NCBI GenBank assembly: GCA_002786855.1
Contig: PCUU01000026.1
Location: 55,698 to 119,697 of the forward strand
DNA from: Cytophagales bacterium CG12_big_fil_rev_8_21_14_0_65_40_12
Lineage (GTDB): Bacteria > Bacteroidota > Bacteroidia > Cytophagales > Cyclobacteriaceae
Length of the DNA stretch: 64,000 nucleotides
Reading direction: 5' to 3'
Position 1 is the stretch's first letter. The number at the start of each line of letters is the position of its first letter. Positions 1 through 64,000 of this stretch are shown here, one piece after another. Made by a program: the position numbers and the translations under genes. Under the pieces are notes generated by a model. That model had not been told where the DNA came from. It did not search any database and saw only the letters and a list, made by a program, of their open reading frames with translations.

Positions 1-16
1 GGCAAAAATATAATAA

Positions 17-1717
17 TCATTCAAACTTAATATCCTTGATGAAGAGTTGTAGACTTCGGTGTCCTCTAAAGTCGTTTTCTTCAATGGTATAAGCCATGTG
101 AAATTTCATGCCAGAACTGATCAAATCGGCATAATCTCCTAAACCAAAGCCAATCGCATCGAACGCAGTATCTGTTCCTTCTTGTTTGACAATGAACTTA
201 AGATGTTGCCCTTTCAATACTTTCACGTTTTCGGCATGAACATTTTCTGAAACAAACAAGGGCTGCATATTTTGTGGCCCAAAAGGCCCCATTTGCTTGA
301 TTGTATTGAAGAATTTAAAGTCTATATCGTCCAAGAAAATTATGGTATCGACATTAATCGCAGGAATGAGCTGATCCTCAGTGATCTGCCTAGCAACTAC
401 CTCTTCGAACTTAATTTTGAAAGCTTCTACATTGCTGAGGTCCATGGTAATCCCTGCGGCATACATGTGCCCGCCATATTGCTCCAGTAAATCTGCACAT
501 TCTGAAATGGCATTGTAAATATCAAAACCGAGTACAGAACGCGCAGAGCCTGTCGCTTTGTTGTTCGATTCTGTAAGAATAACAGTCGGGCGGTAATACT
601 TCTCAACGCAGCGCGAAGCAACAATACCAATCACTCCCTTATGCCAATCTTCCTTATAAAGTACAGTCGATTTCGCGTTGACCATTTCTGTATCTGACTC
701 GATCATCATCAAAGCCTCTTCTGTTATTGAACTGTCGAAATCCTTTCTGGCATCATTCTGATCATTGATTGCCTTGGCCATATTGGTGGCCTCCTCTACG
801 GTTTTTGCCAAAAGTAAATTGACAGAAGCCCCTGCATGGTCCATTCTGCCCGCTGCGTTGATCCTTGGCCCAATTCCAAAAACGATAGTAGTAACCGTCA
901 AGTCGTTTTTGTTCTTATAAAGTTCAATCAGCGCTTTTAATCCAGGCCTTGGATCTTGATTTAACTTTTTGAGGCCGTAGTAAGTAAGTACCCGATTCTC
1001 GCCAGTGATTGGAACGATGTCTGAGGCAATACTTACCGCCAAAAGATCTAAATATTGAAAGAGTTCTTCTTGTGCTAAATCACTTCTTTGGCAAAAGGCT
1101 TGAAGCAGCTTAAAGCCCACTCCACAGCCTGAAAGTTCTTTGTACGGGTATTCGCAATCCATGCGCTTAGGATCGAGCACCGCATAAGCTGGAGGTAGTT
1201 CTTCACCGGGCGTGTGGTGATCGCAAATGATTACGTCAATACTTGCAGCAGCTGCATCTTTAACTCTATCGCAAGCCTTAATACCACAGTCTAGGGTAAC
1301 AATAAGGCTAAAGCCGTTGTCTATCGCATATTGAATTCCAGCTTTGGAAACACCATAACCTTCGCTGTAGCGATCGGGGATATAGAATTCTAGGTTAGAG
1401 AATCTTTGGGAAAGGAAGCCATAGAAGGTGGCTACAGCGGTTGTGCCGTCTACATCATAATCTCCATAAACGAGAATATTTTCTTGGGTTTCCAGGGCTC
1501 GAGCTAATCGATCAACAGCCTTACCCATATCCTTCATCAAAAAAGGATCATGAAGTTGATCCATTTGAGGCCTAAAATAGGCTTTGGCCTCTTCGTAATC
1601 CTTGATTCCTTTTTTAGCAAACAAAAACGCAAGGTTTTCGCTAATGCCCAAGTCTTGCTGAAGTGATTCAACAAGGTCGGGATTTGCCAGTTCACCAAAT
1701 AGCCATCTTTTTTGCAT
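17..1717 (-). CDS. recJ: single-stranded-DNA-specific exonuclease RecJ
   Basis: ORF 17..1786; DHH motifs (VYGDYDVDGTTA, CDHHTPG, GGH). Start probably MQKRWLFGELAN at 1717, because the upstream gene's terminator lies inside the longer ORF. Confidence 0.95.
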   Translation of the reverse strand: MQKRWLFGELANPDLVESLQQDLGISENLAFLFAKKGIKDYEEAKAYFRPQMDQLHDPFLMKDMGKAVDRLARALETQENILVYGDYDVDGTTAVATFYGFLSQRFSNLEFYIPDRYSEGYGVSKAGIQYAIDNGFSLIVTLDCGIKACDRVKDAAAASIDVIICDHHTPGEELPPAYAVLDPKRMDCEYPYKELSGCGVGFKLLQAFCQRSDLAQEELFQYLDLLAVSIASDIVPITGENRVLTYYGLKKLNQDPRPGLKALIELYKNKNDLTVTTIVFGIGPRINAAGRMDHAGASVNLLLAKTVEEATNMAKAINDQNDARKDFDSSITEEALMMIESDTEMVNAKSTVLYKEDWHKGVIGIVASRCVEKYYRPTVILTESNNKATGSARSVLGFDIYNAISECADLLEQYGGHMYAAGITMDLSNVEAFKIKFEEVVARQITEDQLIPAINVDTIIFLDDIDFKFFNTIKQMGPFGPQNMQPLFVSENVHAENVKVLKGQHLKFIVKQEGTDTAFDAIGFGLGDYADLISSGMKFHMAYTIEENDFRGHRSLQLFIKDIKFE

Positions 1718-1758
1718 GTATAAAAATAAGAATATTTTACTTTGAAATTCAGGTATAA

Positions 1759-1797
1759 AAAAAGCAGTGCCTTCTTTCAAAAACACTGCTAAAATAT
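1759..1797 (-). terminator. Rho-independent terminator of the 1813..2475 gene
   Basis: On minus strand AGCAGTG-N14-CACTGCT followed by a T run (1763-1769 / 1784-1790). Confidence 0.7.
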
Positions 1798-1812
1798 TTT
1801 AATTAAAAAGGA

Positions 1813-2475
1813 CTAGTCGTTCGCCTTTGCGTTTGGCAGAACATCTTTGAGTGGCACCCTTACGCCATCTCTGTAAGGCACAATCCAAGCATCTTCCACA
1901 CCCATTTCTCTTAAATAGCGCTTCAAGATGTTCGCATCTTCGTAGTTACGGAAGTTGCCAATAATGTATTTTCTTAAGTCGTCCGTTTTTTCTTCGGCAA
2001 AATCCTCTGAGGTATCAGCATACTTTTTCAAATCCACTTTTCTGAAAGCGCCTACTTGTACTTTGAACACAACGCCAATACCAAAATCTTCGCCATTGAT
2101 CAAATCTGGGTTGTAGGCAGGACGATTTGCGAGTTGGGCTTTTAAATTCTCAGTTTCCTTTTGAGCTGCCTGATAAGCCGCTTGCATTCTCGTAGCTTGC
2201 TTTTGAAGGTCTATGATTTGATTATCCTTTTCAGAAACTTGCTTCTCCAAAGTTTCTATATCACCAACTGCGGCAGCATTTGAGGCCTTTAGCTTTAAAT
2301 GCTCCTCTGATAATACTTTGAAGTCTTCAGGACTCATGGACTTTTTCTTTTTCTTCCATTCCTTCATTTCAATTTTGAAGGCTTTTTTCTCGGCTTTGGT
2401 CATTTCTTGACCTATTGCAGCTGTCGCAATAAAAATACCCAAGGCAATGGTAAAAAGTACTTTAGAAGTTTTCAT
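1813..2475 (-). CDS. secreted coiled-coil protein with SPOR-like C-terminal region
   Basis: Signal peptide; coiled coil; FKVQVGAFRK...YIIGNFRNYEDANILKRYLREMGVEDAWIVPYRDGVRV resembles a SPOR-like repeat. Confidence 0.6.
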   Translation of the reverse strand: MKTSKVLFTIALGIFIATAAIGQEMTKAEKKAFKIEMKEWKKKKKSMSPEDFKVLSEEHLKLKASNAAAVGDIETLEKQVSEKDNQIIDLQKQATRMQAAYQAAQKETENLKAQLANRPAYNPDLINGEDFGIGVVFKVQVGAFRKVDLKKYADTSEDFAEEKTDDLRKYIIGNFRNYEDANILKRYLREMGVEDAWIVPYRDGVRVPLKDVLPNAKAND

Positions 2476-2531
2476 CTTATATCGATTTGATTGAGTTTAA
2501 ACTCATTTAATCACAAATTATAACTTTAATG

Positions 2532-3932
2532 TCAGCTTTTCAAACTTCCGATCATATCTTCTGGCTTCACCCACTCATCAAATTCATTTGGAGTTAAGTA
2601 GCCAAGGTTAACTGCCTCCTCTTTCAAGGTTGTTCCATTCTCATGTGCTGTTTTGGCAATTTTAGCCGCCTTTTCGTAGCCAATTTTTGTATTCAGCGCT
2701 GTGACGAGCATCAGCGAATTGTTCAAATGCTGTTTGATGCTTTTATAATCTGGCTCTATGCCAATGGCGCAGTTATCATTAAAAGACACACAAGCATCAC
2801 CAATCAAACGTGCAGACTGCAATAAATTATAGGCCATTACGGGTTTAAAAACATTCAATTCATAATGCCCCTGCGCACCACCAAAGGTAACGGTAACATC
2901 ATTGCCTATGACCTGAGCGCAAACCATCGTCATTGCCTCGCATTGCGTAGGGTTAACTTTGCCTGGCATAATCGATGACCCTGGCTCGTTAGAAGGAATG
3001 ATAATTTCTCCAATACCAGATCTTGGCCCAGAGGCAAGCATTCTAATATCGTTCGCGATTTTATTCAAAGAGACCGCCATTTGCTTTAGTGCCCCATGCG
3101 TTTCTACAAAAGCATCGTGGGCGGCTAAAGCCTCAAATTTATTTTCTGCTGTAATAAATGGGTGACCAGTAAATTCAGCAATTTTTTCGGCAACCAATTC
3201 TGAATAGCCTGCTGGAGTATTGATACCAGTACCCACAGCCGTTCCACCAAGTGCTAGTTCGGAAAGGTGTTCTAAAGTATTTTTTATAGCCTTCAATCCA
3301 TGGTTAAGTTGTGAAACATACCCAGAAAACTCTTGGCCTAAGGTCAATGGTGTCGCATCCATTAAATGGGTCCTGCCAATTTTCACCACATTCATAAACT
3401 CCTTAGACTTGGCTTGAAGCGTATCTCTCAACAGCTCCACTCCCGGAATTGTGTTTTCAACTATCAATTTATAAGCAGCAATGTGCATGCCTGTAGGGTA
3501 AGTATCATTAGAAGATTGTGATTTATTCACATCGTCATTGGGGTGTACTTCTGTTTTGCCTTCGCCCAATTTATGGCCTGAATTTACATGCGCCCTATTA
3601 GCGATCACCTCATTCACATTCATATTTGACTGTGTGCCAGAACCAGTTTGCCAGATCACAAGTGGGAATTGATCATCTAGTTTACCTTCTAAAATCTCAT
3701 CACAGACTTTCGAGATCATGTCGCGCTTTTCTACTGAAAGCACTCCCAACTGATGATTGGTATGGGCAGCGGCCTTTTTCAAATAAGCGAAGCCATGAAC
3801 AACTTCTAAAGGCATGCTTGCTTCCGGGCCAATTTTAAAATTGTTTCTAGAGCGTTCGGTTTGAGCTCCCCAATATTTATCTGCGGGAACTTGTACTTCC
3901 CCCATCGTATCTTTTTCGATTCTGTATTCCAT
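2532..3932 (-). CDS. fumC: class II fumarate hydratase
   Basis: [17 protein letters not shown] signature; start at [13 protein letters not shown], with TAATTTTG box at 3960-3953 (minus) just upstream. Confidence 0.96.
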
Positions 3933-4046
3933 AGGATGAAATTTGTGCTGGCCAAAATTAGTCAATGAAGAAGGAGTAAGAAAGCATTTCGAAAGCGGAA
4001 TTCACCGATTTTAAAATAAAGCTAAAAAGCCTTGACGAATAGTTCG

Positions 4047-4080
4047 TTCGTTTACCGATGTTGGCCGTGCGTTTACCGAT
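4047..4080 (+). promoter_or_regulatory. 21-bp phased direct repeat, candidate LytTR regulator site
   Basis: CGTTTACCGAT at 4049-4059 and again at 4070-4080, start-to-start 21 bp. Confidence 0.45.
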
Positions 4081-4190
4081 TTGCGCCAACAGCAAAGCGA
4101 CCAATGCACGTACATTTGAATGTATTTAAAGCCCAAAGGTCAAAAACGAGGCAATAAAAGAAACGACAAACTCAAACAACAACACAACAA

Positions 4191-4212
4191 GCAGGCAGTG
4201 AAAGCTGCCTGC
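4191..4212. promoter_or_regulatory. hairpin in 5' leader of the LiaF-like gene
   Basis: Perfect 8-bp inverted repeat GCAGGCAG-TGAAAG-CTGCCTGC, 20 nt before the ATG at 4232. Confidence 0.5.
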
Positions 4213-4231
4213 CACTAAAACAACGAAAACT

Positions 4232-4930
4232 ATGTCACAGTCAGTTAACAAAAGGTACATTATCGGAGCGATCTTCCTTGTAATAGGTTCGCTTTGGACA
4301 CTCGACAATCTTGATATTCTGAGTTTCAGAATTCCTTGGTACTTCCGTCAGTGGTATTCCATCATGATCCTTATCGGTTTATTGGTAGCCACCGTCCGCG
4401 AAAAAGTCGGATTTGGACTTACACTTATGGCCATAGGTACGGCCTTCTTACTCAGAGATGTCTATTACCTAGATTTCAGGGATATTTTTGACTTCTGGCC
4501 AGTTGTGTTCATCATTATCGGTGTCTCGTTGATCTTCCGAAGAAATAAAGAACACAGTGGGGTAAACGAAAAAAAAAATACTGACTCAGAATTAGATATG
4601 GTAGACGAAATTGCCCTTTTCGGAGGTGCAGAAAGAGTAGTTACCTCAAAGCAGTTTAAAGGCGGAAAGTTGACCTCTATTTTCGGAGGCACCGACTTAA
4701 ACCTGATTAACGCAGAGCTTGCCAGCGGCACGAATGTTTTGGATGTATTCGTTTTGTTCGGTGGAACTGACATTAGAGTTCCTTCCGATATGAATGTCAA
4801 GGTAAAAGTAACTGCCATTTTCGGAGGATTTTCAGATGAACGTAAAATCCTTGCGGAAAACGAAGCCAACAATGGAAAAGAATTGATCATCAAAGGATTA
4901 GTGCTTTTCGGAGGCGGTGAAGTAAAATAA
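4232..4930 (+). CDS. LiaF/LiaI-like transmembrane protein (DUF5668-type) with toastrack-like C-terminus
   Basis: Four N-terminal hydrophobic helices and repeated FGG motifs (ALFGGAER, IFGGTDLN, LFGGTDIRV, IFGGFSDER). Confidence 0.75.
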   Translation: MSQSVNKRYIIGAIFLVIGSLWTLDNLDILSFRIPWYFRQWYSIMILIGLLVATVREKVGFGLTLMAIGTAFLLRDVYYLDFRDIFDFWPVVFIIIGVSLIFRRNKEHSGVNEKKNTDSELDMVDEIALFGGAERVVTSKQFKGGKLTSIFGGTDLNLINAELASGTNVLDVFVLFGGTDIRVPSDMNVKVKVTAIFGGFSDERKILAENEANNGKELIIKGLVLFGGGEVK

Positions 4931-4947
4931 TAATTGGTTAAAATGAA

Positions 4948-4992
4948 ATGGGTATTGCGACTGGTCATTGCAATACCCATCAATTTTTTCTC
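4948..4992 (+). terminator. intra-cluster terminator or attenuator-like hairpin
   Basis: ATGGGTATTGC-N11-GCAATACCCAT (perfect 11 bp) followed by CAATTTTTTC. Confidence 0.6.
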
Positions 4993-5028
4993 GCTACTAT
5001 TTCATAATTTAGGGTTCACATCAATTCA

Positions 5029-6084
5029 ATGAACCACCCTTTTCTCAAAAACAAAGGCTTAATTTTTTACTCGGCAGCATGGTTATTTGTAGCCATACTC
5101 TTCGGCTTGGGACTTCATTATTTCTATGATGCCCCTACCAAAGAAGCGCTGATTGATAGCTTCATCTTTAACGGCATTTTCTATGGACTCGGTTTGGCTT
5201 ATTGGTTTGTGGTTCGTTATAACTCATTCGATTCTTCTCAAATTCTCAATCTTTTTGTCAGCCATTTGGCTGCTGCAGCCCTCTCGGTAACAGTAGGCGT
5301 TTTTCTCACCATTACCATCATTAAAAGTTTACTGCCGCAGGATGAAGTTTCTCTGGCCCTACTCAATATTTCAATGGCCTGGCGGGCAGCGCTTGGTTTG
5401 CTCTATTATGCTGTGATCATTCTGGTGTATCACCTTATCAAATACTATGACGATTTAAGGGAAAGAAGCCAACAACAAACCCAACTAGAATCCATGCTGA
5501 AGGAGTCGGAATTGGAAATGTTGAAATCACAGATCAATCCCCATTTTATCTTTAATAGCTTAAATTCAATTGCTTCGTTGACCATTACTGCCCCAAGCCA
5601 AGCCAGAGAAATGGTGGTCAAACTATCAGATTTTTTACGCTATTCTCTTGGCAAGGAAAACAAACAATTGAATAGTCTGGAAGAAGAACTGGCCAACCTT
5701 CTACTCTATTTAGAAATTGAAAAAGTACGCTTTGGCGATCGTCTAAAAGTGGAAACTGAAATTACCGAAGCCGCAAAACACTTAGACCTTCCCAACCTTA
5801 TCCTTCAACCTTTGATCGAAAACGCAATCAAGCATGGTATTTATGAAAGCTTGGGCGATGTCACTATCCGTTTAAAAGCATCAGAAGAAAATGGCGTTCT
5901 GCGCGTGTTTATGACCAATGAATTCGATCCTGAAGCAATAAGCAAAAAAGGAAAAGGTATAGGACTTAAAAACGTGCGAGAACGATTGAGGGTGATTTAT
6001 GGGGTGCCAAAATTGGTTTTCACCGAAACGAATGATAATTTATTCACTGTCCGATTGGACATTCCACAATTAACCGAGAAATGA
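5029..6084 (+). CDS. LytS-family sensor histidine kinase
   Basis: SQINPHFIFNSLNSIASL and LPNLILQPLIENAIKHGI motifs; overlaps the next ORF by ATGA. Confidence 0.93.
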   Translation: MNHPFLKNKGLIFYSAAWLFVAILFGLGLHYFYDAPTKEALIDSFIFNGIFYGLGLAYWFVVRYNSFDSSQILNLFVSHLAAAALSVTVGVFLTITIIKSLLPQDEVSLALLNISMAWRAALGLLYYAVIILVYHLIKYYDDLRERSQQQTQLESMLKESELEMLKSQINPHFIFNSLNSIASLTITAPSQAREMVVKLSDFLRYSLGKENKQLNSLEEELANLLLYLEIEKVRFGDRLKVETEITEAAKHLDLPNLILQPLIENAIKHGIYESLGDVTIRLKASEENGVLRVFMTNEFDPEAISKKGKGIGLKNVRERLRVIYGVPKLVFTETNDNLFTVRLDIPQLTEK

Positions 6085-6827
6085 TCAAAGCACTTATAGT
6101 TGATGACGAAAAATTAGCCCGAGATATTATCAAGGCCTATTTGAAAAACTTTGCTCAAATCGAAGTGGTTGCAGAATGCGCTGATGGTTTTGAAGGTTTA
6201 AAATCTATTCAAGAGCATAAGCCAGATTTACTCTTTTTGGACATTCAAATGCCAAAAATTACGGGTTTCGAATTGCTCGAACTCATTGAAAATCCTCCTG
6301 TGGTTATTTTCAGCACTGCCTTCGATCAATATGCCATTAAAGCTTTCGAACTCAACGCTACCGACTATTTACTAAAGCCTTATGCCGAAGAGCGATTCAA
6401 AGGAGCAGTTCAAAAGGCGGTTAACAAAATTGAAAGCCATGTACCCGCCCAAGCCGAAATTGAAAAGCTTACCGAAAAACGCGAGGAGTTGGCCGAAGGT
6501 ATCGACCGAATGGTGGTAAAAACAGGCAATAAAATCCACATTCTTGGTTTAGATCAAATCACCCATTTCGAAGCGCAAGATGATTATGTAGCTATTCATT
6601 CTACCCAAGGAAAATTTTTGAAGCTATTGCGCATGAAGCATTTAGAGGACAATCTTCCTCAAACTGAATTTATCCGCATTCATCGTTCTCATATCGTGTC
6701 TATCAAGCATATTGAAAAGCTCGAACTTTACGAAAAAGACAATTACTTACTTAGCCTTAAAAATGGAGTTCAACTGCCTGTAAGCCGCAATGGGCATGCT
6801 AAACTGAAAGAGGTTTTGAAGTATTAG
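6081..6827 (+). CDS. LytTR-family response regulator
   Basis: Receiver domain (LIVDDEKLARDIIKAYL, LLFLDIQMP) and LytTR domain (FIRIHRSHIVSIKHIEKLE). Confidence 0.94.
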   Translation: MIKALIVDDEKLARDIIKAYLKNFAQIEVVAECADGFEGLKSIQEHKPDLLFLDIQMPKITGFELLELIENPPVVIFSTAFDQYAIKAFELNATDYLLKPYAEERFKGAVQKAVNKIESHVPAQAEIEKLTEKREELAEGIDRMVVKTGNKIHILGLDQITHFEAQDDYVAIHSTQGKFLKLLRMKHLEDNLPQTEFIRIHRSHIVSIKHIEKLELYEKDNYLLSLKNGVQLPVSRNGHAKLKEVLKY

Positions 6828-6865
6828 TCGGGAGTCGGGAGTCGGGAGTCGGGAGTCGGGAGTCG
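6827..6865. repeat. short tandem repeat (GTCGGGA)x5 plus GTCG
   Basis: Five perfect 7-bp copies directly abutting the stop codon of the LytTR gene. Confidence 0.97.
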
Positions 6866-7026
6866 TTTAATAATTTTTTTAAGGAGAAAAGGTTCTACTA
6901 ATTCGAACAAGAATTAATGTTTATTGAGAATAATTTAAACAGTCTCGAACCGTACATCAATCAACGAGAGCTTAGAGCTGAGTTTTTGAAACTTTGGGTC
7001 GAAAATCAAAAGAAGTGAAATCTCGT

Positions 7027-7034
7027 TATATTTG
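7027..7034 (+). promoter_or_regulatory. Bacteroidetes-type -7 box (TATATTTG)
   Basis: TAnnTTTG match 5 nt before the mntA-like ATG. Confidence 0.5.
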
Positions 7035-7039
7035 ACACC

Positions 7040-7342
7040 ATGAAAATCGAGCAAAAACAGCTAGACGAAATTATACAACTCTGTGCTTCAAATAGGGTAA
7101 GATCACTTTCTGCTTTTGGTTCGGTAACTAGAGAAGATTTCAATGATCAATCAGACATCGATTTATTGGTTGATTTTGAAGAAGAAGATCCTTACAAGTA
7201 CACAGACCTCTACTTTAACCTAAAAATGAAACTTGAGAAGTTGTTAAAAAGAAAGGTTGATTTAATTGAGGAGAGAGGCATAAAAAATCGCCTATTCAGA
7301 AGCCAATTAGAAAAGTCGAAAGTTCAAATTTATGGATTATAG
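7040..7342 (+). CDS. MNT-type nucleotidyltransferase (MntA-like antitoxin)
   Basis: GSVTREDFNDQSDIDLLVDF (GSx10DxD) minimal nucleotidyltransferase motif. Confidence 0.88.
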   Translation: MKIEQKQLDEIIQLCASNRVRSLSAFGSVTREDFNDQSDIDLLVDFEEEDPYKYTDLYFNLKMKLEKLLKRKVDLIEERGIKNRLFRSQLEKSKVQIYGL

Positions 7343-7664
7343 AATTCAGACATGGCTGCTAAATATCGAACAGGCCATCAATTAAATCTTTGAATTTCTA
7401 CCCGACCGCATGGACTTCTTTGCTTATAAAAAAGACCTCAAAACAAAGAAAGCCATTGAGCGCAACCTAGAAATCATTGGCGAAGCGGTGAAAAGAATTC
7501 TTGACATAGATGAGCACTTCCCAATTGAAAATGCACGACAAATAGTCAACACTAGGAATAGAATTATCCATGATTATGACAACATCTCGGATGAAGTAAT
7601 CTGGACAATCGTCACTCGGGAGCTACCTAAACTCAAAAAGGAAGTTGATCATCTATTGAAGTAG
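7332..7664 (+). pseudogene. HEPN-domain (DUF86/HepT-like) toxin gene interrupted by an in-frame stop
   Basis: Frame from ATG 7332 (MDYRIQTWLLNIEQAIN) meets TAA at 7383-7385, then continues in the same frame as IFEFLPDRMDFFAYKKDLKTKKAIERNLEIIGEA...RNRIIHDY. A residual ORF starts at ATG 7410. Confidence 0.75.
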
Positions 7665-7694
7665 CTAAAAAAGCGTTTTTCTCAAACCCCAATC

Positions 7695-10304
7695 CTACTT
7701 CTTCAATTTCCCTTTAAGGTCGTTCAGTTTTAATAAAGCTTCTACTGGTGAAATGGTATTGATATCTAGGTTTTCCAAAATTTCTTTGATTTCCAGGAAT
7801 GTAGGATCAGCTTCGAAAAGGTTGAGTTGAAAGTTGTTTTTCGGAATGTCTTTGATTTTCTGATTCGTGTTATTTCGGATTTTATCCTTTTCTAAATGGC
7901 GCATAATTTCAGCTGCCCTGATTACCACAGGGTTGGGCATGCCCGCCATTTGTGCCACATGAATTCCGAAGCTGTGTTCGCTGCCACCCTCCTTAAGCTT
8001 ACGCATAAAAATCACCTTGTTGCCCACTTCCTTTACCGACACATTGAAGTTTTTAATGGCAGGAAAATCTTCTTGCAATTGGTTCAACTCATGATAATGG
8101 GTAGCAAAAAGCGTTTTGGGCTTAAATTTTTCGTGGTTGTGCAAGTACTCCACAATGGACCATGCGATCGAAATACCATCGTAAGTGCTGGTACCGCGAC
8201 CAATTTCGTCCATCAATACCAAGCTGCGATTGCTCAGGTTATTCAGAATACTGGCCGTTTCTGTCATCTCTACCATAAAAGTGGACTCTCCTTTTGACAG
8301 GTTATCACTGGCGCCTACTCTGGTAAATACCTTGTCAGTAATTCCTAAAATCGCGGATTTGGCGGGCACATAGCAGCCCATCTGAGCCATCAGCACTATC
8401 AACGCGGTTTGACGCAAAAGCGCGGATTTACCCGCCATGTTCGGTCCAGTAATGATCAGAATTTGATGCGTGTGATCATCTAAATAAACATCATTCGGTA
8501 CGTAGCTTTCGCCCACAGCCAATTGCTTTTCAATGACTGGGTGTCGGCCCTCTTGAATATCGATGATCATTTTATCGTTGATCTGCGGTCGGCAATAATG
8601 ATTGACCTCTGCCACGGTTGCGAAAGAAATCAAGCAATCGAGCATGCCGATGATTTTCGCGTTTTGCTGTACTTGAGCAGTGTAGTCAGATGCAAAGGCC
8701 ACTAAATCATTGAAGATTTGAAGTTCAATAGCTCCAATTTTATCCTCCGCTGTAAGGATTTTGTCCTCGTACGTTTTTAATTCTTCGGTAATATATCGTT
8801 CGGCATTCACCAAGGTCTGCTTTCTGATCCATTCTTCTGGCACCTTATCCTTATGCGAGTTAGTGACTTCTAAATAATAGCCAAAAACCTTATTATAAGC
8901 GATTTTCAAAGAACTAATCCCCGTTTTCTGGGTTTCGCGCTGTTGCAATTGAATCAAATAATCCTTTCCAGAGTAAGCGATTCTCCTCAAATCATCTAGC
9001 TCCTCATCAATCCCTTCATTCACCAAATCACCTTTGTGAATCAGCATCGGAGCGTCTTCTTTCAATTGCTCCTTAATACGATTCAAGAGTTGATCGCAAG
9101 GGTTAAGCTGATCGGCAAGGGCCTTCAAGGCTTTGTGATTGGCATTGCCGAGATAACCTTGAATGGGCTTTATATTTTCCAACGCCTTGCGCAATTGGTT
9201 CATTTCGCGAGGATTGATCCGGCCAACAGCAACTTTTGAAATCAACCTTTCTAAATCGCCAATGGGTTTAAGGTGTTGGCAAATTTCTTCGCGTAGCTCA
9301 TTATTGTCGGCAAAAGCATCCACAATGGAAAGCCTTTCTTCAATCCTACTTTTCTCTTTAAGCGGAAGCACCATCCAGCGCTTCATCAATCGGCTTCCCA
9401 TTGGGGTAAAGGTATGGTCGAGAATTTGAATTAGAGGAACGCCACCTTCTTGCTGAGGATAAACCAGCTCCAAATTGCGGATGGTAAACTTATCCAACCA
9501 AACGTATTTATCTTCTTCAATTCGACTGATGGCCGCAATATGCTTTACTTCTTTATGCTCAGTTTCTTCTAAATAATGCAGAATAGCACCTGATGCGATA
9601 ATGCCCAGGTTCAGGTTTTCAATCCCAAAACCTTTTAGATTGGCCGTGTCGAAATGATTGGTTAAACGCTCATATGCATAATCGTAAGCATAGACCCAAT
9701 CATCCAAATGGTAGGTGTTCAAGGACTCTTTAAAGCGATCGTAAAACACTTCGCGATTCGCTTTGCAGAAAATATATTCAGAAGGGTTAAAACTTTGAAC
9801 CAGCTTATCGATATATTCTTTCGAACCTTGTGCCGTTAGAAATTCTCCAGTTGAAAGGTCCAAAAAGGAAATTCCAACTTGGTCTCTGTCATAAAAAAGG
9901 GAGGCCAAATAATTATTTCTGCGCTTGTCAAGCACATTGTCGTTGAAAGACAGGCCTGGAGTTACTAATTCTGTAACGCCTCGTTTTACAATCCCTTTTA
10001 CTGATTTAGGATCTTCTAGTTGATCGCAAATTGCGACACGATTGCCCGCCCGCACCAATTTAGGAAGATAATTATCTAATGAATGATGCGGAAAACCTGC
10101 CAATTCAATATGGCTTGCTGAGCCGTTAGCTCGTTTGGTAAGCACAATATCCAGCACTTTACTGGCCTTGATGGCATCTTCGCCAAAAGTCTCATAGAAA
10201 TCGCCCACCCGAAACAGCAACAAAGCCCCAGGATGTTTGGCTTTGATGGCATTGTATTGCTTCATTAATGGAGTTTCACTTCCGTCAGACTTCGATTTGG
10301 CCAT
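7695..10304 (-). CDS. mutS: DNA mismatch repair protein MutS
   Basis: GPNMAGKSALLRQ Walker A, DEIGRGTSTYDGIS, FATHYHEL. Confidence 0.98.
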   Translation of the reverse strand: MAKSKSDGSETPLMKQYNAIKAKHPGALLLFRVGDFYETFGEDAIKASKVLDIVLTKRANGSASHIELAGFPHHSLDNYLPKLVRAGNRVAICDQLEDPKSVKGIVKRGVTELVTPGLSFNDNVLDKRRNNYLASLFYDRDQVGISFLDLSTGEFLTAQGSKEYIDKLVQSFNPSEYIFCKANREVFYDRFKESLNTYHLDDWVYAYDYAYERLTNHFDTANLKGFGIENLNLGIIASGAILHYLEETEHKEVKHIAAISRIEEDKYVWLDKFTIRNLELVYPQQEGGVPLIQILDHTFTPMGSRLMKRWMVLPLKEKSRIEERLSIVDAFADNNELREEICQHLKPIGDLERLISKVAVGRINPREMNQLRKALENIKPIQGYLGNANHKALKALADQLNPCDQLLNRIKEQLKEDAPMLIHKGDLVNEGIDEELDDLRRIAYSGKDYLIQLQQRETQKTGISSLKIAYNKVFGYYLEVTNSHKDKVPEEWIRKQTLVNAERYITEELKTYEDKILTAEDKIGAIELQIFNDLVAFASDYTAQVQQNAKIIGMLDCLISFATVAEVNHYCRPQINDKMIIDIQEGRHPVIEKQLAVGESYVPNDVYLDDHTHQILIITGPNMAGKSALLRQTALIVLMAQMGCYVPAKSAILGITDKVFTRVGASDNLSKGESTFMVEMTETASILNNLSNRSLVLMDEIGRGTSTYDGISIAWSIVEYLHNHEKFKPKTLFATHYHELNQLQEDFPAIKNFNVSVKEVGNKVIFMRKLKEGGSEHSFGIHVAQMAGMPNPVVIRAAEIMRHLEKDKIRNNTNQKIKDIPKNNFQLNLFEADPTFLEIKEILENLDINTISPVEALLKLNDLKGKLKK

Positions 10305-10436
10305 AAACTAGGGTTGAATTTTTCTACGCCTTCAAAAATAGAAAAATCTTATGCGCTTTCTATTTATCAGCTACAAAACTGCTGTTGGCTTACAGCCTCT
10401 CCTCCAAGATTCCTCTTTGATTGATTTCCTGTCATT

Positions 10437-10575
10437 ATGAACAACAATTTCTCGAAGTGGCTGAATACGAGAATTAAGATTTAGAGAAAGGCCTGTGTGA
10501 AGGGTTCAAAGTACTTTAAATACGGGGCACGGCATTCGCACTCCATCGAGTAATTAAATTCTAAACCATTATTTA
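10437..10575 (+). repeat. paralogous leader copy A (degenerate mini-ORF)
   Basis: Aligns with 12230..12380; both begin ATGAAnAAnAATTTC and share GGCACGSCATTCGCA and CTAAAC before the lipoprotein ATG. Confidence 0.65.
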
Positions 10576-11966
10576 TGAAATTTTTAAAATCAATATTCGC
10601 CACACTTTTAATTCTTCCGGCACTGCTCTTTACCAGCTGTGCTGATAAGAACAATCCGCCAACAGTACCAACAGTGGTATCAACTGTACCATCGGTAGAT
10701 GCGGTTGATGTTGCCATAACTACTCCTATTGAATTCAATTTCAGTGAAGAGATGGATGTTAACAGCATTAACGAAACCACGATAACGGTTTTGGAGGGGC
10801 CGAACGCCATAACAGGTGCCGTAACTTATGCCAATGGAACGGCAACATTTACTCCTAATGCAGATTTAGCTTATAATAAAACCTTTACCGCTATAGTTTC
10901 AATTGATGCCACCAGTACCGAGGGCGTAGCATTAGCAAGTGCTTTTATTCTGACCTTCACCACGAGTATAGAGATAGATAATGCTGCACCAATTATCAAT
11001 TCTACTGCTCCTTTGAACGATGCACAAGATGTTCCAAGAAACAAAACAGTTTCCATCATTTTCAATGAGGCCATGGATCCTTCAACTGTAAATGCAAATA
11101 CCTTTATCTTGAAACAGGGTTCTACGGTAATTGTGGGTGAAGTAGCTTATAGTGGAACTACCGCTACTTTTACTTCAAACACTAACCTGGATGCCAACAA
11201 AGAATATACTGCAACCATTACTACTGGAGCGAAGGATATTTCAGGAAACGCTTTGGCGAGCAATACAAGTTGGGATTTCACCACAGGTGGTACCGCTGCA
11301 ATACTGAGTGCCGTTAATCTTCGTAGTGCGAGTAATTATGTGATTCTTGCAAAAACTGCGATCAATAATAGCTCAACATCTGCCATCACGGGTCATTTGG
11401 GCTTAAGTCCAGCTGCTACCTCATACATCACAGGTTTAGCTTTGGTTGATTTCACAGGCTATGCTACTTCGGCACAAGTAACTGGAAATGTTTATGCAGC
11501 AGATATGGCTGACCCTACTCCTGTTACACTCACAACAGCTGTGAGTGATATGATCACCGCTTATAATGACGCTGCTGGAAGACCTTCTCCAGATTTTCTA
11601 GAACTTGGTACAGGCAATATTGGTGGTATGACATTGGAAGCTGGTCTGTACAAATGGACCAATACCGTTACCATTCCCACTGACCTTACTTTAACTGGTG
11701 GAGCAAATGACATTTGGATTTTCCAAGTCGCTGGTGACCTTACTCAAAGTGCTGCGGTGAACATTATATTAAATGGTGGAGCTCAGGCCAAGAACATTTA
11801 CTGGCAAGTCGCTGGTGAAGCCACTTTCGGGACAACTTCACATTTTGAAGGAAATGTACTTTCAATGACTGGCATTACATTCTTAACATCCGCGTCCATG
11901 ACAGGGCGTGCTTTAGCTCAAACTGCCGTGATTTTAGATGCAAATGCAATCACTAAAGTGCAATAA
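10575..11966 (+). CDS. lipoprotein with two SbsA/Big_5-type Ig-like domains and a C-terminal ice-binding-like (DUF3494) domain
   Basis: Lipobox LFTSC; TxPxxDAVDVAITTPIEFNFSEEMD repeats; AVNLRSASNYVILAKTAINNSSTSAITGHLGLSPAATSYITG and GNVLSMTGITFLTSASMTGRALAQTAVILDANAIT typical of DUF3494. Confidence 0.9.
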   Translation: MKFLKSIFATLLILPALLFTSCADKNNPPTVPTVVSTVPSVDAVDVAITTPIEFNFSEEMDVNSINETTITVLEGPNAITGAVTYANGTATFTPNADLAYNKTFTAIVSIDATSTEGVALASAFILTFTTSIEIDNAAPIINSTAPLNDAQDVPRNKTVSIIFNEAMDPSTVNANTFILKQGSTVIVGEVAYSGTTATFTSNTNLDANKEYTATITTGAKDISGNALASNTSWDFTTGGTAAILSAVNLRSASNYVILAKTAINNSSTSAITGHLGLSPAATSYITGLALVDFTGYATSAQVTGNVYAADMADPTPVTLTTAVSDMITAYNDAAGRPSPDFLELGTGNIGGMTLEAGLYKWTNTVTIPTDLTLTGGANDIWIFQVAGDLTQSAAVNIILNGGAQAKNIYWQVAGEATFGTTSHFEGNVLSMTGITFLTSASMTGRALAQTAVILDANAITKVQ

Positions 11967-11989
11967 AACTTAACAATTCATACCATCGA

Positions 11990-12023
11990 AAAAGGCTGCT
12001 CAATTGAATTGAGTGGCCTTTAT
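11990..12023 (+). terminator. terminator after the ice-binding-like gene
   Basis: AAAGGC-TG-CTCAATT...AATTGAG-TG-GCCTTT hairpin. Confidence 0.65.
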
Positions 12024-12229
12024 ATTACCGTTCAATTCTGAGACAAGCAATCAAATCAATTTTACTTTAACGAGGGACAAATCCAATATGAATGCCTGCT
12101 CTGGAGGGCTCTTGATCGAAATGCATAGCGAATAGCGTTTCACTTCCTTGGGTTTGCTTTTGGACATAAAACTGTAGCATACTTCATGCTTCTCACTAAA
12201 GATTTCGTTTTGCGTGTATCCATTTCAAT

Positions 12230-12380
12230 ATGAAAAAGAATTTCCCAAAGTGACTAAAGACTGACCTTGGCATTTGGCAAAAAGCCTTGAAACAGGCCTT
12301 TAAAGTACCATTTTAGCATGCGGCACGCCATTCGCAAACAAATAGGCAGATAGTTTATTTCTAAACAAAACCAATAATTA
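12230..12380 (+). repeat. paralogous leader copy B (degenerate mini-ORF)
   Basis: See copy A at 10437..10575; in-frame ARHS(H/Q) conserved despite internal stops. Confidence 0.65.
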
Positions 12381-13297
12381 TGAAAACTTTAAAAGCATTT
12401 ATCGCGACACTTTTAATTGTTCCAGCACTCATTTTTTCGAGCTGTGACGATGATAACTCATCAGAATTAGACGGCACGGGAACTGCGAGACTTGAAGCCA
12501 CTGATGCGGCAGTTGATTCAGAAAATATTACTGGTGTTTTTCTTTCAGTAGACGAAGCTCAATTTATAGCCAACGGCCAGGTACAAAATTCCATTACTTT
12601 TGACACTCCTGAGGAATTTAACCTTATGGATTTTCAGAACGGTAACACTCACTTTTTAGGCGAAGCTGAATTACAAGCCGGAGCTTATGAAGAAGTTAGA
12701 TTGATTTTAACTTCAGCAAACCAAGCCTATGTTGAATTTGCAGATCAAACCAAATCACAAATCAATGTACCCAGCGGATCGACTTCTGGTTACAAAATCA
12801 AAGGTGATTTCGAAATTCTAGCAGACGGCACCACTGAGCTTGTAGCCGATGTAGATTTAAGAAAAGCCTTGGTAAAAAGAGGCAATGGAGAATTCAATCT
12901 TAGACCAACGGCCAGATTGATTGCTAAATCTACAACTGGAAAAATTGAAGGAAATGTGAACGATCAAAGCATGCAAAATGCCGATAAGGTTGTGGTATAT
13001 GCTTACTTAGAAGGCACATTCAATGAGGCGGAAACAAGCGAACCTGCGGACGGTGAAACCAGATTTGAAAACGCTGTTAACAGTGCAACTGTTGATGCCT
13101 TCGGTAACTTTACCTTGGCTTTTATGCCAGAGGGAGATTATGAACTAATTGTTGCCAACTATTCAGAAAATCAAATTGAAAACAGGTTTGACTTTCAAAC
13201 TGCAACAAGTGTTGATGTCACCGTCAATGGCAGTGTAGTTTCTATCTTCAGTGTAAGTGCAAGAACAACCACCAACTTGTTCATCGGCTTATTTTAA
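12380..13297 (+). CDS. DUF4382-type lipoprotein
   Basis: Lipobox LIFSSC; GTARLEATDAAVDSENITGVFLSVDEAQ...; signal peptide similar to that of the 10575 gene. Confidence 0.78.
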   Translation: MKTLKAFIATLLIVPALIFSSCDDDNSSELDGTGTARLEATDAAVDSENITGVFLSVDEAQFIANGQVQNSITFDTPEEFNLMDFQNGNTHFLGEAELQAGAYEEVRLILTSANQAYVEFADQTKSQINVPSGSTSGYKIKGDFEILADGTTELVADVDLRKALVKRGNGEFNLRPTARLIAKSTTGKIEGNVNDQSMQNADKVVVYAYLEGTFNEAETSEPADGETRFENAVNSATVDAFGNFTLAFMPEGDYELIVANYSENQIENRFDFQTATSVDVTVNGSVVSIFSVSARTTTNLFIGLF

Positions 13298-13305
13298 AAA
13301 TAGCT

Positions 13306-13336
13306 CAAAGGCTTCCTGAAGATCAGGAAGCCTTTA
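13306..13336 (+). terminator. Rho-independent terminator
   Basis: AAAGGCTTCCTGA-AGA-TCAGGAAGCCTTT. Confidence 0.85.
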
Positions 13337-13414
13337 TTTGCTTGGTGCATTAATTTACCCGAAACCGAAATACCCCGTATATTGTAAAAAAGTATAAACC
13401 GCTCTTCTATTAAA

Positions 13415-15817
13415 ATGGCTCAACTCAAGCATAATTTGCGACACACCCTAGCCTGGATGGTCAACCTTATTTTGATTGTGCTCACCGTTATAATTTCTGT
13501 TGCTGGATATCAGGCCTATTTTAGGCTTGATAATATGGTAAATGAGCTGCAAGAAAATGCAGAACCTAATTATAATTTATTAATCCTGAAGGAGGTGTCA
13601 TTTTTCGTGAATGAGATGGAACGCGAAGTAGAATCTTACAGGAGCAATCCCAAGCCAGAATTTCTAAGAAGTTTCAATGAAGCTTTAAACGATAGCCAAT
13701 ACTTGCTCGATTCCTTAAAAACCCAGTACAATCGAGCAGATCTCAAGCAAAATTGCGATTCACTGTCTTATTTGATCAAAGAAAGGGCCAAGATTCAAAC
13801 CAAGCTTTCGGCTTTGAACAACAATCTTTTAGGCAATACGCTTGAAGAACTTACCGCAAGAATTAATGAAATCCCTAAAGTTTTAGCCGCTGCCGACACG
13901 ATAGATACAGAAGTTAAAAAGCGTGGCTTAATCGGAAGAATTTTTACTAAAAAACCAAAAGAAGACACCGTTCAGGTTCCTTCTCAATCAGAAATATTAC
14001 AAAATGAAATCATGGCAGAACTGGCTAAGGCCAAAGAAGAAAGTACAGAAAAAGACAACGCATTACAATACCAACTCGCCTATCTGGAAAGGGAGTCAAG
14101 GGTTCTTCAAGACCATATCATTGACTTGATCGACAGCATGGAAAGCCATGAATTGGAAGCTGCAAGAACGCATGTTGCCAGCGTTCAGGGACTGGCCAAA
14201 GACACCAACCGCGAGGTTGTCATCTTTTCTGTTTTGTCAAGTGTATTGCTTCTAATTACGCTCTTTAGTCAGCTTAACTATGTGGGCAGAAATAGAAAAT
14301 ACCAGGCCGTGCTTCGCGAAGCCAAGAAAAACGCGGAAGATTTAGCCAAAGCCAAAGAAAAATTCCTGGCCAATATGAGCCATGAAATTCGGACACCTAT
14401 GAACGCCATTTCGGGTTTCACCAACCAGCTTTTGAAAAACACAGAAAATGGGGAACAAAAAGAGCAGCTCCAAATCATAAAAAGTTCTTCGGATCACCTG
14501 CTTCATTTGCTCAACGACATCCTCGATTTGTCTAAACTTCAAGCCAGAAAAGTAACGCTAAACAAGCAAAATATCGACCTTCATCAGTTACTGAAAGACT
14601 GCACTTCCATCTTTCAAGAAATGGCCAACCAAAAGGGACTGGCACTGAATTTAGAAATGAATGAAGTACCTGAATTTGTGGTGGCTGACGAGCAGCGCAT
14701 CCGTCAAATTCTACTCAACTTGATTCACAACGCGATAAAATTTACCGACCAAGGGCATATCAAATTGATCGCCTCTTCTACTCGTATGAAGGGAGATGCC
14801 GTTCAGCTCAGGCTAGAAGTAAAAGATTCTGGAATCGGGATTGCCAAAGACCAACAAACAAAAATATTCGAAGAGTTTGAGCAGGCCAATACGGGCGATC
14901 AAGCGAAAGGAACAGGTCTTGGACTGGCCATTTCAACCATGCTCGTAAAACTGCACAATGGCCAGCTCTCCATTGAAAGCGAGCCGAATAAGGGTACTTC
15001 TATGATCGTTAGTCTTCCTGTTTCCATTGGAACAAAAGAAGAAAGCGATGCCCAAAAAGAACCCATGAATTTAGTAAAGCTCACCGCGATATCTATTTTG
15101 GTAGCAGACGATGAGCCCTTCAACCTAAAACTTCTCGAAACCATTTTCAAAGGACACAATGTCAACTTGGCCTTGGCCAAAGATGGCAAGGAGGCCATGG
15201 AATTCTTGAAAAATAAAGCATTTGATATCGCCATCCTCGATGCAAAAATGCCCGGTTTTTCAGGCCTCGAAATAGTGCAGCGCATCAGGCGAGAAGGCGG
15301 GCCAAACAGCGAAATTCCTATGATTGCCTTAACAGCCACCATTTCTGAAACAGAAAGAGCGCAAAGCCTTAAGGCTGGTTTCAATCATATATTGAAAAAG
15401 CCGTTTAACGAAGATGATCTCATCAGACTGATAGAAAGAGAAACCAATAGACGTAAAGCCAAGGCCGTAATGAACGTTCACCAATCGGAAAAAGCACCTG
15501 TATTTGATTTGACCAGCCTCAGCCAAATGGGCGATCAAGATTTCGTCAATGAAATGATCCGCATTTTCAAATCAAGTTCTGCCCGGAGCATAGAAAACTG
15601 CAAAAAGGCAGTGAAGCTCAAAATCAGGGATGGCATTAGCAACGAGGCGCATAAAATGTTGCCCCCTGCCAGGCACTTGAGTGCCAATGAATTGGTTAGG
15701 GCATTGGAGGCCTTGCAACGCAATGCCTTTAAAGAAAGCTTTGATGAATTGACTGCACGAATTACAGAAATAGAAATCTTATATACGGGAATTAAAGAAG
15801 CACTGAGCCCTAAATAA
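13415..15817 (+). CDS. hybrid sensor histidine kinase/response regulator with C-terminal HPt-like domain
   Basis: KFLANMSHEIRTPMNAISGF H-box; ILVADDEPFNLKLLETIF receiver; C-terminal SNEAHKMLPPARHLSA HPt-like. Confidence 0.92.
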   Translation: MAQLKHNLRHTLAWMVNLILIVLTVIISVAGYQAYFRLDNMVNELQENAEPNYNLLILKEVSFFVNEMEREVESYRSNPKPEFLRSFNEALNDSQYLLDSLKTQYNRADLKQNCDSLSYLIKERAKIQTKLSALNNNLLGNTLEELTARINEIPKVLAAADTIDTEVKKRGLIGRIFTKKPKEDTVQVPSQSEILQNEIMAELAKAKEESTEKDNALQYQLAYLERESRVLQDHIIDLIDSMESHELEAARTHVASVQGLAKDTNREVVIFSVLSSVLLLITLFSQLNYVGRNRKYQAVLREAKKNAEDLAKAKEKFLANMSHEIRTPMNAISGFTNQLLKNTENGEQKEQLQIIKSSSDHLLHLLNDILDLSKLQARKVTLNKQNIDLHQLLKDCTSIFQEMANQKGLALNLEMNEVPEFVVADEQRIRQILLNLIHNAIKFTDQGHIKLIASSTRMKGDAVQLRLEVKDSGIGIAKDQQTKIFEEFEQANTGDQAKGTGLGLAISTMLVKLHNGQLSIESEPNKGTSMIVSLPVSIGTKEESDAQKEPMNLVKLTAISILVADDEPFNLKLLETIFKGHNVNLALAKDGKEAMEFLKNKAFDIAILDAKMPGFSGLEIVQRIRREGGPNSEIPMIALTATISETERAQSLKAGFNHILKKPFNEDDLIRLIERETNRRKAKAVMNVHQSEKAPVFDLTSLSQMGDQDFVNEMIRIFKSSSARSIENCKKAVKLKIRDGISNEAHKMLPPARHLSANELVRALEALQRNAFKESFDELTARITEIEILYTGIKEALSPK

Positions 15818-16283
15818 TGCTCAATTGCTTCCCTTGTTTAGCCGCCTTTTTATCCTTGGCAGTACCAATCGCAATGCCCAAAATAAGCCCTAAAACAATT
15901 CCTATTGGACTAATTAAGTTGAAAAGACTTTCAAAACCATAGAGCGTTCCAGCAATAAAGCCCAGCGGAATACCAACGAACATTGTTCCATTGAACAGCC
16001 ATTTTGTACGATAGTATAGCCGAGTAGTAAGCCCAAATTCCTTTCTCAGTACATCGGAAACATCCGTTTTCAAAGCCGTAAGTTGCCTAACATAGATAAG
16101 GTCTGTGGAAAGGACTACATCGAGTCGTTTCAAGGCTTCTGAAAATTTGGCCTTTGGGATGTGTTTTGACTCCATCGTTTCGAACAAACTGATCAATTGA
16201 TCCAACACCTTAAAGCAATGAAGGTTCTTCTCCTCTTCAGAGGCCACACGTAATTTCTCTAGAATGGGCGAATAGTTTGGCAT
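15810..16283 (-). CDS. hypothetical membrane protein
   Basis: 157-aa ORF with C-terminal glycine-rich hydrophobic hairpin; stop overlaps the convergent kinase gene by 8 nt. Confidence 0.6.
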   Translation of the reverse strand: MPNYSPILEKLRVASEEEKNLHCFKVLDQLISLFETMESKHIPKAKFSEALKRLDVVLSTDLIYVRQLTALKTDVSDVLRKEFGLTTRLYYRTKWLFNGTMFVGIPLGFIAGTLYGFESLFNLISPIGIVLGLILGIAIGTAKDKKAAKQGKQLSII

Positions 16284-16449
16284 GGGATGGTTTTAGCAGA
16301 TAATAATAAAGAATAAAACGATGCCTTCTGCCTTAAGTTGACCTCAATTTCTTAAAAAAAATCAGCCTCCTTGAAATTATTTCTGCCGCATCATGGTTTC
16401 ATTGAAGCTCCGTTCTTGGGGCAAGTCATTCAGAAAAATCTCAAAAATT

Positions 16450-17535
16450 ATGTCAGAATATAAACTGTTTAGTGAATTCAAATTGGGTGATATCACCCTC
16501 AAAAACAGAGTTGTTATGGCGCCCATGACCCGTTCAAGGGCGGTAGAAAAAAACACCGCTAATGCATTAATCGCAGAATACTATGAACAGCGTTCAGAAG
16601 CTGGATTGATCATTACAGAAGGTACTTCACCATCGCCAAATGGCTTAGGTTACCCTCGCATTCCAGGATTGTTCAATCAGCAACAAGTGGATGGATGGAG
16701 ATTAGTTACAGAAAAAGTGCACGAAGCTGGCTCTAAGATCTTCGTTCAGTTGATGCACACTGGTGCGGTGGGTAATGTCGAAAACTTGCCTGAGGGTGCC
16801 AAAGTACTTTCTCCAAGTGGGTTGCTTGTCAGTGGTCAAATGTATGTGGATGGAAAAGGTATGCAAGACCATACTGTTCCTTCGGCCATGACGACAACAG
16901 AAGTGAAATCTACCATTCAGGAATATATTAATGCAGCCAAACTGGCGATCGAAGCTGGTTTCGATGGCGTGGAAATCCATGGCGCCAACGGCTACTTAGT
17001 AGAACAATTTATCAATCCAAAAGCCAATCAGCGCACCGATGAATATGGTGGATCAATAGAAAACAGAAGCCGCTTTGCGATTGAAATTGCACAAGGCATG
17101 GCAGATGCCATTGGAAAAGGCAAAGTGGGTATCCGACTTTCGCCATTTGGGGTTTTCAACGACATGGGTGAATTTGAAGGGATTGATGAGCAATTCAAAT
17201 ACATTGCTGAAGCGATGAATAAGATTGGTATTGCCTACATTCATATAGTAGACCATTCGCATATGGGTGCTCCAGAAGTGCCTCAAAGGGTGAAAGATAT
17301 TATTCGCAATAATTTTAAGGGAGCTTACATTTTAAGTGGTGGCTACAACAAAGAAAGGGCCGAAAATGACTTGCAGGCCAATAAAGGAGAGCTAGTTGCT
17401 TTTGGAGTTCCATTTATTGCTAACCCTGATTTGGTGACTAGAATGAAAAAAGACATCGCTTTGGCGAACCCAGATCAAAATACATTTTATACCCCGGGGG
17501 TTCAAGGCTATACCGATTATCCAAAGGCTGATTAA
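16450..17535 (+). CDS. alkene reductase (Old Yellow Enzyme/NemA family)
   Basis: LKNRVVMAPMTRSRA, VEIHGANGYLVEQFINPKANQRTDEYGGSIENRSRF; start MSEYKLFSEF. Confidence 0.95.
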   Translation: MSEYKLFSEFKLGDITLKNRVVMAPMTRSRAVEKNTANALIAEYYEQRSEAGLIITEGTSPSPNGLGYPRIPGLFNQQQVDGWRLVTEKVHEAGSKIFVQLMHTGAVGNVENLPEGAKVLSPSGLLVSGQMYVDGKGMQDHTVPSAMTTTEVKSTIQEYINAAKLAIEAGFDGVEIHGANGYLVEQFINPKANQRTDEYGGSIENRSRFAIEIAQGMADAIGKGKVGIRLSPFGVFNDMGEFEGIDEQFKYIAEAMNKIGIAYIHIVDHSHMGAPEVPQRVKDIIRNNFKGAYILSGGYNKERAENDLQANKGELVAFGVPFIANPDLVTRMKKDIALANPDQNTFYTPGVQGYTDYPKAD

Positions 17536-17557
17536 AAGTACTAAATCGTATTTACCA

Positions 17558-17591
17558 AGAGGAAAGCACATTCATGCTTTCCTCTTTTTTT
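17558..17591 (+). terminator. Rho-independent terminator
   Basis: AGAGGAAAGCA-CATTCA-TGCTTTCCTCT-TTTTTT. Confidence 0.9.
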
Positions 17592-17595
17592 CCTC

Positions 17596-18993
17596 CTAAA
17601 TACCAGAAAAGAGCTCAAAGCTTTCCAAATAATTCGGGATCATCACATTTGGCCAATGAAGTTCTTCTTTCAGTTTTTCCGATAAATGCGTAGCGCTGGC
17701 CAATTCACCATGTACAACAAAGGCCATCTTTGGGGCTTCAATTTGGCTTGCCCAGTGCATCAATTCTTGCCTATCTGCATGGGCAGAAAGACCGTGAATA
17801 CTTTCAATCTTACATAATACAGGAATTTCTTCACCATAAATGCGAGAAGTGGCATCTCCATCCTGAATTTTCCTACCACGAGTTCCTTCGGCCTGATAAC
17901 CCGCAAAAAGGAGTGTATCGTTTTTTCTAGGCAGGCGATTGTACAAATGATGAAGTATTCGCCCTCCGGTACACATTCCACTTGCAGAAATAATGACTGC
18001 GTTTTTCTGAATGTTATTAATGCTAATGGACGACTCTTGTGACCTGTAGTATCTGAAATGCGGATAATCGAAAATAGAGTCTTCAGCTTCTCTGCCAATA
18101 CCTAATTTATGATCGTTGGGGTGAGCCTTGAATAAATTCGTAGTGCTGATCGCCATTGGGCTATCAATATAGATTTCGCAGGCAGGAATCATTTTTTTCT
18201 CCAAGAGTTGGAAAAAGTAATAGAGCAATAACTGCGTTCTTCCAACCGCAAAAGCAGGAATAAGCAGGCATCCGCCATTATTAAAAGTATCCTTAACAAT
18301 CGTGGCAAGCTGGCCCTCAACATCACTGGCTAAATTATCTCGGTCACCATAAGTTGATTCGATAAAGAGCACATCGGCTTGATCAATCGGACTGGGATCT
18401 TGGTGAACCGGTTGATTGTAACGACCTAAATCTCCAGAAAAAACAACTTTCTTTTGCTGGGTATCGCCTTGAATACTAAATGAAACAATTGAAGAGCCTA
18501 AAATGTGACCAGCATCGAAAAAGGTCGCTTTAACATTTTCAAAAATGTCAATCAACTCCAGATAAGGTACGGCAATTAACATCCCCAAGGCCTTTTCTGC
18601 ATCAACAAGATCAAAAAGTGGAAGAGGTGGGCTGTGTTTCGAATAACCTTTTTTGTCAATGTAATCGGCTTCTTCTTCTTGGAGTTTTGCAGCATCTTTC
18701 AACATGATTTCCAAGAGAGCAGCCGTTGCCTCAGTACAATAAATTGGCCCAGCAAAGCCATCCTTGACAATCCTAGGCAAATAGCCAGAATGATCAATAT
18801 GGGCATGGGTTAAAACTATAGCATCAATCGTGGTGGCGTCAATCGGAAATTCAGCCCAGTTCCTAAGTCTCAGCTCCTTCAATCCTTGAAAAAGGCCGCA
18901 ATCCACCAATAATTTTTTGTAGCCTATCTCTAGCAAGTATTTAGAACCTGTTACGGATTTGGCCCCACCTAAAAACTTCACTCTGACATCCAT
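17596..18993 (-). CDS. MBL-fold beta-CASP RNA-specificity-domain hydrolase
   Basis: THAHIDHSGYLPR, FIESTYGDR, SASGMCTGGRILHHL; start MDVRVKFLGGAKSVTGSKYLLE. Confidence 0.93.
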   Translation of the reverse strand: MDVRVKFLGGAKSVTGSKYLLEIGYKKLLVDCGLFQGLKELRLRNWAEFPIDATTIDAIVLTHAHIDHSGYLPRIVKDGFAGPIYCTEATAALLEIMLKDAAKLQEEEADYIDKKGYSKHSPPLPLFDLVDAEKALGMLIAVPYLELIDIFENVKATFFDAGHILGSSIVSFSIQGDTQQKKVVFSGDLGRYNQPVHQDPSPIDQADVLFIESTYGDRDNLASDVEGQLATIVKDTFNNGGCLLIPAFAVGRTQLLLYYFFQLLEKKMIPACEIYIDSPMAISTTNLFKAHPNDHKLGIGREAEDSIFDYPHFRYYRSQESSISINNIQKNAVIISASGMCTGGRILHHLYNRLPRKNDTLLFAGYQAEGTRGRKIQDGDATSRIYGEEIPVLCKIESIHGLSAHADRQELMHWASQIEAPKMAFVVHGELASATHLSEKLKEELHWPNVMIPNYLESFELFSGI

Positions 18994-19083
18994 AGTATTG
19001 TATTTACACAAATGAAGTTGAAGCTATTCGGCTATAAAAATGGTGACCAAAATCATAAAAGGGGATAAATCAGGTTGAACTGC

Positions 19084-19120
19084 AAAAAAAATCCCATCAG
19101 TTTTTCACCTGACGGGATAT
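19084..19120 (-). terminator. terminator of ABC transporter operon
   Basis: ATCCCrTCAG...CTGACGGGAT with A-run (U-run on minus strand). Confidence 0.65.
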
Positions 19121-19142
19121 TTCTAAATGTTTTAAAAGGCGA

Positions 19143-20462
19143 TTAAACCTTCATGGTAAACCACTTGGCAATGATTTTCCAATTCACTTTAACGCCATAC
19201 ATCAAAATACCGATTCTATAAATTCTGCCTGCTAACCAAATCGTACCAACAAAACCAACCACCAATAAAATCATGGATAGTGCAAGTTGCCAATCAGGAA
19301 CTCCGAACGGAATTCTTGCCATCATAATGATGGGCGAGGTAAATGGAATCATAGAAAGCGTAACCGCCAAGCCTCCATTTGGATCTTCCAACACAAAAAA
19401 CATGGACATGATCGCGGCCAGAATTGGCAATACAATCGGCAACATAAATTGCTGTGCATCTTGAATGCTATCTACTGCCGAACCTACTGCTGCATAAAGG
19501 GCTCCGTAAAGGAAGTACGCTCCTAAGAAGAAGAACAAGAAAGAGAACAAAATTTTACCCACCGGGATGGTAGCGATCAATTCTTGAATCTTCATGGCCA
19601 TTTCTTGGCCTTGTGTTAGGTCTGCTGATTGGCCTTGAGCCATGGCGTCCATGACTTCTTGGCTACCCCCGCCTAGCAAGGACACGCCCACCGTTGACAA
19701 GCCGCCAATCAATACAATCCAAATCAAAAGTTGTGTAAAACCAACCGCACCTACGCCAAGTACCTTTCCCATCATCAGTTGAAATGGACGAACTGATGAA
19801 ACAATTACTTCTACAATTCTGCTGGTCTTTTCATCCAAGACAGATTGCATGATTTGGCTACCGTAAACGAAAATGAAAATGTAGATCAAAAAGCCTGTAC
19901 CATAACCAATGGCATAGCTTAAACCGGCATTACTTTTAGATTCTTCCCCCTCATCGGTAAGGTTAAAGGATTCCAAACTCACCCTAGCGTCAAGCGATTT
20001 TAAGACTTCTTGGTCTAAGCCAGATTTTTGAAGTTTTACATCCTCCAGTTTTGTACTGATTGTTTTTTCAAAATCCTGTAATACCCTGAAACTCGGATTG
20101 GTCTTTGAATAAAAGGCAAAGCCATCATAGCTTGTTTTGGCCTTATCCTCTAAATCGACTGGGGGAATAAAAATCAAACCGAAGGCTTCCTTTTCTGCCA
20201 TTGCCGCTTTTCCGTCTTCTAGCGAACCAGTCATATATTCGAAAGCATAGCCAGACTCGTTAAAAGTATCGGTAAAATATCCACTTTGGTCCAGTACTAT
20301 TATATCGTCCTGGTTAGATTTTTTATCCCTTGTGCCGAAGTAAACGATTACGAAAATAATTGAAGGAAGAATGAGCGGAGTCAAAAGAGTGGCTAGTAAA
20401 AACGACTTCTTTTTAACTCTTGTCATGTATTCTCTTTTGAGTACTAAGAAAATTTGGTTCAT
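19143..20462 (-). CDS. ABC transporter permease (NatB-like, ABC2)
   Basis: VLDEKTSRIVEVIVSSVRPFQLMMGKVLGVGAVG motif. Confidence 0.92.
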   Translation of the reverse strand: MNQIFLVLKREYMTRVKKKSFLLATLLTPLILPSIIFVIVYFGTRDKKSNQDDIIVLDQSGYFTDTFNESGYAFEYMTGSLEDGKAAMAEKEAFGLIFIPPVDLEDKAKTSYDGFAFYSKTNPSFRVLQDFEKTISTKLEDVKLQKSGLDQEVLKSLDARVSLESFNLTDEGEESKSNAGLSYAIGYGTGFLIYIFIFVYGSQIMQSVLDEKTSRIVEVIVSSVRPFQLMMGKVLGVGAVGFTQLLIWIVLIGGLSTVGVSLLGGGSQEVMDAMAQGQSADLTQGQEMAMKIQELIATIPVGKILFSFLFFFLGAYFLYGALYAAVGSAVDSIQDAQQFMLPIVLPILAAIMSMFFVLEDPNGGLAVTLSMIPFTSPIIMMARIPFGVPDWQLALSMILLVVGFVGTIWLAGRIYRIGILMYGVKVNWKIIAKWFTMKV

Positions 20463-21373
20463 GATTTTTTCCCTCCTTCCACTATTGAAATAAATATGTC
20501 ATTAATCGAAGGTATCAACTCTATAAAAGAATGTACCTCCGTTTTGTTAATCAGTTCTCTGAGCAAATCATTAGGATTAAGCCCCGCCTTTGCCTGAATA
20601 GTCGCTTCAAACATGTCGTCTTCAATGTTCTTGGTTTCCAATAATTGAAAATCGCCACTCAGTTCAGAGATTTTGCCTTTGTATTGAACATTGTACTTGT
20701 CGGATCGGTAAGAATCCTTGATCTCCTTTTTAGTGCCATCAAGAATTTTTTGAGACTTATTGATCATGGCAATGTTTTCGCAGAGCTGCTCAACCGACTC
20801 CATTCTATGGGTTGAAAAGATTACGGTTGCTCCCTTTTCACGCAATTCAAGAATTTCGTCCTTGATCAAATTGGCATTGACGGGGTCGAAACCCGAGAAA
20901 GGTTCATCGAGAATTAAAAGCTTTGGTTCGTGAAGCACAGTGGCTATGAACTGGATCTTCTGCGCCATACCTTTTGAAAGGTCTTCCACCTTTTTACCAG
21001 CCCACTCAGTCAGCTCCAATTTTTCCAACCATTTTTTGATACGAATGCGGGCTTCTCCACTCGAAAGGCCTTTGAGCTGCGCCAAATACATGAGCTGCTC
21101 CCCGACTTTCATCTTTTTGTAAAGACCACGCTCTTCGGGCAAATAACCAATAATTTTAACATGGCTAGGATTGAGCTTTTCTCCATTGATCAAAACATTG
21201 CCTTCATCAGACATGATGATTTGATTAATGATTCTGATCAGGGTGGTTTTTCCAGCTCCGTTGGGGCCAAGCAAACCGAAAATGGATTGCTTCGGAATCG
21301 ATATGCTCACGTCATTCAAGGCCCTGTGCTGGGCGTAGCTCTTGGAAACGTGATGGGCTTCTAGAATATTCAA
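20459..21373 (-). CDS. ABC transporter ATP-binding protein (NatA-like)
   Basis: GPNGAGKTTLIRI Walker A, LSKGMAQKIQ signature, LLILDEPFSG Walker B. Confidence 0.95.
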   Translation of the reverse strand: MNILEAHHVSKSYAQHRALNDVSISIPKQSIFGLLGPNGAGKTTLIRIINQIIMSDEGNVLINGEKLNPSHVKIIGYLPEERGLYKKMKVGEQLMYLAQLKGLSSGEARIRIKKWLEKLELTEWAGKKVEDLSKGMAQKIQFIATVLHEPKLLILDEPFSGFDPVNANLIKDEILELREKGATVIFSTHRMESVEQLCENIAMINKSQKILDGTKKEIKDSYRSDKYNVQYKGKISELSGDFQLLETKNIEDDMFEATIQAKAGLNPNDLLRELINKTEVHSFIELIPSINDIFISIVEGGKKS

Positions 21374-21517
21374 GATGGTTTAGTTTTGGTTCAAATTAAT
21401 TTAAAAAGGCAACAAAACCTTTAAAGCAATCTAAGATTAAAATTGACAGCTTGAATATAATGAACTTTCTGCTAAACGGATTTTAGATGGGCTTTACGGA
21501 AATAAGAATACTGTGAA

Positions 21518-22408
21518 TTAATTGCGGCTGAACACTACGCTGCCCATGGCCAAGTCGATATTGAAGGTCAAAAGGTTCGTAGCCTCGGGCTGGTATGCAC
21601 CATTGACGTACACATTGTCCCTGATTTTAACGAAGTCAGCTGGCATTTTGAGCTTTCGATAAGAGGTGTTTTTGATACGAATCATCATTGGGGTGGCTTC
21701 CTCTTGCATATTAATAGTAAGATTCCCAGCGCCTACTCTCACCCAAATCTCACTTGGAATTTCGGAGATTTCTTCAAAATTCATGGTCAGCGTGCCAAAG
21801 CCTACTTCGGCTACCACCACCTTGGCCCTCGCCATGTTCAGTCGATCAATTTCAACATCTCCGAGGTCCACATTCACCAAAAAAGTATCCATTTCAACCC
21901 TATTTCCCATATTGGAATGGTAACCCACTTTGACATGCGCATTTCCAGAGGTGATTTTTAACTTTTCAACTGCTATGTCCGATAAGTCCACATAAGCCTT
22001 TCCTACTCCATAATTCAAGTCGAGATCGTAGGGTTTGAAGTCTGTAAAATAAATGCTCCAGTAATTGCTCTCATCGGTGGATTTCTTCGCAAAGATTTTC
22101 GTCATTTTACTGGTAAATCCTTCCTTACCGCTATCGTTCAAGTTCAACCAAGTATGTAGCACATCGCCATCCTTCTGTTGCCCAAACTCTGGGGTAACAT
22201 AATCTTGTTCGCTAGAGCCCATAATATTGATGGGATTATCCCCATGGCGCGTGCGGATTTCGCAAGTGCCTGAGCTGGCTTTTAAAAAGAAATGAATTTT
22301 TTCGCAAGAAACATCGTCTTGCACCTCGAAATGCGTTTTTGATTGTGCCCACAATCCAACTCCTGCAACCCCAAAACTTACGATTGCCAGTATCAATACT
22401 CTAAACAT
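21518..22408 (-). CDS. secreted hypothetical protein, possible beta-helical adhesin-like fold
   Basis: Signal peptide; repeated beta-rich segments (DLNYGVGKAYVDLSDI, VDLGDVEIDRLNMARAKVVVAEVGFGTLTM). Confidence 0.5.
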   Translation of the reverse strand: MFRVLILAIVSFGVAGVGLWAQSKTHFEVQDDVSCEKIHFFLKASSGTCEIRTRHGDNPINIMGSSEQDYVTPEFGQQKDGDVLHTWLNLNDSGKEGFTSKMTKIFAKKSTDESNYWSIYFTDFKPYDLDLNYGVGKAYVDLSDIAVEKLKITSGNAHVKVGYHSNMGNRVEMDTFLVNVDLGDVEIDRLNMARAKVVVAEVGFGTLTMNFEEISEIPSEIWVRVGAGNLTINMQEEATPMMIRIKNTSYRKLKMPADFVKIRDNVYVNGAYQPEATNLLTFNIDLAMGSVVFSRN

Positions 22409-22557
22409 GAACTTCCATACGAATTGAGTAAGACAGATGTTTCAAAATATGTTGGTGCATAGGGATTTAACCAATTTTAAGATCATCCGAAACCTCGAAT
22501 CTAGCAAAATTATTAAGAAGTGGCCATTCTTATCTCGAATGAAATTATCTTCGCGCC

Positions 22558-23961
22558 ATGGCTAAGTTCAGAGGAAAACATAAGGTAATTGAAAAAGTAC
22601 GCATCGAGGGGATAGCAGCAGAGGGAAAATGCATCGCTAGAATTGACGATCAGGTACTTTTTATTGAGGGAGTTGCCCCTGGTGACTTAGTGGATGTAAT
22701 GGTGACCCGAAAGAAACCCAACTACATGGAAGGCAGGCCAATGACCTTTCATGAATATTCAAAAGACAGGATTGAGCCTTTTTGTGAGCATTTCGGTACC
22801 TGTGGAGGCTGCAAATGGCAGCACATTCCTTATGAACTTCAGCTTAAATACAAACACCAGCAGGTCATTGACAGCTTGCAACGCATCGCTAAGGTAGAAT
22901 TGCCCGAAATCAAACCTATTTTAGCCTCTGCCTCGACTCAATATTACCGAAATAAACTAGAGTACACTTTCTCCAATTGGAAATGGTTTACCAAAGCCGA
23001 AGTAGATTCTGGTGAGGAACTTGACAGAAGAGGCCTTGGATTTCATATCCCTGGCAGGTTCGATAAAATTTTAGATGTCGAAAACTGCTATCACCAGCCT
23101 GAACCCTCTAACACAATCCGATTAGCTGTTAGAAAATACTGCTTAGAAAATGACTTGACTTTCTATGATTTGGTAAAGCGCACAGGCATTATGCGGAATT
23201 TGATCATCCGTAATTCTGTACTTGATCAGTGGATGGTGATCCTTCAAGTGGCTTCGGAAGACGAGAAATTGTTCGGATTGCTGGAACACCTCAAAGTCAA
23301 CTTTCCGCAAATCACTTCATTACAATATGTGGTGAATGATAAAATCAACGAGACTTTCAATGAGTTGGAAGTGAAACTCTATTCGGGCGAAGCCTTTATT
23401 ATGGAAGAAATGGAGGGGATTAAGTTCAAAGTAGGGCCAAAATCATTCTACCAAACCAATGCGCCTCAAGCTTACGAACTTTACAAAATTGCTCGCGATT
23501 TTGCAGGACTTACTGGCAAAGAAGTGGTCTATGATCTTTATACTGGAACGGGTACCATCGCCAATTTTATAGCCAAAAATGCCAAAGAAGTGGTTGGTTT
23601 AGAATATGTTGAAGATGCGATTGAAGATGCCAAGGTGAATTCTGAAATTAATGGAATTACCAATACCAGCTTCTATGCTGGTGACATGAAAGATCTTTTG
23701 AACGATGAGTTCATGAGTCAACATGCCAAGCCAGACGTAATCATTACCGATCCGCCCAGAGCTGGAATGCATGAGTCCGTGGTGAAAATGCTGTTGAAAA
23801 TTGAGGCTGAAAAAATTGTTTATGTAAGCTGCAATCCTGCCACACAAGCAAGAGACTTGGCTTGGTTAGACGAGAAATATCGGGTAGAACGGGTGCAGCC
23901 AGTAGATATGTTTCCACAAACCCATCATGTTGAAAATGTTGTCTTATTGGTCAAAAAATAA
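22558..23961 (+). CDS. rlmD: 23S rRNA (uracil(1939)-C(5))-methyltransferase
   Basis: CEHFGTCGGCKWQHIPYE Fe-S cluster motif; FYQTNAPQAYELY; VYDLYTGTGTIANF; YVSCNPATQARDL. Confidence 0.93.
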   Translation: MAKFRGKHKVIEKVRIEGIAAEGKCIARIDDQVLFIEGVAPGDLVDVMVTRKKPNYMEGRPMTFHEYSKDRIEPFCEHFGTCGGCKWQHIPYELQLKYKHQQVIDSLQRIAKVELPEIKPILASASTQYYRNKLEYTFSNWKWFTKAEVDSGEELDRRGLGFHIPGRFDKILDVENCYHQPEPSNTIRLAVRKYCLENDLTFYDLVKRTGIMRNLIIRNSVLDQWMVILQVASEDEKLFGLLEHLKVNFPQITSLQYVVNDKINETFNELEVKLYSGEAFIMEEMEGIKFKVGPKSFYQTNAPQAYELYKIARDFAGLTGKEVVYDLYTGTGTIANFIAKNAKEVVGLEYVEDAIEDAKVNSEINGITNTSFYAGDMKDLLNDEFMSQHAKPDVIITDPPRAGMHESVVKMLLKIEAEKIVYVSCNPATQARDLAWLDEKYRVERVQPVDMFPQTHHVENVVLLVKK

Positions 23962-24038
23962 GATTATTAGATAAATTGACATTCGGATGAACTGGCAAAG
24001 CGCCTAATCAGTTAAACCCTTGAACAAAAATAAATTCT

Positions 24039-24992
24039 ATGAATCAGCTTACTTTTAGAAACGGAGATCAATTAGATGCAATCGGTTTGGGCACATGGAA
24101 ATCTGCCCCAGGCGAAGTATATAAAGCAGTTCGAGAAGCCATCAAAGTAGGTTATAGACATATTGATTGCGCTTGGATTTACCAAAACGAAACTGAAATA
24201 GGCAAAGCTTTTCAGGATGCTTTTACTGATGGCGATGTAACCCGCGAAGAGTTGTTTGTTACTTCAAAACTTTGGAATTCTTTTCATGCGCCAGCAGATG
24301 TAGAGCCTGCTTTAAAGCAATCACTCAAAGCCCTTCAGCTTGATTACTTAGATCTTTATTTGATTCACTGGCCTATAGCACACAAAAAGGATGTTGTTTC
24401 TCCAACCGATGCAGATGGTTTTCTTCCGCTCGAAAAAATGCCGATTGCCGATACTTGGGCAGCCATGGAAGCTTGTGTAGCCAAAGGTTTAGTCAAACAC
24501 ATTGGCGTTTCTAATTTCAATATCCCTAAAATCAAAAAATTGATGACTACCGCGCGGATTATTCCTGAAATGAATCAGGTAGAATCGCATCCACTTTTGG
24601 CACAAAATGATTTATTGGCCTTCTGCAACGAAAACAAAATTCTTTATACCGCTTACTCTCCGCTAGGTTCTAGAGACAGGGCCGAAGGAATGAAAGGGCA
24701 TGACGAGCCTGATATGTTTGAGAATGCGGTGATCAAAGCTATAGCAGAAAAGCATGCAGTACATCCCGCTCAAATTCTTATCAAATGGGCCGAAGGCAGA
24801 GGCACTGCGGTAATCCCTAAATCGGTAAACCCAGAAAGGCTTAAGAAAAACTTAGCTTCGGCTAATATAGAATTGAGTGCTGATGAAATGACTCAAATCA
24901 ACGGCTTAGATAAAGGCTACCGTTTCCTTAATGGTAAATTCTGGGAAAGAGAAGGTGGCTTTTATACTGCCGAAGCACTTTGGAATGAATAG
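24039..24992 (+). CDS. aldo/keto reductase
   Basis: GYRHIDCAWIYQNETEIGKAF, LYLIHWPI, IGVSNF, AVIPKSVNPERLKKN. Confidence 0.95.
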   Translation: MNQLTFRNGDQLDAIGLGTWKSAPGEVYKAVREAIKVGYRHIDCAWIYQNETEIGKAFQDAFTDGDVTREELFVTSKLWNSFHAPADVEPALKQSLKALQLDYLDLYLIHWPIAHKKDVVSPTDADGFLPLEKMPIADTWAAMEACVAKGLVKHIGVSNFNIPKIKKLMTTARIIPEMNQVESHPLLAQNDLLAFCNENKILYTAYSPLGSRDRAEGMKGHDEPDMFENAVIKAIAEKHAVHPAQILIKWAEGRGTAVIPKSVNPERLKKNLASANIELSADEMTQINGLDKGYRFLNGKFWEREGGFYTAEALWNE

Positions 24993-25037
24993 CCTTGCAT
25001 TAGTTATTGTTAGCCTATTTTATTTATAAATTCATAA

Positions 25038-25081
25038 AAGAAAACCAGCTCTCCAGATGGGTCAGGAAAGCTGGTTTTCCT
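25038..25081 (+). terminator. terminator after aldo/keto reductase
   Basis: GAAAACCAGCT...AGCTGGTTTTC. Confidence 0.8.
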
Positions 25082-25124
25082 GTTCTATTTTCTTCCCCTA
25101 CTTTATCGCAGTGCAACAGCTGCT

Positions 25125-25188
25125 CAAAATAGGTACTCGCCAAAGGCAAGCACCAGTTGCCGCAGTGGACAAGTGAGCACTAGGGGGA
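25125..25188. repeat. ~64-bp structured repeat copy 1
   Basis: CAAAATAGGTACTCGCCAAAGGCAAGCACCAGTTGCCGCAGTGGACAAGTGAGCACTAGGGGG; near-identical to 25771..25834. Confidence 0.9.
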
Positions 25189-25208
25189 ACACCAACAAAG
25201 GCGTAATG

Positions 25209-25667
25209 TCAACCTTTGTCTATATAGAGATATTCAAACTCTCTTTTGAAGCACGGGCACTCGGTTTCAAAAATGCCTTTTTCGAAAGCTTCCTTGTGTA
25301 CCTCGGGAAGCTTCTTGTATCTTTTCTTCCTTTTCCTTTCAACACGGTTCAAAGACATAAAGTCATAAGATCCACTTAACGTCATTATTACCTCAATTTT
25401 ATCACAATTACCAACAAGTCCGATGGCTGTGGGGTCTAATCCAACAAATCTAAATAATACTTTATCCTGTGAAGTAGCAATGTTTATTTCGAAAAACCCA
25501 TCCATATCTGTCCTTCCAACTTTAACCGTGTCATTAACTATAATGGACACTCCTGGCACAGGTTCCAAATCATCAGAAATCACCCGTCCTTTTAGAGTTT
25601 TATTCTGAGAATAAAGACTACTCGCAGAACCTATAAGTACAATTAAGAAAAGTATTGACTTTTTCAT
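25209..25667 (-). CDS. secreted carboxypeptidase-like regulatory (CarboxypepD_reg-like) domain protein
   Basis: Signal peptide; NKTLKGRVISDDLEPVPGVSIIVNDTVKVGRTDMDGFFEINI. Confidence 0.85.
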   Translation of the reverse strand: MKKSILFLIVLIGSASSLYSQNKTLKGRVISDDLEPVPGVSIIVNDTVKVGRTDMDGFFEINIATSQDKVLFRFVGLDPTAIGLVGNCDKIEVIMTLSGSYDFMSLNRVERKRKKRYKKLPEVHKEAFEKGIFETECPCFKREFEYLYIDKG

Positions 25668-25675
25668 TTTTCACT

Positions 25676-25700
25676 CCAGTTGGTGTTCTTCACCAACTGG
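25676..25700. promoter_or_regulatory. strong hairpin immediately upstream of the 25209..25667 start codon
   Basis: CCAGTTGGTG-TTCTT-CACCAACTGG, perfect 10-bp arms, 8 nt from the start codon. Confidence 0.75.
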
Positions 25701-25770
25701 CTGCTGATCATCGAATATAAAAAGCTTATTTCAATAATTCTTGGTTTTCTAATGCCGGGCATGTACTTCA

Positions 25771-25834
25771 CAAAATAGGTACTCGCCAAAGGTGAGCACC
25801 AGTTACCGCAGTGGGGAAGTGAGCGCCAAGGGGG
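25771..25834. repeat. ~64-bp structured repeat copy 2
   Basis: CAAAATAGGTACTCGCCAAAGGTGAGCACCAGTTACCGCAGTGGGGAAGTGAGCGCCAAGGGGG. Confidence 0.9.
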
Positions 25835-25880
25835 TTTTATTTGCAATTTAACGGATTATTTATTGTCTTAAAACACAAAA

Positions 25881-25905
25881 AAAGCCCCGACAAATCGGGG
25901 CTTTT
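25881..25905. terminator. bidirectional-type terminator downstream of the cold-shock gene
   Basis: AAAGCCCCGA-CAAA-TCGGGGCTTTT. Confidence 0.9.
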
Positions 25906-25932
25906 AATAATCAAAAATCTATTAGTCTTAAA

Positions 25933-26124
25933 CTATATTTTCTTGACGTTCACAGCATTAACACCTTTACGGCCTTCTGCTTTCTCGAATTGAACCTTAT
26001 CGTCTTTGTCTATAGAATCAATAGTTCCAGAAACGTGAACGAAGATTTCTTCTTTTGATGCGTCATCAACAATAAAGCCGAAGCCTTTGTCATTGTTGAA
26101 AAACTTTACGGTACCTGTATTCAT
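25933..26124 (-). CDS. cold-shock domain protein
   Basis: MNTGTVKFFNNDKGFGFIVDDASKEEIFVHVSG; start inside ORF 25933..26223. Confidence 0.95.
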   Translation of the reverse strand: MNTGTVKFFNNDKGFGFIVDDASKEEIFVHVSGTIDSIDKDDKVQFEKAEGRKGVNAVNVKKI

Positions 26125-26167
26125 TGTAATTTGTAATAAGTAATTAAAAATTTTATTTGTAACATGG

Positions 26168-26197
26168 CAAATGTAGGTATTAGTTATGAAATCCAAA
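26168..26197 (-). promoter_or_regulatory. predicted promoter of the cold-shock gene (TTTG-N18-TACATTTG)
   Basis: On minus strand TTTG (26197-26194), 18 nt, TACATTTG (26175-26168). Confidence 0.6.
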
Positions 26198-26701
26198 CAA
26201 CAAGCAAATAAAAAACTGTTCATTGTGCGTCACGCTAAATCGAGCTGGGACCATCCGCATCTATCTGATTTTGAGCGACCTTTGAATAATCGAGGCAGCA
26301 TGGATGCCCCCGAAATGGGAGATAGACTCGTCACTTTGGGCCTCAAACCCGACCTGATCATTTCGTCTCCAGCGAACCGTGCAATTACCACTGCTAGAGA
26401 AATTTCAATCAAGTTAGGCATTGAGCCAACCGACATCCGACAAAATGCAGATCTTTATCATGCACATGCTTCTACCATGAGGCGTATCATAAGCCAAACC
26501 CGAGATGAGCATAATATCATCATGCTTTTTGGCCATAATCCGGGCTTGACTTATCTGATTGAAGACCTCTGCGATTTTGATTTAGACAACCTACCTACCT
26601 GCGGGGTTTGCGGAATTGAATTCGAAGTGGAAAGCTGGGCAGAAGTATTGCACAAAGATGGAATGAAGTTCTTCTATGATTTTCCAAAATCGAAGGCATG
26701 A
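26186..26701 (+). CDS. histidine phosphatase family protein (SixA-like)
   Basis: LFIVRHAKSSWDHPHLSDFERPLNNRG RHG motif; LFGHNPGLTYLIEDL. Confidence 0.92.
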   Translation: MKSKQQANKKLFIVRHAKSSWDHPHLSDFERPLNNRGSMDAPEMGDRLVTLGLKPDLIISSPANRAITTAREISIKLGIEPTDIRQNADLYHAHASTMRRIISQTRDEHNIIMLFGHNPGLTYLIEDLCDFDLDNLPTCGVCGIEFEVESWAEVLHKDGMKFFYDFPKSKA

Positions 26702-26741
26702 CGCAGAAATCGACTTTAAATAACGTGAAGAAAACACCCCT

Positions 26742-27004
26742 ATAATCCCCTCAAGGGGATATTATTACTGCGAAAGAAAATTCCCACAGCGCAAAATGAA
26801 TTCTTATGCAGCCTTAAGTCTTAATCTCTTATGAATTCCTCCCTTGAGGGAGGTTAGGAGCGTGCTTAATGATAATTGATTCCTTATCTCGAACTCAACT
26901 TAAATATGGAAAGACCCCTCCAAAAGTTGATGATCAAGTTGCATCAGGAGTTAATACATCCAGATAAACAACGAATAAAAACTTTTGGAGGGTTTTGGCA
27001 ATGA
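26742..27004. repeat. cluster of three inverted repeats in a convergent intergenic region
   Basis: ATCCCCT-CA-AGGGGAT (26745-26760), CCTCCCT-TG-AGGGAGG (26838-26853), CCCTCCAAAAGTT-N51-AACTTTTGGAGGG (26916-26992). Confidence 0.8.
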
Positions 27005-27058
27005 AAAAGTGCCCCTATGATTCCATTTGGCTTGTTCTATCTAATAGGTCTCAGCTTA

Positions 27059-28111
27059 TTAAAGAATGGCCTGAAGCAATTGAATGTACAATTCAATGCC
27101 TTCTTTGATCTCGTATGTATATACAAACTCATCTGCGGTATGCGATCTGGCAGAATCTCCAATTCCCAATTTCAAAGATGGATAGGGCATTAAGGCTTGA
27201 TCTGACATTGTAGGCGAGCCATACGTTTTTCTACCTAAAGCGATTCCTGCTTTTACTATGGGATGATCCATTGGAATTGAAGAGGGATTCAGCCTTGTTG
27301 ATCTTGCCTGAACATCAGACTTTGCATTGGCTTTAATAATTTCAAGAATCTCTAAGTTCGAATAGGCATCAGTACTGCGCACATCTACAACGAAATGGCA
27401 TTCATCTGGTACCACATTGTGCTGGCTTCCAGCATTCACCATGGTCACAGACATTTTTACTTCGCCTAAACTGTACGACACTTTTGGAAATTTGAAACTG
27501 CGGAACCACTCCATATCTTTCATGGCTTTATAAATGGCATTTTCGCCCTCGTTTCTTGCCGCATGCCCCGAAATACCTTTCGCAACACAGTCCAATACCA
27601 TCAAACCTTTTTCGGCCACAGCCAAATGCATTAAAGTGGGCTCGCCTACAATCGCAAAGTCGATTTCACCTAAATCAGAAAGTATGCTTTCGACCCCTCC
27701 TTTTCCAGAGATTTCTTCTTCGGCAGAAGCTGCTAAAATCAAATTGTATTTTAAATCTTGTCGATCATTGAAATGAAGAAAGGCAGCGATCAAACCCACC
27801 AAACTTGCGCCAGCGTCATTACTTCCGAGTCCAAATAATTGATCCCCTTCTTCGTCTGCGCTGAAAGGATTTCGGGTATAACCAGCATTGGGTTTTACCG
27901 TATCGTGATGCGAGTTGAGAAGTAGGGTAGGTTTTTCATTGTCGAAATGAGCATTCCTTACCCAAACATTATTCCCCTTTCTGAAGGTTAAGATTCCCCT
28001 GTTTTCGAAAAATGATTGGATTAAATCGGCCGTTCGATCTTCTTCCTTACTGAGAGAAGGAGTAGTAATCAATTGCTTAAGCAAGTCTATGGCCGTTTGG
28101 TAGAGCTCCAT
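27059..28111 (-). CDS. M20 family peptidase: acetylornithine/acetylcitrulline deacetylase-like
   Basis: LLLNSHHDTVKPN, GLGSNDAGASLVGL, AASAEEEISGKGGVE; last gene of the arginine operon. Confidence 0.88.
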   Translation of the reverse strand: MELYQTAIDLLKQLITTPSLSKEEDRTADLIQSFFENRGILTFRKGNNVWVRNAHFDNEKPTLLLNSHHDTVKPNAGYTRNPFSADEEGDQLFGLGSNDAGASLVGLIAAFLHFNDRQDLKYNLILAASAEEEISGKGGVESILSDLGEIDFAIVGEPTLMHLAVAEKGLMVLDCVAKGISGHAARNEGENAIYKAMKDMEWFRSFKFPKVSYSLGEVKMSVTMVNAGSQHNVVPDECHFVVDVRSTDAYSNLEILEIIKANAKSDVQARSTRLNPSSIPMDHPIVKAGIALGRKTYGSPTMSDQALMPYPSLKLGIGDSARSHTADEFVYTYEIKEGIELYIQLLQAIL

Positions 28112-28112
28112 T

Positions 28113-28895
28113 TTATTTAATCAGGGTACCAGAATTTCCTTGTGCTAGCGCTTCCAATTCATCGAAAGAGCCAATGAGCACCTTCTTCACTCCATGACCC
28201 AAAGCCATAGTCGCACAGTCAATTTTAGGAATCATGCCTTCGCTAATTGTGCCATCATTTTTAAGTCCTTCCACTTGCGAAGTCAGTATTTCAGGAATGA
28301 CGGTTTTCTTTTCAAAATCAGAAAGTACACCAGGCTGCTCAAAACAGTAAATCAAATTGACTTCATATTGCTTGGCCAAAACCGAAGCCAAAGTAGCGGC
28401 AATGGTATCGGCATTTGTGTTGAGCATATTTCCTTTTTGATCATGGGTAAGCGGAGCCATTACTGGCAAAAGCCCCATTTCGATCAGCTGAATCAAAGTT
28501 TCACCATTCACTTTTTCCAATTCAATGTCGCCTACAAAACCAAAATCGATGGTTTTCACGGGGCGTTTATTGGCAGGAATGATATTCGCATCAGCCCCTG
28601 TCAAGCCAATGGCGTTAATACTTTGCGCTTGAAGCTTACTCACGATGCGTTTGCTTACCAAACCGCCATACACCATAGTAACAATATCAATAGTTTGCTG
28701 ATCAGTAATTCTTCGGCCATCCACCATTTGAGGTTCAATGCCCAATTTTTTGCCAAAATCAGAGGCAATTTTACCTCCACCGTGCACGAGTACTTTCAAT
28801 CCTTCAACTTTCGAAAAAGCAACTAAAAAAGCATCCAACGACTTTTCATCATCGATTACTTTTCCTCCAATTTTCACTACAGTCAGCTTTTCCAT
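28113..28895 (-). CDS. argB: acetylglutamate kinase
   Basis: VVKIGGKVIDD, VLVHGGGKIASDFGKKLGIEPQMVDGRRITD, GLTGADANII. Confidence 0.94.
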   Translation of the reverse strand: MEKLTVVKIGGKVIDDEKSLDAFLVAFSKVEGLKVLVHGGGKIASDFGKKLGIEPQMVDGRRITDQQTIDIVTMVYGGLVSKRIVSKLQAQSINAIGLTGADANIIPANKRPVKTIDFGFVGDIELEKVNGETLIQLIEMGLLPVMAPLTHDQKGNMLNTNADTIAATLASVLAKQYEVNLIYCFEQPGVLSDFEKKTVIPEILTSQVEGLKNDGTISEGMIPKIDCATMALGHGVKKVLIGSFDELEALAQGNSGTLIK

Positions 28896-28905
28896 GATGC
28901 AATTA

Positions 28906-29859
28906 TTACTGATTAAGAAGGCTATGGATCACGGCCTGTGCCGAATAAACTCGGTTTTCGGCTTGTTCTAAATGAATGGCATTTGGCCCATCCAAAATTT
29001 CGTCCTTAATGACCAAACCTCTGCGTACGGGAAGGCAGTGCATAATTTTAGCATTGTTCGTCCAGCCAAGTTGCTTTTCCCCAAAGGTCCAACTTTCATC
29101 CTTCGACAGAATCTGGCCATATTCTTCGTAAGAAGACCAATTCTTTACATAGACAAAATCAGCTGCTTTCAAGGCTTCTTCTTGGTTATGAATTACCTCC
29201 ACTCCTGCTGTGAATTCATCAGCCAAATTATAGCCCTTAGGATTGGCAATAGAGAAATCTACATCTGCTACTTTCATCCATTCGGCAAAGGAATTTGGAA
29301 CCGCCTGAGGTAGCGCTTTGATATGAGGTGCCCACGTCAATACTACTTTTGGTCGTCCTGTGCCTTTCCATTGTTCTTGAATGGTTACCAGATCCGCTAG
29401 ACTTTGCAAAGGATGCCTAGTCCCACTTTCTAAACTTAGGATTGGAATGCCTGCATACTTAATGAAAGCGTTCATCAGTTTCTCGGAGTAATCGTCCTCG
29501 CGCGACTTTAACTCAGGAAACGTTCTAACGCCCATTACGTCAAAATATCGCCCCATTACTCCTGCTGCTTCTTTGATGTGCTCAGCCTTATCGCCATTCA
29601 TAACTGCGCCATCTTCGAACTCCAAAGCCCAACCATCTTTTCCGATATCGAGCACGATGGCTTCAGCACCAAGGTTTCTTGCCGCAATTTGTGAACTCAG
29701 CCTTGTCCTTAAACTTGGGTTCAAAAAAATCAACCCTACTTTCTTACCAGAAGCCAATTCAGGTTGAAATGGATTTTGTTTGAAAGACAAGACCTTGGCC
29801 ACCAGTTGGCCTAAATCATCAACATCATGTACGGAAGTAAACTTTTGCATGGCATTCAA
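28906..29859 (-). CDS. N-acyl-ornithine carbamoyltransferase (acetyl- or succinyl-ornithine type)
   Basis: FLNPSLRTRLSSQIAARNLG (SxRTR), MNGDKAEHIKEAAGVMG, HCLPVRRGL; related to the Bacteroides ArgF'/SOTCase class. Confidence 0.9.
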   Translation of the reverse strand: MNAMQKFTSVHDVDDLGQLVAKVLSFKQNPFQPELASGKKVGLIFLNPSLRTRLSSQIAARNLGAEAIVLDIGKDGWALEFEDGAVMNGDKAEHIKEAAGVMGRYFDVMGVRTFPELKSREDDYSEKLMNAFIKYAGIPILSLESGTRHPLQSLADLVTIQEQWKGTGRPKVVLTWAPHIKALPQAVPNSFAEWMKVADVDFSIANPKGYNLADEFTAGVEVIHNQEEALKAADFVYVKNWSSYEEYGQILSKDESWTFGEKQLGWTNNAKIMHCLPVRRGLVIKDEILDGPNAIHLEQAENRVYSAQAVIHSLLNQ

Positions 29860-29879
29860 TATTGAGTCGGTAGTTCAAC

Positions 29880-31007
29880 TCATTTTTTCAGTTCTATTTT
29901 AAGGGCTTCTAAAAATTGGTCTAACTCCTCCTGAGTAATGTTCAAAGGCGGAAGCAATCGAATTGTGTTCTTATTTGAGGCTGAACCAGTAAAAATACCG
30001 TGGTTAAAAATTAGCGCTTTTCTAAGGGCTGCAACATCAAAACCAAACTCAGCTCCAATCATTAAGCCCTTACCGCGCACCTCTTTTACTTCAGGAATGG
30101 ACTTCAATTCTTCTTCTAAATAAGCGCCTAATTTAGCTGCATTCGCCATAAGTTGCTCCTCTTTCAACACCTCTAGCACTGCCAATGAAGCAGCACAAGC
30201 CAAATGATTTCCACCAAATGTTGTTCCCAGCATTCCATGCCAAGGCTCGATAGAAGGCGCGATTAAAACACAGCCGACAGGAAAGCCATTTCCCATTCCT
30301 TTGGCCATTGTAATCACATCGGGACGAATTACTGAATGCTGATGAGCGAAGAATTTTCCGGTACGGCCTGCACCAGACTGCACTTCGTCCAAAATAAAAA
30401 CCGCTTCATATTGCTTACACAACTCTTGAGCCTTCACCAAAAAAGAGCTCTCTGGTATATAAAGACCCGCAACGCCTTGAATTCCTTCTACAATAAAACC
30501 TGCAACATCATCATCAAAGGCATTTTCCAAAGCCTTTAAATCATTCATGGGTACGAAAACGATATCGTGACCATCGTTGAATGGTGCAATAATTTTTGGA
30601 TTATGAGTGGCAGCAACCGCCCCTGAAGTTCGACCGTGAAAGGCTCCTTCAACTGCAATTATTTTTCTTCGGCCAGTCTGGAACGAAGCGAGTTTAAGCG
30701 CGTTTTCATTGGCTTCGGCACCACTACTACACATAAAAAATTGGTAGTCGTAGTAACCCGACATTTGGCCCATTTTATCTGCTAGCTGAGTCTGCAATGA
30801 ATTCTGCACTGCATTGGAATAAAAGCCAATCTTCGACAATTGATCTGTTAATCTTTTTACATAGTGCGGGTGGGTATGTCCGATTGAAATCACCGCATGA
30901 CCACCGTAGAGGTCTAAATATTCTTTTCCTTCTTTGTCCCAAAGTTTGGCGCCAAGGGCCTTTACAGGCTCTATTGGATAAAGTGGATATACATCAAATA
31001 ATTTCAT
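29880..31007 (-). CDS. argD: acetylornithine aminotransferase-like class III aminotransferase
   Basis: DLYGGHAVISIGHTHP, FMCSSGAEANENALKLA, VFILDEVQSGAGRTG, MAKGMGNGFPVG. Confidence 0.93.
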   Translation of the reverse strand: MKLFDVYPLYPIEPVKALGAKLWDKEGKEYLDLYGGHAVISIGHTHPHYVKRLTDQLSKIGFYSNAVQNSLQTQLADKMGQMSGYYDYQFFMCSSGAEANENALKLASFQTGRRKIIAVEGAFHGRTSGAVAATHNPKIIAPFNDGHDIVFVPMNDLKALENAFDDDVAGFIVEGIQGVAGLYIPESSFLVKAQELCKQYEAVFILDEVQSGAGRTGKFFAHQHSVIRPDVITMAKGMGNGFPVGCVLIAPSIEPWHGMLGTTFGGNHLACAASLAVLEVLKEEQLMANAAKLGAYLEEELKSIPEVKEVRGKGLMIGAEFGFDVAALRKALIFNHGIFTGSASNKNTIRLLPPLNITQEELDQFLEALKIELKK

Positions 31008-31016
31008 AATGCGCAG

Positions 31017-31970
31017 TTAAAAAGCCGAAGCCTTTAGGTTCAATCCCAATTTTTCATCCAAGCCAAACATGAGATTCATGTTTTGAACAGCCTGTCCGCT
31101 TGCCCCTTTCAAAAGGTTATCTATAATGGACGTGACCACTAGGTAACTCCCATGCTTTTCTAAATGGATGACGCACTTATTCGTGTTTACCACTTGCTTA
31201 ACATCGATCGGAGCATCGCTAACCCAAGTGAAGGGATGGCCTTCGTAATATTCTCTGTAGACATTAATCGCTTCCTCCAAAGGCCATTCGCAATGCTGAT
31301 AAGCAGTAATTAAAATACCACGAGTGAAATTTCCTCGGTACGGAACAAAGTTGATCGGTTTATCAAACCAAGGTTGTAATTGCTGAAGACTTTTTCCAAC
31401 CTCATCCATATGTTGATGGGTGAAAACTTTGTAGCTCGAAATATTACTGTCTCTCCAACTGAAATGAGTACTTGCCGATGGCTGAACTCCCGCTCCTGTT
31501 GAACCAGTGATTCCCGATAAATGGATTTCGCGAAGCATCCCATTATACGCCAATGGTAATAATGCCAATTGAATAGCGGTAGCAAAACAACCAGGATTGG
31601 CCACAAATCTCGATTTTGAAATTGCTGCTTTATTCAATTCTGGAAGGCCGTAAACAGCTTGATCGCCCAATCGAAAATCCTGACTTAAGTCGATAATTTT
31701 GATCGTATCTGGTAATGCATTCTCATTTAAGAATGAAGCGGAAGCCCCATGACCAATGCACAAAAAGAGCAGGTCAATGTCTAAATTCATTTCATCCGAA
31801 AACTTCAGCTCGGTTTCACCAATTAAATCAGTATGTACCGAAGTTACTGGTAAGTCTACCTGACTTCGGCTATGTACAAAAACTACTTCCGCTTGCGGAT
31901 GATGAATTAAAATTCTAAGCAGCTCGCCCCCTGTGTAGCCAGCCCCACCAATGATCCCTACTCTAATCAT
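31017..31970 (-). CDS. argC: N-acetyl-gamma-glutamyl-phosphate reductase
   Basis: GIIGGAGYTGGELLRIL; ANPGCFATAIQLALLPL. Confidence 0.95.
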   Translation of the reverse strand: MIRVGIIGGAGYTGGELLRILIHHPQAEVVFVHSRSQVDLPVTSVHTDLIGETELKFSDEMNLDIDLLFLCIGHGASASFLNENALPDTIKIIDLSQDFRLGDQAVYGLPELNKAAISKSRFVANPGCFATAIQLALLPLAYNGMLREIHLSGITGSTGAGVQPSASTHFSWRDSNISSYKVFTHQHMDEVGKSLQQLQPWFDKPINFVPYRGNFTRGILITAYQHCEWPLEEAINVYREYYEGHPFTWVSDAPIDVKQVVNTNKCVIHLEKHGSYLVVTSIIDNLLKGASGQAVQNMNLMFGLDEKLGLNLKASAF

Positions 31971-33165
31971 TGTCTTGATTCACTTGATGATAGATGGCAT
32001 TCTGATTTCCGAAAATCTTAGCGAAGCCTTTTACATCATCCCCTGTCCAGCCTTTGTTCATTTCGCCATAGTGTCCAAACTTGGCAGACATCAAATCATG
32101 ATCTGATTCAATGCCAATCAGCTGATAGCGATAAGGCATCAGTTTGAAGAAAACTTTGCCCGTAACAAACTTTTGGCTGCTGCTGAGCATGGCTTCTAAA
32201 TCGCGCATCACTGGATCCATAAATTGGCCTTCGTGCAACCAATTGCCATAGAAAGAGGACACTTGATCTTTCCAATAGATTTGCCACTTGGTGAGCACGT
32301 GCTTTTCTATGGCCTGATGCCCTTTGATAGTAAGAATGGCCGCAGAAGCCTCGAAACCAACGCGTCCTTTGATGCCAATAATGGTGTCACCCACATGGAT
32401 ATCTCTTCCGATTCCGAAAGGCGCTGCAATTTTTTCTAAGGCTTGAATGGCCTGATAAGAAAATTCATAAACTGTTCCGTTGATAGACTTCAATTCGCCC
32501 TTTTCAAAACCTAATGCTAAGTCTTCTTCTTGCGTTTTGGTAACTTGGGTTGGCCAAGCTGTTTCTGGTAAATATCCTTTAGAAGTAAGCGTTTCTTTGC
32601 CACCTACTGAAGTGCCCCAAAGTCCTTTATTGATAGAATAAGCCGATTTAGAGAAGTCCATATCGACCCCTTTCGAGGTTAGGTATTCAATTTCTTGCTC
32701 GCGCGAAAGTCTCAAATCCCTAATTGGTGTGATGATTTGAGCCTCAGGAAGGTAAGTTTGGAAGATCATATCAAACCGAACTTGGTCATTGCCAGCTCCT
32801 GTGCTACCATGAGCAATATAATCGGCATCCAAAGTTTTGGCGTATTTGGCAATCGCCATGGCTTGGCTCACCCTTTCGGCACTCACGGAAAGCGGATAAG
32901 TACTGTTTTTCAGGATGTTTCCAAAAATCAAATACTTGATTACACTACTGTAATAATTCGAAGTTTCCTCAATCGTTTTATGACTAGCAACACCCAAATA
33001 GTAGGCACGCTTCTCAACTGCGACTAATTCTTCCTCAGAAAAACCACCAGTATTTACCAGTACCGAGTGTACTTCGAGCCCTTTTTCTTCAGTTAAATAT
33101 TTTACACAGTAAGAGGTGTCTAAACCACCACTATAGGCTAAAACAACTTTCTTCTTATTTGTCAT
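31963..33165 (-). CDS. argG: argininosuccinate synthase
   Basis: VVLAYSGGLDTSYCVKYL; HGSTGAGNDQVRFD. Confidence 0.96.
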   Translation of the reverse strand: MTNKKKVVLAYSGGLDTSYCVKYLTEEKGLEVHSVLVNTGGFSEEELVAVEKRAYYLGVASHKTIEETSNYYSSVIKYLIFGNILKNSTYPLSVSAERVSQAMAIAKYAKTLDADYIAHGSTGAGNDQVRFDMIFQTYLPEAQIITPIRDLRLSREQEIEYLTSKGVDMDFSKSAYSINKGLWGTSVGGKETLTSKGYLPETAWPTQVTKTQEEDLALGFEKGELKSINGTVYEFSYQAIQALEKIAAPFGIGRDIHVGDTIIGIKGRVGFEASAAILTIKGHQAIEKHVLTKWQIYWKDQVSSFYGNWLHEGQFMDPVMRDLEAMLSSSQKFVTGKVFFKLMPYRYQLIGIESDHDLMSAKFGHYGEMNKGWTGDDVKGFAKIFGNQNAIYHQVNQDND

Positions 33166-33838
33166 CGCTATTTTTCTTTTTGTTCTCTGGCTTTAACAGA
33201 ATGCTTTTTTTGAATTTTACCCAGCGCTGAAAAAGGTTGAAGTCCTTATCCAATTCTCTTTCCACCCAAACCGTGCGTTTTGGTTTTACGTTTTGCTCCC
33301 AGGCTGGATTGTATAGCATGGCTGTGCAGATGCAGTTTTGTCGATTCTTGGCCGTCAAAATATCAAAATTCACACAGCTCTGGCAGCCTTTCCAAAAGTC
33401 TTCGTCTTGGGTGAGCTCTGAATAAATAACAGGCTTGTAGCCCAATTCAGAATTGATTTTCATTACGGCTGCTCCTGTGGTAAGCCCAAAGATTTTCGCT
33501 TCGGGATATCGCTTTCTCGATAAATTAAAGATTGCGCCTTTGATTTTCTTCGAAAGCCCTTGCCCTCTGAACTTTTGACTCACGATCAAGCCAGAATTGG
33601 CTACGAATTTCTCGTGGCTCCAAACTTCGATGTAACAAAAGCCCGCCCATTCACCTTTATCGGTGATGGCTACAACGGCCTTTCCTTCTCTCATCTTTAG
33701 CGATACATATTCGGGGGTGCGCCTGGCAATCCCAGTGCCTCTGATTTTGGCCGAGTTGGCGATTTCTTCAATAATTTCATCGGTGTAGCGGATATCTTCC
33801 TCTGTAGCTACTCTCACTATGAATTTTGTGGCTTCCAT
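33155..33838 (-). CDS. GNAT family N-acyltransferase heading the arginine operon
   Basis: GLIVSQKFRGQGLSKKIKGAIFN acyl-CoA binding motif; overlaps argG; Cys-rich insert CQSCVNFDILTAKNRQNCIC. Confidence 0.85.
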   Translation of the reverse strand: MEATKFIVRVATEEDIRYTDEIIEEIANSAKIRGTGIARRTPEYVSLKMREGKAVVAITDKGEWAGFCYIEVWSHEKFVANSGLIVSQKFRGQGLSKKIKGAIFNLSRKRYPEAKIFGLTTGAAVMKINSELGYKPVIYSELTQDEDFWKGCQSCVNFDILTAKNRQNCICTAMLYNPAWEQNVKPKRTVWVERELDKDFNLFQRWVKFKKSILLKPENKKKNSDDK

Positions 33839-33937
33839 TCTTTTAGTTCAACTGGCCAATAAAGAAACATACTTGACGATTCAATACGACCGATCTACGA
33901 TTATATAATTATTAATTGAAAGAAAATTTGTGGACTA

Positions 33938-33983
33938 GAACCTCGCGTAGAGGTCCATTAAAAATATAGGCGACTACCGCCTA
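33938..33983. promoter_or_regulatory. two tandem hairpins in the upstream region of the arginine operon
   Basis: GAACCTC-GCGTA-GAGGTCC and TAGGCG-ACTAC-CGCCTA. Confidence 0.5.
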
Positions 33984-34170
33984 AAAAACCTAGGTGCATA
34001 TACAGCTATCCTCGACTCAAGGTTCGCTTGAATTGATAACTGCAAATTTGATATAGAAAAGTTCTTCACCATTATAAAAGGAAGAACAAAGGAAGTAAAA
34101 AGATCAAACTTATGAACCCTGTTGCTTTATTTTTTTGAATAATTCGATTGCATTTGTGGCTTTGAGCAAA

Positions 34171-34280
34171 AAAAAGCCCCGACTCATTAGAATCGGGGCT
34201 GCAAGTAAAGAGTTAGGTCATCCGTCTTGTTAAGTAGCCGCTCATTCGGATGAAAATTTACGGTTACTGTCATTAATTTC
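34171..34280 (-). ncRNA. candidate orphan small RNA
   Basis: Minus-strand TAGATTTG -7 box at 34293-34286; TCATCCG...CGGATGA stem; ends AGCCCCGA-N10-TCGGGGCT-TTTTTTT. No ORF in this orientation. Confidence 0.5.
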
Positions 34281-34346
34281 CGTTCCAAATCTAATGACCA
34301 GTTCCACATAAAAAAACTATTTTAGCTAAATCTTAAAAATTAAGCT

Positions 34347-35093
34347 GTGATCCGAAAAATAGCACAGGTCCTTTTTACTTCATGGGCGGCCTTTTGGTTT
34401 GTGGCAATTATGATTGCGTTTTCACCTTTCACGGTAATTCCCAGATTAATCAGCCCAAAGCTCATGAAGTTCAGTTACTTCTTTGCTCGAGTTTGGGTTT
34501 TCATGTGGTCGTATATCTCCTTCATTCGATTTAAAACGCATGGTCGAAATCTCATTCAAAAAGGGCAACCCTATATTTTCACCATCAGTCATACTTCATT
34601 TTTGGATGCCCCTGCTATACCCATGGCAAGTCCAGTACCCTTAAAAGGTTTAGGAAAGAAGGAATTGGCCAAAATTCCAATCTTCGGATTTGTAGCGAGC
34701 ACCTTTGCGGTTTGGGTAGACCGAAGTAGTGAAGAAAGCCGTAAAAAAAGCGTTGAAAAATTAGTGGCCAACCTGAAAAACGGGGTTTCCATTATGGTGG
34801 CGCCAGAAGGAACCCGAAACGATTCAGCAGATCCGTTACTCCCCTTTTTCAACGGACCTTTTAGATTGGCCATTGAAACTGGCATGCCCATTATGCCATT
34901 GATTATTTATAACGCTAAAAGACTGATGCCGAAAGGGCAATTAGGATTGAAGCCCGGAACAATCTATAATTATTTTCTACCCGCCATTCCTACTGAAAAT
35001 TTAACCATGGATGACCTTCCTGCTTTGAAGGAACAAGTTTATGAAAAAATGAAATTGAAAATCATGCAGCTTGATCAACAGAATAAGCATTAA
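34347..35093 (+). CDS. plsC: 1-acyl-sn-glycerol-3-phosphate acyltransferase
   Basis: ISHTSFLDAPAIP (HX4D-like), VAPEGTRNDS. Confidence 0.9.
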   Translation: MIRKIAQVLFTSWAAFWFVAIMIAFSPFTVIPRLISPKLMKFSYFFARVWVFMWSYISFIRFKTHGRNLIQKGQPYIFTISHTSFLDAPAIPMASPVPLKGLGKKELAKIPIFGFVASTFAVWVDRSSEESRKKSVEKLVANLKNGVSIMVAPEGTRNDSADPLLPFFNGPFRLAIETGMPIMPLIIYNAKRLMPKGQLGLKPGTIYNYFLPAIPTENLTMDDLPALKEQVYEKMKLKIMQLDQQNKH

Positions 35094-35142
35094 TTTGGCA
35101 TCCATTTTGGAATAGCCTGTATTCAACCAAACATTTAAGCTT

Positions 35143-36288
35143 ATGAAAACTTTTTTACACACTCTTATGGCGCTTATGGTGCTCACTATCATAGGCTGCG
35201 CAACTGGACAAAACGCATTAGACAAAGGCAATTATGAAACTGCCTTAGACCGCGCCATCAATCGGCTTCAGTCCAATCCAGATAATAAAAAATCTCAGGA
35301 AGTGCTCAAAGAAGGTTACCGCTTGGCGGCCAACTATCATATGGATTACATCCGCACCTTGCGTGTAAACAATGATCCAAATAAATGGGAAGCCACTTAT
35401 TATCAGTACAGACAATTGAATAGCTATTACTCACAAATTCAGCGTTGCCCTGCTTGTTTGAATTTGGTGAGACCTACTTCTTACATCACTGAAGAACAAG
35501 AAGCTGGTCAAAAAGCGGCCGAATATCAACTCAGCTTAGGAAATGAAGCCTTGTCTACCAATACCATTGAAGGTGGTAGAAGGGCGTTTAGGCATTTCCA
35601 TTTGGCTTTGAATTTCGATCGCAACTTGGTGAACATTGATAGTTTGTTGACCGATGCACGCAACATGGGCACGATCAAAGTGCTGGTAGAGAGGATTCCA
35701 ATTCATTCCAGAAGTCTTGAATTAACGAATGAGTATTTTGAAAATCGAATTTTGGAATATTTGGATGGTTTTAGCCAAGGCAGATTTGTTCAGTTTTTCA
35801 CTCGTGATGAAGCAGAACAAATTGATCTTCAGCCTGACCAAATTATATCTATGGTTTTCGATGACTTCGTTTTAGGTCAAACTACTATTGAATCGAAAAC
35901 CAAGATTGTAAGCCGAGACAGCGTTGTTGTGGGCCAGTTCAAAGACAAAGAGGGCGTTAGCCATAATGTTTACAATACTGTTAAAGCCGAATTGACCGTG
36001 AACCGTAAAACTTTATCTTCCCAGGGCGTGATGAATTTCGAGATTCGCGATGCTTACACTGGCAGGATTTTGACCAACAGAAAGTTACCAAGCCAAGATG
36101 TTTGGCTACATGAATGGGCTTCTTTTAATGGTGATGAACGGGCATTGAACAAAGATGAAATTGCCATGAGCAAAGGGAGAGAATTACCTCCTCCACCTCC
36201 ACAAACTTTGTTCATCGGCTTTGTAGACCGCATTTACGATCAAATTATTGGAAATATCCGCGATTATTATAGGAACTCGGATTTATAA
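35143..36288 (+). CDS. hypothetical lipoprotein, helical TPR-like N-terminus
   Basis: Lipobox TIIGCA; NALDKGNYETALDRAINRLQSNPDNKKSQEVLKEGY. Confidence 0.65.
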   Translation: MKTFLHTLMALMVLTIIGCATGQNALDKGNYETALDRAINRLQSNPDNKKSQEVLKEGYRLAANYHMDYIRTLRVNNDPNKWEATYYQYRQLNSYYSQIQRCPACLNLVRPTSYITEEQEAGQKAAEYQLSLGNEALSTNTIEGGRRAFRHFHLALNFDRNLVNIDSLLTDARNMGTIKVLVERIPIHSRSLELTNEYFENRILEYLDGFSQGRFVQFFTRDEAEQIDLQPDQIISMVFDDFVLGQTTIESKTKIVSRDSVVVGQFKDKEGVSHNVYNTVKAELTVNRKTLSSQGVMNFEIRDAYTGRILTNRKLPSQDVWLHEWASFNGDERALNKDEIAMSKGRELPPPPPQTLFIGFVDRIYDQIIGNIRDYYRNSDL

Positions 36289-36363
36289 AAATTGGCCTTG
36301 GCTTTCAAGTCAGGGCCTTTTTGTTTTAATCCAAAAATGTGGGGAATTGCTTAACTTTAAATT

Positions 36364-36645
36364 ATGATTACCCTTGAACAAGAGAATATAATTAAAAGAA
36401 CCCTCGACAAACTCAGTCCAAAAATGGTTGGAGTCTTTGGTTCATATGCTCGAAATGAACAGACGGTAGACAGTGATCTTGACTTACTTGTGGATTTCGA
36501 TGAGCAAATTAATTTACTCGACATTGTTGGTATAGAACAAGAACTAACAGAAATTCTTGGAATCAAGGTTGATCTGGTCAGTTATAGGTCGATGAGTGTG
36601 CATCTAAAACCCTTTATGGAAAAAGACCTTATTAGAATTATCTAG
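36364..36645 (+). CDS. MNT-type nucleotidyltransferase (MntA-like antitoxin)
   Basis: GSYARNEQTVDSDLDLLVDF. Confidence 0.9.
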   Translation: MITLEQENIIKRTLDKLSPKMVGVFGSYARNEQTVDSDLDLLVDFDEQINLLDIVGIEQELTEILGIKVDLVSYRSMSVHLKPFMEKDLIRII

Positions 36646-36647
36646 TT

Positions 36648-36998
36648 ATGAAAAACCAAATAGTGTATCTCAAGCATATTGAAGAGTGCATTACAAAAAT
36701 TATTAGATATACTTCTGAACTGACCCAAAATGAGTTTCTAGAAAATAGTTTGATTCAAGATGCAGTAATTAGAAACTTTGAAATCATCGGGGAGGCCACA
36801 AAAAAGCTCAATAGTGCGTTCAGATCAAAATATCCTAAAGTAGAATGGAAGAAAATTGCTGGAATGCGCGACAAACTTATTCATGACTACATTGGAGTAG
36901 ACTTGGGGGCCTTATGGGCGGTAGTCGAACAAATTATTCCAGATTTGAACGAGCAAATCAAAAGGATTATAAGAATAGAAGAAAACGAAAATGAATGA
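36648..36998 (+). CDS. HEPN-domain (DUF86/HepT-like) toxin
   Basis: [13 protein letters not shown] and [18 protein letters not shown] (RX4HxY); paired with upstream MNT gene. Confidence 0.9.
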
Positions 36999-37221
36999 TA
37001 AAGCATCAGAACCACAACCAAACAACCCCCTGCACGGCATCAAATTGGCCGATATTGTGGAGTTTCTCGTGAAAAAATATGGTTGGGAAGAATTGGGGTC
37101 AAGAATTAATATCCGTTGTTTTACCACAGACCCTTCAGTAAAATCAAGCCTTACTTTTCTGCGCAAAACCCCTTGGGCAAGAGAAAAAGTCGAGCAACTG
37201 TATTTAAGAACTAAAAAGTAG
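36991..37221 (+). CDS. VF530 family DNA-binding protein (DUF2132)
   Basis: [62 protein letters not shown]; start overlaps HEPN stop by 8 nt. Confidence 0.9.
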
Positions 37222-37241
37222 GGTTTAAAGAATCCCCTTTA

Positions 37242-37281
37242 AATAAAAAACCAAATACCTCGCAGTACCTGGTTTTTTATT
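37242..37281. terminator. bidirectional terminator
   Basis: AATAAAAAACCA...TGGTTTTTTATT perfect 12-bp arms. Confidence 0.8.
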
Positions 37282-37305
37282 GCTCCAAAACTAGACCTAT
37301 AATTT

Positions 37306-38679
37306 CTAGTTATTCGTCATGGCATGAAGCAAATCATGTCTTGTAATAATGTGTACTTCGTTGGCTTTATCGCGAATCATTACTGCTGGATTGTCTTTGG
37401 TAATTACTGATGAAAGCACATCAAGCGTATTGTCGGGCGACACAAACTGAAAAGGCTTATCCATGATCTCGGAGACTGCCCTTTCTCTTACTGCTCCGTC
37501 ATCAATCATATGGGCCAGTAATTTTGAATCTACCAAGCTACCCACAAACTCGTTATTGTGCGTCACAGGCAATTGCGAAATCCCTTTTGCAGTCATTAAT
37601 TTAATAGCTTCACTTACGGTTGAATTTTGATCAATTGTAGTCAGTTTACCATTTCCATTATTTTTGAAAATATCAGCAGCAGTTTCGAAGGCCCTGTGCT
37701 CTACGAATCCACGGGCTCTCATCCATTCATCGTTGTATACCTTGCCCAAATATCTTGTACCATGGTCAGGTAGAATAATCACCATCACATCGTCTTCTTT
37801 CATGTTTTCTTTGGCCCATTCCAGCGCACCAGCCACTGCTGATCCGCAAGACCAACCACAAAATAACCCTTCTTCCCTAGAAAGTCTGCGGGTCATGATG
37901 GCGCCATCTTTATCGGTTACTTTTACAAAGTGATCGATCATGTCGAAGTTCACATTCTTAGGTAGAATGTCTTCACCGATTCCTTCAGTGAGGTAAGGGT
38001 AGATCTCCTTTTCATCGAAAATTCCAGTCTCCTTGTACTTTTTGAAAACTGAACCATAGGTGTCAATTCCTACCGAAACAACCTTTGGATTTTGTTCTTT
38101 TAGGTATTTAGCCGTTCCACACATCGAACCTCCAGTGCCAACTCCAGCTGCATAGTGTGTGATCTTACCTTCAGTATCTCTCCAAATTTCTGGGCCAGTA
38201 GTTTCGTAATGAGCCGCAGTATTCGACATATTATCATATTGATTCGGATAATAAGAATTAGGAATATCTGCATTCAATTTCTTAGCCACAGAATAGTAAG
38301 AGCGAGGATCGTCTGGCGATACGTTGGTTGGACAAACAATTACTTCGGCACCAACGGCACGTAAAATGTCCATCTTTTCTTGAGATTGCTTATCGGCCAA
38401 AGTAAAAATGCATTTGTAACCCTTGGCAATAGCGGCAAGCGCCAAACCCATTCCAGTATTACCAGAGGTTCCTTCGATAATTGTTCCTCCTGGCTTAATT
38501 AAGCCCGCCTTTTCAGCATCTTCGATCATCTTCACTGCCATTCTATCTTTCATAGAATTGCCTGGGTTAAAATATTCCACTTTGGCCAAAATAGTGCCTG
38601 GAATGCCCTTGGTTACAGAATTTAACTTTACTAAGGGCGTGTTGCCTATGGTTTCAATGATCGAATTGTAGTACTTCAT
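37306..38679 (-). CDS. PLP-dependent cystathionine beta-synthase with C-terminal CBS domains
   Basis: EYFNPGNSMKDRMAVKMIEDAEK; EGTSGNTGMGLALAA; GTGGSMCGTAKYL; two C-terminal CBS motifs. Confidence 0.93.
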   Translation of the reverse strand: MKYYNSIIETIGNTPLVKLNSVTKGIPGTILAKVEYFNPGNSMKDRMAVKMIEDAEKAGLIKPGGTIIEGTSGNTGMGLALAAIAKGYKCIFTLADKQSQEKMDILRAVGAEVIVCPTNVSPDDPRSYYSVAKKLNADIPNSYYPNQYDNMSNTAAHYETTGPEIWRDTEGKITHYAAGVGTGGSMCGTAKYLKEQNPKVVSVGIDTYGSVFKKYKETGIFDEKEIYPYLTEGIGEDILPKNVNFDMIDHFVKVTDKDGAIMTRRLSREEGLFCGWSCGSAVAGALEWAKENMKEDDVMVIILPDHGTRYLGKVYNDEWMRARGFVEHRAFETAADIFKNNGNGKLTTIDQNSTVSEAIKLMTAKGISQLPVTHNNEFVGSLVDSKLLAHMIDDGAVRERAVSEIMDKPFQFVSPDNTLDVLSSVITKDNPAVMIRDKANEVHIITRHDLLHAMTNN

Positions 38680-38842
38680 TTTTTAAAAAGTTTAGGCAAA
38701 ATTAATACTTCTATTTAGCAATACCGCAATCGATTGTTAATGCTTTATTAAACTTGTTGGTGATCGGACCATTTGGTTGGAACAACCTCGGTCATTGAGT
38801 CCAGAGGGCAGGGATTCTTCCCTACCTAGGTTGAACAGGAAT

Positions 38843-38871
38843 TGTAGAACAGTAGGCTTTCCATATCTTTG
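38843..38871 (+). promoter_or_regulatory. predicted promoter TTG-N18-TATCTTTG
   Basis: TTG 38843-38845, TATCTTTG 38864-38871, upstream of ATG 38893. Confidence 0.55.
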
Positions 38872-38892
38872 GATTCACATTTTCGATTTGCC

Positions 38893-39600
38893 ATGTCTGA
38901 AGGTCAGCCCAACTCAAAAAAGCCATCTAAAAAACATAAACCCCCTGGGCTCAAAATCCTTCATGAGGATCGGGATATTATTGTGGTGGACAAATCTGAA
39001 GGCCTTTTGACGATAAGCAACGATAAAATCAAAGACAAAACCGCCCATTATTTTCTCAATAATTATGTGCAAAAAGGAAATCCAAAATCCCGCGAGCGCA
39101 TTTTCATTGTCCATAGGCTGGATAGAGATACTTCAGGCGTTTTGGTTTTCGCAAGAAACGAGAATGCAAAGGCCTATTTGCAAGAAGAATGGGGGCAATT
39201 TAAGAAGAAGTACTATGCCGTAGTGCTTGGGAAACCACCAGAAACCGAAGGTGAAATCACTTCCTACTTGATGGAAAATGCTATGCACAGGATGTACTCC
39301 GTCCAAGACCCAAATAAGGGAAAGTTTGCCAAAACAGGTTACAAAGTACTTAAGACCACTGGTCGGTTCAGTTTATTGGAAATTGAATTGTTTACTGGTC
39401 GGAAAAACCAAATCCGTGTCCATATGGCCGATATTGGCTGCCCAATTGTAGGCGACAAAATGTATGGCAAAGACCCAAAAGCCAAAGGGCGTTTAGCGCT
39501 TCATGCCGCCACCTTGACGATTCTTCACCCCTATTCTAAAAAGGAAATGACTTTTGAAACGGGTTTCCCTAACGCATTCAAAACACTGGTAGATTTTTAG
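38893..39600 (+). CDS. RluA-family pseudouridine synthase
   Basis: IVHRLDRDTSGVLVFAR; TGRKNQIRVHMADIGCPIVGDKMYG; start MSEGQPNSKK. Confidence 0.94.
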   Translation: MSEGQPNSKKPSKKHKPPGLKILHEDRDIIVVDKSEGLLTISNDKIKDKTAHYFLNNYVQKGNPKSRERIFIVHRLDRDTSGVLVFARNENAKAYLQEEWGQFKKKYYAVVLGKPPETEGEITSYLMENAMHRMYSVQDPNKGKFAKTGYKVLKTTGRFSLLEIELFTGRKNQIRVHMADIGCPIVGDKMYGKDPKAKGRLALHAATLTILHPYSKKEMTFETGFPNAFKTLVDF

Positions 39601-39673
39601 ACAATCGTCTTGATCTCTTTAAATACGCTGGCTAAATAACTGAAAATCAGCAAAGCAGCTGCAATTACTTTCC

Positions 39674-40371
39674 TGTCGCAGGTTCTCCGAACCTGTGACC
39701 ATTTATTAAATAGGGACTCCGTCCCAATTAAACCAATTCAATGTTTACCAAACCCACTTCTCCAGCATATGCTCCTGCGCTTGAATAAACATAGTCTTCA
39801 GGACTAAAACATATACCCGCTCGCACTGGATTCATGTGGATATAATTGAGTCGTTCTTCAAACATGTTATTTCTATCTAGCGGAATAGGATGGTTTTCAT
39901 GTCTCCAAATCTTCATGTGAGTGTTGGAACTACTCATTTCTCCCTGGCTTTCAACAATCCAAAGCAGCCAATTCTTTCTACTTTCATGCTGATCTTGCTT
40001 CAAGGTCTCATAAATTACTTTGGCAGAATACCTCTTGAAATCTCTTATTACCGATGAGAGATTCTCGTTATTTCGAGTCCGAACGATCAAGTGAATGTGA
40101 TTTGACATGATTACATAAGCATGCACTATCAATCCTTTATTCTTGATACAAAAATTAAGGTTTTCAATAAGAATATCTCTGTAGCGCTGTCGATTGAAAA
40201 TGTCAATCCACTCTACGGATGTCATGGTAACGAAGTGTGGAATATCATTTTCAGAAAACCTGTAGGCGGTGCTCATTATTGAATATATCAACAAAGATTT
40301 TAAAACGTAATAGCTAAGCGGACAGAGTCCTTGAGATCATAGCAAGTCACAGGTTCGGAGAACCTGCGACA
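39674..40371. mobile_element. RAYT-REP element (~698 bp) with 26-bp perfect inverted terminal REP hairpins
   Basis: TGTCGCAGGTTCTCCGAACCTGTGAC at 39674-39699; exact reverse complement at 40346-40371; encloses a Y1 transposase gene. Confidence 0.85.
39728..40276 (-). CDS. REP-associated tyrosine transposase (RAYT / Y1_Tnp, TnpA_REP-like)
   Basis: HAYVIMSNHIHLIVRT (HUH motif), NYIHMNPVRAGI catalytic Tyr region; flanked by REPs; start MSTAYRFSEND. Confidence 0.92.
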   Translation of the reverse strand: MSTAYRFSENDIPHFVTMTSVEWIDIFNRQRYRDILIENLNFCIKNKGLIVHAYVIMSNHIHLIVRTRNNENLSSVIRDFKRYSAKVIYETLKQDQHESRKNWLLWIVESQGEMSSSNTHMKIWRHENHPIPLDRNNMFEERLNYIHMNPVRAGICFSPEDYVYSSAGAYAGEVGLVNIELV

Positions 40372-40403
40372 GTTGCCAAGTTCAGGGTAACTGCTTCACA
40401 ATA

Positions 40404-41771
40404 TTAATACTGGTTGTCTAGCGCAAATATCGGTTTGCGGTTCATCCATTTACCGCGAGTAAAATCTGGAATTTGTACAGGTTCACTGCCTTGGGCAATG
40501 GACTGTTCCGAAAGGCAAGTAATGGCCATCATCGTAGCGCCATCATACACATCAATTGGCATTGGTGTTTCTCTTTTAAGCGCTTCAACAAAAGCGTGTA
40601 AAACAAAAAAGTCCATACCACCATGACCAGCACCAGAAGCATCATTGCCGTATTTCACCCAAAGCGGATGATCGTATTGCTTCATATGTTCGGCATCGTT
40701 TTGCCAAGTATGTGGCTTGCTTTCACCTTCAATATAAAGAGAATCATTTATGTCCATCCAAAGCCCTTTAGTACCTTGAAATCTAAAACCTAAGGAGTAC
40801 GGTCTTGGTAAATTCGTATCGTGGTTAAGGGTGATGGTTTCTCCATTCACGGTTTTGATTAGGGTGGTTACCACATCGCCAAGTTTAAAATCAACTTTAG
40901 CATTTGGATGGTTTGGCCCTCCTTTTGGGTGATTTACCACATACTCATGCAAGCCCCTAGATTTGGAAGACATCGAAGTAAGGTACACCAAACGGTTACC
41001 TCTGTTGATGTCCGTAGCCGTCATTACTGGCCCTAGTCCATGAGTAGGATAAAGCTCAGCATTGCGATGCACCGAATGGTTCGTCCTCCATTTGGATTCG
41101 CTGTAGCCCTTCTCACCAAACTCAACCCCATCGCCATATGCGGAAAGACCGTCATTTAGTTTTACAGCCCTAAGGTCATGTTGATAACCACCTTCTAAAT
41201 GCACCATTTCCCCGAACATTCCTTTTCTGACAATATTCAAAACGGCCATCACATCTCTGCGGTAACACACATTCTCCATAAACATAAAAGGAACGCCTGT
41301 TCTTTCTTGGGCATCTACCAAATCCCAACACTCCTGAATATCGGTAGCTCCAGAAACTTCCATGGCCACTGCCTTGCCAGCTTCCATGGCCGCAACTCCC
41401 ATTGGAGTATGCCATAACCATGGCGTGGCAATGTACACAGCGTCCACATCTTCGCGGTTCAATAGTTCTTTGAAGGCATAGTCACCATCGGAATACAGCG
41501 CAGGCTTCTTTTGACCTGCTTTAGTTACCATCGCTTCGGCCTTGGCCAAAACAGCCTTATCTATATCGCACAATGCGGTTACTTGAATGTCAGATCTATT
41601 TAAAGCTACAGAAAGCTGGCTACGGCCTCTTTCTCCAGTACCAATAAAGGCCAATCGAATGGTAGTTTTCTTCTCTGAAGAGAAAAGCATGGCAGGCGAT
41701 AAAAATGGTAAAGCAGCGCCAAAAGTGGCTGTATTCTTAATGAAGCTTCTTCGCGAATTGTATATGGTCAT
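40404..41771 (-). CDS. Gfo/Idh/MocA family oxidoreductase, GH109-like, with Tat-type signal
   Basis: SRRSFIKNTATFGAALPFLSPAM; RLAFIGTGERGRSQL; GYQHDLRAVKLN; LYPTHGLGPV. Confidence 0.88.
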   Translation of the reverse strand: MTIYNSRRSFIKNTATFGAALPFLSPAMLFSSEKKTTIRLAFIGTGERGRSQLSVALNRSDIQVTALCDIDKAVLAKAEAMVTKAGQKKPALYSDGDYAFKELLNREDVDAVYIATPWLWHTPMGVAAMEAGKAVAMEVSGATDIQECWDLVDAQERTGVPFMFMENVCYRRDVMAVLNIVRKGMFGEMVHLEGGYQHDLRAVKLNDGLSAYGDGVEFGEKGYSESKWRTNHSVHRNAELYPTHGLGPVMTATDINRGNRLVYLTSMSSKSRGLHEYVVNHPKGGPNHPNAKVDFKLGDVVTTLIKTVNGETITLNHDTNLPRPYSLGFRFQGTKGLWMDINDSLYIEGESKPHTWQNDAEHMKQYDHPLWVKYGNDASGAGHGGMDFFVLHAFVEALKRETPMPIDVYDGATMMAITCLSEQSIAQGSEPVQIPDFTRGKWMNRKPIFALDNQY

Positions 41772-41960
41772 GTCGGTTTGATTTGTTGCGCATGAAGTTA
41801 AAAATTTTTCTTGATCGGCAAGAATTGCTAAGATTTTCATTCCCAAACAGTTGCCTTTCTTGCCATGTTAAGTTTACATTAATAATGGTCTTAAAGCTTG
41901 TTTCAGTTAATATTTTACTAACTTAAATCAAACGTTCTACTCATTACTTACCGATCTGAT

Positions 41961-43313
41961 ATGGCTAAAGCTAAAGTGCTAAGTGACAAGAAAATTTTCG
42001 TGCTAGACACCTCTGTGATACTTTTTGAGCACATCTCCATCATGAATTTCGAAGAGCATGATATTGGAATCCCAATCACCGTTTTAGAGGAATTAGACAC
42101 TTTCAAAAAAGGGAATGATACCAAGAATTTTGAAGCGCGTGAGTTCACTCGCCTCATTGATAAATTAGCCCAAGACCGATCGCTGCAAGACTGGATTCCT
42201 TTGAACGGAAAAACCCGAGGAAGCTTTAAGGTGGTAATGGAATCGGGCACTGCCAAAGGCGAAATAGATGCCAACGAGATTTTTGGTGAAGTCAAAAACG
42301 ATCACCGCATTTTGAATGCTGCCTTGCGCATGCGCGATGAAAATCCGGGAAGAAGTGTGATTCTCGTGAGCAAAGACATTAATCTTCGATTGAAGGCCAA
42401 ATCCGTAGGCCTGGCAGCTGAAGATTACGAAACTGGCAAAATCAAAAATGTGCAGTCCCTCAGAAAGGGAATGATCGAAATTGAAAAGGTAGATACCGAA
42501 TTGATCAATCATCTTTACGAAGATGGCACGATTAGCCCTAAAGAGGTTTTAAAGAGGAAAAAGGCGAACCCAAACCAATATTTCATTTTAAAAAGTGAAA
42601 AAAATTCGGTCTTGGCTTATTACAACTCGGTTGAAGATGCAATTGAAAAAGTAGACAAACGCCCTGTTTCTGGTATCAAACCACGGAATGCCGAACAAAC
42701 CTTCGCGATTCACGCCATCATGAATCCTGAAGTAAAGTTGGTGACTATCCAAGGCGTGGCGGGCACAGGAAAGACACTATTGACTTTGGCAGGTGCATTG
42801 GAGCAACGCAGAGAATTCAAGCAAATCTACTTGGCGCGCCCAATTGTTCCTTTGAGCAATAAGGACATTGGCTACTTACCGGGAGATATCAAATCAAAAT
42901 TGAACCCTTATATGGAGCCACTTTGGGACAACCTAAAGTTTATCCAAAACCAATACAACGAAGCTGACAAGGAGTTTAAGGCCATAACCGAGATGGTGAA
43001 CAAAGAAAAGCTGATGATTACGCCTTTGGCTTATATCCGTGGTAGAAGCTTATCGAACATCTTCTTTATTGTGGATGAAGCCCAAAACCTAACGCCCCAC
43101 GAAATCAAAACGATCATTACGAGGGCTGGAGAAAACACCAAAATCGTATTCACTGGTGATATCTATCAGATTGATACACCCTACCTCGATTCGCAATCGA
43201 ATGGACTTTCTTACTTGATTGATCGCGTAAAAGATCATCCATTGTACGCGCATATTACCCTAGAAAAAGGGGAGAGATCTGAGTTGGCCAATTTGGCGAA
43301 TGAGATGTTGTAG
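41961..43313 (+). CDS. PhoH family protein with N-terminal PIN domain
   Basis: VLDTSVILFEH PIN motif; IQGVAGTGKTLLTLAGAL Walker A; FIVDEAQNLTPHEIKTIITR. Confidence 0.95.
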   Translation: MAKAKVLSDKKIFVLDTSVILFEHISIMNFEEHDIGIPITVLEELDTFKKGNDTKNFEAREFTRLIDKLAQDRSLQDWIPLNGKTRGSFKVVMESGTAKGEIDANEIFGEVKNDHRILNAALRMRDENPGRSVILVSKDINLRLKAKSVGLAAEDYETGKIKNVQSLRKGMIEIEKVDTELINHLYEDGTISPKEVLKRKKANPNQYFILKSEKNSVLAYYNSVEDAIEKVDKRPVSGIKPRNAEQTFAIHAIMNPEVKLVTIQGVAGTGKTLLTLAGALEQRREFKQIYLARPIVPLSNKDIGYLPGDIKSKLNPYMEPLWDNLKFIQNQYNEADKEFKAITEMVNKEKLMITPLAYIRGRSLSNIFFIVDEAQNLTPHEIKTIITRAGENTKIVFTGDIYQIDTPYLDSQSNGLSYLIDRVKDHPLYAHITLEKGERSELANLANEML

Positions 43314-43325
43314 TCTTTAATATTA

Positions 43326-43742
43326 ATGATATGGCTTGATACGTGGGAATCTATTGAGGCTGCTCCAATAGATGAGTGGAGGAAGCCAGAGTTTGGTCAT
43401 GATGTTTTGATTAAATACTGTCCATTAGCTGAATTAATTAAAAATTTAGACCCAAAATCCACTAAGAAATCTCATTTTCTCCAGAGAAAAATTTATCCAG
43501 ACGGATTCAGCAAAGAGAAAATTAATCGAATCCTAAAGTTTATAGAGAATGATACACCATTATTACCACCACGAATAACACTTGATGGAAAGCTAGTAAA
43601 AATTGAAGATGGAAATCATCGAATGCACTGTGCCTCTTACTACGATGTGGCTTACATTCCCATTATAGTATCAACAGATGAGTATATAAAAAACCCTCAT
43701 CCATTTATTATTAGAGCTTTTTTAGAAAATTGTAACTTTTAA
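43326..43742 (+). CDS. hypothetical protein, possible ParB/sulfiredoxin-like fold
   Basis: LPPRITLDGKLVKIEDGNHRMHCASYYDVAYIPIIV resembles the ParB/Srx xDGxHR signature. Confidence 0.45.
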   Translation: MIWLDTWESIEAAPIDEWRKPEFGHDVLIKYCPLAELIKNLDPKSTKKSHFLQRKIYPDGFSKEKINRILKFIENDTPLLPPRITLDGKLVKIEDGNHRMHCASYYDVAYIPIIVSTDEYIKNPHPFIIRAFLENCNF

Positions 43743-43752
43743 GTTACCTTTG
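43732..43752. promoter_or_regulatory. operator-like palindrome overlapping a -7 box upstream of higBA
   Basis: GTAAC-TTTTAA-GTTAC (43732-43747) overlapping TACCTTTG (43745-43752). Confidence 0.55.
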
Positions 43753-43758
43753 CGCGTT

Positions 43759-44109
43759 ATGAAGATTAGAGAAGTAATAGCCTACAAGCATTATTTTGAA
43801 GATTTCTTGAAAGACCAACCCATCAAGGTTCAAAACAAGATTTTCAAAATAATTGAAGCTATTGAGACTCTAGAAAGAATTCCAAGTCAATACCTCAAGC
43901 ATCTTGAAAACACAGATGGCCTTTATGAAGCAAGGATTAAGCTTGCCTCTAACATATGGAGGGTGTTTTGCTTTTTTGACAAGGGGAAATTGGTGATACT
44001 ATTAAATGGTTTTCAAAAGAAAACTCAGAAAACACCTAAGAACGAAATTGACAAAGCTTTGCGACTGAAAGCAGACTATTACTTAGACAGAGATAAAAAT
44101 GGAAACTAA
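43759..44109 (+). CDS. RelE/HigB-like toxin (phage Gp49-like family)
   Basis: LENTDGLYEARIKLASNIWRVFCFFDKGKLVILLNGFQKKTQKTPKNEIDKALRLKADYY. Confidence 0.9.
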   Translation: MKIREVIAYKHYFEDFLKDQPIKVQNKIFKIIEAIETLERIPSQYLKHLENTDGLYEARIKLASNIWRVFCFFDKGKLVILLNGFQKKTQKTPKNEIDKALRLKADYYLDRDKNGN

Positions 44110-44389
44110 ATCATGGAAAACCATAAAGGATGAAGTTTATGGCCAAAAGGGAACGGTAAGAAGAGATGAATTAGAACGTGATTTTGAAGGATTTAAAATT
44201 GGTCTTTTATTACGAAAAGCTCGCGAAGACAAGCATTTGACTCAAGAGCAATTAGGGGATATCATCGATAAAAAGAGGACCTATATTTCCCGGGTTGAAA
44301 ATGACGGAAGCAATCTCACTCTTAAAACTCTCTACGAAATTGTAGAAAAAGGCTTAGGTGGAAAAGTAAAGATCAGTATTGAGCTTTGA
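44099..44389 (+). CDS. HigA-like antitoxin, XRE-family HTH
   Basis: LLLRKAREDKHLTQEQLGDIIDKKRTYISRVENDGSNLTLKTLYEI; overlaps toxin gene. Confidence 0.92.
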   Translation: METKSWKTIKDEVYGQKGTVRRDELERDFEGFKIGLLLRKAREDKHLTQEQLGDIIDKKRTYISRVENDGSNLTLKTLYEIVEKGLGGKVKISIEL

Positions 44390-44444
44390 ATGAGGCCTAA
44401 TTCGTAAGTATTTTTCATAAAACACCCGAGTTAATAAGCATTTT

Positions 44445-45842
44445 TCATCCTTTCCCAACCAACCTCACCACAAACCTACTTCCCACCTCGCTTGGCAAAA
44501 AGCTTAATTCTCCTCCATGGAGTTTTATAATTTGGTTAGAAAGGCTTAAGCCAATGCCATTGCCCAATTTCTTGGTAGTGAAGAAAGGAATAAAAATTTG
44601 ATCTTGAATTTCCGGAGGAATGCCAGGGCCGTTATCGCTAATTTCAATGATGGTGGAAGTACCGTTCTGTATTAAGCTAAGCGCTACCTTTCCATTAAGC
44701 TGGCCGGCCAAAGCTTCTTTGGCATTTTTTAAAAGGTTGATCAATACCTGACTGATTAACTTTGGATCGACCTGAACTTCTAATTCATCTTGATACGCAG
44801 CATTAAAAACTAGACTGATATTCTCTTTCTTAAAGTCAGAATCGAGCAAGAGTTTTACTTCCTCTACTAATTGACTCAGCTTAACGTTTTCTAAATTCAA
44901 CTCTGGAATTTTAGTGTAATCGCGGTAAGCATTTACAAAGCTGAGCAAGCCCTTGCCTCGATTTTCAATGGCTGAAATACTTCGGTGAATATCACTTACA
45001 TCTTCATTTGACAATTGAGCAGCAGATTTGGCTTTTCCTTCTTCTGTAACTAAATGGCCTATGGCCGTGGTCAGAGAAAGTACAGGCGTCATACTGTTCA
45101 TAATTTCATGCGTAAGCACCCTGATCAATTTTTGCCAAGCATCAATCTCATTGGCTTGCAGTTCCTGACGGATATCTTGTAAGGCGATTAGCGTATAATC
45201 AACACCTGAGAGTTTAAACTTCTTAGCTACCAACGCAAGGCTAAAAACTTCTCCGTCAATTTCAGTTTTCTGAAGCCTTTTTTCACCTGATTTCATTGAT
45301 ATGAAAGCGGTATATAATTCAGGATAGGTATTGGCAACGGCATCAATGGAATAGAGCAATGGCTTCTTTAATAGCCTTTGAGCCGCCTTATTCATCAGGT
45401 CCACCTTGCCATTGGCTTTGAAGCTAATTAAAGAGACTTCAACATGCTCGTTCACTTGCTTGAGGTACTGGTAGTATTCTTCCTTTTCGATGTTCAGCTT
45501 CTTAAAAGCGTCAATCATTTGATTAAAAGTATTGCTGATTTCGGTAAAGGCCTTCCCCTTATATTCTGAATCGAAGCTCTTGGTATAATCTCGATCTGTA
45601 AAGGATTGAAAAAATCGGTTGAGCTCTCGGGTCGAATTCTCAACGTAATAAATGAGCGCCATCAACTGGCCTGCCGAGAGCAATGAAAATACGATGGGAG
45701 TCATTAAAAACTTGGTTTCGTAAAGCGACCAAAATAGTCCTATCAAGCTCAGGCCAATGCCCAAAACTCGAATTACCATTTGAAAACGAAAGGTTTTAAA
45801 GACCATACTTTTCGAGTTTGCGGTAAAGGGTGGTACGGCCAA
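44445..45842 (-). CDS. NtrY-like sensor histidine kinase
   Basis: WQKLIRVLTHEIMNSMTPVLSLT H-box; LINLLKNAKEAL; GIGLSLSNQII. Confidence 0.92.
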   Translation of the reverse strand: MAVPPFTANSKSMVFKTFRFQMVIRVLGIGLSLIGLFWSLYETKFLMTPIVFSLLSAGQLMALIYYVENSTRELNRFFQSFTDRDYTKSFDSEYKGKAFTEISNTFNQMIDAFKKLNIEKEEYYQYLKQVNEHVEVSLISFKANGKVDLMNKAAQRLLKKPLLYSIDAVANTYPELYTAFISMKSGEKRLQKTEIDGEVFSLALVAKKFKLSGVDYTLIALQDIRQELQANEIDAWQKLIRVLTHEIMNSMTPVLSLTTAIGHLVTEEGKAKSAAQLSNEDVSDIHRSISAIENRGKGLLSFVNAYRDYTKIPELNLENVKLSQLVEEVKLLLDSDFKKENISLVFNAAYQDELEVQVDPKLISQVLINLLKNAKEALAGQLNGKVALSLIQNGTSTIIEISDNGPGIPPEIQDQIFIPFFTTKKLGNGIGLSLSNQIIKLHGGELSFLPSEVGSRFVVRLVGKG

Positions 45843-47151
45843 TTCCGAGTTCCTTGGCTACATGACTCATATTTCCATGGCAACGTTCGATTACTTCCTT
45901 AATGGTTCGTTTTTCAATGGCCTCTAAATTGGTAGTTTCTTCTTTTGGAACCAGTCGACCTGAAGTTTTCAGCAAGAGATCATCCCCTGAAATCTGGGCA
46001 TTTGATGCCATAATCACTGCTCTTTCGATGGTATGCTCCAATTCTCGAACATTGCCTGGCCAGCGGTATTCTTTCAATTTCTTTATTGCTTCAGGGCTGA
46101 AAGAAAGTCTTTCCTTTCCATATTTTTGTGCATTGATTTTCAAAAAATGTTGAGCCAAAAGCATCAGATCGTTCCCTCTATCCCGTAAAGGAGGCAATGT
46201 GATTTCGATGGTATTGAGTCTGTAAAGTAAATCTTCCCTGAATTGGCCTTCTGCAATCATATTTTCTAGAGGCATATTAGTCGCTGAAAGAACCCGAACA
46301 TCTACTGCCCTTTCTTTATTTTCACCTAAGCGAATTACGTTTTTCTTCTGTAAAACGCTGAGCAGTTTAGACTGCATCGCCATAGAGAGATTGCCTATTT
46401 CGTCTAGAAAAATAGTACCATGATGCGCAGATTCGAATCTGCCTATTCTATCTTCTTTGGCATCGGTAAAGGCTCCTTTTTTATGACCGAACAATTCTGA
46501 CTCGAAGAGATTTTCGGACAATGACCCCATATCTACGTTCACGAATGCATTTGTACTTCGATTGGATTGTTCGTGCAATGCTTGAGCTACCAATTCCTTC
46601 CCTGTACCATTTTCACCCAATATTAAAACGTTGGCATCTGTAGCAGCCACTTTGCGGATCATTTCAAAAACCCGCTTCATCTTTTCAGATTCACCAATAA
46701 TCTCTGTCTTACTAGATTCTTGACTGGGTAGTGTAAAACGTTTGTGATCAGCCTGCTGGCGGTTTTTCGACAAGCGCCAAGCCGCGGCAACAGTCTCTTG
46801 TATTTTGGCATATTCCCAAGGCTTCATCACAAAATCGACAGCCCCCAATTTCATGGCCTCCACCGCCAAATTAACTTCACCATAAGCCGTAATCATGATC
46901 ACTTGAATTTCTGGATAGTGATTATAAATCCAAGAAAGCCATTTGAGTCCTTCCTTGCCAGAGGAGCCGCCAGTGGCATAATTCATGTCGAGCAAAGCGA
47001 TTTGATATTCCATAGCCTTCAGGGCCATCGGAATCTCAGCCGGGTTGCTAAGCGTGTTGACGACTTTGAATTTTTGCTTCAATACAACTTCTGCCGTGAT
47101 GAGAACATCCTCATCATCGTCTACCACTAAAATATTGACTGGCTCTTTCAA
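45796..47151 (-). CDS. sigma-54-dependent response regulator (NtrC family)
   Basis: Receiver; GENGTGKELVAQALHEQS; ESELFGHKKGAFTDAKEDRIGRFE (GAFTGA variant); Fis-type HTH C-terminus. Confidence 0.95.
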   Translation of the reverse strand: MKEPVNILVVDDDEDVLITAEVVLKQKFKVVNTLSNPAEIPMALKAMEYQIALLDMNYATGGSSGKEGLKWLSWIYNHYPEIQVIMITAYGEVNLAVEAMKLGAVDFVMKPWEYAKIQETVAAAWRLSKNRQQADHKRFTLPSQESSKTEIIGESEKMKRVFEMIRKVAATDANVLILGENGTGKELVAQALHEQSNRSTNAFVNVDMGSLSENLFESELFGHKKGAFTDAKEDRIGRFESAHHGTIFLDEIGNLSMAMQSKLLSVLQKKNVIRLGENKERAVDVRVLSATNMPLENMIAEGQFREDLLYRLNTIEITLPPLRDRGNDLMLLAQHFLKINAQKYGKERLSFSPEAIKKLKEYRWPGNVRELEHTIERAVIMASNAQISGDDLLLKTSGRLVPKEETTNLEAIEKRTIKEVIERCHGNMSHVAKELGIGRTTLYRKLEKYGL

Positions 47152-47195
47152 AATAGAAACGGAGATTTTATGTGTGTACGAAGTATGAACAGGTC

Positions 47196-47216
47196 AGTGT
47201 TTCACATCGAAACACT
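47196..47216. promoter_or_regulatory. 21-bp palindrome, candidate upstream activator site for the NtrC-type regulator
   Basis: AGTGTTTC-ACATC-GAAACACT between divergent regulator and permease genes. Confidence 0.55.
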
Positions 47217-47324
47217 TTCAATATATCTAAAATCAAACGAAATTGTTCCATTGCTGTATTTCAGGGGATTATTGTGAATGGTATCTAGTTTGAACAAGGA
47301 AATGAAAATTTAAAAGAAGCCATC

Positions 47325-49724
47325 ATGTTTAAAGTCCTCCTCAAAACTTCTGTTCGTAATATTCTTAGGAATGGCGCCAACTCTTCAATCAATCTACTGA
47401 CCCTTACCATTGGGATAACCGTGAGTATCGTAGTGTTTACGGTAATTAAATACCAGTATACCTTCGATCATTTTCACACCAATGCTGATAGAGTTTATCG
47501 CGTTAATTTTCTCCAACAAAATGATTGGGGAACCAACTACTCAAGCCAAACACCCGAGCCTCTTCATAAAGTGCTCCGCAACGACTATCCGCAAATAGAA
47601 GCCGTTTCTAGAACCATTGGGCCGATGGAGGTAAGGCTTTTTGTCGATGATGAAAAATTTGATCAGCAGATGATCCTTTTTGTGGACAAACATTTTTTTA
47701 AGATGTTCGATCAAGATTGGGTGCGCGGTGACAAGGCTAATGTTTTCGAGGACCCAAAAGCGGTGATCCTTACTGAAAGTACTGCTAAAAAGCTATTTGG
47801 AGATGAGGATCCAATGGGTAAAACAATAGACTTTACGAGAAGAGAGTTGGGGGTAGTTCGGGGAATTGTAAAGGATCCGAGGTTAAATACCAATTTGCCT
47901 TATACCATGATTGCCAATGTGGCCATGATGAAGCAGGTACAAGAATTTTATGTACGTGAAGAATGGGATGTTACAAGCATTGGCACTACCTGGGTATTAT
48001 TGCCAGAAAATGTCAGTGTTGAATCTCTTCAATCTCAAATGCAGGACATTATAGTTCAGAATTTTGGGGAGGAAGCTGCTCAGTTTATATCATTCAATTT
48101 GGGCGCACTAAAGACACTGCATACCGATGATAAATTTGAGGGCGTGAATTACACCATTCCCAAAGAAACTGTTTATGGACTCGTCATTGTAGCCCTCTTC
48201 GTACTCCTGACTTGTTCCATCAACTTTATCAATCTTTCAACAGCTTATGCATTAAAACGTAGTCAGGAAATCGGTATCAAGAAAATTTTAGGCAGTAGCA
48301 AAGGTCATCTTGCCGCTCAGTTCTTTCTTGAACTTTCATTATTGACACTTGTGGCCGGTTTTCTTTCACTTTGGTTTGCTGAAATTTTGTTGAACCAGAT
48401 CAACTATGCTTTGTCATTGGTTTCAATGGATCTTTTTCTTGAATGGCAATCGGTGATTTTTGCCCTATTTCTAGTGTTGGGAATTACTTTTTTCGCGGGC
48501 TTATATCCAGCCATATTGCTTGTCAACTTTAAACCCTTAGAGGTGATGCGCAGCAAGTTTACTCAATTGAGAGGCAACAAAGCTTTCATAAGAAACACCC
48601 TTTTGACTGTTCAGTTTGTGTTTGCACAGGTTTTGGTAATTGTATTACTCATTTTCAATGCACAATTTTCTTACATCAAAAATAAAGACTTGGGCTACGA
48701 AACTGATAATATCGTGATGTTCCGGGATTTTATGAAGTCCGGCTATATGGTTGACCAAACCCAGTTGAATGCTGCCAAAGCCCAATTGCTGGCCAGTCCT
48801 TATATTGAAAAAGTATCCTATGGAACGGGTGGCCCGAATGCCAATTTTGCATGGAGTACCTCTTGCTATTTGCCTTCACAGGGAGAAAGGAGCGAAATTC
48901 AAGTAGACTATAAGCATGTTGATATCGACTACCTAGATATGTTCAAGCTAGAAATGATCGCTGGAAATTGGTTTACCAGTACGAGTTATGTTGATCCAAT
49001 TCAGAACGTAATTGTGACTAAACTTCTCACTGAGAAACTAGGCTGGGCAAATCCCGCAGACGCTATCGGTGAGCGGTTGATCATGAATGGCGCAGAAGGA
49101 AAGATCGTTGGCGTTTTGGCCGATTTCCATAGTGAAAACCTCAAAAACACAATTAGACCTTCTGTTTTTGAAAGTGATTATGAGGGTTATAATCAAGGAT
49201 TTATGAAGGTTAAAGAAGGTCATTATGCTGAAGCCATGGCCTTTTTTGAACAAGTATCTACCAAAGACAATCAAGACTACATTCCTGGCTATGAAACTTT
49301 CAGCAGTGAACTTGAACGCGATTACCTATTGGACAAAATCATATTCCAATTTATCAATTTTGTGGCCTTTTTGGCCTTGGCAATCGGAAGTCTTGGGCTT
49401 TACAGTTTGATTTCGTTTGTGGCTCAACAAAAGACTAAAGAAATAGGCATAAGAAAAGTAGTGGGTGCCAACGTTCAAAGCCTGATGCTTCTACTCTCCT
49501 CAAAGTATGTTTGGTTAATCCTTTTGTCTACTGTTTTGGCCTCACCATTGGCCTACTATGGAGCAGAAGAGTGGCTAAATGGTTTTGCTTACAGAATTGA
49601 TATTTCTCCTTTAATATTCTTAATAGCTTTTATGCTTACCTCGGCTATCGCCATTCTATCGGTTGGTTATCGCGCTTACAAGGCGGCAATGCTCAATCCA
49701 GTAAAATCATTGAGATACGATTAA
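47325..49724 (+). CDS. ABC transporter permease (MacB/FtsX-like)
   Basis: Two FtsX-like blocks (RSQEIGIKKILGSSKGHL..., KTKEIGIRKVVGANVQSL...) with MacB-like periplasmic domain. Confidence 0.92.
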   Translation: MFKVLLKTSVRNILRNGANSSINLLTLTIGITVSIVVFTVIKYQYTFDHFHTNADRVYRVNFLQQNDWGTNYSSQTPEPLHKVLRNDYPQIEAVSRTIGPMEVRLFVDDEKFDQQMILFVDKHFFKMFDQDWVRGDKANVFEDPKAVILTESTAKKLFGDEDPMGKTIDFTRRELGVVRGIVKDPRLNTNLPYTMIANVAMMKQVQEFYVREEWDVTSIGTTWVLLPENVSVESLQSQMQDIIVQNFGEEAAQFISFNLGALKTLHTDDKFEGVNYTIPKETVYGLVIVALFVLLTCSINFINLSTAYALKRSQEIGIKKILGSSKGHLAAQFFLELSLLTLVAGFLSLWFAEILLNQINYALSLVSMDLFLEWQSVIFALFLVLGITFFAGLYPAILLVNFKPLEVMRSKFTQLRGNKAFIRNTLLTVQFVFAQVLVIVLLIFNAQFSYIKNKDLGYETDNIVMFRDFMKSGYMVDQTQLNAAKAQLLASPYIEKVSYGTGGPNANFAWSTSCYLPSQGERSEIQVDYKHVDIDYLDMFKLEMIAGNWFTSTSYVDPIQNVIVTKLLTEKLGWANPADAIGERLIMNGAEGKIVGVLADFHSENLKNTIRPSVFESDYEGYNQGFMKVKEGHYAEAMAFFEQVSTKDNQDYIPGYETFSSELERDYLLDKIIFQFINFVAFLALAIGSLGLYSLISFVAQQKTKEIGIRKVVGANVQSLMLLLSSKYVWLILLSTVLASPLAYYGAEEWLNGFAYRIDISPLIFLIAFMLTSAIAILSVGYRAYKAAMLNPVKSLRYD

Positions 49725-49776
49725 GGTAATCAAGTAAATATCTACTTCCCATTCTTAGGTTGTAGATCTTCAGTCG

Positions 49777-50940
49777 TTACTTCACCTTAATTTTTGAAGC
49801 TACTTCTCTTGCTGTTTTTCTGATTTCGTCAATATCTGCGTCTAAAGAACCATAGGCCAAAGCAACGCCCATTCTGCGGTATGGCCTGGTGATGGGCTTT
49901 CCGAAAATCCTAAAGTCTGAATTCTGGACTTTGGCAGCTTCTTCCAGTCCTGAATACTTCGGGGTTGTGCCGATTGATTCTGTAAGAATTACCGCGCTTG
50001 CACCACTTTTTTGAAAATCGATTTGAGGAATGTCAAGGCCTAAAACAGCCCGAGCATGCAACTCAAACTGATTAAAATTTTGGGTATTGGCCAAGGTTAC
50101 CATTCCTGTATCATGCGGCCTTGGGGATAATTCCGAAAAATAAACTTCATTCTTGGTCAAGAAGAATTCCACCCCCCAAATGCCTTCTCCGCCTAATGCA
50201 GCGGTTACCTTTTTGGCAATGGATTGGGCTTCTTCCAGTTGCGCTTGGCTCACTAATGCGGGTTGCCAGCTCTCCATATAGTCCCCTCTTTCTTGGCGAT
50301 GGCCAATGGGCTGGCAGAAAAGGGTTTCTCCATTCATTTGGGTCACGGTGAGCAGGGTAATTTCTGATTCGAAGGCTACAAATTCTTCAACGATTACCTT
50401 ACCCGAGTCTCCTCGTCCTTTTCCGGCCGCTTTCCATGCCGTTTCAATATCCGTTTTGGTTTTAATAACGGATTGTCCTTTTCCAGATGACGACATCAAT
50501 GGTTTGATGACACAAGGCACCCCAATTTTATTGACAGAAATAATCAATTCATCCAAACTTGAGGCATAGAGGTATTTTGGGGTTTTTACTTTAAGTTCTT
50601 TGGCTGCCAAATCCCTGATGGATTTTCTGTTCATGGTAAAATTGGCTGCTTTTGCACTCGGCACTACCTGAATACCGCTGGCTTCGTAATCATAGAGCCT
50701 CTCTGTTCGGATGGCCTCAATCTCTGGGACAATGATATCAGGTCGATGTTTTGCGATTAATTTGTCGAGTTCCTGACCATCGAGCATATTAATTACCTCA
50801 AATTCGTCAGCCACCTGCATTGCCGGGGCATTAATATAGCTATCCACTGCAATTACATGCTGGCCCAATCGCTGACACGAAATCGTGAATTCTTTGCCCA
50901 GCTCGCCTGAACCAAGCAAAAGTATTTTTTTAAGCATCAT
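49777..50940 (-). CDS. purT: formate-dependent phosphoribosylglycinamide formyltransferase
   Basis: [59 protein letters not shown]. Confidence 0.96.
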
Positions 50941-51063
50941 TTAAGGTTGACTTTGACCCAAAGATAGAAGATAATAAAGAAAATTATTGTATTTCATTAT
51001 GGATCGATCAGTGATTTTGAGCCATTTTGAAGATGGAGTGATGTGGATTCGCTAAATTCTTTA

Positions 51064-51339
51064 CTAAGGAATCACTACATACAACAAAAAGGCATAAACA
51101 CTCACGGCAATACCAATCCACTGACTCACCGTTTTAACTTTTTGAGGTACTCCCATTTTTCTGACAATACTCACGTTCATTGCAATTGATACGAGCACCA
51201 ATGCCAAGGAAATACCAAGCATAAGAGGTTCATCATCAAATTGTATTTTGTTTGATCTCATACCTACTTCCAAAAGTACGGAAGCCGCGAATAAAACTAA
51301 GGAGGCGCGTTGCAAGCGTTGATATTTCATGGAAGCCAA
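51064..51339 (-). CDS. small integral membrane protein
   Basis: 91 aa with about three hydrophobic helices. Confidence 0.5.
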   Translation of the reverse strand: MASMKYQRLQRASLVLFAASVLLEVGMRSNKIQFDDEPLMLGISLALVLVSIAMNVSIVRKMGVPQKVKTVSQWIGIAVSVYAFLLYVVIP

Positions 51340-52343
51340 AAGTCAAAGATGATTCCGTTCATACAATTGAAGTGCCCTTTGGGGCATTTATCAAAGCCAA
51401 TTTTAGAACATGGCCTACAATCGATTTTTTTATTTTCCAAAATGGTGAATTTGGTTTGATAAGGATACATACCAAATTCTGGAATGGTATTGCCCCAAAT
51501 GGAAAAGATGTTCTTTTTGAATGCGGCTGCTATATGCATTAAGCCTGTATCGTGAGAAAAAACATGAGAGGCTCCTTTTAAAATCGAAGCGGATTGATTG
51601 AGATTGAACTTGCCGCAAGCATTGTAAATGATGGCTTTCTTCCCCAATTCCTCCAATGGTTTTTTCATGTCCTCAAGATCATGTTTTCGGTTAAAAAAAT
51701 CTTCAAGACGCTCGCCAACCGCTGCATCTTCTTTTCCGCCCAAAACTATAATGGGCTTATTGATTTTATCGCAAAGTTCGATAATTCTATCTACTGGAAG
51801 TTTTTTGGTATTTAACTGCCCGCCAATGGCGAAAGCCACGTAGCCATTTCTATGTGTTTCAGGCAACCAGTCCTTCTCAACCTCGTCTTTTTCAGGAATA
51901 AAATAGTCGAGCCCCAAGTTGTCTTTTTTAATACCCAAAGGAATGGCTGTATCATAGTAGCGATCTACAATATGAACATTAGGAAGCTTGTTGATTTTGA
52001 AATTCACAATCAGCCATTTCTCCCAATTCAGCTTGTCGAAAGATTGGCTCGGTTTGCTCAGGCGCAGCTTGATGATTCTTGTCCGCAGGTTATTGTGCAA
52101 GTCTATGATATGATCAAATTTTTCAGCTTTGAGCTGCTGAATCAGCTCACCTAAATCATCCTCAAGCAAATGAATCTTATCAATGTATGGGTTGGCTTCC
52201 AAAATTGGAGCGAATTGATTTTTGGTACAGAAATGAACCTCGGCATCTTCCAACTGGGTTTTTAAGGCGCGAACGATGGGTGTTGTGAGCACAATATCAC
52301 CAATGGAAGAAAAGCGAAGAATCAGTATTTTCTGTTTAGGCAT
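51327..52343 (-). CDS. glycosyltransferase family 9 (heptosyltransferase-like)
   Basis: ILRFSSIGDIVLTTPIVRAL; HVFSHDTGLMHIAAAFKKNIFSIWGNT. Confidence 0.92.
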   Translation of the reverse strand: MPKQKILILRFSSIGDIVLTTPIVRALKTQLEDAEVHFCTKNQFAPILEANPYIDKIHLLEDDLGELIQQLKAEKFDHIIDLHNNLRTRIIKLRLSKPSQSFDKLNWEKWLIVNFKINKLPNVHIVDRYYDTAIPLGIKKDNLGLDYFIPEKDEVEKDWLPETHRNGYVAFAIGGQLNTKKLPVDRIIELCDKINKPIIVLGGKEDAAVGERLEDFFNRKHDLEDMKKPLEELGKKAIIYNACGKFNLNQSASILKGASHVFSHDTGLMHIAAAFKKNIFSIWGNTIPEFGMYPYQTKFTILENKKIDCRPCSKIGFDKCPKGHFNCMNGIIFDFWLP

Positions 52344-54048
52344 GAGGGCTTATTTTGGATTTTCTTTCTTCAAAATACTTCCCAATCTCTTCGGCACTGA
52401 GCGCATTGAAAGTCATATCAGCTGTTAGCCCTCCCTTTCTGCCTGCCAACAAACCGTAATACATATCATCATAGCCTTCCATCTCGTGGGCATCGGGATT
52501 GAGGGAAAGCTTCACCCCTTGTTCAAGGGCATAATGCACCCATCGCCAGTCCAAATCCAAACGCCAAGGATTTGCATTGATCTCGATCACCACATTATGC
52601 TTGGCACAATGATCAATTACTGCTTTATGGTCTATCGGGTAGCCTTCTCGTCTTAGCAAAAGTCGTCCTGTTGGGTGGCCTAAAATGGTGGTATAGGGAT
52701 TTTCAATCGCAGTGAGCAGTCGTTGAGTTGCCTTTTCTAACTTCATGTTCAAAATAGAATGTACAGAAGCTACAATAAAGTCGAAACTAGCGAGTACTTG
52801 GTTGTCGTAATCAAGATTTCCATCATAGAGAATATCAGACTCAATGCCCTTGAAAATTTTGAAGGGCGACAGTTTCTTGTTGAGTGCATCAATTTCGGCA
52901 TGTTGCTGAAGTAGTCGATCTTCATTCAATCCATTCGCGTAGAAGGCTGACTTGCTATGATCGCAAATTCCTAAATATTCATAGCCAAGGTTTTTGCAAT
53001 GCACCGCCATTTGTTCGAGCGAATGTTTACCATCACTGTAAGTGGAATGATTATGCAAAATACCCTTCAAGTCTTTCATTTCGACCAAATTTGGAAGTGT
53101 TCCGTTTTTGGCTGCCTCAATTTCGAAAGTACCTTCTCGCATTTCGGGAGCTATAAAAGCAAAATTAGCGGCTTTATAAATCTCGGCTTCACTCGAGAAA
53201 TTACCCTGTTTAGCAATGTCTTTTAAGCTCAACTTATCCTTGACGATTTCATTGATGTGGTTGGCATTTCCTGTTCTCAGAAATTGCTCGGTAACAAATG
53301 CCCTTTTATCGCAATAGGAAAGCTGAACAGGAATGCGGAGTTCTTTAAAGTGGCCTCTCCATGTAATTGGCCCTGATAATTCCAGTATTTGCTCAAAATC
53401 TTCTGATTCGTCTAAAGCTTCTTCCAAAGCATCAATATCATTGAGCCCAACCAAAATATCTATGAGCTCAATTACTTCCATTTTCCTTCGGATTTCACCG
53501 GTAGCTTCGCAAATGATCTCGGGTTGAATGGATTTCAGCCGCTCAATGATTTCCGAAACAAGTTGTTCTGCATCGGCATAATGCAATTTGTTGGCATTGG
53601 CCTCTTTAAATTCCAAGGCGTTAATAATGGTCTGCTGGGTTTTATCGCCAAAGCCTTTCAGTTTAGCTACAAGCCCTGCATTTGCAGCTTCTTTCAATTC
53701 ATGACCACTTTCTATCCCCAATTCCTTCCAAAGCACCTTGATTTTCTTTGGGCCAATCCCTTTAATGTCGAGCAATTCTACGATTCCTTGAGGAGTAGTA
53801 TTGAGGTATTCTTGCAGTGAAACAGAAACTCCATTGGTATTGATCTCGCTAATCGTTTTTGCGATGCTCTTACCTATGCCGTCAATTTTTTCCAAAGCTT
53901 CTAAAGAAAGTTCACCAAGTTCGATGTCCGTTTTATCGAGGTTGAAAATTGCATTTTGGTACCCCCTGATTTTGAAGCTGTTTTCATCGTGCAGTTCCAT
54001 AAGGGCTGCCAGAAGTTTGAGTTGTTTAAGAATGGTATTATTGTCCAA
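52336..54048 (-). CDS. polX: PolX-type DNA polymerase X / PHP phosphoesterase
   Basis: HhH motifs (LLDIKGIGPKKIKVLW) and C-terminal PHP domain (GILHNHSTYSDGKHSLEQMA). Confidence 0.93.
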   Translation of the reverse strand: MDNNTILKQLKLLAALMELHDENSFKIRGYQNAIFNLDKTDIELGELSLEALEKIDGIGKSIAKTISEINTNGVSVSLQEYLNTTPQGIVELLDIKGIGPKKIKVLWKELGIESGHELKEAANAGLVAKLKGFGDKTQQTIINALEFKEANANKLHYADAEQLVSEIIERLKSIQPEIICEATGEIRRKMEVIELIDILVGLNDIDALEEALDESEDFEQILELSGPITWRGHFKELRIPVQLSYCDKRAFVTEQFLRTGNANHINEIVKDKLSLKDIAKQGNFSSEAEIYKAANFAFIAPEMREGTFEIEAAKNGTLPNLVEMKDLKGILHNHSTYSDGKHSLEQMAVHCKNLGYEYLGICDHSKSAFYANGLNEDRLLQQHAEIDALNKKLSPFKIFKGIESDILYDGNLDYDNQVLASFDFIVASVHSILNMKLEKATQRLLTAIENPYTTILGHPTGRLLLRREGYPIDHKAVIDHCAKHNVVIEINANPWRLDLDWRWVHYALEQGVKLSLNPDAHEMEGYDDMYYGLLAGRKGGLTADMTFNALSAEEIGKYFEERKSKISPHA

Positions 54049-54152
54049 AGCAGCAGTGGTTAATCATTAAATGGATTGAAATTGAGCGTTCCTTTTTATA
54101 TCATAGAACATTTCATAAATTCAATCGAAAGCTAAATTAAAAATAAGTCTTT

Positions 54153-54563
54153 ATGAATTATTGGTTGATCAAATCAGAACCTAACACTTACTCTTGGGAC
54201 GATCTTGTAGCAAAAGGCCCCGATCTTTGGGATGGTGTTAGGAACTACACTGCCAGAAACAACCTGAAAGCAATGAAAGTTGGCGACTTGGCCCTTTTTT
54301 ATCATAGCGTAAATGAAAAAGCAATTGTGGGCATTGCCGAGTGCGTAAAAGAACATTACCCCGACCCCACCATAGACGATGACCGTTGGGTAGTGGTGGA
54401 TTTTGTTGCAAAAGAAAAACTCAAGAAGCCCGTCACGTTAGAAGAGGTTAAGGCAGATGAAAGATTGGGCCAAATGGATTTGCTTAGATTATCGAGGCTG
54501 TCTGTTCAGTCCGTGACCAAAGATGCCTTCGACATCATCATTTCTAAATCTCAAGAGCAGTGA
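54153..54563 (+). CDS. EVE domain-containing protein
   Basis: YWLIKSEPNTYSWDDL; WDGVRNYTARNNLKAMKVGDLALFYHS. Confidence 0.95.
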   Translation: MNYWLIKSEPNTYSWDDLVAKGPDLWDGVRNYTARNNLKAMKVGDLALFYHSVNEKAIVGIAECVKEHYPDPTIDDDRWVVVDFVAKEKLKKPVTLEEVKADERLGQMDLLRLSRLSVQSVTKDAFDIIISKSQEQ

Positions 54564-56134
54564 AAAAAAAGCTTTTTCTTTTCTTATGCTTATTCACCCA
54601 AAGTTTGGTGGCACAAATCGAGCATAACGGCCGTTTCGAAATGGATTTTGATTGGCGCAATGATGCGCCTTTTGCTATTTCCACGGAAGAACAAGGCTTT
54701 TTATTGGTGCAATCACTTTTGGCCTCTCAAGGAAAAGAATACCCCTTGGTAATTTCTCAAATGGATACTGACCTGAAGCTTGTTTGGGAAGACAGCATCA
54801 AAGTACAGCGAGAATTTAGATTACTTGGCTACCACTACACCAATAACAAAACCTATTTATTGCTCCAAAACTCACCTGCTCAAACTAAAGTAAAGGTGCT
54901 AGTGATTGACAACCAAAGTCGGCAAATCATTTCTCATGAAGCTAAAGATTTGCTCGAAATTGAAATAGAAGAGTTTGAAGTCGTACAAAACTCTGCGGTA
55001 ATTGGTGGCTATCATGACGGAAGGCCGGTGGTCATGGCTTATGACTTAGAAAACGACAAAATAAGGACGCTGCCCAACGTTTTTAAAAACGATTCAAAGT
55101 TGATTGAAGTCAAAGTGAATAAGGATGGACTCACTTTCAACGTTCTGGTAAGTCAATTTAACTTGGCCCGAGACAAAACAATCATCGTCAATACCTATGA
55201 CTATCTGGGCAATCCTGTGAGAGACTACGAACTGCTGACCAAGCCCGAATATAGCCTGATCAATGGAATCTCCTCTTCCATAAACGACATTAGCCAGGTG
55301 GTTACTGGGCTTTATGGCTTCAAGTCAGACAGCAACCCAGCAGGAATTTACATCAACCACGTGGATAGAGTGGGCGAGCAATCAATGCAATACTTAAGTT
55401 TTGGCGAGCTGAATCATTTTTTCTCTTATCTGGGTGAAAAGAAAGCGGAGAAATACAGGAAGAAGGCCCTCAATGCCAAAAAAGCGGGCAAGGAAGTACG
55501 TTACAGGGTCCATCCCCTGCTATCGGAATTAATGGAAGACGATGACCACTATGTGTTTTTCGGGGAATTCATCAAAGGCTTCACCCATATAGACGATATC
55601 AATAGTCGCTATGGAGGGTATGATGGGGTAGGTAGGAATTATAATTACAGAGGAATCAACAATTACAACGATCCCTTAAGCAACAACAGCTTGGGCAATA
55701 TGGGCACCTTTGACTTTGAATTCTCGCATGCCTATACTTTGGTGATGGACAAACAAGGTCAAATACTATGGGATGATTGGGCAGAAATAGATAAAGAAAT
55801 GAATGGAATGCCCGTGAACATGGGTGAGCTGCAATGGCTCGATAACCGAGCCGTGTACTTATACTATTCTAAAGAAGAGCTGCGTGGCAAATTGATGGAC
55901 AGCACGAGTACTCAAGAACCGCTCGTGAGCGAAATCGCTTTAAGAACCGAAAACGATGTATTACGCTATGAAAATGAAAATAGCCTACGCACTATAAAGT
56001 GGTACGACAACCATTTTCTCGTTTCAGGAGTCCAAAACATTAGAACTAAAGGAGAATCTGCAGACCAGAAAAAGGTATTTTTTATCAACAAAGTCACGAT
56101 CAGCGTGGCCGAAAAAGCAAAAGGCCTCGATTAA
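54560..56134 (+). CDS. secreted hypothetical protein
   Basis: Signal peptide MKKKLFLFLCLFTQSLVAQ; GTG start overlapping the EVE stop. Confidence 0.6.
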   Translation: MKKKLFLFLCLFTQSLVAQIEHNGRFEMDFDWRNDAPFAISTEEQGFLLVQSLLASQGKEYPLVISQMDTDLKLVWEDSIKVQREFRLLGYHYTNNKTYLLLQNSPAQTKVKVLVIDNQSRQIISHEAKDLLEIEIEEFEVVQNSAVIGGYHDGRPVVMAYDLENDKIRTLPNVFKNDSKLIEVKVNKDGLTFNVLVSQFNLARDKTIIVNTYDYLGNPVRDYELLTKPEYSLINGISSSINDISQVVTGLYGFKSDSNPAGIYINHVDRVGEQSMQYLSFGELNHFFSYLGEKKAEKYRKKALNAKKAGKEVRYRVHPLLSELMEDDDHYVFFGEFIKGFTHIDDINSRYGGYDGVGRNYNYRGINNYNDPLSNNSLGNMGTFDFEFSHAYTLVMDKQGQILWDDWAEIDKEMNGMPVNMGELQWLDNRAVYLYYSKEELRGKLMDSTSTQEPLVSEIALRTENDVLRYENENSLRTIKWYDNHFLVSGVQNIRTKGESADQKKVFFINKVTISVAEKAKGLD

Positions 56135-56186
56135 TTGCAATGAACTGTTCCACTAGACAATCCTTTTAGTATCTTTGACACTTGAA

Positions 56187-56735
56187 ATGCAACGCAGACT
56201 CCTTCTAGGACATCCTCAACTGGCCATCACAATCGGCCGACTCTGTCAGGAACTGATAGAAAACCACCAGAATTTTGAAAATACCGTATTTCTTGGTCTT
56301 CAGCCAAGGGGCATCTATTTTGCCGAACGGATCAAAGCCAGATTGTTAGAATTTACCAAAGCTGAAATTGAGTTGGGTTATCTGGATTCTACATTCTATC
56401 GTGACGACTTCAGGCGAAGAGAATCTCCAAAAAGAGCCAATGAAACCAAAATCGATTTCTTGATCGAAGGCAAAAAGGTGATACTAATTGATGATGTATT
56501 CTATACAGGAAGGTCCATTAGAGCAGCAATGGATGCCATGATTGCCTATGGCAGACCTGCCAAAGTAGAACTTATGGTTTTGGTCGAAAGAAAATACTCA
56601 AGGCATGTGCCCGTAAAGCCAGACTACTTTGGCAGTCAAGTCAATACGCTTGATTCTCAAAAGGTATTGGTAGAGTGGGTGGAACAAGGCGTTGCCGATG
56701 ATAATGTATGGCTAATTACTAACGAAGAACAATAA
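56187..56735 (+). CDS. pyrR: PyrR bifunctional regulator/uracil phosphoribosyltransferase
   Basis: VILIDDVFYTGRSIRAAMDAM PRPP loop; VKPDYFGSQVNT; start ATG 56187. Confidence 0.93.
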   Translation: MQRRLLLGHPQLAITIGRLCQELIENHQNFENTVFLGLQPRGIYFAERIKARLLEFTKAEIELGYLDSTFYRDDFRRRESPKRANETKIDFLIEGKKVILIDDVFYTGRSIRAAMDAMIAYGRPAKVELMVLVERKYSRHVPVKPDYFGSQVNTLDSQKVLVEWVEQGVADDNVWLITNEEQ

Positions 56736-57667
56736 TGCAGGAGCAACTAAGTGTCAAACATCTTTTAGGAATTAAGGATTTAACTCCTGAAGATATTGAG
56801 CTTATTTTTCAAACTGCCGATGAATTCAAGGACGTTATTAATAGGCCAATCAAAAAAGTACCTTCACTAAGAGACATTACCATAGCCAATGTTTTCTTTG
56901 AAAATTCGACACGAACAAAACTCTCGTTCGAACTGGCAGAGAAGAGGCTTTCGGCAGATATTCTCAATTTTTCTTCAAGCAATAGCTCCGTAAAAAAGGG
57001 AGAAACCCTGCTCGACACGGTCAACAATATCTTATCGATGAAGGTAGATATGATCGTGATGCGACATTCTAGCCCAGGTGCGCCTCACTTTCTATCCAAA
57101 CACATCAAAGCCAACATTGTCAACGCAGGCGATGGAACGCACGAACATCCTACTCAAGCTTTGTTGGATACCTTTTCGATCAGAGAAAAATTGGGAGGAG
57201 TTGCAGGAAAGAAAGTAGCAATCATTGGAGATATCCTGCACTCTCGCGTAGCACTTTCAAACATCTTCGCACTCAAAAAATTAGGTGCAGAGGTCATGGT
57301 TTGTGGGCCAATTACTTTGCTGCCAAAACACATTACCTCTTTAGGAGTAAAAGTTGAGTTGAATGTTAGGAAAGCATTAGAATGGTGCGATGTCGCCAAT
57401 GTACTTCGCATTCAACTTGAGCGCCAGCAGATCAAATACTTTCCTTCTCTAAGAGAGTACTCTTTGTACTATGGGGTAAATAAAAAGTTGCTCGACTCGC
57501 TCAATAAAGAAATTGTAATCATGCACCCAGGCCCCATTAACCGAGGCGTAGAATTGAATTCAGATGTCGCTGATTCTGACCACGCCATCATCCTTGATCA
57601 GGTTGAAAATGGGGTTGCTATTCGAATGGCAGTATTATATTTACTCGCTTCACTCTCTAAAAATTAA
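56735..57667 (+). CDS. pyrB: aspartate carbamoyltransferase catalytic subunit
   Basis: FFENSTRTKLSFELAEKRL; DGTHEHPTQALLDTF; HPGPINRGVE. Confidence 0.97.
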   Translation: MQEQLSVKHLLGIKDLTPEDIELIFQTADEFKDVINRPIKKVPSLRDITIANVFFENSTRTKLSFELAEKRLSADILNFSSSNSSVKKGETLLDTVNNILSMKVDMIVMRHSSPGAPHFLSKHIKANIVNAGDGTHEHPTQALLDTFSIREKLGGVAGKKVAIIGDILHSRVALSNIFALKKLGAEVMVCGPITLLPKHITSLGVKVELNVRKALEWCDVANVLRIQLERQQIKYFPSLREYSLYYGVNKKLLDSLNKEIVIMHPGPINRGVELNSDVADSDHAIILDQVENGVAIRMAVLYLLASLSKN

Positions 57668-57670
57668 GCT

Positions 57671-58642
57671 ATGAAGAAGTTTTTCAAAATCATGATCATT
57701 GGCTTGTTGCTGGTGATCGCGGCATTCTATTTTTTGGTTTTGCCATACACGGTCAGCATGATTACCGATTACGATCGCTACACTTTTGAATCTGTTCTTG
57801 ATAATCCAGAAATGGTGGCAAAATTCGAGATTGGAGACAATAGAGATCCTGCTGACTACGGTTTTTCGAATTATGCTGAATTAGACTATGAAACGCTTTT
57901 CGATGGAATCAAATTGAATGGCTGGTATATTCCAGCTTCAAAAGATAGCATCACCAGGACTTTAATGATCAATCACGGTCGCACTTCAAACCGATTGAAA
58001 ACCATGAAGTATTTGGCTTTGATCAAAGAAACAGGTTTAGACTCACTTTACAATATTTTCATTCCTGATTTAAGAAACTCAGGAAAGTCTGAAGATGCCA
58101 AAACCGCCTTAGGTTATGAATTTGCCGAAGACATTGTAGGTTCAATGGCCATGCTTAAAAAGAATTTTAACCAAACGCACTTTGTGCTTTGGGGTTTTTC
58201 GATGGGCGCAATGGCCAGTGCCACTGCCGTGAATAGACCCGACTTAATCGATTATTGTAAAAATGAAGGGCTTGTAGTAGATAAACTTATTTTAGCCAGC
58301 CCGCTCAGCAATATTTACGAAACCTCGAAAGTGGCCAGCGATGAAATGGGCATTCCTGAATTTATCTTCAATATGTCGTTCAATAAATTTGATCATGTGA
58401 TCGATGATTGGGGGCAAAACATGAAGTTGTCCTACTTACTCACAGCGCATCCGCTACCCACTTTAGTATTGTACGGCAATGGCGATAAAACCACTCCAGC
58501 CGCTATTTTGGAAGCCGAAATAAAGGGCTTAGGCAACGTGCAAGCTGAGTTATTTGAAGGAGCTGATCATGTACAGATATATACACTTCCTCAATACAGA
58601 GCACGATATACAGATGCCGTAAATACCTTTTTGAGAAAATAA
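57671..58642 (+). CDS. alpha/beta hydrolase
   Basis: MINHGRTSNRLK, LWGFSMGAMAS nucleophile elbow. Confidence 0.88.
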   Translation: MKKFFKIMIIGLLLVIAAFYFLVLPYTVSMITDYDRYTFESVLDNPEMVAKFEIGDNRDPADYGFSNYAELDYETLFDGIKLNGWYIPASKDSITRTLMINHGRTSNRLKTMKYLALIKETGLDSLYNIFIPDLRNSGKSEDAKTALGYEFAEDIVGSMAMLKKNFNQTHFVLWGFSMGAMASATAVNRPDLIDYCKNEGLVVDKLILASPLSNIYETSKVASDEMGIPEFIFNMSFNKFDHVIDDWGQNMKLSYLLTAHPLPTLVLYGNGDKTTPAAILEAEIKGLGNVQAELFEGADHVQIYTLPQYRARYTDAVNTFLRK

Positions 58643-58662
58643 TCGCCCATCAAAAAACTTTA

Positions 58663-58705
58663 AAATCCTTCAACAGCTTAATCTATCTGTTGAAGGATTT
58701 TGCTT
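58663..58705. terminator. bidirectional terminator between convergent genes
   Basis: AAAATCCTTCAACAG-N10-CTGTTGAAGGATTTT, perfect 15-bp arms. Confidence 0.93.
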
Positions 58706-58706
58706 T

Positions 58707-60488
58707 TTAAAAGGTCAACTTCTTCCAGGTCTTCATCAGTAGAAGTACGCCTATTAGTGTAATTCCTGAAAGAATTAGCGCAGTCGTAATGTTGCCATAG
58801 ATAAACATTCCAGTCGCAAACAGGGCTGCATAAACAATCACAATTCCCAAAAACATGGCCAAAAGGTCGATGCTGAAACTGCCAATTTTGGATTCGAGGG
58901 CAATTCCTTCTGTCTTGGCAATTTTCTTAAAGCCATTCCATCCCATACCATAAGGTCGCACGGAGTTAAAGAAAGTTGCCAATTTCTTGTAGTCAGTAGG
59001 TCTGGTAGTTAAGGTCACCAAGAGCCATGTTACGGTGGTAATGCCCACGCTTAATAGTAATTTGTAATCATCTGGAATAGATGAGAAAATCTCTGGGCCA
59101 ATATCTTTGTTAAAAAGCAATGCCAATATAAATGACATCGTCATCCCTGCGATTTCAGAATAGGCATTGATCCTCCACCAAAACCATCTCAGAATAAAAA
59201 TTGAGCCCGTTCCTGCGCCAATCGATAGTAAAATCTGAAAGGCATTATAAGCGCTGGTCAGCACCAAAGCAAAAAGTCCTGCAAAAACCATGAGCAGCAC
59301 CGTAGAAATCCTTCCTACATTTACCAATTCCTTTTCGCTCGCTTCTGGCTTCACAAATCGCTGGTAGAAATCATAAGCAATATAAGACGAACCCCAGTTC
59401 AAATGAGTAGAAATGGTAGACATGAAAGCGGCAATCAGAGAAGCGATTACTACGCCCAATAAGCCAGCAGGCAACGAAAGCAACATGGCAGAATAGCCGA
59501 GATCATTCCCTATTTTGCCTTCAGAAATATTTGGGAAGGCCGTTCTAATCGCATCTAAATCTGGAAAAACCACCAAGGAAGCCAAAGCAATTAAAATCCA
59601 TGGCCAAGGGCGCAATGCATAATGAGTAATGTTGAAAAGCAATGTGGCTGAAACTGCGTTCTTCTCGTCTTTGGCAGAAAGCATTCGCTGTGCGATATAG
59701 CCTCCCCCACCTGGTTCTGCTCCTGGATACCAAACGCTCCACCATTGCACCGCAATTGGAATCACCAACAGCGTGATGAACAATTCTCTATTATTAAAAT
59801 CAGGAATAAGATCGAGCTTATCTTTAACATTTTCGTGCGCCAATAATTCCGTTAAACCGCCTACTTCTGGCAAATTGACAATGTAAATAGCCGCTGCTAT
59901 AGAACCCACCATGGCCACTAAAAACTGGAGGAAGTCGGTTAAAATTACGCCTCTAAGTCCGCCCATAGAACTATAAGCCACAGTAATTACTGAGGCATAT
60001 ACAATGGTTTTCCATGGCTCAAGCCCAAACATGACCTCGCCAATCTTAATGGCAGCCAAAGACACCGAGGCCATGATCATCACATTGAAGAATACACCAA
60101 GGTAGATGGCCCTAAAGCCTCTTAAAAAAGCAGCTTCCTTTCCGCTGTATCGGGTTTCATAAAATTCAAGGTCGGTAAGTACACCGGATTTGCGCCAGAG
60201 TTTGGCGTAAACAAAAACTGTAAGCATTCCCGTAATCAAGAAAGCCCACCAAACCCAGTTACCAGCTACTCCATTTTGCCTGACAATATCAGTGACCAAG
60301 TTGGGTGTATCAGCCGAAAATGTGGTGGCAACCATGGAAATTCCCAAAAGCCACCATGGCATATTCCTTCCTGATAAAAAAAATTCTTTCGAGCTCGTTC
60401 CTGCTTTTTTGGACACCTTGATGCCTATAAGCAAGAAAACAACAAAAAATGAGATGATGATGATCCAATCCAGTGAGGCCAAATGCAT
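58707..60488 (-). CDS. sodium:solute symporter (SSS family)
   Basis: FLSGRNMPWWLLGISMVATTFSADTPNLVTDI; multi-TM. Confidence 0.93.
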   Translation of the reverse strand: MHLASLDWIIIISFFVVFLLIGIKVSKKAGTSSKEFFLSGRNMPWWLLGISMVATTFSADTPNLVTDIVRQNGVAGNWVWWAFLITGMLTVFVYAKLWRKSGVLTDLEFYETRYSGKEAAFLRGFRAIYLGVFFNVMIMASVSLAAIKIGEVMFGLEPWKTIVYASVITVAYSSMGGLRGVILTDFLQFLVAMVGSIAAAIYIVNLPEVGGLTELLAHENVKDKLDLIPDFNNRELFITLLVIPIAVQWWSVWYPGAEPGGGGYIAQRMLSAKDEKNAVSATLLFNITHYALRPWPWILIALASLVVFPDLDAIRTAFPNISEGKIGNDLGYSAMLLSLPAGLLGVVIASLIAAFMSTISTHLNWGSSYIAYDFYQRFVKPEASEKELVNVGRISTVLLMVFAGLFALVLTSAYNAFQILLSIGAGTGSIFILRWFWWRINAYSEIAGMTMSFILALLFNKDIGPEIFSSIPDDYKLLLSVGITTVTWLLVTLTTRPTDYKKLATFFNSVRPYGMGWNGFKKIAKTEGIALESKIGSFSIDLLAMFLGIVIVYAALFATGMFIYGNITTALILSGITLIGVLLLMKTWKKLTF

Positions 60489-60568
60489 AATAATGATTTC
60501 TTAAATTGACTTGTCTTGTCTTTTTCGACAACTTCGAACCAACAAGTATAATTAAAATCGAGCAGAAA

Positions 60569-61459
60569 ATGGATTTGACTTTAGTAGTTCTGGCAGCCGG
60601 TATGGGTAGCCGATATGGTGGCAATAAACAATTGGATGGAATTGGCCCAAATGGAGAGATTATTATGGATTATTCAATCCATGATGCCATCAATGCTGGC
60701 TTCTCTAAAGTGGTGTTTATTATAAGAACGGATTTGAAAGATGCCTTTGACGATCATTATAAAGACAGGTTTCAAGGAAAAATCAAAATGGAATATGCCT
60801 TTCAAAATGAATACACCCAACACACTGCTCCTTATGAGGCCAATCGCAAAAAACCATGGGGAACCACACATGCGATTTTAGCCGCAAAACACTTGATCAA
60901 CGAGCCTTTCGTAGTCATCAATGCCGATGATTATTACGGTCAAGAATCATTTACCGAAGTGGTTGTAGCCATGAAAGCGTTAAAACCTAACGAGCATTTG
61001 ATCATGGGTTATGGATTAGTGAATACATTATCGGATCATGGCACTGTGAATCGTGGTGTTTGCCAAGTAGACGCCAACATGAACCTTACTGGCATCAAAG
61101 AAACCCTTTCTATCAGCAAAGATGGAGATGAGATTTCTTACGAAGAAGATGGTGTTCGTCATACACTCGATCCAAAAACCTATGTATCTATGAACTTCTG
61201 GGGCTTCCCAACTTCCGTGCTTGGTGACTTCGAAGAAAAATTCATTGATTTCGTAAAGCAGAATCATGAAAACCCAAAAGCAGAGTGCTTTATCCCTGTT
61301 GAAGTAGACAACTTGATGAAAGAAGGCAAGGCCACAGTAAAAGTGGTACCTACTTCAGCTTCTTGGCTTGGCGTTACTTATCAAGAAGATAAACCACACG
61401 TGGTAAACGGAATTAACAAAATGATAGCCGATGGTAAATATCCATCAAAAGTAGGTTAA
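60569..61459 (+). CDS. sugar-phosphate nucleotidyltransferase-like protein
   Basis: LVVLAAGMGSRYGGNKQLDGIGPNGEIIMDYSIHDA; start MDLTLVVLAAG. Confidence 0.88.
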   Translation: MDLTLVVLAAGMGSRYGGNKQLDGIGPNGEIIMDYSIHDAINAGFSKVVFIIRTDLKDAFDDHYKDRFQGKIKMEYAFQNEYTQHTAPYEANRKKPWGTTHAILAAKHLINEPFVVINADDYYGQESFTEVVVAMKALKPNEHLIMGYGLVNTLSDHGTVNRGVCQVDANMNLTGIKETLSISKDGDEISYEEDGVRHTLDPKTYVSMNFWGFPTSVLGDFEEKFIDFVKQNHENPKAECFIPVEVDNLMKEGKATVKVVPTSASWLGVTYQEDKPHVVNGINKMIADGKYPSKVG

Positions 61460-62490
61460 TGAAAGTCGTTTCTGAAACGGCTTCACGCTTTCAAATCAAG
61501 GATAAAGTGGTCTCCATCACACCTTTTGGTGGAGGCCATATCAACGCTACTTGGAAAGTAACTTGCGAAAAATCGGAATATCTTCTTCAAAAAATCAATC
61601 AATCTGTTTTCCCTTTGGTTGAGCATATTGTTGAGAACCGAAAGTTGCTCAATGCCCTGCCCGATACTTCGATATTGGTAGAAGAAGTTTTGACAGAAGA
61701 AGGCGGAAGCGCTCTCTTTACCGAAAATGGTGTTTTTAGAATGCAGCGCTTTATTGCAGAAGCCTATGCACCTTCTAGCGTTGAATCAAATAACGAGGCT
61801 TTTGAAGCAGCCTATGGTTTTGGAGAGTTTTTGAAGCAAACCAACTCGCTCAATCCTGCTGATTTCAAAGAAGTAATCCCAGGCTTCCATAATCTTGAAT
61901 TAAGACTCAATCAGTTAGCCGAAGCGAAGGAAAAAGATAAGGCTGCACGATTAAATTCAATAACCAACTTGGTTGAGCAAGTCGAGTCATTCGCTTGGAT
62001 CAACGAAAAAATGAATTCACTCTGGCTCAATGGATTACCATTGAGAGTGTGTCACAACGACACAAAAATTGACAACATTTTACTGAACAGAACAACCTCA
62101 TCCTTCCAATATGTAATTGATTTAGATACCGTAGGTGGAGGAAGCATGCTCTATGATTTTGGGGATTTAATGCGTACCTGTATTTCACCCACCAAAGAAT
62201 CAGAAAGAGATTTGAAGCAAATCGTTTTCAGGGATGAAATCTTTGAAGCACTAACAGAAGGCTTCATGAAATCGGTTGCTTCATTTATTTCACCAATTGA
62301 AAAAGAAAATCTCTATTTTGGTGGCATTTATATGACTTATATAATGGCTGTTCGATTTCTTACGGATTACCTCAATGGCGATGTTTATTATAAAATCACC
62401 TTTGAGGATGAAAACTTGGTAAGGACCAAAAACCAAATGGCGCTTTTAAATCTATTTGTTCAAAAATTCGGCTTCGGCCCAAAAAATTAA
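61459..62490 (+). CDS. APH-fold phosphotransferase (candidate sugar 1-kinase)
   Basis: GGGHINATWKV; LRVCHNDTKIDNILLN; YVIDLDTVGGGSMLYDFGDLMRT; overlaps previous CDS (TAATG). Confidence 0.85.
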   Translation: MKVVSETASRFQIKDKVVSITPFGGGHINATWKVTCEKSEYLLQKINQSVFPLVEHIVENRKLLNALPDTSILVEEVLTEEGGSALFTENGVFRMQRFIAEAYAPSSVESNNEAFEAAYGFGEFLKQTNSLNPADFKEVIPGFHNLELRLNQLAEAKEKDKAARLNSITNLVEQVESFAWINEKMNSLWLNGLPLRVCHNDTKIDNILLNRTTSSFQYVIDLDTVGGGSMLYDFGDLMRTCISPTKESERDLKQIVFRDEIFEALTEGFMKSVASFISPIEKENLYFGGIYMTYIMAVRFLTDYLNGDVYYKITFEDENLVRTKNQMALLNLFVQKFGFGPKN

Positions 62491-62564
62491 GTCAACACCT
62501 TCAAAAGATGTGTTGGTGACGATAAAATCACTAATTTCAATCCAAAGACTTTAAAATTTTTCTC

Positions 62565-63140
62565 ATGAAAAAAATCATCTTACCCCTTCTAATATGTTTC
62601 AGCTTGTTTTCTGTAAGCACGGTAAAAGCCCAAAGCTGGAAATTAGACCCTGCCCATTCAAGCATTCTTTTTAATGCCAAACATTCAGGGATTTCTTTCG
62701 TCAATGGACGGTTTACTTCATTTGAAGCCACAGTTGAAGGAGGCACAGCAGAAGATTTTAGCAATGCAAAAGTTTCATTCACAGCCCAAGTATCGAGTAT
62801 TAACACAGGGGTTGAGGGAAGGGACAATCACCTAAAGTCCGCTGATTTTTTTGATATGGAAAACCACCCTACAATTAAATTTGAAAGCACTTCGTTTACC
62901 AAATCTGGCGAAAACAAGTACAAAGTGGTGGGCAACCTGACCATGAGAGGAAACACAAAAGAAGTAGTGCTTGAGGCCGAGCATATTGGCACAATCGATA
63001 CCAGAGACGGTGGTAAAAAAGCGGGTTTCCAGCTTATAGGCACGGTTGATAGAAATGAATTTGGTGTTTCAGGTGCTGGTGGCTCTGTTGCTCCAATGAT
63101 TGAAATCATCTGTAATGTTGAAATGGCTTCACAAAAGTAA
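62565..63140 (+). CDS. YceI family protein
   Basis: WKLDPAHSSILFNAKHSGISFVNGRFTSFEATVEGG; signal peptide. Confidence 0.95.
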   Translation: MKKIILPLLICFSLFSVSTVKAQSWKLDPAHSSILFNAKHSGISFVNGRFTSFEATVEGGTAEDFSNAKVSFTAQVSSINTGVEGRDNHLKSADFFDMENHPTIKFESTSFTKSGENKYKVVGNLTMRGNTKEVVLEAEHIGTIDTRDGGKKAGFQLIGTVDRNEFGVSGAGGSVAPMIEIICNVEMASQK

Positions 63141-63169
63141 GATTCAAAGATTTTAATTAAGACTGATTG

Positions 63170-63673
63170 ATGACTAAATCTGCTCAATATTGGATAGATA
63201 AGCTTGAATTACAGGCACATCCTGAAGGCGGTTATTACAAAGAAACCTATCGCTCGAAAGACCGATTGCATGAGTTCAAACTGCCCGATCGTTATAAGTC
63301 TTCTAGGGTATTTGGCACTTCTATTTACTTTTTATTGACCGCTGAAAGCAATTCTAATTTTCATCGGCTCAATTCAGATGAAATTTGGCATTTCCACACA
63401 GGTGGCGCTGCTAAAATTCATTTTATTTCTCCACAAGGGGATTTGAGTACTAAAACCATAGGAATTGATTTAGAAGCAGGTGAACAATTCCAAGTGGTCA
63501 TCCCGAAGCATTATTGGTTTGCTGCCGAGATTATCTCTGGTGATTATATCCTAGTAGGCTGCACGGTTGCCCCAGGTTTTGAGTTTGAGGATTTCCATTT
63601 AGCCGATCGCTCCGAGCTCACTTCCGCTTATCCAGATCACAAAACTTTGATCGAAAGGTTTACGCATGTATAG
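63170..63673 (+). CDS. cupin domain-containing protein (DUF985)
   Basis: LQAHPEGGYYKETYRS; SDEIWHFHTGGA; GCTVAPGFEFEDFHLADRSEL. Confidence 0.93.
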   Translation: MTKSAQYWIDKLELQAHPEGGYYKETYRSKDRLHEFKLPDRYKSSRVFGTSIYFLLTAESNSNFHRLNSDEIWHFHTGGAAKIHFISPQGDLSTKTIGIDLEAGEQFQVVIPKHYWFAAEIISGDYILVGCTVAPGFEFEDFHLADRSELTSAYPDHKTLIERFTHV

Positions 63674-63725
63674 TCGTGCTCTTTTTTGAGCACGGTGTAT
63701 CATTTAAAACTTAACTCAAAACAAC

Positions 63726-63953
63726 ATGATTCTAACAACCACTCCATCTATTGAAGGTCATTCAATTACTAAATACCATGGCGTAATTACAGGAGAGGCC
63801 ATTATTGGCGCCAACCTCTTCAAAGATATTTTTGCTAGCATCACCGACTTAGTTGGTGGCCGCTCTGGCACTTACGAAAGAGTACTTCGCGAAGCCAAAA
63901 ATAATGCATTGCAAGAATTAGAATACCCGTTGGGTGAAATAGGTTTTGTATAA
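63726..63953 (+). pseudogene. C-terminally truncated UPF0145/YbjQ-family protein
   Basis: [54 protein letters not shown] is family-typical; the usual C-terminal GANAVVGVDxDYE region is absent, replaced by YPLGEIGFV-stop. Confidence 0.7.
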
Positions 63954-63975
63954 AATATAGGCTCAGATATTGGAT

Positions 63976-64000
63976 TAAGATACTGATATTCAGTATCTTA
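63976..64000. repeat. palindrome at window edge
   Basis: TAAGATACTGA-TAT-TCAGTATCTTA, perfect 11-bp arms. Confidence 0.9.

Follow-up and report, generated by a model that had tools for sequence, protein, structure and literature searches.

A Roseivirga RAYT gene bounded by an inverted pair of tip-matched double-hairpin REPs, with evidence for whole-unit insertion at related loci

The element described here lies in a 64-kb stretch of DNA (hereafter the window) from a marine bacterium of the genus Roseivirga, and is a minimal REPtron, consisting of one RAYT gene and one inverted pair of double-hairpin REPs. Each REP is an asymmetric double hairpin, in which a CT dinucleotide is followed by a long hairpin, a short linker and a shorter hairpin with the same tip. 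It is probable that the RAYT of this minimal Bacteroidota REPtron acts via the tip-matched double hairpins and occasionally moves the whole unit. The association of RAYT and REP is itself known. What appears to be new here is the tip-matched double hairpin together with the insertion of whole units with long duplications.

The original prediction, that the RAYT gene is bounded by a repeat and its exact reverse complement, was confirmed by a 27-bp perfect inverted repeat (39673-39699 and 40346-40372) with a spacing of 646 nt. When folded as single-stranded DNA, each end of the element formed an 11-bp hairpin with one G.T pair, also as predicted, and an inner hairpin (Table 1). The two ends had folding energies of -13.3 kcal/mol (z = -5.4) and -11.7 kcal/mol (z = -4.8), a stability that was not reached by any of 200 shuffled sequences. 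The inner hairpins had been located correctly, in a mirror arrangement, but they do not form a separate second pair. Hairpins 1 and 2 together constitute one REP unit of about 54 nt, which recurs elsewhere in the same genome and in six congeners. Within the 64-kb window, the core palindrome of the REPs had no further occurrence beyond the two ends of the element. The left REP sits between the ends of two convergent genes. The two neighbours of the element lie on opposite strands and, judged solely by their sequence motifs, are an RluA-like and a Gfo/Idh-like gene. Elsewhere in the window (36364-36998) there are two adjacent small genes which, judging by their sequence, resemble a toxin-antitoxin pair, namely an MntA/HepT-type nucleotidyltransferase and a partner-like gene.

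Table 1. Features of the RAYT-REP element in the window.
Feature	Position	Strand	Basis
Whole RAYT-REP unit, including the CT / AG at its outer edges	39673..40372		27-bp inverted repeat; homology to the G011 sister unit stops at the REP ends
CT preceding left hairpin 1 (putative site of cleavage)	39673..39674	+	CT-foot enrichment across loci; CT cleavage in E. coli and S. maltophilia TnpA_REP (PMC8266576)
Left REP hairpin 1, GTCG-CAGGTTC-TCC-GAACCTG-TGAC, 11 bp, G.T at pair 4	39675..39699	+	Inverted repeat, ssDNA folding, 16-copy alignment
Left REP hairpin 2, GGGAC-TCC-GTCCC (GGGACTCCGTCCC), CTCCG tip as in hairpin 1	39713..39725	+	Folding; conserved in 16-copy alignment
RAYT / TnpA_REP gene	39728..40276	-	NF047646 (97.4 bits), PF01797, homologue alignment, AlphaFold model
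Right REP hairpin 2, GGAC-TCT-GTCC on the minus strand (GGACAGAGTCC)	40320..40330	-	Sequence, folding
Right REP hairpin 1, perfect inverted copy of left hairpin 1	40346..40370	-	Inverted repeat, folding
CT at the 5' foot of right hairpin 1, read as AG on the plus strand	40371..40372	-	Sequence; CT-foot enrichment across loci

The open reading frame between the REPs matched the NCBIfam model REP_Tyr_transpos (NF047646) above its cut-off of 80 bits, as well as the Pfam family Y1_Tnp (PF01797). The frame is open from a TTG at 40294, but homologues point to the ATG at 40276 as the likely start. The protein carries the HUH motif NHIH and the Y motif YIHMNP, i.e. an HUH and Y1 core of the Y-x-x-NP type, and the residues H66, H68, Y151, N155 and P156 were invariant in an alignment with 27 homologues. 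The best match in the PDB of its AlphaFold model (pLDDT 90.6) was TnpA_REP of E. coli in complex with REP (4er8_A, E=4e-7). An insertion sequence of the IS200/IS605 type was ruled out, because the protein scored 28.9 bits against the NCBIfam IS200 model, below the cut-off of 55, and because it has the Y-NP motif, not the class-1 motif Y-x-x-x-Q. The number of RAYT copies per genome is one or a few, in contrast to that of an active insertion sequence. A search for carriage on plasmids gave only distant matches, in five records.

In the classification of Quentin et al. 2018 (PMC6006769), the RAYTs of Bacteroidota fall in subclass 2.6, and the structures beside them are termed "atypical secondary structures" and lack GT[AG]G. 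According to the accessible part of that paper, subclass 2.6, or Bertels group 5, shares with the window element the Bacteroidota host, a length of about 180 aa, the motifs NH[LIV]H and YIHxNP, and flanking hairpins without GT[AG]G that have copies elsewhere in the genome. The window protein has NHIH, which fits NH[LIV]H, and YIHMNP, which is one position off YIH[QN]NP; at the W-Q motif it has W-R, while most of its relatives have W-Q. The element has a Bacteroidota host and atypical flanking secondary structures with genomic copies, as expected for the subclass. On these sequence features, the window gene is probably a Bacteroidota RAYT (TnpA_REP) of subclass 2.6 / Bertels group 5. The classical REP with GT[AG]G (subclasses 2.2, 2.4, 2.5, 2.7 and 2.8) was rejected, since the foot in the window is GTCG. 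The CGTC-type REPs (PMC3733652) have a different motif, and were reported without any linked transposase.

The genome of the window (G000) contains nine copies of the REP with at most three mismatches, and hairpins 1 and 2 always co-occurred in the copies that were read. The layout is CT-GTCG-CAGGTTC-TCC-GAACCTG-TGAC, a linker of about 15 nt with TATGA or TATTA, and then GGAC-TCT-GTCC. An alignment of 16 copies showed compensatory changes in hairpin 1 and retention of the G.T pair at stem position 4 in all but one. A universal G.T pair at this position was dismissed, because it occurred in just 12 of the 81 RAYT loci with double hairpins described below; the pair is thus a trait of the window REP family. 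A covariance model at E<=0.01 detected the REP unit in 7 of the 19 Roseivirga genomes searched; the other 12 gave no match. At E<=1e-4 there were 121 places (5-29 per carrying genome), 95 of which were solo REPs. The genome-wide search for the hairpins that had been proposed therefore revealed dispersed, mostly solo copies. In close inverted pairs, hairpin 1 with its CT foot faced outward in 8 of 9 cases, as in the window element (two-sided p=0.04). Three of the genomes (G004, G006 and G014) hold REPs without any RAYT above about 45% identity to that of the window. Seventeen REP copies (in G000, G004, G006, G007, G011 and G014) span 72-74 nt; in the eight of them that were read, the tip of hairpin 1 contains an additional small hairpin (CTGCC-n-GGCAG), with a remnant of CTCCG mostly kept. 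In G004, a unit of about 230 bp, composed of inverted REPs with cargo, occurs twice, 1.2 kb apart, with unrelated flanks and homology that ends at the REPs. This unit behaves as a REPIN, in the sense of two inverted REPs mobile as one unit, although most copies of the family are solo.

Several further arrangements were observed. At two loci of the window's genome (L004 and L005, at G000:C90:7200 and 978), solo REPs are followed by a remnant resembling the 3' end of a RAYT; these loci are probably decayed full elements. They also have in common a repeat of about 250 nt rich in CCCCTAACCCC-like sequence. Two other loci (L001 and L009, on G000:C36 and C50) share about 75 bp downstream of the REP (CCCTTCCTGCGTCAGGGAAAG...), which belongs to a different repeat family. 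In G006, a REP of another family (GTCGCTTGGCTTTGCCGAGTGAC) lies at the 3' end of the Gfo/Idh gene (L048), and in G014 a REP of the window family, in the opposite orientation, lies at the 3' end of rluA (L065). Gene ends thus seem to be repeated landing spots. Among G004, G006 and G014, the intergenic regions were too rearranged for the presence or absence of solo REPs to be read.

The relationship between the two hairpins was analyzed in a survey of RAYT loci with one fixed detector, which called two neighbouring hairpins recurring in a locus and never used the sequence of the tips. Under this strict detector, a recurring double hairpin was found at 45 of 93, 31 of 59, 26 of 79 and 8 of 27 loci, i.e. 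about a third to half. Tip matching was scored as the agreement over the central 9 nt of the two hairpins, and partners shuffled between loci served as the control. In the first set (93 loci, 38 usable units), the tips agreed at 5.39 of 9 positions versus 3.90 after shuffling (sd 0.23), and the stem bases showed no agreement within a locus (1.66 of 8 versus 1.96). The tips agreed likewise in two independent sets, a replication set (23 units; 5.65 versus 3.76) and a set of named GTDB genomes (15 units; 5.6 versus 4.03), and here, too, the stem bases failed to match. A phylum-wide set pointed in the same direction without reaching significance, its five units being too few alone. Over all 81 loci of the four sets, the agreement was 5.56 of 9 versus 3.81 (sd 0.16). 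For example, L125 has the tip AAGCTTTCAGCTT in both hairpins, the tips of L144 are CGTTTGCAACG and CGTTTGTAACG, and those of L150 are AAGCGTCACGCTT and AAGCGTCTCGCTT.

A CT at or near the 5' foot of hairpin 1 was present in 39 of 66 loci versus 17.3 expected (p=2e-8), and in 9 of 15 versus 3.7 in the named GTDB set. On the side of hairpin 2, CT occurred in 14 of the same 66 loci, with no excess. Similarity of the tips was correlated with similarity of the RAYT proteins even below 60% identity (r=0.24 for hairpin 1 and r=0.19 for hairpin 2, both p=0.001, Mantel test), whereas similarity of the stem bases was not (r=0.02, p=0.27). Since the tips co-vary with the protein, the simplest reading is that these RAYTs would recognise the hairpin tips, with the same tip presented twice. 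The foot bases differ between families (GTCG in the window), while the tips and the 5' CT are conserved, and no universal foot tetranucleotide was found among the 81 loci. Recognition of a 5' foot tetranucleotide, which the original prediction had cited as established for RAYTs, therefore does not fit here. Double hairpins with a CT foot and matched tips (AGCTCTGCT / AGCTCGGCT) also accompany RAYTs only about 28-40% identical to that of the window (L156, L165, L174 and L227-L233), so that the layout may predate the subclass.

Mobility was analyzed by comparison of filled and empty sites. A sister unit was found in Roseivirga sp. OFTM338 (G011), the RAYT of which shows 74% protein identity to that of the window. 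The two units align from REP to REP and not beyond, and their surroundings are unrelated. The sister unit has a VOC-family gene on one side and a sensor kinase gene on the other, and lies directly upstream of a start codon. In G005, these two genes are found together without the unit; the RAYT is also missing at this site in G007 and in G009, where only a short stretch was readable. G005 has one copy of the kinase start region, whereas in G011 copies of it border the unit on either side over at least 31 bp at 90%, or about 45-50 bp if diverged edges are included. A second RAYT of the window's genome (L012, G000:C55:2324-2854), with its own REP array and the tips CGTTTGCAACG, is flanked by a 52-bp direct repeat (96%). 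The orthologous intergenic region showed no REP or RAYT in G014, G004, G013 and others, and in G006 it contains a REP array with no RAYT in the stretch read. By sequence comparison, insertion of a whole unit with target duplication is supported at these two loci.

Unique direct repeats other than hairpins flank 19 of 250 RAYT loci versus 2 of 400 control placements (p=8e-7; p=3e-4 with the 12 clear cases only), a count that is only indicative, since most control placements were drawn from the window and from Roseivirga loci, without matching by genome, and several of the 19 repeats are REP-related. At L204, the RAYT is flanked by a 26-bp perfect direct repeat of a gene 3' end. A search of wider flanks found a 94-bp perfect direct repeat at L121 and, at L288 in Flavobacterium, a repeat of coding sequence of about 259 bp (97%) on both sides of the RAYT. 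In two species of Flavobacterium (L288 and L276), one and the same RAYT insertion is found at the end of a coding sequence that resembles a transporter; the repeats have diverged in one of the two. Overall, the duplications are 24-259 bp long.

For the window copy, no target duplication was detected in either flank, and the proposed comparison with close relatives yielded no empty orthologous site, because the neighbouring rluA and gfo genes are not adjacent in them. The mobility of this copy itself is therefore unproven. The claim that the REP pair delimits a mobile unit held for the two-hairpin ends and for insertion in a close relative, but not for a duplication or an empty site at the window locus. 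The two outcomes named beforehand as contradicting it, hairpins confined to this locus or a segment fixed at its place in all relatives, were not what was found: the hairpins are dispersed, and the sister unit stands at another locus, which is empty in G005.

It is worth noting that there are other possible interpretations of these results. In intergenic regions rich in repeats, local tandem duplication together with unequal recombination might have produced the long direct repeats, which would then not be target duplications. REP arrays around some RAYTs do grow by tandem duplication, the lengths of the repeats vary widely, and their edges miss the exact REP. However, the empty sites corresponding to G011 and G000:C55 contain a single copy of the DNA that is duplicated there, the RAYTs of L204 and L288 each have coding sequence repeated on either side, and flanking repeats are enriched over the control. 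We consider this explanation somewhat unlikely.

It is less likely still that the RAYT is domesticated and spreads only REPs, its own gene unit being immobile and its presence or absence reflecting vertical loss and rearrangement. Nunvar et al. 2010 (PMC2817692) found no sign of IS-like mobility of RAYTs, the copies per genome are few, and the window locus gives no evidence of insertion. Against these points stand the two Roseivirga loci at which a filled site with flanking duplication could be compared with an empty one, the end of sister-unit homology at the REPs within unrelated surroundings, and the RAYT 3'-end remnants beside solo REPs at two other loci of the genome. The filled and empty Roseivirga sites speak against the idea that a REPtron does not move as a unit. 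Finally, the hairpins might be transcription terminators or mRNA-stabilising elements at gene 3' ends with the RAYT incidental, as the position of the left REP and the known effects of REPs on mRNA elsewhere would allow, but this is very improbable, since they have no T-run, are inverted copies of a dispersed family without common gene context, stand directly upstream of a start codon in G011 and have tips that follow the RAYT protein, and since the same hairpins have so far not been seen at the same genes in many relatives without a link to RAYT.

For the preferred reading, action via tip-matched double hairpins with occasional movement of the whole unit, we propose the following mechanism. 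A dimer of the HUH/Y1 RAYT would bind the two tip-matched hairpins of one REP on one strand, and the cut would fall at the CT just 5' of hairpin 1. Since the inverted REPs have CT feet that face outward, the cuts at the two 5' ends of the unit would fall on opposite strands. The target DNA would then receive the two ends at staggered positions on its opposite strands, and gap repair would leave a long target duplication of variable length. In most cases, what spreads would be a solo REP, or else two inverted REPs together with some cargo, and the whole RAYT unit would be moved occasionally. At G011, G000:C55 and other loci, 4-23 nt of unexplained sequence separates the duplications from the CT. 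Such joints are not predicted by this simple model, and it is possible that the duplications were produced by recombination or template switch. A more far-reaching and tentative reading, to which we give rather less than even weight, is that the RAYT units of Bacteroidota are genuine double-stranded transposons, in which tip-coded hairpin pairs direct opposite-strand cleavage at CT and long variable duplications result. If true, this would be unlike any IS200/IS605-type or RAYT element that we found described.

The element was compared with known systems. The accessible part of the paper on subclass 2.6 (PMC6006769) does not describe the double-hairpin layout, the matched tips, the CT foot or whole-unit insertion. 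For TnpA_REP of E. coli and S. maltophilia, strand-specific cleavage of single-stranded REP at CT has been shown (PMC8266576). As far as the available part of that work goes, the E. coli and Stenotrophomonas REPtrons (subclasses 2.2 and 2.5) have in common with the present element an HUH/Y1 enzyme amid its own strand-specific REPs and a CT next to the hairpin; they differ in their single hairpin and conserved GTAG foot, are described as not moving as a unit, and come with no report of target duplication. REPINs and BIMEs likewise consist of inverted REP pairs, which here have hairpin 1 facing outward; the differences are that most Roseivirga copies are solo and that each REP already has two hairpins. 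The IS200/IS605 elements (IS608 and ISDra2) share the fold of the window RAYT, and their two end hairpins are bound by a dimer. Unlike the RAYT units here, they have no terminal inverted repeats and no larger target duplication (PMC2817692), and their motif is Y-Q in place of Y-NP. The TIRYT of the TIRtron (PMC3733652) is a RAYT-like gene between long inverted repeats, which are, however, reported to be unrelated to REPs; these proteins belong mostly to subclass 2.1 and have an HTH tail. In the open-access literature, outside subscription papers and supplements, no description of double-hairpin, tip-matched REPs was found.

The present results bear on repeat recognition by RAYTs outside the GTAG groups, and on whether RAYT genes can move at all. 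The matched-tip double hairpin that co-varies with the protein offers a directly testable recognition code, in a family common across Bacteroidota. The filled and empty sites with long duplications provide concrete loci and substrates for biochemistry, and argue that at least the Roseivirga lineage is not fully domesticated.
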